This document shows, one piece after another, positions 1-33,328 of a stretch of DNA of 33,328 bases. The stretch is taken from NCBI GenBank assembly GCA_019636815.1, contig JAHBWT010000046.1, positions 1-33,328 of the forward strand, written 5' to 3'. The notes under the pieces are model-generated. The model was not told where the DNA came from. It searched no databases and saw only the letters and a list, made by a program, of their open reading frames with translations. Every line of letters begins with the position of its first letter. Position 1 is the stretch's first letter. Position numbers and translations under genes: made by a program. The stretch is from Nitrospira sp. (lineage in GTDB: Bacteria; Nitrospirota; Nitrospiria; Nitrospirales; Nitrospiraceae).

Positions 1-789
1 AAGACTGTGAAACGAGTCTGGAACGCATCAGCCCTTACAAACTTGCCCTTCATTCGATTCAGACTGATACTAGGGATGTCACCGAACTCACTGGTTTGCG
101 CGCAGGCTTATCACCCCTCCTTTCTCCAAGATCACCAACTAGAGCCTGGGGATATTTCCCATCTAACGAGAGAGAGCCGTTGCCGTGAGGTGTAGATTCT
201 AGGATGGGACTAGGGTCGAGAAATGGCTTGCGCCCCGCTGAGGTTATACGTATTCTCAGGCCGATCATTCCCCACCCTGAAAGGCGTCGTACTTATATAT
301 TGCCATTCCGCACAGTGTCAATAGATTTGGAGGCGGCTGACTGATCGAGATCCCTGGAAACCTTTGTGCTGGAGCCATTTCCCAGCATATGGCTCGGTTC
401 ATGTCCTCCGTTGCAGTTTCACTTTTTAAGCATTACAGCGAGGATGTCAACGTGTAGCAAATCGCTTGGTTGATTCTATCTTTCTCACGCCTGTGAGTGC
501 TTACGCAAGAACTTTCAAGCTTGTGCCACTGTGAAGGTTCTGAAAGTTACTTCGCAATAACCTGACCATGAATGGTCAAGAATTTGGAAGGGCAACCTCA
601 ATAGTCTGATTTACTTTGCAGGCCAGGAAAGGAATACGAATACCTAACAGCGGGCTGAGACGACACCGGGAGAGTCGAAAAATAGGAATTTCGTCAGGCA
701 CGGTGAGGAGCTTTTTGTGTTTACCTCACGTTCCTGTTACACTGACAACCTCTTCTAATCTCTAACCATCAACGTGATGAGTTAACGCT
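1..789. other. Gene-poor stretch, no supported gene
   Basis: I see no credible gene here. The open frames are under 70 codons, overlap on opposite strands, and their translations show no domain, signal peptide or good ribosome-binding site. No tRNA cloverleaf or obvious transposase remnant is visible. The last part must hold the promoter and leader of the lipoprotein gene starting at 790, but I cannot point to a convincing -35/-10 pair. Confidence 0.5.
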
Positions 790-1710
790 ATGCAAGAGCC
801 CGCTTCATCAGTCTTTAGGCGCCCGCTACAATTTTTCATGCTCAGTTGTTTAGCCGCCATCGCCGTCGGGTGCACCGCGTCTCGCCCTTCTATCTCCATT
901 CACGAGGCTGCTCTCGGCAACGTGTTCCTTGAACACGTCTCGGACAAGTCTTTCCAGGCCGCGCACCCCATCAAGCTATCGGAGACGACCATCGCAGATA
1001 TCTTGCGCGGAGTACACACGAAAGAAAAAACAGGACTCGTGCTGCTGCTCGGCAAGGCCTTGAAGTCCACGACTTTGAACGACATTCGCACATTCTCCGA
1101 GGATGACATTGCATACCTCGCTCCTCATATTACGACCGCCCTTGCGCAAGCGACGCCCCATCAACGGGTGGGCTTTCATGTGTATTCCGCACCGGAGATT
1201 TCCCAACAACCGAAGGGCAACCACAACAGAGGCACCACGTCAGGCTATCTCTTCGCAGACGGCCTGTCCTTGCATTTTACACTGACTCAATACCGATACC
1301 ACCCAGGGAAAAAGTCTACCAGCGTCCAGAAAGAGCCGCGTCCTCTCCCGGATACGGATGGCTTACGCGACCGAGAAGTGACCTTCCTTCCGGAGGCTGC
1401 CGTGCGACCTGACATATATGATCGGTCAAGTTGGATTGGAAAATCTCAAGACCGTTCGCTTGCAATTGATTACCAACTGTTGACGAAGATCCTGACCGCT
1501 CCTCCACCTCGACCATCTTCAACGGCGCAACAGCATCCCGCAGCTCCGCCAGCCACAGCAGCGTCCCAACCGAACCCTGTTCAATCGTCTGACGCTGACA
1601 TACGGGCATTTAAGGAAGACCTCAAGGCTCTCCAAAAGAAGGTAGATGAGCAAAGCGCCGAACTTCAACGACTGAAGAGCGACCAGTCTAAGAAAACACC
1701 GAACCCCTAG
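790..1710 (+). CDS. Putative lipoprotein with Pro-rich linker and C-terminal coiled coil
   Basis: I do not recognise a family. The 306-residue product begins with two arginines and a hydrophobic stretch ending in a lipobox (AVGC, Cys28), so it is probably a lipid-anchored envelope protein. Residues about 30-235 form the main domain. A Pro/Ala-rich linker follows at about 236-265, then a short charged heptad-like helix (about 267-300, with LKALQKKVDEQSAELQRLK), likely a coiled coil. This layout resembles envelope proteins that carry a small oligomerising helix. The gene stands alone on the plus strand and converges on scpB. An internal ATG at Met17 would still leave a usable lipoprotein signal, so the start is not certain. 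Confidence 0.7.
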   Translation: MQEPASSVFRRPLQFFMLSCLAAIAVGCTASRPSISIHEAALGNVFLEHVSDKSFQAAHPIKLSETTIADILRGVHTKEKTGLVLLLGKALKSTTLNDIRTFSEDDIAYLAPHITTALAQATPHQRVGFHVYSAPEISQQPKGNHNRGTTSGYLFADGLSLHFTLTQYRYHPGKKSTSVQKEPRPLPDTDGLRDREVTFLPEAAVRPDIYDRSSWIGKSQDRSLAIDYQLLTKILTAPPPRPSSTAQQHPAAPPATAASQPNPVQSSDADIRAFKEDLKALQKKVDEQSAELQRLKSDQSKKTPNP

Positions 1711-1858
1711 TCACCACAAACAATCTTCGATAATCAGTGTTCAGCAACAAGACGGTTAGTGCGCAATTTCCATACCTGACAAAGGATTTCAAGTCGGGTT
1801 GTATCCAACAGACCGGATTATCGGGGCTTGCTTCAATGTTATCGAATAACTCAACCGG

Positions 1859-2665
1859 CTACTGAGTGGCTGGCAAGACATCAAACATCTCCTGCGACTG
1901 AGGAGAATGCTCGACTTCGCTCGGCATGGACTGTGCTTCTTCCGCCTCGATCACCTCAACCCCTCCCTCCCCCGAATCTCCTTCCGACAGCATGTCTCCA
2001 TCGATCGGGAGGTAAGACTGTTCCCCCTCACCAAGATCTTTGAACTCTCGTAGCGGAGGCAGTTGCGAGAGATCACTCAAGCCGAAGTGTTCCAGAAAGA
2101 ACTTAGTGGTCCCGTACATGATTGGACGCCCAGGAACTTCTTTTCGTCCGACGATCCGGACCAGCTTCCGTTCCAGCAGGGTGCGCAACACACCGGAAGT
2201 TTCCACACCGCGAATTTCTTCGATTTCCGCGCGGACGAGCGGTTGTTTGTACGCAATGATCGCCAAGGACTCCAGCGCGGATCTGGATAGCTTCGCAGCG
2301 GTCTTGGTCTTGTCCAGCCGCTTAATCCAGGATGCATATTCCTGCTTGGTCACGATGCGATATCCACCCGCGATTTCGGCCAGGCGCACACCACGGCCCT
2401 CTTGCTCGAGTGCTTGGCCAAGGCTCCGCAGCGCCTCTTCCACTTCGGTCTTGGTCGCGCTGCCGATCGCCGACGTGAGCCGAACGATCGACATCGGTTC
2501 GGGAGAGACAAAGAGGAGCGACTCGAGAATCGCCTGAAGCTCGACCATGCTCTGTACGCGGTCAAGAGCACCGGTTCGCTCATCGGAGCATCCGTTGCTC
2601 GCCGCAATGCCCATCGTGCCGACCTCGGTCATCTCCTGACCCACGTCTGCCCTTTCTGACGTCAT
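1859..2665 (-). CDS. scpB: Segregation and condensation protein ScpB
   Basis: ScpB is the winged-helix kleisin partner that joins ScpA and SMC in the bacterial condensin complex, which compacts and segregates the chromosome. The family core is clear: ELQAILESLLFVSPEP near the start, the first winged helix, then IAYKQPLVRAEIEEIRGV and GRPIMYGTTKFFLEHFGL in the second. The C-terminal ~60 residues are acidic and probably disordered. I chose ATG 2665 (268 residues) over the longer ATG 2677 because its ATGA overlaps the scpA stop codon and a strong GGAAGGGG ribosome-binding site lies just upstream. Translational coupling to scpA is therefore likely. Confidence 0.93.
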   Translation of the reverse strand: MTSERADVGQEMTEVGTMGIAASNGCSDERTGALDRVQSMVELQAILESLLFVSPEPMSIVRLTSAIGSATKTEVEEALRSLGQALEQEGRGVRLAEIAGGYRIVTKQEYASWIKRLDKTKTAAKLSRSALESLAIIAYKQPLVRAEIEEIRGVETSGVLRTLLERKLVRIVGRKEVPGRPIMYGTTKFFLEHFGLSDLSQLPPLREFKDLGEGEQSYLPIDGDMLSEGDSGEGGVEVIEAEEAQSMPSEVEHSPQSQEMFDVLPATQ

Positions 2666-3468
2666 ATCCCCTTCCATTCTTCCTCGACAGTTTTAAGCTC
2701 CCCCGGATCCGGCACCAGAGAAAATGTCCGTGACACCAGAATCGGTCCGAATGTCTCGGCTTGGAACACACGCGCAACCCGAAGCCGCATCAATTCAAGC
2801 AACGCCAAAAACGTGACAACGATCATCGCCCGATGGATCGGCCCGTCAAACAGCGCCCCGAACGAGACCGAGTCTTCCCCCTCGAGTATTTCTAGAATGA
2901 GAGTCATCCGTTCACGAACCGTGAGATTGTCGGGAACGATTTCCAGCAGCCGGCTGCTCGGATTTCGATCGAGCACTTCTTGAAGCGCATCAACCAGATC
3001 GAACAGAGAGACATTCTCCAACGGGAGATCCTCTTCAACCTGCTCGACCGCTGGAGCGTCCTCACGCCAAAAGATCTCGCGCCACATCCTTTCCTGACCG
3101 TCGAGATGACGAGCCGCCTCCTTATACGCCTTATACTCGAGCAATCGCCGGACAAGCTCTTCCCGAGGATCGGGCCCCTCCTCTTCGTCCTCTGCCCGCT
3201 CATCTGCAGGCAACAACATTTTTGATTTGATCTGCAATAACGTCGCCGCCATGACCAAGAAATCCCCTGCCACATTGAGGTTGAGTTCCTCCATGGCCTC
3301 CAGATACTCCAAGTATTGCTGAGCAATCATGGCGACTGGAATATCGTAGATATTGATTTCATTCTTCTTGATGAGATGGAGCAGGAGATCGAGCGGCCCC
3401 TCGAAATTCTCGATGCGAACCTGGTACGGCAGTTCGGTCTGCTCACAATTCTCTGGATGAGAGTCCAC
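2662..3468 (-). CDS. scpA: Segregation and condensation protein ScpA (kleisin)
   Basis: ScpA is the kleisin that bridges the heads of the SMC dimer. The N-terminal signature is present (YQVRIENFEGPLDLLLHLIKKNEINIYDIP), followed by the helical region AGDFLVMAATLLQIKSKMLLP. After an acidic stretch with DPREELVRRLLEYKAYKEAA comes the C-terminal winged helix (about residues 195-250, with VTFLALLELMRLRVARVFQ). The length of 268 residues is normal. The frame has a stop four codons upstream, so GTG 3468 is the only plausible start, yet I see no Shine-Dalgarno sequence before it. It is the first gene of the scpA-scpB pair and overlaps scpB by 4 nt. Confidence 0.93.
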   Translation of the reverse strand: MDSHPENCEQTELPYQVRIENFEGPLDLLLHLIKKNEINIYDIPVAMIAQQYLEYLEAMEELNLNVAGDFLVMAATLLQIKSKMLLPADERAEDEEEGPDPREELVRRLLEYKAYKEAARHLDGQERMWREIFWREDAPAVEQVEEDLPLENVSLFDLVDALQEVLDRNPSSRLLEIVPDNLTVRERMTLILEILEGEDSVSFGALFDGPIHRAMIVVTFLALLELMRLRVARVFQAETFGPILVSRTFSLVPDPGELKTVEEEWKGI

Positions 3469-3541
3469 AGGAGGTGTTTATATCAACTTGTAGAGGGGCG
3501 GGCAAGTCTGAATCTATATGTTGGGGATGACCGGCCTTCAT

Positions 3542-4606
3542 TCATTTGAGCTTGATGAGGTACGCGATCAGCAACGCCGCCACCACGAGAAAAACCAAGG
3601 TGAGAACATATTGTCCCTCCCGAGCTTGGAAGAAGTCGTCCGATTGCTCAGAGGCGAGGCGCTTCGTTTGAGCCAAGAGCGGCGGCCGGTCGAAGCGCGC
3701 TTTTTCAAGGTCGTCCGGCAGCTTGAACTCAGCATTGGAAAAATCGGCCGGCCCGAGAAACTGAGCACCGGCAAACAGCGCCTTGTCCTCAAAAACCGTA
3801 AATCCAAAGAAGGTCTCACGGCTGAAGATCGCCTCGCTAAAATTGACTCGCCCCTTGAAGTGACTTCCGGAAAATCCTGTTCCTTGGCCAAATCTCGACC
3901 GTTCAAACGTTGCCGGTTGCTCGAACGTCACTTCAAGAAACTCCGCGATGCCGTCGAAAAGAGCACTCGTGCAATCCAGCGGGCCCTGAAACGTCGATCG
4001 ATGAAATCTGGTGCTGGGTCCGAACTTCGTTTCCCTGCAGGCTGCTTCCCCGATGAAGCGCCCCCGAACGAAATAGGCTTCCTTCTCAAAAATGGCGCCG
4101 GAGAGCTCGACCTTCTCCTGGAAAATCGAACGCGAGAGATCCACTTCCTCTCGGAAGCGAGATCCCTGAAAGTCCACCGACCTTTCAAACCGAAGGCCCC
4201 CTTCAGGAGACCGATGCCGTAGCACTCCCCGCACATCGGAATCTCTGATCGACAACGCTGCCCGCACAAACCGCTGCTCACCTCCATCCTCATTCAGACC
4301 CTCAGCCGCCTCGGAAGCGAGGCGATCAAAGATAAGATCTCCACGGATTATGACTCCGACAAGATCGACTCGACGCTCTTTTGCGATCGCCTCGATCACG
4401 GCTTCACCGGCCACTGCATAGGCTTCACGTTCATCTGATGAACAAGTAGGAGGAAGATGAATGACCAGTCCTACCGCTGAACCATTCGCGGGTTGCGCCA
4501 CCACACAGGTCGCGCCGGCTCCATCTGGCCCCGTGGCGATCAGACCACCAACCGCCAAAGCGATAGACCAACAGCGTCCCACTCGCATCAGGCTTAGAAA
4601 TTTCAC
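3542..4606 (-). CDS. Secreted pentapeptide-repeat protein with C-terminal membrane anchor
   Basis: The 354-residue protein starts with a signal-peptide-like segment (about residues 9-32). From about residue 75 it carries many consecutive five-residue repeats centred on Phe/Leu, such as VDFQGSRFREEVDLSRSIFQ and TTFERSRF-type units, the sign of a right-handed quadrilateral beta-helix. The last 25 residues form one hydrophobic helix (LTLVFLVVAALLIAYLIKLK). The repeats would thus be displayed outside the cytoplasmic membrane and tethered at the C-terminus. The repeats are interrupted at about 200-215. Function is unknown; known family members act as scaffolds or, in the Qnr subgroup, as gyrase mimics, but those are cytoplasmic. 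It has no obvious operon partner. Confidence 0.75.
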   Translation of the reverse strand: MKFLSLMRVGRCWSIALAVGGLIATGPDGAGATCVVAQPANGSAVGLVIHLPPTCSSDEREAYAVAGEAVIEAIAKERRVDLVGVIIRGDLIFDRLASEAAEGLNEDGGEQRFVRAALSIRDSDVRGVLRHRSPEGGLRFERSVDFQGSRFREEVDLSRSIFQEKVELSGAIFEKEAYFVRGRFIGEAACRETKFGPSTRFHRSTFQGPLDCTSALFDGIAEFLEVTFEQPATFERSRFGQGTGFSGSHFKGRVNFSEAIFSRETFFGFTVFEDKALFAGAQFLGPADFSNAEFKLPDDLEKARFDRPPLLAQTKRLASEQSDDFFQAREGQYVLTLVFLVVAALLIAYLIKLK

Positions 4607-4791
4607 AATGATTTGAGGGAATCAGCTCTCGGGTTGTGTCCGTATGTCACAGCGAAAGCAACGGACCATTTCTGAGTTGATTCAGGCGCCCACCAATGGA
4701 CGCCCTGAGCTCCAGCGGCGGGCGAGTGGAAGCGACGAGCGGTTTCATCCTAACCATTTTCGCTCTTGTGTGTGAATAGGTTAACCGGCTC

Positions 4792-4822
4792 GTCATCGGA
4801 GCACTCCTAAGCTCGCAATGAC
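4792..4822. repeat. Imperfect inverted repeat with GTCATTGCGAGC arm
   Basis: The left arm GTCATCGGAGC (plus strand from 4792) pairs imperfectly with the right arm GCTCGCAATGAC ending at 4822, giving a hairpin of about 11 pairs around an 8-nt loop. On the minus strand one arm reads GTCATTGCGAGC, a string I recall as a common small dispersed palindrome in several bacterial phyla. It lies just downstream of the lysine-rich gene and could also act as a 3' hairpin. Only one copy is visible here. Confidence 0.4.
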
Positions 4823-4845
4823 AAGCAGGAGTCAATGGAACTCAA

Positions 4846-5325
4846 TTAGTTGTTTCGGTAATCGTCGTCGAGCAGGTCTTCCGACTTCCCAATGAGCTCG
4901 TCTCCATCATCATCGGCGTCAAGGTCTAACTCTTCCTGAACATCGTCTTCATCGATCTCGTCTTCCATTTCCAATTCATCACCCATCATCTCATCTTCAT
5001 CGAGATCGACATCCTCAGGCTCTACCGCCAGGGCCGGCTTGGTCGCCACCGGTTTTCGCGGAGCGACCTCCTCCTCCCGAGATACCAGTTTTTCAACGGG
5101 CGCGCTCGTCCGACGAACCGAGGGAGCAGCCTTCTTCCCGGCAGATTTCCCAACTGTTTTAGCCGATTTTTTGACGGACTTTTTCTTTGCCACCGGCTTG
5201 GTCTTCTTCACGGCCACACGCTTTTTCACCGTTTTCTTGACCGCTTTCTTCTTCGCTGGCGATGCGGCTTTTTTCTTGCTTGACGCCTTCTTCTTCGTGA
5301 CGGCTTTTTTCTTCTTGTTCGCCAT
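4846..5325 (-). CDS. Lysine-rich, histone H1-like protein with acidic tail
   Basis: The 159-residue product is strikingly two-sided. Residues about 3-65 are Lys/Ala/Val-rich, with runs such as KKKKAVTKKKASSKKKA resembling eukaryotic H1 tails and bacterial AlgP/Hc1-type proteins. Residues about 95-155 are almost all Asp/Glu (DVDLDEDEMMGDELEMEDE). The basic part probably binds DNA or RNA non-specifically, and the acidic part may moderate this or contact a partner. I chose ATG 5325 because GAGGAGG lies about 7 nt upstream; the ATG two codons earlier is too close to it, and the far upstream extension lacks a ribosome-binding site. The low-complexity sequence prevents a firm family assignment. Confidence 0.75.
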   Translation of the reverse strand: MANKKKKAVTKKKASSKKKAASPAKKKAVKKTVKKRVAVKKTKPVAKKKSVKKSAKTVGKSAGKKAAPSVRRTSAPVEKLVSREEEVAPRKPVATKPALAVEPEDVDLDEDEMMGDELEMEDEIDEDDVQEELDLDADDDGDELIGKSEDLLDDDYRNN

Positions 5326-5626
5326 TCCCATTCCTCCTCTTCGTTTCAGCGCGGCGTAACGGCCTCCATCTAGCATGAACGAATAGCCTCTTGCAACCAC
5401 CCCGATTCAACTTTTTGAGCGCCCGAGCATTTTCGAATTACTTCGCATTCATTAACATCTCGGCTCTTCAGCAAACGAGGCAGTTTGTGTTGCAAAGACC
5501 GGAGAAGACATCCAGCCTCCCCGGTTCCGTGCCATGCTAAGATGGAAACACGAAGACGGTCGAAATCCTTCACCGGTTTGTTGTGTCTTATGATCATAAC
5601 GCCTTGTTTTATTGAGCGGTGACTTC
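5326..5626. other. Divergent intergenic region
   Basis: These 301 bases separate the minus-strand lysine-rich gene from the plus-strand cupredoxin gene and must carry both promoters. The minus-strand ribosome-binding site (GAGGAGG) is clear at its left edge. Near 5589-5600 there is an AT-rich TATGATCATA that could be a -10 for the copper protein, but no matching -35 is convincing. I see no gene or RNA. Confidence 0.4.
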
Positions 5627-6004
5627 ATGAGCCGGATACTCATCTTCCTACTTGCAGGATTGGCCGGCATCAGTCCACGTAGCTTGGCTTTGGAAACATC
5701 CCTGCCGACACGGATCATGATGGAGGACGGCTCGCCCTACTATGTCCCCATCGCTCCAACGGTTGTGAGCAACACTCCTATTCGATGGGACAATCCGACA
5801 CCGACGCATCACACGGTCACCCACAGCGACTGCATAGAGGACGAAGGCTCCTGCGTCTTCGATTCCGGAGCGGTGTCTCCCGGATCGTCGTTCAGCGTAC
5901 CCGGCTTGCCGGTCGGTCATTACACCTACCACTGTCGGATCCATCCCATCATGCGAGGCCGGCTGGTCGTCACCGACAGTCCGCTACCTCCTTCCCAACT
6001 ATAA
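5627..6004 (+). CDS. Small periplasmic type-1 copper protein (plastocyanin/azurin-like)
   Basis: The 125-residue protein has an N-terminal signal peptide (about residues 2-20, ending near SLA). The mature part is a cupredoxin fold with the full type-1 copper ligand set: His in PTHHTVTH, then Cys, His and Met in YHCRIHPIMRG near the C-terminus. Such proteins shuttle electrons in the periplasm, and Nitrospira-type nitrite oxidisers use several small soluble carriers. An extra Cys pair (SDC and GSC) may form a disulfide. I prefer ATG 5627 over TTG 5612 because GGTGA lies a few bases upstream. The next gene on the same strand begins 88 nt later. Confidence 0.82.
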   Translation: MSRILIFLLAGLAGISPRSLALETSLPTRIMMEDGSPYYVPIAPTVVSNTPIRWDNPTPTHHTVTHSDCIEDEGSCVFDSGAVSPGSSFSVPGLPVGHYTYHCRIHPIMRGRLVVTDSPLPPSQL

Positions 6005-6092
6005 GGATCAGTGTGCACAAGGTCTTATCTTGCAGGACCGTTGATGGCTCCTGTAGTCTGCTGACAGCTGATACAGGAAGTCCTTCATCACC

Positions 6093-7583
6093 ATGCAACC
6101 GGCTACCGCCATCCACGAACCCTCTGATCTCACGGGTGAGACCCTCAGCCTGTTGGCCTGGCACATCCCCGACCTTATTGCCTATCAACACAGTACGGAC
6201 GAATGGTGGGTGGCCCCGCTCGATGACAACCTGCCGCTCATACGGCTGAATCGCACCGGTTTGGATCTGCTCAAGGCCATGACCGGCCACAGAACCGTCG
6301 GCACACTCGTCGAACAATACGGCACGAAGATCTGCGGACCGGATGGGCAACCAGGTCAGTGGCACCTGGAACGATGGGCCACACCAAACTATTCCCTTTG
6401 TTACTATGGAACCGAACCACCGGGAGGCCATCGGCACAAAGCCAAGTGGGATATTCTTCTGCAGCAGGTCCGTGAAGGCTGGTCCGGACGGGAAGAATTT
6501 GAGGGAGAGGAACACCTGGAAACATTCCATGTTCACAATCTGGCCCAAAGTGAAGGAGATGACCGTCACTTTGACCTGATTGAAACCACGGTCTCTCACC
6601 TGTTCCGTGAGCCGAGCGAAGCCTTGGCCGGTCTGACCTACGGGCGGCTCCTCATGCGGCAGTTACGGCGGCTAGGCTGGTTCAATCCCAAACCAAGGGT
6701 TTTGCTGGAAATCGGCGGAGGCCTCGGTTATGTTGCACAGGAACTGGGGAAGGACCTCCTCCCCTTCGAAAAACAGGGAATCACCTATCTGTTACTCGAC
6801 ATCACCCAGCCGTTCCTGACGCGCCAAGTCTCTCGAGCACAAGCCGGTGGCTGGAAGGTTACCGGTGCCAGGGCGAACGCCGAATCGCTTCCGTTGGCTG
6901 ATCATTCCGTCGATCTGGTCATCGACAACGAGAACATGGCGGACATGACACCGGTCCAGCTGAATAGACAGGAGATGACGACCGGAATCGGAAATACGCC
7001 ACAACATCAAGAAGCTCTGGATTGGATTAGACGGCTCCGTCTGCCGATCGAAGCTGATCCCCCGGACTCCGTCATCTTTAACTTGGGGCCCATTCGCTTT
7101 GTCGCCGAATTGTGGCGAGTCCTCAAGCCGGGCGGCCGGGCGTTTCTCACCGAGTTCGGCATTGAGGAAGGATGGCCGGCGCCAGTGAAGTTGCCGGGGC
7201 ATACCGAATATGAAGTTCAATATAGCCATTTGCGGCAAGCGGTGCGTTGGCTCGGGTTTCAGGAACGGTACCTTTCCCTCCCGCAGTTTCTGGGGCTCAA
7301 GCCGGATACAAAGGTCCTCTGCACCGGCGCCACCTACATGATCCAGCGATTCTGTCAGGCTATGAACCGACCTTTCGCCATACGCGCCTACACGGAAAAA
7401 GAATTACAGCAGGCTTTGGGCGACATGCTCCCCAAACTGCAAGGCCTTCACTACCATGATCTCGCCGATCCGGCCTGGTTCAGCCTTCAAGATTTCAAAG
7501 TACTGTTGTTGGAAAAACCCGGCGGGACCCCGAAAGCCCAGTTCATCGAGAACAAAGGCTACCGGTGGTATTCACAGAAGTAG
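6093..7583 (+). CDS. PqqD-like domain fused to SAM-dependent methyltransferase
   Basis: The 496-residue protein has two parts. Residues about 30-78 resemble the PqqD/RiPP-recognition fold (WWVAPLDDNLPLIRLNRTG followed by LDLLKAM and TVGTLVEQYG). Residues about 200-360 form a class I methyltransferase: motif I LLEIGGGLGYV (about 204-214), acidic residue in YLLLDITQ (about 236), NAESLPLADHSVDLVID, and VLKPGGRAFLTEFG. The C-terminal ~130 residues are unfamiliar and end in a basic aromatic tail (ENKGYRWYSQK). The substrate is unknown; a PqqD-like domain suggests a peptide or protein substrate. Tail copies of this gene recur at 8312-8428 and 9121-9229, so duplication or recombination has acted here. 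It may be co-transcribed with the copper protein. Confidence 0.75.
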   Translation: MQPATAIHEPSDLTGETLSLLAWHIPDLIAYQHSTDEWWVAPLDDNLPLIRLNRTGLDLLKAMTGHRTVGTLVEQYGTKICGPDGQPGQWHLERWATPNYSLCYYGTEPPGGHRHKAKWDILLQQVREGWSGREEFEGEEHLETFHVHNLAQSEGDDRHFDLIETTVSHLFREPSEALAGLTYGRLLMRQLRRLGWFNPKPRVLLEIGGGLGYVAQELGKDLLPFEKQGITYLLLDITQPFLTRQVSRAQAGGWKVTGARANAESLPLADHSVDLVIDNENMADMTPVQLNRQEMTTGIGNTPQHQEALDWIRRLRLPIEADPPDSVIFNLGPIRFVAELWRVLKPGGRAFLTEFGIEEGWPAPVKLPGHTEYEVQYSHLRQAVRWLGFQERYLSLPQFLGLKPDTKVLCTGATYMIQRFCQAMNRPFAIRAYTEKELQQALGDMLPKLQGLHYHDLADPAWFSLQDFKVLLLEKPGGTPKAQFIENKGYRWYSQK

Positions 7584-7655
7584 TGGCTTGAGAGGGTAGC
7601 CAGTTAGTTTCCCGTGCTCGCAAGAAGTTTTAACTTTTCGGATCAAAAGCCAGCC

Positions 7656-8041
7656 TTAGGATAGGGCTTTGATAGGAAGCATCTGTGTGGGGACCTCTTT
7701 CAACTGAAGCAGACGCTGATCGTTGGTCAATAGAGTTGCCTCCAGCGCCAGTGCTGTCGCGGCAACAATCGCGTCTGGAAGCTTCAGACTGTACCGCTGG
7801 AAGGTCCACCGCGTGATTTTTGATTGCCAGAGTCAGTTCCATCACAGCGATATCTGCCAAGAACGCTCGCACTCTTGGTTCTCTCTGATGGAGCCAGGCC
7901 TGGATATGCCAAGAGCTCCAACTCTGAGATCACTGAAATGATAGATGGTCCTTGCGGGAAGAGGTTCTGAAAGGCGACCACCAAGAAAATAGAGAACGAT
8001 ATTGTGTCGAGAACAAAGCGAACCACGTCAGGTCCACTCAT
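7656..8041 (-). pseudogene. Broken PIN-domain (VapC-like) toxin gene
   Basis: Reading across frames recovers a whole PIN-domain protein. The first frame gives MSGPDVVRFVLDT; a shifted frame gives NIVLYFLGGRLSEPLP; the first frame resumes with GPSIISVISELELLAYPGL; a second shift gives VRAFLADIAVMELTLAIKNHAVDL; a third frame gives RYSLKLPDAIVAATALALEA and LLTNDQRLLQL down to a TAA at 7656. The acidic PIN residues (DTN, SELE, LPDA, TNDQ) are all recognisable, but at least four frame changes make the gene dead. It would have followed the antitoxin at 8028-8232, overlapping it by 14 nt. Confidence 0.8.
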
Positions 8042-8232
8042 CTCGCAACGACGCTGGTAGGCTACAGGATCTTCCGCCAGTGGACACCACCCTCGTGACG
8101 CTGAAGGTGTGCTCCCATTGACCTGGCTGCTAATCCCAACTGTTGTTCGGATGCGCAGCCACTCCTCATAGGGAATCAGAACCCGACAGGACGCCCCTGT
8201 TCGTCGGTCAGTTGCTTGTGAAGAGGACTCAT
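8028..8232 (-). pseudogene. Broken antitoxin gene paired with the PIN toxin
   Basis: The first frame starts MSPLHKQLTDEQGRPV and stops early. Shifting frame at about 8180 continues as RVLIPYEEWLRI, typical of small antitoxins that sit before this PIN family. The far end reads EDPVAYQRR and, after another shift, LRDEWT with a TGA at 8028 inside the toxin start. At least two frameshifts destroy it. An in-frame ATG at 8244 is an alternative start. Order and overlap are those of an antitoxin-toxin operon, so the two features are remnants of one module. Confidence 0.65.
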
Positions 8233-8311
8233 GACTTCATTCATTATAGAGAACCTAGCACCAAAGAGAAAGCGTAGGGCCGCTTCTATAAATAATGCAT
8301 GCTGTGTGGTC

Positions 8312-8428
8312 AATCCCGGCCGGTTTGGCTTCCAGCACTTCAAAGTGCTGTTGCTGGGAAAACCAGGCGGGACGCCGAAAGCCCAATTTACCGAGAACAA
8401 AGGTTACAGGTGGTATTCACAGAAGTAA
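8312..8428 (+). pseudogene. Orphan 3' tail of the PqqD-methyltransferase gene (copy 2)
   Basis: The last 38 codons encode a near copy of the C-terminus of the protein ending at 7583: the stretch FKVLLL, then KPGGTPKAQF and ENKGYRWYSQK are shared, with changes such as N for D, G for E and T for I. Many synonymous differences show the copy is not recent. The frame is open upstream to 8231, but that part matches nothing and has no ribosome-binding site, so I regard it as a truncated paralogue end and not a gene. Confidence 0.8.
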
Positions 8429-8429
8429 G

Positions 8430-8440
8430 ATCATGAGGCG
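8430..8440 (+). repeat. Left copy of 11-bp direct repeat flanking higBA
   Basis: ATCATGAGGCG here, two bases after the copy-2 tail stop codon, recurs exactly at 9106-9116. The two copies bracket the higBA module closely and may mark an insertion or recombination boundary. Being only 11 bp long, the match could be chance. Confidence 0.4.
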
Positions 8441-8457
8441 AGGATAACAGTCCTGTC

Positions 8458-8742
8458 TCACGCTGCGAATTCGATTCGAATCGCACGTCCGAGACGTGCC
8501 TCAAGCGAGATCAGCATTTCGAGGCTAAACTTGTCCCATTTCCCACGAACAAGATCAGATACGCGCGATTGGGCAATGCCAAGTCGCTTGGCCGCTTCTG
8601 ATTGGGTCAGCTTGTGCTTTTCGATGTACAGGCGAAGATCGCTCATGAGATTCGATCGCATTTGAAGCACAGCAGCCTCAGCAGGATCGAAACCGAGGTC
8701 CACAAAGACGTTGCCACTCGATTTCGCGATTTTCTTCTTCAT
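8458..8742 (-). CDS. higA: HigA-type antitoxin, XRE-family helix-turn-helix
   Basis: The 94-residue protein carries a helix-turn-helix at about residues 36-75 (HKLTQSEAAKRLGIAQSRVSDLVRG), the pattern of HigA2-like antitoxins with an N-terminal extension before the DNA-binding domain. It should neutralise the toxin encoded just upstream and repress the shared promoter. Its ATG overlaps the toxin stop in a 4-nt ATGA, so the two are co-translated, in the toxin-first order typical of higBA. The frame is intact, unlike the PIN module next door. The C-terminal ARLGRAIRIEFAA is typical of the family. Confidence 0.88.
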   Translation of the reverse strand: MKKKIAKSSGNVFVDLGFDPAEAAVLQMRSNLMSDLRLYIEKHKLTQSEAAKRLGIAQSRVSDLVRGKWDKFSLEMLISLEARLGRAIRIEFAA

Positions 8743-9059
8743 ATCTGTTCTCCAATTTGACGATACCGATCACGCGCCAACGTAATGTCTTCCTTCCTGG
8801 TCTTCTGTGTTTTCTTGCGAAAGGCGTGAAGGATAAAGACGGCCTTGGCAAATTTCGTCACATAGAGCACGCGCCATTCCCCTAAAACATGGATACGGAT
8901 CTCTTGGACACCAGTGCCCACATTATTCATGGGCTTCCAGTCCGAAGGCTCTAGCCCCTGTTGAACAAACCCTAACTCGAAGCCAGCGGCACGTCTGGCC
9001 TCCGCCGGAAATGTCCTGAGGTCGTCACGGCTTGATCCGACGAATACCAACGGCTTCAT
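8739..9059 (-). CDS. higB: HigB-type toxin, phage Gp49-like RelE superfamily
   Basis: The 106-residue product matches the RelE/HigB fold of the Gp49-like family: KPLVFVGSSRDDLRTFP at the start, ARRAAGFELGFVQQGLEP, VQEIRIHVLGEWRVLYVTKFAKAVFILHAFRKKTQKT, and the final helix with ARDRYRQI. Such toxins cleave mRNA at the ribosome. I chose ATG 9059 over ATG 9068 because a consensus -10 hexamer overlaps the latter, which would place transcription start at about 9060. The mRNA would then be leaderless, and homologues usually begin at MKPL. The gene overlaps higA by 4 nt. Confidence 0.85.
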   Translation of the reverse strand: MKPLVFVGSSRDDLRTFPAEARRAAGFELGFVQQGLEPSDWKPMNNVGTGVQEIRIHVLGEWRVLYVTKFAKAVFILHAFRKKTQKTRKEDITLARDRYRQIGEQI

Positions 9060-9066
9060 CGGGTTC

Positions 9067-9096
9067 ATTATATAAGTTTATTGATAAATAATTCAA
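9067..9096 (-). promoter_or_regulatory. Promoter of higBA
   Basis: On the minus strand, TTGAAT (9096-9091) and a perfect TATAAT (9072-9067) are separated by 18 nt. The predicted start of transcription, about 7 nt after the -10, falls at or next to ATG 9059, implying a leaderless toxin transcript. Confidence 0.65.
9077..9088. promoter_or_regulatory. Putative HigA operator
   Basis: TTTATTGATAAA is an inverted repeat (TTTAT/ATAAA around 2 nt) lying between the -35 and -10 of the higBA promoter. This is where an XRE-type antitoxin would bind to autorepress. The assignment rests on position and symmetry only. Confidence 0.45.
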
Positions 9097-9105
9097 CGAG
9101 CCTTA

Positions 9106-9116
9106 ATCATGAGGCG
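9106..9116 (+). repeat. Right copy of 11-bp direct repeat flanking higBA
   Basis: Exact repeat of ATCATGAGGCG at 8430-8440. It lies between the higBA promoter and the third methyltransferase tail copy. Confidence 0.4.
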
Positions 9117-9120
9117 GACC

Positions 9121-9229
9121 CTAGCTGAGCCAGCCTCCCAACTCCAAAGTGTTTGTCAGAAAACCTGCCAGCGCGCCGAAAGCTCAATTCACCGAAACCA
9201 AAGGCTATTGGTGGTATAAACAGCGGTAG
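9121..9229 (+). pseudogene. Orphan 3' tail of the PqqD-methyltransferase gene (copy 3)
   Basis: LAEPA at the left edge corresponds to LADPA of the intact protein. After a small deletion and frame change, the last 28 codons read KVFVRKPASAPKAQF and TETKGYWWYKQR, ending in TAG at 9227-9229. This is clearly the same C-terminal tail, more diverged than copy 2. There is no start codon or upstream domain. It ends 10 nt before the converging ppx stop codon. Confidence 0.75.
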
Positions 9230-9238
9230 ACTTTTCTT

Positions 9239-10783
9239 TCATCGGTACTTTTGCTGAAAGATCGTTTGAAACTTCTGAACTGTTTCTAGAAACCATGCAA
9301 CCCCTTTTCTGTGATCATCCAGTTCGTCATCAGAGATAGTAAGTTCAGCTGCAGTTTTCGGATGCGTAACACGATGTCTTAAGTCCAGCGATCGCCTCAG
9401 CATTTCCCAGCTTTGATTACCGAAGTCTGGAGTCCATCCAAGTTCGAACTTAGCGGTCGCAATTTTAAGCGTTTGCTTGAGATTCTCATGAGCACTCTCG
9501 CGAACATCTTCACGTTTTACACGACCGTTGTCGCACCATAACATCAGAACTTCTGATAACAACTTGTGTTCGGAAAAAGAAAGACTCTTTCCTCCTAACT
9601 CACAGGCGCGAAGGGTAAACTGTTTCAGGCAAAACACCTCACCTTCGATCAATGCCCAGCAAGCACGCACAAACATGCGGCGAAAAGGTTGGCTAGCCCA
9701 ATCATTTTTATACACATCCATAAGGTTTTGGCCATCTGCAAGAAGAAGATTAGACACCTCGAGCCACTCGTTGAGTACCTTCCCCAAGTTATGTGCATAG
9801 GCTGGCAATTCTTCAGTCACTGCACCATCGGCGCTGCTACTGCACATCACCAGATCGATCAGCATCCCTTCACGCAATCCTAGATCACTCACCAGACATT
9901 GTTTCTGGCCCAACATTTCCATGATTGTCCGAATAATGATCGCCCCGGCGGTAATGACTTCTTCCCGGCCTTTCTCCAAGCCCGGCAACTCGATCCGTTC
10001 CGCCTTTGCCTTACTGAGCAGCGCCTGTTCCAGTTCACAAATTGTTTCTAGCTTCAGCCGGTAGTTTTGGATGCGTGCCGGTTCATAGGCAGGTAGATTC
10101 TGAGCCATGGCCGCGAGGCTGGTGATCGTCCCGGCTGTGCCGACGAACGTGGCCTGTCGATAGTCCCCCATGTCAACAACGGCTGTTTTGGTTTCGTGTG
10201 CGACCCATTCCCTTGCTTGCCGGACCTCCTCATGACTCGGAGGATCGTGATGCAGCACACGTTCACACAAGCGAACAACACCGATGTCGATTGATCGAAC
10301 CATTGGCTTCTGTCCACTTCGATCAAGGATGAATTCGGTACTCCCACCGCCGATGTCTAATGCTAGAATGTCAGTCGCACCTGCAGGAAGTCCGGATCGA
10401 ATGCCGAGCAAGGTCCTCCGGGCTTCTTCATCGCCCGTAATGATTTCTACCTCGAACCCGACCTCGCGTTTGACTCGCTCAAGAAACTCGTTCCGATTCG
10501 TTGCATCGCGGACGGCACTTGTCGCCACCACCATGCAGGCATCTACGTGGAAGCTGTCTACAACTTCTTTCCACTCATGCAAACACTGGATCACGCGATC
10601 CATCGCGCTGGCACTCAGTCGTTTGGTCCGATCAACCCCCTCTCCTAATCGGAGAATGCGCCGTTCAGATCGAAGTTCTTGAAGAGGTTGTCCAGTGACA
10701 AGGTCTGCAATCAACAAGCGGCAGGTGAGGGTGCCAATATCGATGCCGGCAAATCGGCGTGTACGGCCGGGAGGTTCGGTCAT
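9239..10783 (-). CDS. Ppx/GppA phosphatase with foreign-looking HEPN-like C-terminal extension
   Basis: Residues 1 to about 312 are a Ppx/GppA exopolyphosphatase/pppGpp phosphatase of the ASKHA fold: phosphate loop FAGIDIGTLTCRLLIAD, VVATSAVRDATN, ALDIGGGSTEFIL, FVGTAGTITSLAA, and SDLGLREGMLIDL at the end. Short-form enzymes stop here. The remaining ~200 residues do not resemble the usual HD-type C-terminal domain. They are helix-rich and contain RHRVTH (Arg469 to His474), an RX4H motif followed by Pro as in HEPN RNases. GC falls to about 37% within this part (9541-9600) against 60% in the phosphatase part (10381-10440), suggesting a recent fusion. The ATG overlaps the upstream gene's stop by 4 nt (ATGA). 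Confidence 0.85.
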   Translation of the reverse strand: MTEPPGRTRRFAGIDIGTLTCRLLIADLVTGQPLQELRSERRILRLGEGVDRTKRLSASAMDRVIQCLHEWKEVVDSFHVDACMVVATSAVRDATNRNEFLERVKREVGFEVEIITGDEEARRTLLGIRSGLPAGATDILALDIGGGSTEFILDRSGQKPMVRSIDIGVVRLCERVLHHDPPSHEEVRQAREWVAHETKTAVVDMGDYRQATFVGTAGTITSLAAMAQNLPAYEPARIQNYRLKLETICELEQALLSKAKAERIELPGLEKGREEVITAGAIIIRTIMEMLGQKQCLVSDLGLREGMLIDLVMCSSSADGAVTEELPAYAHNLGKVLNEWLEVSNLLLADGQNLMDVYKNDWASQPFRRMFVRACWALIEGEVFCLKQFTLRACELGGKSLSFSEHKLLSEVLMLWCDNGRVKREDVRESAHENLKQTLKIATAKFELGWTPDFGNQSWEMLRRSLDLRHRVTHPKTAAELTISDDELDDHRKGVAWFLETVQKFQTIFQQKYR

Positions 10784-11103
10784 TGCTCATTCCGAATCTG
10801 GTTCATTTCCGCTTCCAGCTTCTTGCGCGACTCTTTGAGCCCATCAACCTGTCTGACGAGACGCACGATCTCGGCATCGTATACGACACGCTCCGCCGTC
10901 TCGCCCCGTTCCTTCATGTCGACGGCCCGCTCGCCGATGTCTTTGTAGAGATCTGAGAGCTGCTGGTCTAGCTTGCGGAGTTCCAGTCGCATGCGGAGTA
11001 GCTCCGTCTCTTCCAGGGCACGCCCTGCCGCATGGACGGTCCCCAGGCGCAGGGTCGCGAGCCCAGCGCGCAAGTCGTCCTTCAATCGCTGAAACAGACC
11101 CAT
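10780..11103 (-). CDS. Small coiled-coil protein coupled to ppx
   Basis: I do not recognise this 107-residue protein. It is almost entirely helical and charged. Residues about 25-60 (ALEETELLRMRLELRKLDQQL) and 75-105 (VRLVRQVDGLKESRKKLEAEM) show heptad patterns of a two-part antiparallel coiled coil. It has no signal peptide or membrane segment. Its stop codon overlaps the ppx start in ATGA, so the two are very probably co-translated, and it might be a partner of the phosphatase. It begins 74 nt after the end of recG and may belong to the same transcript. Confidence 0.75.
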   Translation of the reverse strand: MGLFQRLKDDLRAGLATLRLGTVHAAGRALEETELLRMRLELRKLDQQLSDLYKDIGERAVDMKERGETAERVVYDAEIVRLVRQVDGLKESRKKLEAEMNQIRNEQ

Positions 11104-11177
11104 GCGACTCCTGTTCGACGAGGTAACGTGCCTCGAACTGACATCGAGAATTCTGCCTTATCAGCCCATCCGTTCAC

Positions 11178-13718
11178 TCAACTGATTGAACCCAGCTCCA
11201 GCTTTTTCTCCCACTTACGGAGCATGGCTTCGCGCAGCCCCTGATGAGCCGGCTCGTTCAGCCCTGGATCCGTTTGGAGCAACGAAAACGCTTCCTGCCT
11301 GGCCTGCTGCAACAAATCACCGTCTCGTACCAGATTCGCCACACGAAACTCCGGCATGCCCCACTGGCGTAAGCCGAAAAACTCCCCCGGCCCTCTGATG
11401 CGCAGATCGTCTTCGGCAATGACAAACCCATCGTTCGATCGGACGAGCGCCTCCAACCGTTCTTTTGCTGAAGACATGAGCTCCTTCTGTTCCTGAACGG
11501 CTCGCCCCCGTTGAGCCTTACCCTGTCCCATATTCGCCGCCATCAGCAAGCAGTACGATTGATGGGTGCTCCGCCCTACACGGCCACGTAATTGGTGCAG
11601 CTGCGCAAGTCCGAATCGCTCGGCATGTTCGATCATAATAATCGTCGCGTTCGGCACATCGACCCCGACTTCGATCACGGTGGTGGCGACCAGAAGCTGG
11701 ATCGTTCCAGCCTTGAAGTCGGCCATCACCGCTTCTTTCTCTGTCGTCTTCATGCGTCCATGCAGCAGGCCGACGCGGAATTCTGCAAATTCCCCATTCT
11801 GTAACTGTTCGGCCCCCTGAATCGCGGCTTGGAGATCCGTCTTCTCCGACTCGTCCACGAGGGGATAGATCACATAGGCCTGCTTCTGGTTGCGGAGTTC
11901 ATCACGGACGATCTGATACGCTCTTCGTCGTTGTCCCTCTACAAACAGAAAGCTTCGCACCGGTTTCCGGCCAGGCGGCAAGACATCAATCACGGAAACA
12001 TCAAGGTCGCCGTACACCGTCATCGCCAGCGTTCGGGGAATGGGCGTGGCCGTCAGTACCAGAACGTCCGGCTTATAGCCCTTGTCGATCAACGTCTTCC
12101 GCTGCAACACACCGAACTTGTGCTGCTCATCGACCACCGCCAAGCCGAGATGCTTAAATGTGACACCGTGCTGAATGAGGGCGTGCGTGCCGATGGCCAC
12201 CTGAATTTCACCGCTCGCCAACTGCTCGGCTTGTGCTCTCTTCACCGAAACCTTTTCCCCTCCATGGACGAGAGTCGCCTGCAGTCCCAAGGCGTGAAGT
12301 GTTCCGGAGAGGTTTCGGTAGTGTTGTTCGGCAAGGATCTCGGTCGGTGCCATCAGGGCCGCCTGATAGCCTGATCCACAGGCCATCACGATGGCATGGA
12401 GCGCAACCGCCGTTTTCCCCGACCCCACATCGCCTTGTACGAGGCGATTCATCGGCCGTGGTGAGATCATGTCCCGAAATATTTCGCGAATGACCCGATC
12501 CTGCGCCGTCGTCAGGCGGAACGGTAACAGGCGACCAAGTTTTTCCAAGAGCGGTGTCCTCGGGTTGAACCGCAGTTCCTTCGGCTCGTCGTGAACCGCG
12601 CGATGCCTCGCGGCCAAAGCCAATTGAAGCAGCAGGAGTTCTTCAAACGCCAGCCGCCGATGCGCCGGAGTCTTTCCACGCTCGAGAAGGTGAAGGTCGG
12701 TGCCCGTCTTTGGGAAGTGAGCCTCCTGCAGCGCTTCATGAAACGGAATCAACCGTTGCCGCGTCCGAAGGGGGACAGGCAAATGGTCAAGGAGCTCCAG
12801 GCCGTGCTCTGCCAACAGATTCCTCACCAAGATCCGCATCTGCCGAGAGGTCCATCCTTTGGTCTCATGATAGATGGGAACGATTCGCCCGACATGGAGC
12901 GTCGATTCACTCCCTTCTCCAAGAATCTCATATTGTGCCACATCCATCCTAGGCACCATCCAACCGTGACGACCCGCCATCACGCGCCCGCTCATCATGA
13001 CGCGGGTGCCGACGGACAGCATATTTTCCAAATATGGTTGATTGAAAAAGACGACCTGCATCCGCCCGGATTGATCTTCGACTCCAAGTTCCAGCACGCT
13101 CAATCGTCGATTTCTTGTCCGTTTCGCATCACACTTCTCAACTGTCCCACAGATCGACGCAAGCATCCCCGGCACGAGATTCCCGATCGGCGTCATCACA
13201 GACCGATCTTCATATCGCCAGGGTATCGTCCAAAGCGCATCTTCCGCTGTTTCGATACGCAGTCGTTGCAGAACAGTGGTGCGTTTCGGACCCACCCCTT
13301 TGACGAACCGAACAGAAAGATTCCAGATAGGGGATCGCTCTTTCAGCTTTACCTCAGCGTCATGGGATGATTGTACGGGCGGCTCCTGGGAATACTGCCG
13401 CTGTTGCTGGACAGCCGTTCGAAGCGCATTGATGTGTTCCGCAGCGACCTGCAATCGTCGACGTTGCTCCTGGACCGAAAGCGCTGGATCACAATCAACA
13501 AAGAGATCCCGAAGCGACATGAGGCGAGCTTCAATGGCCTTCGGATAGGTCGCGTGTCCGAGCAAAGATAAGACTTGTGTGGAGACAAATGCGCTGAGAT
13601 TCGTGACCGCCTTCAGGTGGGCACATCCATCACGACTCGCGAACTCAATGGGTCGAGCGATTCGGTCCAACCACTCCTGAAGCGGCGGGTGCGCACTCGA
13701 TTCAGTGGGAGCCGACAT
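11178..13718 (-). CDS. recG: ATP-dependent DNA helicase RecG
   Basis: RecG drives branch migration and fork reversal at stalled replication forks. The 846-residue product has an extended N-terminal region (about 1-145) of the kind found in many non-enteric RecG proteins. A wedge/OB domain follows (VRFVKGVGPKRTTVLQRL, then WTIPWRYEDR), and then the helicase motor: Walker A GDVGSGKTAVA, motif II DEQHKFG, motif III TATPIPRTLAM, VIEVGVDVPNA, and motif VI QLRGRVGR. The C-terminal helices end in GEFFGLRQWGMPEFRVANL, as usual. I use ATG 13718; the frame continues upstream into a region that looks non-coding and faces a divergent gene. No clear ribosome-binding site decides between them. Confidence 0.92.
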   Translation of the reverse strand: MSAPTESSAHPPLQEWLDRIARPIEFASRDGCAHLKAVTNLSAFVSTQVLSLLGHATYPKAIEARLMSLRDLFVDCDPALSVQEQRRRLQVAAEHINALRTAVQQQRQYSQEPPVQSSHDAEVKLKERSPIWNLSVRFVKGVGPKRTTVLQRLRIETAEDALWTIPWRYEDRSVMTPIGNLVPGMLASICGTVEKCDAKRTRNRRLSVLELGVEDQSGRMQVVFFNQPYLENMLSVGTRVMMSGRVMAGRHGWMVPRMDVAQYEILGEGSESTLHVGRIVPIYHETKGWTSRQMRILVRNLLAEHGLELLDHLPVPLRTRQRLIPFHEALQEAHFPKTGTDLHLLERGKTPAHRRLAFEELLLLQLALAARHRAVHDEPKELRFNPRTPLLEKLGRLLPFRLTTAQDRVIREIFRDMISPRPMNRLVQGDVGSGKTAVALHAIVMACGSGYQAALMAPTEILAEQHYRNLSGTLHALGLQATLVHGGEKVSVKRAQAEQLASGEIQVAIGTHALIQHGVTFKHLGLAVVDEQHKFGVLQRKTLIDKGYKPDVLVLTATPIPRTLAMTVYGDLDVSVIDVLPPGRKPVRSFLFVEGQRRRAYQIVRDELRNQKQAYVIYPLVDESEKTDLQAAIQGAEQLQNGEFAEFRVGLLHGRMKTTEKEAVMADFKAGTIQLLVATTVIEVGVDVPNATIIMIEHAERFGLAQLHQLRGRVGRSTHQSYCLLMAANMGQGKAQRGRAVQEQKELMSSAKERLEALVRSNDGFVIAEDDLRIRGPGEFFGLRQWGMPEFRVANLVRDGDLLQQARQEAFSLLQTDPGLNEPAHQGLREAMLRKWEKKLELGSIS

Positions 13719-13851
13719 ACGGCGGAGATCGTAGCACAGCCTCTGTGAGCGCTCAACGAGCCGTATGACTCGTATTTCAGAATCCGCCTGCCGTTTTTGT
13801 TCGTTTTCTTGGTCACTTCTACTTACGATGCTACACTCGGCGCTAACACGC

Positions 13852-15267
13852 ATGTACCGCCGCAACATCACTCATATCTTGATACCGCTTGGGATCGGAC
13901 TGGTTATTTTAATCAGTTACAACCTTTTTCTGAAATCGCCTTCACCTCCATCATCCGCTCAACTCGCAGAAACCATCGAGCCTGTCGCGCCACCCCCGGC
14001 TCCACCGCCAAACAGATCACCTGAGACCGATTCAAAACAGGCGCGCTCACTCGACCAGAGTGTGATCCCATCCACTTCACATGAGGCCCTGTTGGAATCG
14101 ATTCGCGATGAAATCGAGAAGCATAACCTTTCGCTGGCTGAGAACAAGCTGAACGCGCTTCCTCCCACCGTCTTATCGAGCCGTGGAAGCCGGTCCTTCG
14201 TCGCCATTCTGTGGAACAACCTCGGCTTGCAACAGGAACGGCTCCACGGCACGCGGGCATCCCTCAACGCGTTCAAGAGAGCGGCGGAACTGGACGACGC
14301 GAACCCCGTCATCCTTATGAACCTGGCCCACGCTTACTGGGAACAGCGAGACCGCGCGTTGAATGCGGAATTTTTAACGAAATTGATGAAACTCGTCCCG
14401 GAAGAACCGTTCCCCCACCTGGCTATGGCCGACTTGCTACAAGAACAGGATGAACTGGCAGAAGCGGCGAAACATTTAAGCCAGGCAGCCGCTCGAGCAA
14501 AGCAAGATCCGGCACTTCAGTCTTATTTGGCCACCGTGACGGCCAAGGTTCAGCGCACGCAGTCGGTCGAATCCCAAATGACCGCACGACACAGCACCCA
14601 TTTCGTGATCAAGTTCGATGGTGAGGAAGACCAGGGTATCTGGACTGCAGTACTCGAAATCCTTGAAGACGCCTATCGCGACATCGGGCAGAAGTTCGGG
14701 CATTTTCCCTCAAAACCCATCATGGTTGTCCTCCACACCAAGGATTCATTCCAAGGAGCGACGGGAAGCCCGGCTTGGGCTGACGGCCTCTATGACCCCT
14801 CACTAGGGCGTATTCAGATTCCCACTCAAGGCGCGACGATGGATACCAAGTGGCTCACCAGTGTACTTCGCCACGAGTATGTCCACGCACTCCTTCATGA
14901 TCGCTTAGGAACAAGCGTCGGAACCCTGCCGACGTGGCTAAACGAAGGCCTGGCTATGCAATGGGCCGGAGACACATGGCCGGATCTTGACCAAGCCATG
15001 CAAGGAGAGATCAACATGATTCCTTTGAGCGATCTGGAGGGTTCTTGGAGTGCATTACCGGCCGGCACCTCAACCGTGGCTTATTGGGAGGCTAATTCAG
15101 CGACTCGCTACATGATCGAACGCTGGGGGTTGGCCCGCGTCGATGAATTGCTGAATGCCTTTCAAGGCAAATCATCTGTGGCCACCGCCTTTCAAAACAA
15201 GCTGTTTATCTCCTACGAAGAGTTCCGACGCCAGTGGCTTGAAAGCGTTGAACAACATCGCTCGTAG
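13852..15267 (+). CDS. Membrane-anchored TPR protein with MA-type gluzincin peptidase domain
   Basis: The 471-residue protein has one N-terminal transmembrane helix (about residues 5-25, ITHILIPLGIGLVILISYN) and a Pro-rich linker (PPPAPPP). TPR-like helices run from about 80 to 220, including LGLQQERLHGTRASLNAFKRA and ANPVILMNLAHAYWEQ. The rest is a metallopeptidase domain with HEYVH at about 341-345 and the third ligand Glu in LNEGLA about 20 residues later, the peptidase MA arrangement. It probably acts on periplasmic proteins. ATG 13852 was chosen because it precedes the membrane helix; ATG 13828 is also possible. Neither has a good ribosome-binding site. It is divergent from recG. Confidence 0.78.
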   Translation: MYRRNITHILIPLGIGLVILISYNLFLKSPSPPSSAQLAETIEPVAPPPAPPPNRSPETDSKQARSLDQSVIPSTSHEALLESIRDEIEKHNLSLAENKLNALPPTVLSSRGSRSFVAILWNNLGLQQERLHGTRASLNAFKRAAELDDANPVILMNLAHAYWEQRDRALNAEFLTKLMKLVPEEPFPHLAMADLLQEQDELAEAAKHLSQAAARAKQDPALQSYLATVTAKVQRTQSVESQMTARHSTHFVIKFDGEEDQGIWTAVLEILEDAYRDIGQKFGHFPSKPIMVVLHTKDSFQGATGSPAWADGLYDPSLGRIQIPTQGATMDTKWLTSVLRHEYVHALLHDRLGTSVGTLPTWLNEGLAMQWAGDTWPDLDQAMQGEINMIPLSDLEGSWSALPAGTSTVAYWEANSATRYMIERWGLARVDELLNAFQGKSSVATAFQNKLFISYEEFRRQWLESVEQHRS

Positions 15268-15316
15268 CTTCGTGTGACTCTCATTCAGATTCCTTGAGGA
15301 TAGCTAAGAATAAAGT

Positions 15317-16189
15317 TTAGATCGACTCGGCGGGAGCCTCTTCGTCCGGAGGTTGATGAGGCCAGGCTGGAAGTATAGAGGCGCGGTCACCGGACGATTC
15401 CGTTGCTCCTTCATCCGATTCTACCCGAGACAAGAGATCCTCCCAGAGGATTCTTTGTCCACTGAGATCATACATGCGAATTCGGAAGTCAAAGGTATGC
15501 GAACTTTCTTTGGAAATTCCAACCGGCTCAGTCGACCGCCCCGTGATCGGCTGCACCTTCGGAATTCGTGTATGCACAGCTGTAAACTCGTCTTCCCAGA
15601 CGGACAAGCCAGTGGTGGCATCCAATGCACGGAGCAAGAACACCGGTTGTTCGGTGGCCGCTGATACAGTCTGTGTCTTCATCACGGTGGCACGCCGAGG
15701 CGTGGTAGCTGAGACCAACAGTCCTCCCTTTCTGTCCGGCTGCACGAGGTTAAGCCGCCCCTCCCATTGAAACGCGCCGGTATTCGCATCATAGACCCGC
15801 AACACGAAATTGGACAGGTCGGTGGCGCCCAACCCTACTCCACCGGCGAAAATACGAGGGCCTTTATTCGTCCCTCCACTATTATCATTCTCCTTGACGG
15901 CCAGTTCATAGACTTCATCGGACAAGGTGGCTCCTGACTCAGCGTCATAGACCTTCACCGCGATCACTGAGACAGGGCCAATCTGGTAACCAAAACCAGC
16001 TGCCACAATCATACTGTTTTCAGCGGCTGTTTCACCCCATGCCGGGTTGTTGGACCATGAGAGAGAGGATCCGACAATCAGGAACCACCCCAGAAGGACC
16101 AAACACCTGTACAACGACCGACGCCATGTTCGATCTGCACCCTGAACGAGGCTGAGACGGTTCGACGATACAACCAAGGTGTGCAACAT
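15317..16189 (-). CDS. Secreted protein with four PQQ-like repeats
   Basis: The 290-residue protein has a signal peptide (about residues 27-52, LVLLGWFLIVGSSLSW, cleavage near WGE). The mature part contains four spaced repeats on the theme V.VYDA.TG...WE..L: VIAVKVYDAESGATL, LRVYDANTGAFQWE, LRALDATTGLSVWE and IRMYDLSGQRILWE. These resemble blades of PQQ-type beta-propellers, but true propellers have seven or eight, so this may be a half propeller that dimerises. The C-terminal tail is Pro/Glu-rich. AGGAGG lies 4 nt before ATG 16189, fixing the start. No catalytic residues are apparent. It converges on the gluzincin gene. Confidence 0.7.
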   Translation of the reverse strand: MLHTLVVSSNRLSLVQGADRTWRRSLYRCLVLLGWFLIVGSSLSWSNNPAWGETAAENSMIVAAGFGYQIGPVSVIAVKVYDAESGATLSDEVYELAVKENDNSGGTNKGPRIFAGGVGLGATDLSNFVLRVYDANTGAFQWEGRLNLVQPDRKGGLLVSATTPRRATVMKTQTVSAATEQPVFLLRALDATTGLSVWEDEFTAVHTRIPKVQPITGRSTEPVGISKESSHTFDFRIRMYDLSGQRILWEDLLSRVESDEGATESSGDRASILPAWPHQPPDEEAPAESI

Positions 16190-16261
16190 GTATCCTCCTC
16201 ACAAGTGAGTGCATTCTGTAGGAGGGCACGTTGCCGGTAAATTCCTCGCTGTGGGAAGAGT

Positions 16262-16277
16262 CCCCTCGAAAGAGGGG
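16262..16277. other. GAAA-loop hairpin upstream of the PQQ-repeat gene
   Basis: CCCCTC-GAAA-GAGGGG forms a 6-bp GC-rich stem. It sits between the stop of the DUF393 gene (16319) and the start of the PQQ-repeat gene (16189). On the minus strand no T-run follows, so a classical terminator is doubtful. Confidence 0.35.
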
Positions 16278-16318
16278 CCTGTGACTGAAAAGGAAACTGA
16301 GGGTTTTCGGCGAGGCCT

Positions 16319-16729
16319 TTATCTCACTGGCTTGGCTTCACCAAACCATCGATACCGATACCGAGCGATGGTTCGATAGCTCTGCTCCGCCACCTGTCTC
16401 GCAAATGGCAATCGCAACCCCCACCGCAGAGCCTTTCCCATGCGGAAATTTGAAAGGACTGGCAGAAAGGCTTCGAGACCAGGCCGCACTTCCCCGGAAG
16501 GTCTGATCAAGAACGCTGTCTCAGGGCGACCTGGACGATAGTCATGTCCCAAAGCTTTCATGGCTTCTTCGCTCTGATACGGGATGAACCTGATATTGAC
16601 GCCAGTTTGTCCCATCTCCACCCGTTCTAGCCTCGATTTTATAGTTACACAAAGCCGGCACTCTGCGTCATAGACCAAACGGCAGGGCTCTTGAAAGAAT
16701 TGACTCCTTGCCTGCAAGTCGCTTTTCAC
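16319..16729 (-). CDS. DUF393 (YuxK-like) thiol-disulfide oxidoreductase family protein
   Basis: The 136-residue protein has the DUF393 signature near its N-terminus: VYDAECRLCVT, a DxxCxxC motif like a thioredoxin active site, followed by FIPYQSEEAMKALG and a hydrophobic-basic C-terminal half (LRWGLRLPFARQVAEQSYRTIARYRYRWFG). Family members are annotated as predicted thiol-disulfide oxidoreductases, but the substrate is not established. The start is GTG 16729 with no clear ribosome-binding site. The gene is divergent from the small membrane protein gene at 16812. Confidence 0.8.
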   Translation of the reverse strand: MKSDLQARSQFFQEPCRLVYDAECRLCVTIKSRLERVEMGQTGVNIRFIPYQSEEAMKALGHDYRPGRPETAFLIRPSGEVRPGLEAFLPVLSNFRMGKALRWGLRLPFARQVAEQSYRTIARYRYRWFGEAKPVR

Positions 16730-16811
16730 GATACTGATACGCTAGCATTCCGCAGCTTCCTGCCGCAAGCCAGCCGTTGCCGACGTTTCCTTGTCAGGCT
16801 ATAGTTCCGGG

Positions 16812-17213
16812 ATGAACCGATCCGCTCTGCTGGCTTCGTTACTCGGCCTGTTCGTCATCGAAGCCGGGGTACTTTTCAGTGTGAACAGCGCCTCCACGGT
16901 ACCAAGCTTGACATGGAGGATCGGCTTTTTCATCCTCCTTCCTCTTGGACTCGCCGTCTTGATCTGGCTTCAGTTCCGGTGGATCGCAATGGTGTGCGTC
17001 ATCTATGCGACGGTTGGATTGGCAATGGACCTTGCAACCATCGTTCAGCTGCCGACGGAGGAGCTGAACACCGTTCATTCCTTGATCACCAGCGGAATCA
17101 GCGGGCTCTTCAACTTCCTTGTGATCGTGTTCGGCGGACGATGGCTCTTGGGGATGGGCCAGGAGCAGACGCCTCCAAAATCCCGTTCTCCCAATCCTCC
17201 GTCCCCTTCTTGA
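16812..17213 (+). CDS. Small four-helix membrane protein
   Basis: The 133-residue protein has four predicted membrane helices: about residues 3-23 (ALLASLLGLFVIEAGVLF), 36-55, 60-80 and 95-118. A short polar Pro/Ser-rich cytoplasmic tail follows. I recognise no family motif. ATG 16812 is preferred to TTG 16791, which would add only a polar heptapeptide; neither has a strong ribosome-binding site. Its last 104 nt run antisense to the end of the O-methyltransferase gene, an unusually long convergent overlap. Confidence 0.65.
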   Translation: MNRSALLASLLGLFVIEAGVLFSVNSASTVPSLTWRIGFFILLPLGLAVLIWLQFRWIAMVCVIYATVGLAMDLATIVQLPTEELNTVHSLITSGISGLFNFLVIVFGGRWLLGMGQEQTPPKSRSPNPPSPS

Positions 17214-18165
17214 GCGGCACTGTCCTGATACCGACGAATCCAGCTCCTTGCAGCCACTTTGCCGTCTCCGAGACGGGATAGGTGTTTCCGCCTGCCGTAA
17301 ACAACAGCATCGACACCGCAAACAAACTTGCCTCCGTCGGATGCAAACCTTCGCGATCGTGCAGAAACGCATCTTGGATAATGAATCGCCCGCCCGGCGC
17401 CAATGCGGCACGGGCTCGGCGAAAGATGGTTTGATTGTCTTCGGGAGAATAAATGTGCAGCACGTTTGAATACCAGATCACATCGTAGGTTCCCGGGATC
17501 GGCTCCTTGGAAAAATCGAGCGGGAGGTACGCGAGCCGCCGCCCAGCCCTGTGAGTGCTGGCGATCTCTTTCGCCACCGCAATGGCGGCCTCTCGGTCGC
17601 AGACGATGGCGCGCATCTTTGGATTCTTCGCCAGAAACGCCATCGCATAAGTGCCGGGCCCTCCGCCAAGATCCAGGAGCGTCTTCGCACGACCCACGCG
17701 AAGTTGCGCCACAATCGCTGGAGCGATTTCTAACGTTCGGTGATGCATGGCCCAGGTGAATTGTCGACGGTAGTCCGGAGTGTCAGGAATATCGTGGTCG
17801 ATCGGCAATCCGCTCCGAACAGACTCCAATAGTCGCCCCCAATCTTGCCAGTGAGTCTGCATGAGCTCCAGATAACCGCCGCGATAGGCACGATGGTTCC
17901 GATTCAGCGCAGTCGCGCCCAGTCGACTGTTCTTATAGACAGATCCTTTTTTTTGTAGCAGCTCGACCGCCGCAAGATTACGACAGAGAATACTCAAGCC
18001 CCGTTCGCTGACCTTGAGTTCCTTCGAAAGATCGTCGGCTGTCCATGATCGGTCTCCGACAGCCGTAAAGAGATCAAGTTCCAAAGCAGCTAACAACACG
18101 CGCGGCAACCGATAGGCTGAGATGGCATCACGAAACTCATCGAATGTCGTGATACGTGGCCTCAC
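17110..18165 (-). CDS. SAM-dependent O-methyltransferase (acetylserotonin OMT-like fold)
   Basis: The 351-residue protein has the two-domain layout of small-molecule O-methyltransferases. An N-terminal winged-helix dimerisation domain (about residues 10-95, with LAALELDLFTAVG and DDLSKELKVSERGLSILCRNL) precedes a Rossmann domain with motif I LLDLGGGPGTYAMAF, acidic VCDREAA, LPLDF and RAALAPGGRFIIQD. The usual OMT catalytic His is not obvious. GTG 18165 is chosen over GTG 18192 because its GTGA overlaps the preceding stop and GGAAGG lies 5 nt upstream. It is the last gene of a tightly coupled four-gene cassette. The substrate is unknown. Confidence 0.82.
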   Translation of the reverse strand: MRPRITTFDEFRDAISAYRLPRVLLAALELDLFTAVGDRSWTADDLSKELKVSERGLSILCRNLAAVELLQKKGSVYKNSRLGATALNRNHRAYRGGYLELMQTHWQDWGRLLESVRSGLPIDHDIPDTPDYRRQFTWAMHHRTLEIAPAIVAQLRVGRAKTLLDLGGGPGTYAMAFLAKNPKMRAIVCDREAAIAVAKEIASTHRAGRRLAYLPLDFSKEPIPGTYDVIWYSNVLHIYSPEDNQTIFRRARAALAPGGRFIIQDAFLHDREGLHPTEASLFAVSMLLFTAGGNTYPVSETAKWLQGAGFVGIRTVPLKKGTEDWENGILEASAPGPSPRAIVRRTRSQGS

Positions 18166-18599
18166 GAGGCCCTTCCGATTTCCCGGCAGCACCAGCGAAG
18201 GAGGTCCTCAAGTTTTTGGTGATTTTGAAGATCGACTATCCTGGAAAATGTGACCGCCACGAATTCGTCGGTCGTCTCGGTCTCCTCGACAAACCCGGAC
18301 TGGAGCAGAAGTGGCCGATACTTGTTGACTGCCGGCTGGAGGAAATACTTGGCCTGCTTGGCGACTTCATCGGTTCCCAAATCCTCGGGCGTCCCATCCG
18401 ACATCAGCGCCATGACATCTTCCATGGCGACACCATACTGGCACACGACCTTGCCCTCTGGTCTGACCTCTAAGAGCCAGCCATCCTTCCCTAAATCCAT
18501 GACCAACGGTCCGTTTGGTTCCAATTCGTAGAATCGGGGGAACACTCGTACGAGTTCGGTACGAAGTCGTGTCCATGCCGAAGGGGTCGGATCAGTCAT
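18162..18599 (-). CDS. Conserved-looking hypothetical protein in four-gene cassette
   Basis: This 145-residue protein is not recognised. It is soluble and mixed alpha/beta, with no signal peptide. Segments such as GPLVMDLGKDGWLLEVRPEGKVVCQYG look like beta strands; DEVAKQAKYFLQPAVNKYRPLLLQSGF and NHQKLEDLLRWCCREIG look helical. Two adjacent Cys lie near the C-terminus. Its ATG overlaps the TPR gene stop (ATGA) and its stop overlaps the methyltransferase GTG (GTGA), so it is translated as part of a chain. The coupling suggests it works with its neighbours. Confidence 0.7.
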   Translation of the reverse strand: MTDPTPSAWTRLRTELVRVFPRFYELEPNGPLVMDLGKDGWLLEVRPEGKVVCQYGVAMEDVMALMSDGTPEDLGTDEVAKQAKYFLQPAVNKYRPLLLQSGFVEETETTDEFVAVTFSRIVDLQNHQKLEDLLRWCCREIGRAS

Positions 18600-19420
18600 G
18601 CATACATCCCTCGACGAGATCGGAGCGTATCTTGCTCGGCGAGACAGGCACGAAGCGTCTCCAGACGCCGCAAGTTTTCTTCAAGCTTCGGCAGGCGATA
18701 TTTGCGATCCATGTTCACAACCTGTTCGAGCAGATCTACCGCGTCCTGCAGACGCCCCATTTCCTCGTGACATTGAGCCAGCACGTACCGGGCGCCGCCT
18801 GTGCGGAGCTCATCACCTAATCGCTCGGCGATGGATTGGCTGGTTTGGCAACAGGCGACGGCCTCATCGTAGCGCTTTTGCATCAAGAACGTGCGGCCGA
18901 TCATGCGCCATGCGTCCGCAACACCTCCGAGATTGCCTAACCGGCGCATCAGCGCCAACGACCGTTCATAAAACTGGATGGCCTCGTCAAACTGTCCGGT
19001 TTCCCGAGCCACTAATCCAAAGTCAGAAAACAACACGGCTTGGGCAGCCTCATCATGGGTCTTCATCATGAGGTCGAGGGCTTCCAGATAATAGGCTCTT
19101 GCCAGAGTCCATTCGCCGGCGTCGGCCCGGAGATTCCCCAAATTTGCCAATGTTGTTCCAATTCCCTTCTCGTCCCCAAGAATCTTCTGTAGCTCCAGGA
19201 CCTCCTGGTAATGCACCTGAGCGGAATCTCGACGCCCGCTGACTGCACAGATGTTTCCAAGATTCCCGAGCGTGGCAACCAGCGCTCGTCGATCGCCGGT
19301 GAGCCGGTCGCACTCCAATGCCTTGGTGTAACAGACATACGCCTCCGTGTAGTGTCCGCGCGAAAAATGTTCGTTCCCTTGGCGGTTGAATTCCCCGGAA
19401 AGTCCGTTTCGCGGCGTCAT
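18596..19420 (-). CDS. TPR-repeat protein
   Basis: The 274-residue protein is built almost wholly of tetratricopeptide repeats of about 40 residues, the longer spacing seen in eukaryote-like LGN/Rapsyn-type TPRs: NRQGNEHFSRGHYTEAYVCYTKAL, LGNLGNICAVSGRRDSAQVHY, LANLGNLRADAGEWTLARAYY, FGLVARETGQFDEAIQFYERSL, WRMIGRTFLMQKRYDEAVACC and RYVLAQCHEEMGRLQDAVDLL. About six repeats are visible, followed by a charged capping helix. It lacks a signal peptide, so it is probably a cytoplasmic scaffold. It is coupled by ATGA overlaps to both neighbours. Confidence 0.85.
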   Translation of the reverse strand: MTPRNGLSGEFNRQGNEHFSRGHYTEAYVCYTKALECDRLTGDRRALVATLGNLGNICAVSGRRDSAQVHYQEVLELQKILGDEKGIGTTLANLGNLRADAGEWTLARAYYLEALDLMMKTHDEAAQAVLFSDFGLVARETGQFDEAIQFYERSLALMRRLGNLGGVADAWRMIGRTFLMQKRYDEAVACCQTSQSIAERLGDELRTGGARYVLAQCHEEMGRLQDAVDLLEQVVNMDRKYRLPKLEENLRRLETLRACLAEQDTLRSRRGMYA

Positions 19421-20019
19421 GACGTGCCTACCAACAGATGTGCGACTTGCTGCTTCGCGCCGGTCAGGATGGAAACGCCATCTCCCACCAAAAGACTGTC
19501 GAAGTTGTACTTCAGGAGGCGGCAGAGGCCTTCCTTCGCTTTTTCGACGTCGGCATACTTTTCAGAAGGAAGCAATCGTACGGCGCCTGGAGGCTGGCCG
19601 ATGAGTGCATCCCCCACAATCAGAATCCCTCGCCCCCTATCAATGAAGAAAGCAGACTCACCTGGAGACTTCTGATCTTTCAGATGAACGGCCCAAATCC
19701 CACCGGGCAAGAGCTCGCCATCTTTGTATGTCTTGGTCGCTTTCGTCTCCATGAGGGCAGCATCAGCTTCCGGCAGGTACAATTGGCAACCGAACTCACG
19801 TTGATACGCTGACGCTTCACGGAGATGATCTCGGTTCGTGATGAGAATGTAATCGATCGGCGCATGACGCCGAACAGTCGCGCTCGCCTCGCCGGACATC
19901 GGAGGCGGATCGATCAGGATCTGATGCTCACCGACCGTCAGCAACAGGCCGTTGAAATCAAGCTGTTTCTCATCTGAAAACCACGACCACTGCCAGATGC
20001 CGGGGAAAATTTGCTTCAT
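19417..20019 (-). CDS. MBL-fold protein with altered metal-binding motif
   Basis: The 200-residue protein follows the metallo-beta-lactamase fold: NGLLLTVGEHQILIDPPP, then DYILITNRDHLREA, then AVHLKDQKSPGESAFFIDRGRGILIVGDALIG. The canonical HxHxDH zinc motif is replaced by TNRDH, keeping only the Asp-His pair, and the later His positions are weak. It may bind one metal or none. This could be a recognised MBL subgroup and not a decayed gene, since the frame is intact and the rest is well formed. It is the first gene of the cassette and overlaps the TPR gene by 4 nt. Confidence 0.75.
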   Translation of the reverse strand: MKQIFPGIWQWSWFSDEKQLDFNGLLLTVGEHQILIDPPPMSGEASATVRRHAPIDYILITNRDHLREASAYQREFGCQLYLPEADAALMETKATKTYKDGELLPGGIWAVHLKDQKSPGESAFFIDRGRGILIVGDALIGQPPGAVRLLPSEKYADVEKAKEGLCRLLKYNFDSLLVGDGVSILTGAKQQVAHLLVGTS

Positions 20020-20065
20020 AGCGGGAACCGCGACTTATCGTTGACCGTTCATAACACCGTGGACG

Positions 20066-20305
20066 TCACAGAGCTGCGATGGCATCCTTGACCGTCTTGG
20101 CAACCTTCGTTCGGATGCTCACTTCGTTGGGCAAATCGATCATATCGTCTTCCGGCACCGTAATGAATTTACGGTTCGACCCCTTCGTCAATGAGATCAA
20201 GAACATGCTATTGGAGGGAGTGACCGGGATCACGACTTGTACGGATCCGTCAATCTCCCGCACCACTTCTAGAAACTTTTGTTTCCCCTCCTCCATCTCA
20301 TCCAT
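20066..20305 (-). CDS. Small hypothetical protein
   Basis: I do not recognise this 79-residue protein. It starts with an acidic helix (MDEMEEGKQKFLEVVREID), then strand-like segments (VQVVIPVTPSNSMFLISLTKG, KFITVPEDDMIDLP) and a C-terminal Lys-rich helix. It has no signal peptide or cysteine. AGAGGG about 5 nt before ATG 20305 supports translation. It lies 46 nt upstream of the MBL gene and may be transcribed with the cassette. Confidence 0.6.
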   Translation of the reverse strand: MDEMEEGKQKFLEVVREIDGSVQVVIPVTPSNSMFLISLTKGSNRKFITVPEDDMIDLPNEVSIRTKVAKTVKDAIAAL

Positions 20306-20428
20306 CTTTCCCTCTTTCTTCTTAACACTCTTGTCGGCGGGTGGTGCGTTCTGGTGGCACCCATTTACCGAGGCGGTCCCTCACATCAGGCAAGCGAGGA
20401 CGAATGGGCCGGTTCGCAACAGGGCCCT

Positions 20429-20962
20429 CTACATATTACTTGCTCCACCCGCCAACAACTTCTCAACTTCCGCGACAATGATGTCGGCTCCTGCCAAGTC
20501 CATATCGCCGACCCGCTGCCATCGAATGACTCCATTCTGGTCGATCACATAGACATTCGGAATAAACCTTCCCCCACCGTACAATTTATCGGTCGTTTTG
20601 GCAGGGTCCAGAAGGTAGGGATAGGTGACCTTGGCCGGGAAACCGGACAAGAACTCGCCGACCTCTCGCTTCGAATCGCCTGATGAATTGACACCTAGCA
20701 CGGCCACGTCCTTCCCTTGAGTCGACTCATAGACCTTCTGCAATGCACTCCCCTGCATCATGCAGGGGTCACAGATGTGAAAGAGCCCCAGCACTACGAC
20801 CTTTCCTCTGTAGGACTCGAGCGATACAGTCTCACCAGTGATCGCCGTAAGGGTAAAGGACGGAGCTTTTTCTCCCACTTGAAACAACCCCGCCGCAAGA
20901 ACCAGTGAGACACACCATACTGGAAAGGTCGGCAGCCCCATCGCCAATAACAACCGTTTCAT
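20429..20962 (-). CDS. TlpA/AhpC-TSA family thiol-disulfide protein, exported
   Basis: The 177-residue protein has an N-terminal signal or anchor helix (about residues 4-25). A thioredoxin-fold AhpC/TSA-Redoxin domain follows: VGEKAPSFTLTAITGETVSLESYRGKVVVLGLFHICDPCMMQ, with the redox pair Cys64-Asp-Pro-Cys67, then GVNSSGD, YPYLLDPA, and RFIPNVYVIDQNGVIRW containing the cis-Pro region. It probably reduces periplasmic disulfides, for instance in cytochrome maturation. ATG 20962 is preferred to GTG 20965 because GGGAGG lies 5 nt upstream. Co-transcription with the genes below it is possible, but the gap is 123 nt. Confidence 0.85.
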   Translation of the reverse strand: MKRLLLAMGLPTFPVWCVSLVLAAGLFQVGEKAPSFTLTAITGETVSLESYRGKVVVLGLFHICDPCMMQGSALQKVYESTQGKDVAVLGVNSSGDSKREVGEFLSGFPAKVTYPYLLDPAKTTDKLYGGGRFIPNVYVIDQNGVIRWQRVGDMDLAGADIIVAEVEKLLAGGASNM

Positions 20963-21121
20963 CACAACCTCCCTTTCGAGAAGAGCTCAGTGCCTCATGA
21001 TCGATAGACCATACACCTCGCCTCCCCGCAAGACCTTTGCGGTTGCCCAGGCCATCAGCTCGTACAGACTGCATCCTACCACGGCAATTTTTTGAGCGGC
21101 AACCACACGGCAGCGTCGGAA

Positions 21122-21472
21122 CTAGTCCGCGGCAAAGCCTTCACGCTGGTTCAGCATATCCTCGAGTTGCTCCTTCGCGTTCCCCTCAAATCGAACAAAC
21201 TCGAGTCCACATCGATCGCTTCGCTGCCAACGAACGATGGCAAGAGCAATGGTGAAGGAAGGTCGGGCACCTGGAGGGACCACATGGACAGACACATGCG
21301 CTCCGATGGGAAACTGACCGTGGCTCTCGACTTCGCATCCGGTAACCGTCAGATTCATCACGGTTCCTTCGACTGAACTCTCCCCTCCCCTGACGACAGC
21401 AGGATAGTCGACCGGGACTCGAGGGCGACCTCTTGGTTGCTGCTCGGTCGGATTGTCTCCAGAAGACGCCAT
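21122..21472 (-). CDS. PilZ-domain protein
   Basis: The 116-residue protein is a single PilZ domain: an N-terminal Arg-rich loop RGRPR, matching the RxxxR part of the c-di-GMP motif, then YPAVVRGG, NLTVTGCEVES in place of the usual D/NxSxxG, and strands ending in IVRWQRSDRCGLEFVRF. Thr in place of Ser in the second motif leaves ligand binding plausible but unproven. It starts 18 nt after the purF stop on the same strand, so it probably rides on the purine transcript. Confidence 0.8.
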   Translation of the reverse strand: MASSGDNPTEQQPRGRPRVPVDYPAVVRGGESSVEGTVMNLTVTGCEVESHGQFPIGAHVSVHVVPPGARPSFTIALAIVRWQRSDRCGLEFVRFEGNAKEQLEDMLNQREGFAAD

Positions 21473-21490
21473 GGGTCCGTACAGGATACC

Positions 21491-22921
21491 TCAGCGCGCT
21501 GCTTCAAAGAGGCCGAGCTGAAGTTCCTCTGCGCGGGTAAAGGGGATTGGGTAGCGCTCTGTGAAACAGGCTGTGCAGTATTGATCAGGCGTCCGCGGGG
21601 CGGATTTCAGCATGCCGTCAAGGCTGAGATACGCCAGGCTATCGGCGGTGATGTATTTGCGAATCTCCTCGATTGAATGCTCCGATGCGATCAGTTCCTT
21701 TTTCGTCGGCGTGTCGATCCCGTAAAAACAAGGCGAAAGAATCGGCGGTGAGCTGATCCTCATATGGACTTCTCTGGCCCCGGCCTGCCGAATCATCTTG
21801 ACGATCTTACGGCTCGTCGTGCCACGGACCAACGAATCATCGATGACGACAACCCGTTTCCCATCCAGCACCTCCGGCACGGCATTCAGCTTCACTTTGA
21901 CACCGAAGTGGCGAATCGATTGCTCCGGCTCGATGAACGTCCGCCCCACGTAGTGATTGCGGATCAACCCCGTTTCGAACCCGATGCCCGCACCTTCGGA
22001 ATAGCCGAGTGCCGCCGGCACGCCGGAATCCGGAACGGGAATCACCACATCGGCCGGCACCCAAGATTCTTGCGCCAACTGTCGCCCCAACGCTTTACGA
22101 GTGGCATAGACGGCATTGGCCCCGAAGATTCGGCTGTCCGGCCTGGCAAAGTACACATACTCGAACACACACATGGCCGGATCCTGCTTCGGAAACGGAT
22201 GATGGCTGTCGAGCCCCTGATCGCTGATCACGATCAGCTCACCCGGTTCAACCTCGCGGACATATTCGGCGTCCAACAAATCAAACGCGCAGGTCTCGGA
22301 CGCGACGACCCAGCCGCTCCGCAACCGCCCGATACACAGCGGCCTGAGCCCATAGGGATCGCGCGCAGCGATAAGACCGTTATCGGTCATCAACACGACT
22401 GAAAATGCTCCGCGCACCTGACTCAACGCATCGACAATCCGTGCGAGAAAGGAGCCAGCCCGTGAATGGGCGACCAGGTGGATAATGACCTCGCTGTCCG
22501 ATGTCGATTGAAAGATGGCCCCGTAGGCCTCCAGCTCGTGTCGAAGCATCTGGGCATTAATGAGGTTGCCGTTGTGAGCTAACGCGAGATTGCCTAGCGC
22601 GAAGTTGACGGTGAGCGGTTGCACATTCTTCAAATCGTTGCCACCGGCAGTGGAGTAACGATTGTGCCCGATAGCCATATGCCCAGGGAGCTTCTCCAGC
22701 ACCGATTTATGAAAGATATCGGCAACCAGGCCCATGCCCTTCTGCATGTAAAATTGCTCCCCGTCGCCCGCAACGATTCCAGATGCCTCCTGTCCACGAT
22801 GCTGGAGGGCATATAACCCTAGATAGGTCAGATTGGCGGCTTCCTCATGGCCAAAGACCCCGAAGACGGCACATTCTTCATGAAATTTATCGGGAGACAG
22901 CATCGGTAGTTCGTTGTTCAT
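21491..22921 (-). CDS. purF: Amidophosphoribosyltransferase
   Basis: PurF makes phosphoribosylamine from PRPP and glutamine, the first committed step of purine synthesis. The N-terminal glutaminase domain starts after a short propeptide with the nucleophile Cys17 ([18 protein letters not shown]), followed by [23 protein letters not shown] and HNGNL. The transferase domain has the PRPP loop [18 protein letters not shown]. Propeptide and scattered cysteines near the C-terminus ([15 protein letters not shown]) indicate the [4Fe-4S] Bacillus-type enzyme. At 476 residues the length is normal. GAAGG precedes the ATG. It follows purL by 25 nt. Confidence 0.96.
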
Positions 22922-22946
22922 AACCTTCGCCGGCCGGTCTACTCGA

Positions 22947-25184
22947 CTAGGATTCGCGTAACGTTCGTTCTAGGGAGAATGCCCACCGGGCGCGCAGCGT
23001 CGCAACCGGTTGATCGATCACTTTTTCCGTCGAACCTTCATCCCCTACGTACAGGACCAAACGATTTCCTGAAATCGATCCAATCACTTCGACCGGTACC
23101 CCAGACTGAGTCGCCCGATCGAGAATGGCTTGGCGATGGACCGGTTTTGCGGAAATCACGACTCTCGACTGACTTTCGCCGAAGAGGATCGCGTCTTTTC
23201 TCAGTCGGCCTCTTGTCAATCTTATCACAGCGCCAAGGGCCTGTTCGGCTCCCGACATGCAGCATTCGGCCAACGTGACGGCAAGACCGCCTTCCGAGCA
23301 ATCGTGCGCGGACTGAAGGAGCCCCTCATGAATCAGTGAAAGCACGCACTCATGCAGCGCCTTTTCCTTATCGAGGCTCAAGTAGGGCGGCGATCCCTGT
23401 TCTCGCGCATGAACGACCTTCAGGTATTCAGCCCCCCCCAAATCTTCTCGTGAAGTGCCCAGCAGGAACACCTCATCCCCTTCCTCTTTGAACCACTGAG
23501 TCGTGGTCCGCTCGGAATGTTCGATCAGCCCCACCATGCCCAGCATCGGTGTGGGATAGATCGAGAGCCCGTTGGTTTCGTTATAAAAGCTGACGTTTCC
23601 GCTCACGATCGGAATTTGGAAATGCTCGCAGGCGTCTTTCATCCCTTCGATGGCCATCACGAACTGCCACATGATGTCGGGACGTTCCGGATTCCCGAAG
23701 TTCAGACAATCGGTCAAGCCGATCGGGACGGCGCCGGAACACACGAGATTACGCGCCGCCTCCGCCACGGCAAGGCGAGCCCCTTCGTAGGGATGCAGGA
23801 GGCAATAGCGGCTATTGCAATCGACCGTCATGGCCACGGCCTTATTCGTGCCCTTGATCCTCACCACCGCTGCATCCGACCCTGGGCGGACCATCGTGTT
23901 CGTTCTCACCATATGATCGTACTGCTCGTACACCCATCGCTTGCTGGCGATGGTCGGCGACTCCAACAATGCCAGCAACGCCGCATTCGCATCCTTCACA
24001 TCGGGGACGGCATCGTAATTCAGGTTCGTCAACATATCCTGGTAAGACGGTGGTTGGTAGGGCCGCTCATACCGAGGGCCCTCATCTGCCAACGCCTTAG
24101 CCGGGATTTCGGCGACGACCTTCCCTTCGTCCTTCACGCGCAATATTCCGTCCGCCGTCACTTTCCCTATCACGGCCACATCCAGATCCCATTTCCGGCA
24201 AATCGCGAGGCATTCCTCTTCCTTGCCAGCTTTGGCCACCATCAACATCCGCTCTTGAGACTCGGATAACATGATCTCGTAGGGTGTCATTCCGGGCTCA
24301 CGTCGAGGCACCTTGGCGAGATCCAAATCGATCCCGTTGCCGGCGCGCGAAGCCATTTCGCAGGAAGAACTCGTCAGGCCTGCGGCCCCCATGTCCTGGA
24401 TCCCGACCAGCACATCGCGTTCCATCAGTTCCAGGCACGCTTCCAAGAGCAATTTCTCGGTAAAGGGATCGCCGACTTGCACCGTTGGACGCTTCTGCTC
24501 GGACTCATCGTCGAACGAATCCGACGCCATCGTCGCTCCATGAATCCCATCGCGGCCCGTCTTCGAGCCGAAGTAGATGACCGGATTACCGACGCCCGCC
24601 GCAGTGCCGCGAAATATCTTGTCTTTGTGCGCCACTCCCAGACAAAAGACATTGACCAACGGATTCAACGCATAGATGTCGTTGAAGACGATCTCCCCAC
24701 CCACCGTCGGAACTCCCATGCAATTGCCGTAACCGGCGATGCCAGAGACGACTCCCCTCATGAGGTGGCGATTTTTCGACGAGTGCAATTCCCCGAATCG
24801 CAGTGAGTCGAGCAACGCGATCGGCCGGGCTCCCATCGTAAAGATATCGCGCAGAATACCGCCCACCCCGGTAGCCGCTCCCTGATAGGGCTCGATAAAC
24901 GATGGATGGTTGTGTGATTCCATCTTGAAGACCACGCACAATCCATCGCCTATATCGATCGCACCGGCGTTTTCGCCTGGTCCCTGCACGACACGGGGCC
25001 CGGTCGTCGGCAGTTTCTTCAAGTGGAGGCGGGAGCTTTTGTAGGAACAGTGCTCGGACCACATGACGGAAAACATACCAAGTTCCGTCAGGTTGGGCCC
25101 ACGCCCAAGTATCTCGACGATTTTTTGGTATTCTTCGTCCGTCAGGTTATGCTGAGCGACGAGATCTTTGGTGATAGGGGGCAT
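22947..25184 (-). CDS. purL: Phosphoribosylformylglycinamidine synthase subunit PurL
   Basis: This is the small-type PurL, which converts FGAR to FGAM using ammonia from PurQ in a complex with PurS. The 745-residue length fits that form and not the ~1300-residue fusion. Motifs seen are [73 protein letters not shown] and [17 protein letters not shown]. The matching partners purQ and purS are nearby on the same strand, but separated from purL by the exported-protein gene and a 30-nt palindrome, so purL may have its own promoter. Confidence 0.96.
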
Positions 25185-25301
25185 GCTGGCCTACATCATG
25201 CTCTAGCGATCGGGATGGCAAAAACTCGTACCGGATGGGATGAGTTGCCAGGGCGTCGCTTCACGATACGCATGCCACAGTTGAGAATAATTCACAATAC
25301 C

Positions 25302-25331
25302 TTCGGCAAGGCACCTAGGTGCCTTGCCGAA
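25302..25331. other. 30-nt perfect palindrome
   Basis: TTCGGCAAGGCACCT is followed directly by its exact reverse complement. It lies in the 182-nt gap between the end of the exported-protein gene (25367) and the start of purL (25184). As RNA it would fold into a 13-14 bp hairpin. No T-run follows on either strand, so it is not a textbook intrinsic terminator. It could still stop or stabilise transcripts, or be a protein-binding site for the purL-purF promoter. Confidence 0.7.
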
Positions 25332-25366
25332 TTGTTGAATTCTAATAAGGAAAATTTCAAACTTCT

Positions 25367-25702
25367 TTACTGCACTTCGACTGTCACGGAGGCTTCAGCG
25401 GCTAACGTTTCATGATCCTTATCTGCCGCGACGACCTTGATTTCATGAGTTCCAGATGCCATCCCCTTGACGGTCCCTTTCCATCCCTTCTGATATTCCC
25501 CATCCACGAAACAATGGGCATGCGTCGCCTTGTCGCCCCTCGTCAACTCGTACACCACTTCGACGTCGCTTCCCACTTTCGCTCCCTCTGCCGGACTCTT
25601 GATGGTTATCTTGCTTCCGTCATCTATCGCAGCCCAGCCATTCACACCACCTCCAAAAGTCAGCAGACCAACAACCGCCAATACCGCACCTACACGTCTC
25701 AT
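25367..25702 (-). CDS. Small exported Ig-like protein
   Basis: The 111-residue protein has a signal peptide (about residues 2-25, VGAVLAVVGLLTFGGGVNGWA). It continues as one compact beta-rich domain: KITIKSPAEGAKVGSDVEVVYEL, THAHCFVDGEYQKGWKG, GTHEIKVVAADKDHETLAAEASVTVEV, which looks like a bacterial Ig-like fold with HAH-C as possible metal ligands. ATG 25702 is fixed by AGGAGGAGG about 8 nt upstream; the longer frame has no such site. It sits inside the purine cluster between purQ and purL, with no obvious metabolic link. Confidence 0.72.
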   Translation of the reverse strand: MRRVGAVLAVVGLLTFGGGVNGWAAIDDGSKITIKSPAEGAKVGSDVEVVYELTRGDKATHAHCFVDGEYQKGWKGTVKGMASGTHEIKVVAADKDHETLAAEASVTVEVQ

Positions 25703-25854
25703 TATGACCCTCCTCCTAATATGAAAGAAGATTAAGACCGTAACCAACCGACTCGGTGAATACTTTACCGCGCTCACTGTCCATCTTCAATCCTCTGAAA
25801 ACCGATCTCGCCACATCATCGGTTTTTCGGCTCCTACAGCGACCGCCTACGCGC

Positions 25855-26568
25855 TTACCGAACCCCTACGGATTTGTTTCGCTCCCAAGACGCGATCATC
25901 GACAGGAAAATCGCTCGCCCATCTTCATTTCCTATCACCATCTCCGCGCAGCGCTCAGGATGCGGCATCAAGCCCAGCACATTGCCTTCGGCATTGCGAA
26001 TACCCGCAATGTTATCGAGTGAGCCGTTTGGACAAGATTCCGGCGTCATGGATCCATCGGCCGCGCAATAACGAAACACCACTTGAGCATTGGCCTGAAG
26101 GCCGGCCAATGTCACGGGATCGGTGTAGTAATTCCCATCCGCGTGGGCGACTGGAATCTTGAGCACTTGACCCGGATTGCATAGATGTGTAAACGGCGTC
26201 GCGGCATTCTCCACTTTTACGTAGGTCTCCCGGCAGATGAAGTGCAGCGACCGATTGCGCAACATCGCACCGGGCAACAACCCAGCTTCCAGCAGAATCT
26301 GGAATCCATTACAGATCCCGAGCACCAATCCTCCCTCTGAGGCAAATCTCTTCACCGCTTGCATGATCGGAGAAAACCGCGCGATCGCTCCCGTGCGAAG
26401 GTAGTCGCCGTATGAGAATCCTCCTGGAAGGATGATCGCATCGAGACCGGACACGGACGTCTCCTTATGCCAGATCATCGTTACATCCTGCGCCAGCACG
26501 TCTCGGAAGACATGCTGACAATCATGATCGCAATTGCTGCCTGGAAACACGACAACACCGATATTCAT
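25855..26568 (-). CDS. purQ: Phosphoribosylformylglycinamidine synthase subunit PurQ
   Basis: PurQ is the glutaminase that supplies ammonia to PurL. Class I amidotransferase motifs are clear: [12 protein letters not shown], the oxyanion region [17 protein letters not shown], the nucleophile Cys86 in [19 protein letters not shown], and the His-Glu pair in GLMPHPER. The 237-residue length is normal. It starts 28 nt after the purS stop, as in the usual purS-purQ-purL order. A short extension ([11 protein letters not shown]) closes the protein. Confidence 0.96.
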
Positions 26569-26596
26569 CGCCGCCTCTCAGGGTCACCCTGAACCG

Positions 26597-26839
26597 TCAT
26601 GCACTCAGTTCGTACCGATATTCCTCTATGATCGTATTCGCGAGAAGCTTTTCGCACATCGACTTGACTTGAGCCTCGGCCTTCGCTTTATCCTGCTCCA
26701 TCAGATCCAACTCCATGTACTTCCCGACGCGGACATTCGCCGCATTCTTGAACCCCAACGACTCCAGCGCGTGTTCGATTGCCTTGCCTTGTGGATCGAG
26801 AATCCCCCGTTTGAGTGTCACATGAATTTTAGCTTTCAC
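26597..26839 (-). CDS. purS: Phosphoribosylformylglycinamidine synthase subunit PurS
   Basis: PurS is the ~80-residue subunit that bridges PurL and PurQ. The sequence KAKIHVTLKRGILDPQGKAIEHALESLGF, then VRVGKYMELDL and CEKLLANTIIEEYRYE, is typical. The start is GTG 26839: GGGAGGAG lies about 8 nt upstream and the codon overlaps the stop of the preceding membrane-protein gene in GTGA. A longer ATG start would run far into that gene. It is coupled upstream and followed by purQ. Confidence 0.93.
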   Translation of the reverse strand: MKAKIHVTLKRGILDPQGKAIEHALESLGFKNAANVRVGKYMELDLMEQDKAKAEAQVKSMCEKLLANTIIEEYRYELSA

Positions 26840-27051
26840 TCTTGACTCCTCCCATCGGCCGCGTTGGTTTGGCGATCGACGTATTTCTTGATCCATAAGA
26901 TAGCCCCCACGGTCAGCCCACCGGCGAATACCAGCCCGATGAATGCCCAACGCCAGGGTGATTCGCTCAACCGATAGGCCATCACCCCCACGATAGCCGC
27001 CCAGACCACCACCGATGCGATCAGGCCATAATTCAAGTATGCCCGCAGCAT
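26836..27051 (-). CDS. Small two-helix membrane protein coupled to purS
   Basis: The 71-residue protein has two membrane helices (about residues 8-26, YGLIASVVVWAAIVGVMAY, and 36-55, FIGLVFAGGLTVGAILWIK) and a polar tail. I recognise no family. ATG 27051 is preferred because it opens the hydrophobic region and AAGGAAGG precedes it, though spacing is short. ATG 27117 would add 22 polar residues without a ribosome-binding site. Its stop overlaps the purS GTG, so it lies within the purine operon. Confidence 0.65.
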   Translation of the reverse strand: MLRAYLNYGLIASVVVWAAIVGVMAYRLSESPWRWAFIGLVFAGGLTVGAILWIKKYVDRQTNAADGRSQE

Positions 27052-27208
27052 CCTTCCTTTTTCCTCACTCTTCACCTTCCTGGAGGGGACGGCGGGATTG
27101 GCCTCACCTGCGCGCATGCAACGCGCATCGCCGCTTTGATCACAACTCCATCAATCAATCACGCATGCGAGTTGCGCGAGCAACGAGAACGACCCCGCCG
27201 TCCCCTTC

Positions 27209-27913
27209 TCACTCGCACACCCGTTTCAACACCTCCTGATACGCCTCCTCAATCTTCCCCATGTCCTTTCGAAAGCGATCTTTATCCATTGACTCGCCGG
27301 TCGTGGTATCCCAGAAGCGGCACGTATCCGGAGAAATTTCGTCCGCCAGGATCAGTTTATTGTGAAATACCCCAAACTCGAGTTTGAAATCGACGAGCTG
27401 CATCTTCCGCTCGGAAAAGAACGGCTTCAGGATCTTGTTCACCGCATGCCCCATCTCACGCAACTCGCGCAAAACTCCAGGCGTGGCGACATTCAGCAAC
27501 CGTACATGATCATCAGTGACCAGCGGATCTCCGAGCGCGTCGTTCTTGTAATAAAACTCGACGATCGCCGGATCAATGCGAGTTCCTTCCTTAAGTCCCA
27601 ACCGCTTGGCCAAACTTCCGGCGACGACGTTGCGCACCACGACTTCGACAGGCACGATCGTGACTTTCTTGGTGAGCATCTCTCGATCGCTCATCCGCTC
27701 CACAAAGTGCGTACGAATACCGTTTCCCTCCAAAAGCCGGAAAAGCCGTTCAGAGACCCTGTTATTGACCACCCCTTTGTCGACGATACTCCCGCGCTTC
27801 TGCGCGTTGAATGCAGTCGCATCGTCCTTAAAATACTGCACGACATAGTCCGGGTTCTCCGTTGAAAAGATCTTCTTCGCTTTCCCCTCGTACAAAAGCG
27901 TGCCGGTCGTCAT
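27209..27913 (-). CDS. purC: SAICAR synthetase
   Basis: PurC joins aspartate to CAIR with ATP, giving SAICAR. The 234-residue protein shows the family markers: LLYEGKAKKIFSTENPDYVVQYFKDDATAFN at the N-terminus, NRVSERLFRLLEGNGIRTHF, VPVEVVVRNVVAGSLAKRLGLKEGT, and VDFKLEFG...LADEISPDTCRFWD in the catalytic region. The length is normal. It starts 22 nt after the stop of the chlorite dismutase gene, so the two are probably on one transcript. Confidence 0.96.
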   Translation of the reverse strand: MTTGTLLYEGKAKKIFSTENPDYVVQYFKDDATAFNAQKRGSIVDKGVVNNRVSERLFRLLEGNGIRTHFVERMSDREMLTKKVTIVPVEVVVRNVVAGSLAKRLGLKEGTRIDPAIVEFYYKNDALGDPLVTDDHVRLLNVATPGVLRELREMGHAVNKILKPFFSERKMQLVDFKLEFGVFHNKLILADEISPDTCRFWDTTTGESMDKDRFRKDMGKIEEAYQEVLKRVCE

Positions 27914-27935
27914 GGTCGAACCTCGCCGAGTCGTT

Positions 27936-28730
27936 TCACTGCGCCAATACTTCGATCATCTCGTCCAATGACTGCATCGTCCCGAGCAGCGTCGGGCTTC
28001 CGAATTGACGCGTATAGCCGAACTCCTTCACTTTCTGGAGCGACAGCACCAGGCTGTGGAAGTCTTCCAATGTGGATGTTTCAAAGTATGTGATGAAGTC
28101 CACATCGTCAAGGCCACTCGAGTGATAGAGTTTTCGCTTGACGGTTTTGAGAAATGGCAGTGTCACTGCAGTATGTTCCCGCATCATGGCCGTCCGTTTC
28201 TCCTGATCCAGCTCCCACCATTCAGCCGATTTTCTGATCGGGATGACGATGGCATAGAGCTTCTCACCTGCCTCGCTCGGAGCCTTCAACTCCGTCTTCA
28301 TCTGATCCGAGAATCCGGGAACATAATTCGGTTTCTTTGTAAGCCCGTGCATCACTCTGACGCCTATAAGGTGTGTCCCGAATCGGCTGCTCTGAAGATC
28401 GAGAAGAAACCTCTGCGTATCGCGTAACTCCGACGCATGAATCCCGAACAACACATCGGCTCGGTCGGAAAGTCCTCGTAGCAGGTACAAATCAATCGCC
28501 ACGTTCTCTCGATGCTGCTCCACCACCCCCTTCAGTGTCGCCAGTCGAGCGATACGGGCCGATGGTTCCAACCTGCCCCATTCATCGTCGAGCGCAAAGG
28601 CGGCAAAGGTCCCGTAGATGCCAGGCTCTGCAAGAAGCCGCTCACGATCGACCTCTGCGTGGGCTGAGGATATCCAGGCTCCAACCAGCCCCCAGAGAAG
28701 CAACGGAATGATGGAATGAAATCGAGTCAT
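27936..28730 (-). CDS. cld: Chlorite dismutase, periplasmic, Nitrospira type
   Basis: Cld is a haem b enzyme that turns chlorite into chloride and O2. The 264-residue precursor has a signal peptide (LLLWGLVGAWISSAHA, cleavage after residue 25). The mature part follows the long (clade 1) Cld pattern: GIYGTFAAFALDDEW, LYLLRGLSDRADVLFGIHA, AIVIPIRKSAEWWELDQEKRTAMMREHT, and KRKLYHSSGLDDVDFITYFET. His186 (REHT) and Arg199 (VKRK), 13 residues apart, correspond to the proximal haem His and distal catalytic Arg of characterised enzymes. The ATG at 28730 overlaps the purB stop (ATGA), which fixes the start. It is embedded between purB and purC. Confidence 0.92.
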   Translation of the reverse strand: MTRFHSIIPLLLWGLVGAWISSAHAEVDRERLLAEPGIYGTFAAFALDDEWGRLEPSARIARLATLKGVVEQHRENVAIDLYLLRGLSDRADVLFGIHASELRDTQRFLLDLQSSRFGTHLIGVRVMHGLTKKPNYVPGFSDQMKTELKAPSEAGEKLYAIVIPIRKSAEWWELDQEKRTAMMREHTAVTLPFLKTVKRKLYHSSGLDDVDFITYFETSTLEDFHSLVLSLQKVKEFGYTRQFGSPTLLGTMQSLDEMIEVLAQ

Positions 28731-30064
28731 TGTCGTCTTTTCCTCTTCGCACCGGCCACTGGTCGTCTCTTTCGTCCGAACACCCGCCGGTAGATCTGCT
28801 CGAGGTGACGGAGGTAATACGTTGGATTGAAACAGGTTGAGATTTCTTCCTTGCTCAGATGGTGCGAAATGAAGGGATCTTTGTTCACGAGGTCCTGCAG
28901 CAAGCCTCCTCCTCTCCAAGAAACCATCGCGTTACGCTGAACCGCTTCATAGGATTCTTTTCGCTGCGCCCCCTTCTCGACCAACGCCAACAGCAGCCGC
29001 TGGGAATAGACGAGTCCTCCGGTCAATTCTAGATTTCGCCTCATCCGATCAGGATAGACGACCAGGTGCTCGACGAGATCCGTAACTTTGGCCAGCATGT
29101 AATCGACCAGAATCGTGCTGTCCGGCATGATCACCCGCTCAACGGACGAATGGCTGATATCGCGCTCATGCCAGAGCGCGACGTTTTCCATCGCCGCCAA
29201 ACTGTTGGCGCGAACCACCCGCGCCAAGCCGCAGAGATTTTCCGACACAATCGGATTTCGTTTATGCGGCATCGCCGACGATCCCTTTTGGCCTTCGGAG
29301 AAATACTCTTCCGCTTCGAGCACTTCCGTACGCTGGAGATGGCGAATCTCCATCGCAAATTTCTCGATGCTTGCCGCAAGCAATGCGAGCGCCGTCGCAT
29401 AGGACGCATGGCGATCCCGTTGGACGACCTGGTTTGAGACCGGATCCGCCTTCAGACCGAGTTTCTCACAGACGTATTCTTCGATCTCAGGCCCTTGATG
29501 CGCGAAGGTTCCCATCGCGCCGGAGAGTTTTCCAACGGCGATATCACTCCGGACCTTCCGCAATCGTTCCTGGTGACGGCGCACTTCCTCGTACCACAGC
29601 GCCAGTTTCAGACCGAACGAGATCGGTTCACCGTGAATGCCGTGCGACCGCCCCACCATCACCTGGTTCTTGTAGCGGAATGCCTGCCGCCTTAATACGA
29701 CAAGCAATCCATCAACACCTTCCAAGATCAGGTCCATCGCTTCGGTCATCTGTACGGCGAGGGAGGTGTCGACGATGTCCGAGGACGTAAGGCCCATGTG
29801 AAGGTACCGGTGCTCGGATCCGACCGAGTCCATGAGCGATTCCAGAAAGGCAATGACGTCGTGCTTCGTCACCTTTTCGATCTCAGCGATACGCTCGACA
29901 TCGATCTTGGCCTTCTTCCTGATTATCGCGGACGTGCCACGCGGAACCTGTTTGGCCCGCTCAAAGGCCGCGCACGCGCGCAGCTCAACCTCCAGCCAGA
30001 TTTCATACTTGTGTTTCAGGTCCCAGATGGCCTTCATGGCGGGACGCGTATAGCGCTCAATCAC
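28727..30064 (-). CDS. purB: Adenylosuccinate lyase
   Basis: PurB cleaves both SAICAR and adenylosuccinate, releasing fumarate. The 445-residue protein is of the fumarase/aspartase superfamily: [27 protein letters not shown] at the start, [35 protein letters not shown], and the signature loop [12 protein letters not shown]. The C-terminal [20 protein letters not shown] is an unusually basic tail. It overlaps the nusB end by 8 nt and the cld start by 4 nt, so translation of all three is probably linked. Confidence 0.96.
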
Positions 30065-30518
30065 GGCCGACTCTCCTCAAAATCGCCCGATCCGGCGACG
30101 CCCGCTTTTCAGCGAGTCGCGATTCTGTGGCCAGGATCTTGTCCAGCACGGCATTCACGAACTTTGATGCCTCCTCGTCGCCGAAACGCTTTGCGAGCTC
30201 GATGGCTTCATCCATCGTCACCTTCGCGGGCACATCATCCAGCCACAACAACTCATAGAGCCCGGCCCGCAAAATATTACGGTCGACGACCGGCATGCGG
30301 CCCACCGTCCAATTCATCGCATACTTGCCGATCAGGCCATCAAGTTCTTTCTGATGCTCGACCACACCACGGACCAACTGTTCGGCGAAAGTTCTGGACT
30401 CATCGGACACCGCGTATTCACGCCAAAACTCTTCGAGCGGGAGAGATGCCTTCCCGTGAATGTCGTGCTGAAACAGAATCTGCAAGGCACGTTCGCGAGC
30501 TTGATGACGAGCTCCCAT
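30057..30518 (-). CDS. nusB: Transcription antitermination factor NusB
   Basis: NusB binds boxA RNA with NusE/S10 and supports antitermination, especially on rRNA operons. The 153-residue protein is all-helical with typical segments: [103 protein letters not shown] 30518 matches the family start; the frame runs on to TTG 30575 but that part is not family-like. Its position after ribH is a common bacterial arrangement. Confidence 0.94.
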
Positions 30519-30606
30519 GATTACCGGAGCGACAGGATGGCATGGATACGAACCGACGAGCCTGCCTCCAGGCAAGAGGCCAATCCGGATGGCGGGGGGA
30601 AATGCC

Positions 30607-31200
30607 TCATTGCGTTCTCCCAGGTCTGCGCGTGACCTCTCTGCTTGTCAGCCTGGAACTTGCCGACCTGCCGGCCTCTCCTTTCAACATCCTCATCACC
30701 CTCACCATCTCGATGGCGGACTTCGCGGCCTCCCCGCCACGGTTGAATTTCTTGGGGTCCGCCCGCTCTTCAGCCTGCGCGACGGTTTCGGTAGTCAACA
30801 CGCCGAAGATAACGGGCACAGTGTTTTCCAACGCCGCTTGACCAATGCCCCGGCTGACCTCGGCGCTGATGTACTCAAAATGTGGGGTGTCGCCACGAAT
30901 CACCGCTCCCAAACAGATCACCGCATCAACATGGCCCGATGCAGCCATCGTCTGCGCGACAAGCGGGATTTCGAACGCTCCCGGCACACGCACGACACGG
31001 ATGGCGTCCCTCTCGACACCATGGCCCTCCAAGGCATCGACGCAGGCACGAAGTAATGTGCCGGTGACGCGTTGATTAAATTTGGCCGCTACAATACCAA
31101 ACCTCAATCCCGCTGCTGAACGTCCCATCTCTCGATGTGTCCCCATTTGAATAGCTGCTCTGACCCGCATTTTTGAAGGTGAGACTGACACCCCAGGCAT
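30607..31200 (-). CDS. ribH: 6,7-dimethyl-8-ribityllumazine synthase
   Basis: RibH condenses the pyrimidine and butanone intermediates in the penultimate step of riboflavin synthesis. The core starts at [20 protein letters not shown] and continues with [35 protein letters not shown] and [19 protein letters not shown], all typical. Family members are ~155 residues, so the start is uncertain: ATG 31200 (197 residues), 31170, 31146 and 31128 are in frame, and ATG 31128 fits family length best. A basic C-terminal extension ([16 protein letters not shown]) is unusual. It follows ribBA directly. Confidence 0.93.
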
Positions 31201-31203
31201 CCC

Positions 31204-32412
31204 TCAGACTTTCTTCAGCAAGTGCCCCAACTTCGCCTTTTTAGTCCGGAGATACCGCACATTCGCAGCTCGTGGAAGAACCTCGATGGGAACCCGCTCG
31301 ACAACCTTGAGACCGTACCCTTCGATCCCGACGATTTTTCGCGGGTTGTTCGTAATCAACTTAATCTGGTGAAGGCCCAGGTTCGCCAGAATTTGAGCAC
31401 CCACCCCGTAGTCGCGGAGATCCGCCTTAAACCCAAGACGGAGATTGGCCTCCACGGTATCACTCCCCTGATCCTGTAGATGGTAAGCCTTGATCTTATT
31501 CAGCAGCCCGATTCCACGGCCTTCTTGATTGAGGTACAGGAGAACCCCTCGACCTTCTTTCTGAATGATCTCCATGGCGGCATGCAATTGATCGCGGCAG
31601 TCGCACCGTAACGACCCCAACGCGTCAGCCGTCAGACATCCGGAATGGACGCGGACGAGCGTCGGCGTTCCACTGTCGACGCGTCCCTTGACCAACGCAA
31701 TATGCGTCACTCCATCAATCTGATTCTCGAATGCCGCCGCCTCAAACTCGCCGAAGATGGTCGGCAACCGCGCACCCGCCATACGTTTGACGAAGGTCTC
31801 CCGCTTCATGCGGTATTCGATCAAGGCCTTCACAGTCACCATCTTCAGTTTATGAGTCTTGGCAAACTTCGTCAGCTCTGGCACGCGAGCCATGGTGCCG
31901 TCCGAGTTCATGATCTCGCAGATCACCCCGGCAGGACGCAGACCGGCCAACCGGGCCAGATCGACCGATCCCTCGGTTTGCCCGGCGCGTCGGAGCACAC
32001 CGCCTTTTTGCGCTTTGAGGGGAAAGACATGACCGGGTCGAGCGAGATCGCCCGGTTTCGATTTGGGGTCGATCGCGACATGAATCGTGGTGGCTCGATC
32101 CGCAGCCGAGATCCCCGTCGTAATATCTTTGCGCGCATCGATCGAAACGGTAAAGGCTGTGCCGAACGTGGCGGTATTCTCAGCGGCCTGCTGAGGCAAC
32201 TGCAGTTCTTCCACTCGTTCGGGTGTGAGGGCCAGACAAATCAAGCCACGGGCATATGTAGCCATGAAGTTGATGACCTGCGGGGTCACTTTCTCGGCGG
32301 CAATGACGAGATCCCCTTCGTTCTCGCGATCCTCGTCGTCAACCAAGATAATGCACTTTCCCTTCTTGATGTCACGAATGGCGTCTTCGATGTGGCTGAA
32401 CGGCGTCGACAT
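31204..32412 (-). CDS. ribBA: Bifunctional DHBP synthase / GTP cyclohydrolase II
   Basis: The 402-residue protein carries both entry enzymes of riboflavin synthesis. Residues about 1-205 are 3,4-dihydroxy-2-butanone-4-phosphate synthase, with [17 protein letters not shown] and [31 protein letters not shown]. Residues about 206-402 are GTP cyclohydrolase II, with zinc ligands in [22 protein letters not shown] and [22 protein letters not shown]. The Cys-Cys-Cys set is intact, and Ser-Gly replaces the more common Ser-Glu before the first Cys. It is the first gene of the long rib-pur run. I saw no FMN riboswitch in the 78 nt upstream. Confidence 0.95.
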
Positions 32413-32490
32413 AAGACGGTCAATTTAGCATTTCAGGTCGAACCTTGATATGATTTTTTTTGAGAGGGATGATCACGCATGGGGAGATAC

Positions 32491-33328
32491 TCAGGGGGAG
32501 AGCTCGACCGGCGAAGACCTGTCGCTCCGCAAAGCCACCATCACCGTGCCCCATGCACACACCGTAAACCCTGCAAAGAGCCAGAGTCCAAGTTCGTAGC
32601 TGCCCGAGAATCCCTTCACGGTGCTGATGAGTATCGGCAGCAGAAAACCACCGACGGCACCGGACGCTCCAACCACCCCGGACGCCAATCCGATATCCGT
32701 AGGAAACCACCCCGCGACGAGTTGAAACACCACGCCGTTGCCAAATCCCATTGCCGCTGTCGCCACCACCATCATCACGACCGCCATCGTGCGCGAAGGG
32801 CCGATGACTGCCACCACGGCCCCCGCAATCACAGGCAGAACATAATAGAGAGTCCGCAGCCCCCCTTGCCGATCCGCCACATGGCCGCCGACCGGACGGA
32901 TCATACTGCCCACCAGCCCACAGAAGGCGGCAATCGCCCCAGCCTGAATCGCATCGACACGGTAGACCTCGTGCAACAGCAACGGCAGCAGACTACACAA
33001 CCCCACAAACCCGCCGAATGTGATCGCATAGAGGAAACAGAGCCAATAGGCTGAACGGCGGCGGATTAACTGCGCCGCATTGTGCCACCATGTTACCGTC
33101 TGGAGTTCAGGAACTGTTGTCGGCGGTACGGCCACCATGAACACCACCAGTGTCACCGCAACCACCCCGGCCATCATACCGCAGACTTGATGCCAATCCG
33201 ATGCCGCGGCCCAGCGAGGCGCCAAGAAGAAAATAAGAACAGTGCCGATATTCCCCGATGCGACAAGACCAAGCACGAATCCTTGCGCTTGCGGAGGGTA
33301 GGCACGGCTTGCTATCGGAAGTGCAACG
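32491..33328 (-). CDS. NarK/NNP-family nitrate/nitrite transporter, 5' end outside the window
   Basis: The frame stays open to the window edge, so only the C-terminal 278 residues are seen. Many hydrophobic helices are visible, together with NNP-type signatures: YPPQAQGFVLGLVASGNIGTVL near the edge and GNGVVFQLVAGWFPTDIGLASGVVGASGAVGGFLLP in the C-terminal half, matching the second nitrate signature of NarK proteins. MFS loop motifs such as GGHVADRQGG are also present. It probably moves nitrate or nitrite across the cytoplasmic membrane, which suits a nitrite oxidiser. It ends 78 nt before ribBA. Confidence 0.85.
   Translation of the reverse strand, partial: VALPIASRAYPPQAQGFVLGLVASGNIGTVLIFFLAPRWAAASDWHQVCGMMAGVVAVTLVVFMVAVPPTTVPELQTVTWWHNAAQLIRRRSAYWLCFLYAITFGGFVGLCSLLPLLLHEVYRVDAIQAGAIAAFCGLVGSMIRPVGGHVADRQGGLRTLYYVLPVIAGAVVAVIGPSRTMAVVMMVVATAAMGFGNGVVFQLVAGWFPTDIGLASGVVGASGAVGGFLLPILISTVKGFSGSYELGLWLFAGFTVCAWGTVMVALRSDRSSPVELSP

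Follow-up and report, generated by a model that had tools for sequence, protein, structure and literature searches.

The window, by which we mean the whole stretch of 33,328 nucleotides of Nitrospira sp. DNA that was analysed, carries a cluster of five genes that is single-copy, strongly constrained and retained in nearly all Nitrospirales genomes searched, and that consists of two pairs, TPR-UNK and s79-MBL, together with a methyltransferase gene, OMT. UNK is a new protein family whose predicted fold resembles that of known protein escorts, and on that ground the gene set probably makes a protein-handling complex. The best explanation for the cluster as a whole, one that we advance tentatively and rate at somewhat less than an even chance, is a lineage-specific Nitrospirota operon (found in the order to which Nitrospira belongs and in some sister orders) that specifies a cytosolic client-binding pair of TPR and UNK with s79-MBL, and to which OMT is loosely attached as an accessory, linked with the other genes in two families.

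Nitrospira are drivers of nitrite oxidation and of complete nitrification; genetic work on them is difficult, and much of their core gene set is unassigned. The cluster is a good target, being constrained, widespread in Nitrospirales and home to two protein families without a database name; direct binding tests could be made on either pair, TPR-UNK or s79-MBL, and the proteins are small and seem soluble. A first-pass annotation of this DNA had described four genes joined by 4-nt overlaps (ATGA, ATGA and GTGA), whose coordinates we confirm (Table 1). As a unit the four are real, conserved and co-inherited, but incomplete, as the fifth conserved gene, s79, had been overlooked. The annotation knew of no named system with this gene set, and our literature search likewise found none.

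Table 1. Genes, junctions and a frequent neighbour of the cluster (positions in the window)
Feature	Position	Strand	Description
s79	20066-20305	-	79-aa conserved protein; no Pfam/NCBIfam match
MBL	19417-20019	-	200 aa; metallo-beta-lactamase fold, Pfam Lactamase_B_5 (PF14597)
TPR	18596-19420	-	274 aa; tetratricopeptide-repeat protein
UNK	18162-18599	-	145 aa; without recognised family
OMT	17110-18165	-	351 aa; Methyltransf_2 class SAM-dependent O-methyltransferase with dimerisation domain
MBL>TPR stop/start overlap, ATGA	19417-19420	-	-4 at 22/26 same-genus loci
TPR>UNK stop/start overlap, ATGA	18596-18599	-	best-conserved junction; overlap of some length at 62/66 loci
UNK>OMT stop/start overlap, GTGA	18162-18165	-	-4 at 23/26 same-genus loci, 0/16 in family f2
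tlpA-like thioredoxin-fold gene	20429-20965	-	upstream; frequent, inconstant neighbour; many relatives of the same genus lack it at the locus

Conservation of the gene set and its two pairs

In the window s79 lies upstream of MBL at a spacing of 46 nt. The mechanical list of open reading frames starts OMT at GTG 18192, 27 nt further upstream (360 aa); we prefer GTG 18165 on account of the start position in relatives and of the GGAAGGG upstream. Promoter and terminator scans were at chance level (4 and 4 found against 4.0 and 6.4 expected). Gene order may be retained for co-transcription alone.

Among 295 Nitrospirota genomes UNK was found in 101 and s79 in 107. The co-occurrence of UNK with its partners, which the first-pass annotation had offered as a check, is borne out: UNK adjoins MBL in 93 of the 100 genomes having both, and s79 adjoins MBL in 97 of 101, counting one MBL place per genome and omitting weak extra-class MBL matches in G010, G028, G044 and G071, which brings the MBL total to 106 rather than 110. 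Nor are the homologues scattered in close relatives, the pattern that the annotation had set against its own proposal. One genome of the same genus (G284) is without an orthologue of s79, MBL, UNK or OMT, and its best TPR match is paralogue-like; at a completeness of 90%, a stretch absent from the assembly is a more likely cause than gene loss. All five genes are under purifying selection (dN/dS 0.04-0.16 in six pairs).

It is the conservation of the gene set that constitutes the signal, and not the overlaps as such. A possible 4-nt overlap is found at 29 of 151 adjacent codirectional pairs in 266,923 bases of the same genome, a base rate that rests on naive ORF calls in that sample, and 0.19 cubed gives a chance of about 0.7% per four-gene stretch; a few such runs are hence expected per genome and the overlaps alone are weak evidence, the window's cluster being the sole run of three in the bases sampled. 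At 80 named Nitrospira-group loci, from a genome scan that took the closest 80 of 151 relatives and leaves room for matches beyond Nitrospirota, the -4 junction is seen at 51 of 78 measurable loci for MBL>TPR, 74 of 80 for TPR>UNK and 74 of 78 for UNK>OMT, with start sites mis-set at L149, L199 and L208. Junctions were also compared by family over 81 loci (the window, L061-L138, L139 and L140), sorted into four groups. At MBL-TPR the 4-nt overlap occurs at 0/14 loci of the sister family f2, at UNK-OMT at 0/16, and at s79-MBL at 16/16 loci of a sister family.

The absence of these two overlaps in f2 speaks against the earlier suggestion that four proteins act in fixed ratio, as does the fate of OMT, which is decayed or lost in five genomes (G009, G055, G094, G141 and G208) where s79-MBL-TPR-UNK is intact, in a comparison that disregarded TPR matches below 50% and OMT matches below 40% identity. 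Relocation of OMT in these genomes was considered and rejected: elsewhere they have just paralogues that score no more than about 225 bits, and remnants lie at the locus.

The two pairs come apart from each other. TPR and UNK stand together without MBL in f8 (L125, L127) and f4 (L130) and remain together in outgroups, while s79 and MBL stand together without TPR or UNK in f4 (L131), and G242 has kept s79-MBL-OMT with both TPR and UNK absent. In f8 and f4 MBL and TPR-UNK occupy different places, and G262 has s79 and UNK without MBL or TPR, so that the parts are separable, a point against the complex proposed below.

Protein families and predicted folds

UNK has no Pfam match. Its predicted model (pLDDT 87.7, pTM 0.81) has the topology alpha-beta3-alpha-beta2-alpha, which PMC3575483 gives for DR1245, YbjN and T3SS chaperones. 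When the model was compared by VIA, the nine best-scoring rows were all YbjN proteins or type III chaperones, with Z of 7.0-7.5 and an rmsd of 3.4-4.2 across 98-115 residues, all UNK matches falling below the Z of 8 under which VIA may signify a shared arrangement only. Foldseek gave no match to the model at E <= 0.001, none of 31 aligned UNK proteins matched the YbjN or type III chaperone Pfam families at E <= 1, and the UNK profile found no YbjN or T3SS chaperone among PDB sequences. The fold is a predicted one, like that of YbjN and the class I type III chaperones: UNK is akin to these proteins (E. coli YbjN, E. amylovora AmyR, D. radiodurans DR1245 and the chaperones) in predicted topology and size, and is likewise small and acidic and, as are also s79, MBL, TPR and OMT, free of any long hydrophobic segment, but has no sequence relation to them and differs in its operon with TPR, MBL and s79. 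Three other leads were dropped. The match of the UNK profile to PDB 7rdr, a 'circular tendon repeat' (E 1.6e-12), has no stretch that passes alone and was taken to be a repeat artefact; UNK and s79 as duplicated relatives gave a profile comparison probability of 0.2%; and a search for an injectisome, confined to secretins, returned four secretin-domain matches in the genome of the window (G000), none above the TIGR02516 cut-off.

MBL belongs to PF14597 (85.8 bits against a cut-off of 28.4, residues 6-195 of 200) and over its full length has the TNxDH, K.PGE, GD and VGDG motifs of PDB 2p97 (E 2.7e-19), an entry named merely 'Hypothetical protein'. Classical zinc metallo-beta-lactamases have an HxHxDH motif and further His ligands. 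MBL instead has TNRDH at 61-65, and its later ligand positions are taken up by K117 and D180, an equivalence drawn by motif order and not by structure. D37, T61, N62, D64, H65, K117, E121, D137 and D180 are invariant in 29 aligned relatives, all of which share the TNxDH form and other invariant residues with 2p97. The zinc motif that this protein had been said to have lost is therefore, as judged from the alignment, in its normal state for the family.

The predicted fold of s79 is alpha-beta-beta-beta-alpha (pLDDT 90.1), with scattered matches (SRP Alu proteins, HPF/YfiA, porphobilinogen deaminase; best Z 5.5); its alignment used 65 of 76 distinct rows from the 80-locus listing. TPR has an invariant C-terminal signature, VV..D..Y.LPK..EN..RL. 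OMT falls within Methyltransf_2 (PF00891, 70.1 bits against 22.3; PF08100, 41.2 bits against 25.6) and carries the SAM motif and an LH position, invariant in an alignment of 13 of the 14 rows listed (L119, with an internal stop, omitted), whose histidine, H237, we take to be catalytic. It shares domain architecture and SAM motif with O-methyltransferases of this class (RedM, BchU/CrtF-like), but lies under every NCBIfam equivalog cut-off. A role in anti-phage defence was set aside, PADLOC giving generic matches only, of OMT to mad2 (132 residues) and of TPR to a TPR model, and none for MBL, UNK or s79.

A candidate protein-handling complex and other explanations

We infer a physical complex, a chaperone-like role and an activity for MBL. 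The cluster would encode a cytosolic protein-handling complex with TPR and UNK as its client-binding core, the TPR scaffold holding UNK or presenting it, and UNK acting by protein-protein contact rather than catalysis, as YbjN and class I chaperone-like proteins do; according to PMC5398634, YbjN proteins function via protein contacts. A second unit would be formed by MBL and s79 as its partner, in which the reduced metal site (D64, H65, D137 and D180 with K117) may still bind a metal or small ligand, MBL acting on the client or sensing a cofactor. OMT would serve as an accessory small-molecule methyltransferase. It is a bold further step, and an improbable one, to see here a client-escort complex of a new bacterial class, seen to date in Nitrospirota only, that unites a TPR scaffold, a sequence-unrelated protein of YbjN/type III chaperone-like fold, a reduced-site MBL and s79 and that matures an essential enzyme, perhaps with a pterin or metal cofactor, of nitrifier core metabolism.

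We think it unlikely that the genes are incidental passengers of a stable purine neighbourhood, their overlaps being a mark of nothing more than compaction. Much of f1 does conserve the flanking order purL-purF-tlpA-...-recG, and 4-nt overlaps are common in the genome, as counted above; yet f8, f4 and f9 have the core pairs at sites apart from the purine genes, the TPR-UNK overlap is kept where the flanks differ, and the neighbours TM140, DCC and p290 mostly evolve faster than the cluster. Of similarly low probability is a small-molecule pathway in which OMT would methylate a product of phenolic or enol type, MBL would bind an intermediate or hydrolyse it, and TPR and UNK would organise the enzymes. 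OMT is indeed a complete Methyltransf_2 enzyme, and its nearest solved relatives include methyltransferases of secondary metabolism, RedM for one; against such a pathway stand the five genomes that dispense with it, its position beside UNK at 0/16 f3/outgroup loci, and a cluster without any further biosynthetic gene.

Less probable again is a pterin module, whose core proteins would help make, carry or insert a pterin-containing cofactor: the window's cluster has no pterin gene, the Nitrospirales pterin-4a-carbinolamine dehydratase is sited elsewhere (e.g. G000:C100), where its context gave no lead, and is by eye of the f6 type, unlike that of f8/f9, and the seven dehydratase loci of the raw count reduce to three families and perhaps one ancestral neighbourhood. 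The idea arises from a weak linkage to pterin genes outside Nitrospirales. There the dehydratase adjoins UNK in f8 (L125, L127, L129), lies 1.4 kb from MBL-TPR in f9 (L134) and is directly upstream of MBL in f6 (L136, L137, L138), while GTP cyclohydrolase I adjoins MBL in f7 (L133) and FmdE adjoins s79 in f5 (L241, L242). For the protein-handling complex, this offers a weak lead to a client that might be a cofactor-bearing or pterin-linked enzyme. Of the 24 genomes searched for the dehydratase itself, 23 have it, as a single copy or as two.

Conservation of the overlapping cluster

The first-pass annotation had described four genes joined by overlapping stop and start codons, encoding a metallo-beta-lactamase-fold protein (MBL), a tetratricopeptide-repeat protein (TPR), a 145-residue protein (UNK) and an O-methyltransferase (OMT), and all three overlaps lie exactly where it placed them (see table). 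Across 266,923 bases sampled from the same genome, 151 neighbouring ORF pairs run in the same direction; 29 of them permit an overlap of this kind, and three in a row occur only in the window. Such a triple pattern is uncommon, but chance alone should produce a few in each genome, and the argument must therefore rest on conservation.

Overlaps and other features of the window
Feature	Positions	Strand	Remark
MBL>TPR overlap	19417-19420	-	ATGA
TPR>UNK overlap	18596-18599	-	ATGA
UNK>OMT overlap	18162-18165	-	GTGA
Chlorite dismutase family gene	27936-28919	-	PF06778, E 1.4e-35; amid purine genes; start codon uncertain, as the TTG-started ORF carries a long N-terminal extension
Histone-like (by eye)	4846-5400	-	Basic lysine/alanine-rich head, long acidic tail; no Pfam match
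496-aa protein	6093-7583	+	SAM methyltransferase domain confined to the middle; remainder unassigned
Pentapeptide-repeat protein	3542-4606	-	Hydrophobic segment at C-terminus by eye

Among 295 Nitrospirota genomes, UNK is found in 101, MBL in 110 and s79, a conserved 79-residue protein encoded upstream of MBL, in 107; at least one of the three is present in 112 genomes and all three in 99, counting one place per genome and excluding four weak out-of-class MBL matches. UNK, whose co-occurrence with the other three genes the first-pass annotation had named as a check, adjoins MBL in 93 of the 100 genomes carrying both, and the order s79-MBL-TPR-UNK(-OMT) is kept across the family of the window's genus (f1) and its sister family (f2). 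Likewise, s79 adjoins MBL in 97/101 genomes carrying both. The seven UNK-MBL exceptions comprise two members of the order, G282 and G227, in which the genes sit on different contigs; G163, G230, G119 and G157, all from outside the order; and G260, in which inserted DNA splits the MBL gene. The insert there (locus L140, about 6510-7815) is ~1.3 kb long and contains short ORFs; s79, TPR, UNK and OMT remain open.

All five genes are constrained. NG86 dN/dS in six same-genus comparisons, with several dS values close to saturation, is 0.04-0.15 for s79, 0.09-0.12 for MBL, 0.06-0.12 for TPR, 0.09-0.16 for UNK and 0.10-0.15 for OMT; purF gives 0.02-0.04, and TM140, a neighbouring gene, 0.28-0.42.

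Junctions, separable pairs and the accessory methyltransferase

The junctions differ in how widely they are overlapped. TPR>UNK overlaps in 25/26 same-genus, 20/21 other f1 and 14/16 f2 loci, and in all three f3 or outgroup loci where the two genes are adjacent. MBL>TPR overlaps in 23/26, 7/21 and 0/14 loci of the same groups (1/2 in f3/outgroups), and UNK>OMT in 25/26, 10/20 and 0/16, with no UNK-OMT adjacency seen among f3/outgroup loci. The s79>MBL overlap is found in 0/26 same-genus, 1/21 other f1, 16/16 f2 and 0/2 f3/outgroup loci. Partial sets occur in outgroup families: TPR-UNK without MBL (L125 and L127 in f8, L130 in f4), s79-MBL without TPR-UNK (L131, f4) and MBL-TPR without UNK (L134, f9). 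Genome G242 keeps s79-MBL-OMT and lacks TPR and UNK, while G262 (f8) keeps s79 and UNK and lacks TPR and MBL. Judged by these junction differences and partial sets, the cluster appears to consist of two pairs, s79-MBL and TPR-UNK, linked to each other.

OMT is accessory to the cluster. Full-length ORFs across 67 f1-f3 loci number 64 for s79, 63 for MBL, 64 for TPR, 62 for UNK (two more fall just below the length limit) and 58 for OMT. Absences of the other genes lie mostly at contig ends or in clusters divided between two contigs (L094, L095, L111, L112, L113). OMT is fragmented or absent at L092 (G009), L096 (G094), L097 (G055), L099 (G208) and L100 (G141), these five genomes having only paralogue-like matches elsewhere, and is likewise shortened at L076. 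The window's OMT carries both Methyltransf_2 domains and an intact SAM-binding stretch.

The proteins and a proposed complex

MBL belongs to PF14597 and aligns over 190 residues with PDB 2p97. The motif previously read as a lost zinc site is the family's own, invariant in 29 relatives and shared by 2p97; invariant residues include W11, F22, D37, P38, T61, N62, D64, H65, R67, K117, G120, E121, G136, D137, G179, D180 and G181. Because this family motif is invariant, the sequences argue for a site that works. TPR orthologues are marked by an invariant C-terminal signature, and the window's genome has a single orthologue (461.9 bits) plus a distant paralogue (188.6).

UNK has no Pfam or NCBIfam match, and 31 relatives gave no credible Pfam match; C53, G56, E72, D73, D77, E78, G102 and E105 are invariant. 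An AlphaFold2 model built on 80 sequences reaches pLDDT 87.7 and shows an alpha-beta3-alpha-beta2-alpha topology; the predicted arrangement equals that published for DR1245, YbjN and type III chaperones (PMC3575483, PMC5398634). Foldseek returned type III chaperones frequently, along with unrelated proteins, none with an E-value < 0.001; VIA-align ranked highest SycT (Z 7.5), YbjN (7.4), the YopN/SycN-YscB complex (7.4) and AmyR (7.3). The s79 model is confident (pLDDT 90.1) and gave no clear match in structure comparison.

We propose that the cluster encodes a protein-handling complex, in which UNK, going by its predicted fold, would bind the client, TPR would hold UNK, the s79-MBL pair may contribute a metal- or ligand-dependent step, and OMT would be optional. 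Linkage, pairing, constraint and the predicted fold of UNK are what the data show; binding, the client and catalysis are inferred. Among the open-licence papers listed for the gene set, for the MBL family's Pfam name or Nitrospira, for a conserved Nitrospira cluster and for Nitrospira with YbjN, none treats this cluster, and the Pfam name is absent from those listed for it; the main text of PMC12342949, on Nitrospirales genomes, contains none of the six terms sought.

Genomic neighbourhoods

A link of the cluster genes to pterins is a possible lead that would draw on outgroup neighbourhoods examined post hoc and without a control count, where the pterin genes carbinolamine dehydratase (three loci in f8, one in f9, three in f6), GTP cyclohydrolase I (one locus in f7) and FmdE (beside s79 at two f5 loci) lie near cluster genes; the Nitrospirales carbinolamine dehydratase is located away from the cluster, and we think such a link improbable. 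A GBBH-like_N (DUF971) gene lies near cluster genes in f8, f9 and f4.

The nearest named loci are from Nitrospira sp. metagenome-assembled genomes (UNK in L141 is 90% identical); locus L196 lies on the chromosome of Nitrospira moscoviensis. The neighbourhood is a housekeeping one, with purL, purF and recG (named from reading translations), besides PilZ, TlpA-like and DCC1-like genes. At L131 a rhodanese gene (6590-6949, minus strand) stands directly behind s79-MBL, and at L134 a fusion of ribosome-hibernation (S30AE) and cold-shock domains (6111-6710, plus strand) adjoins MBL-TPR.
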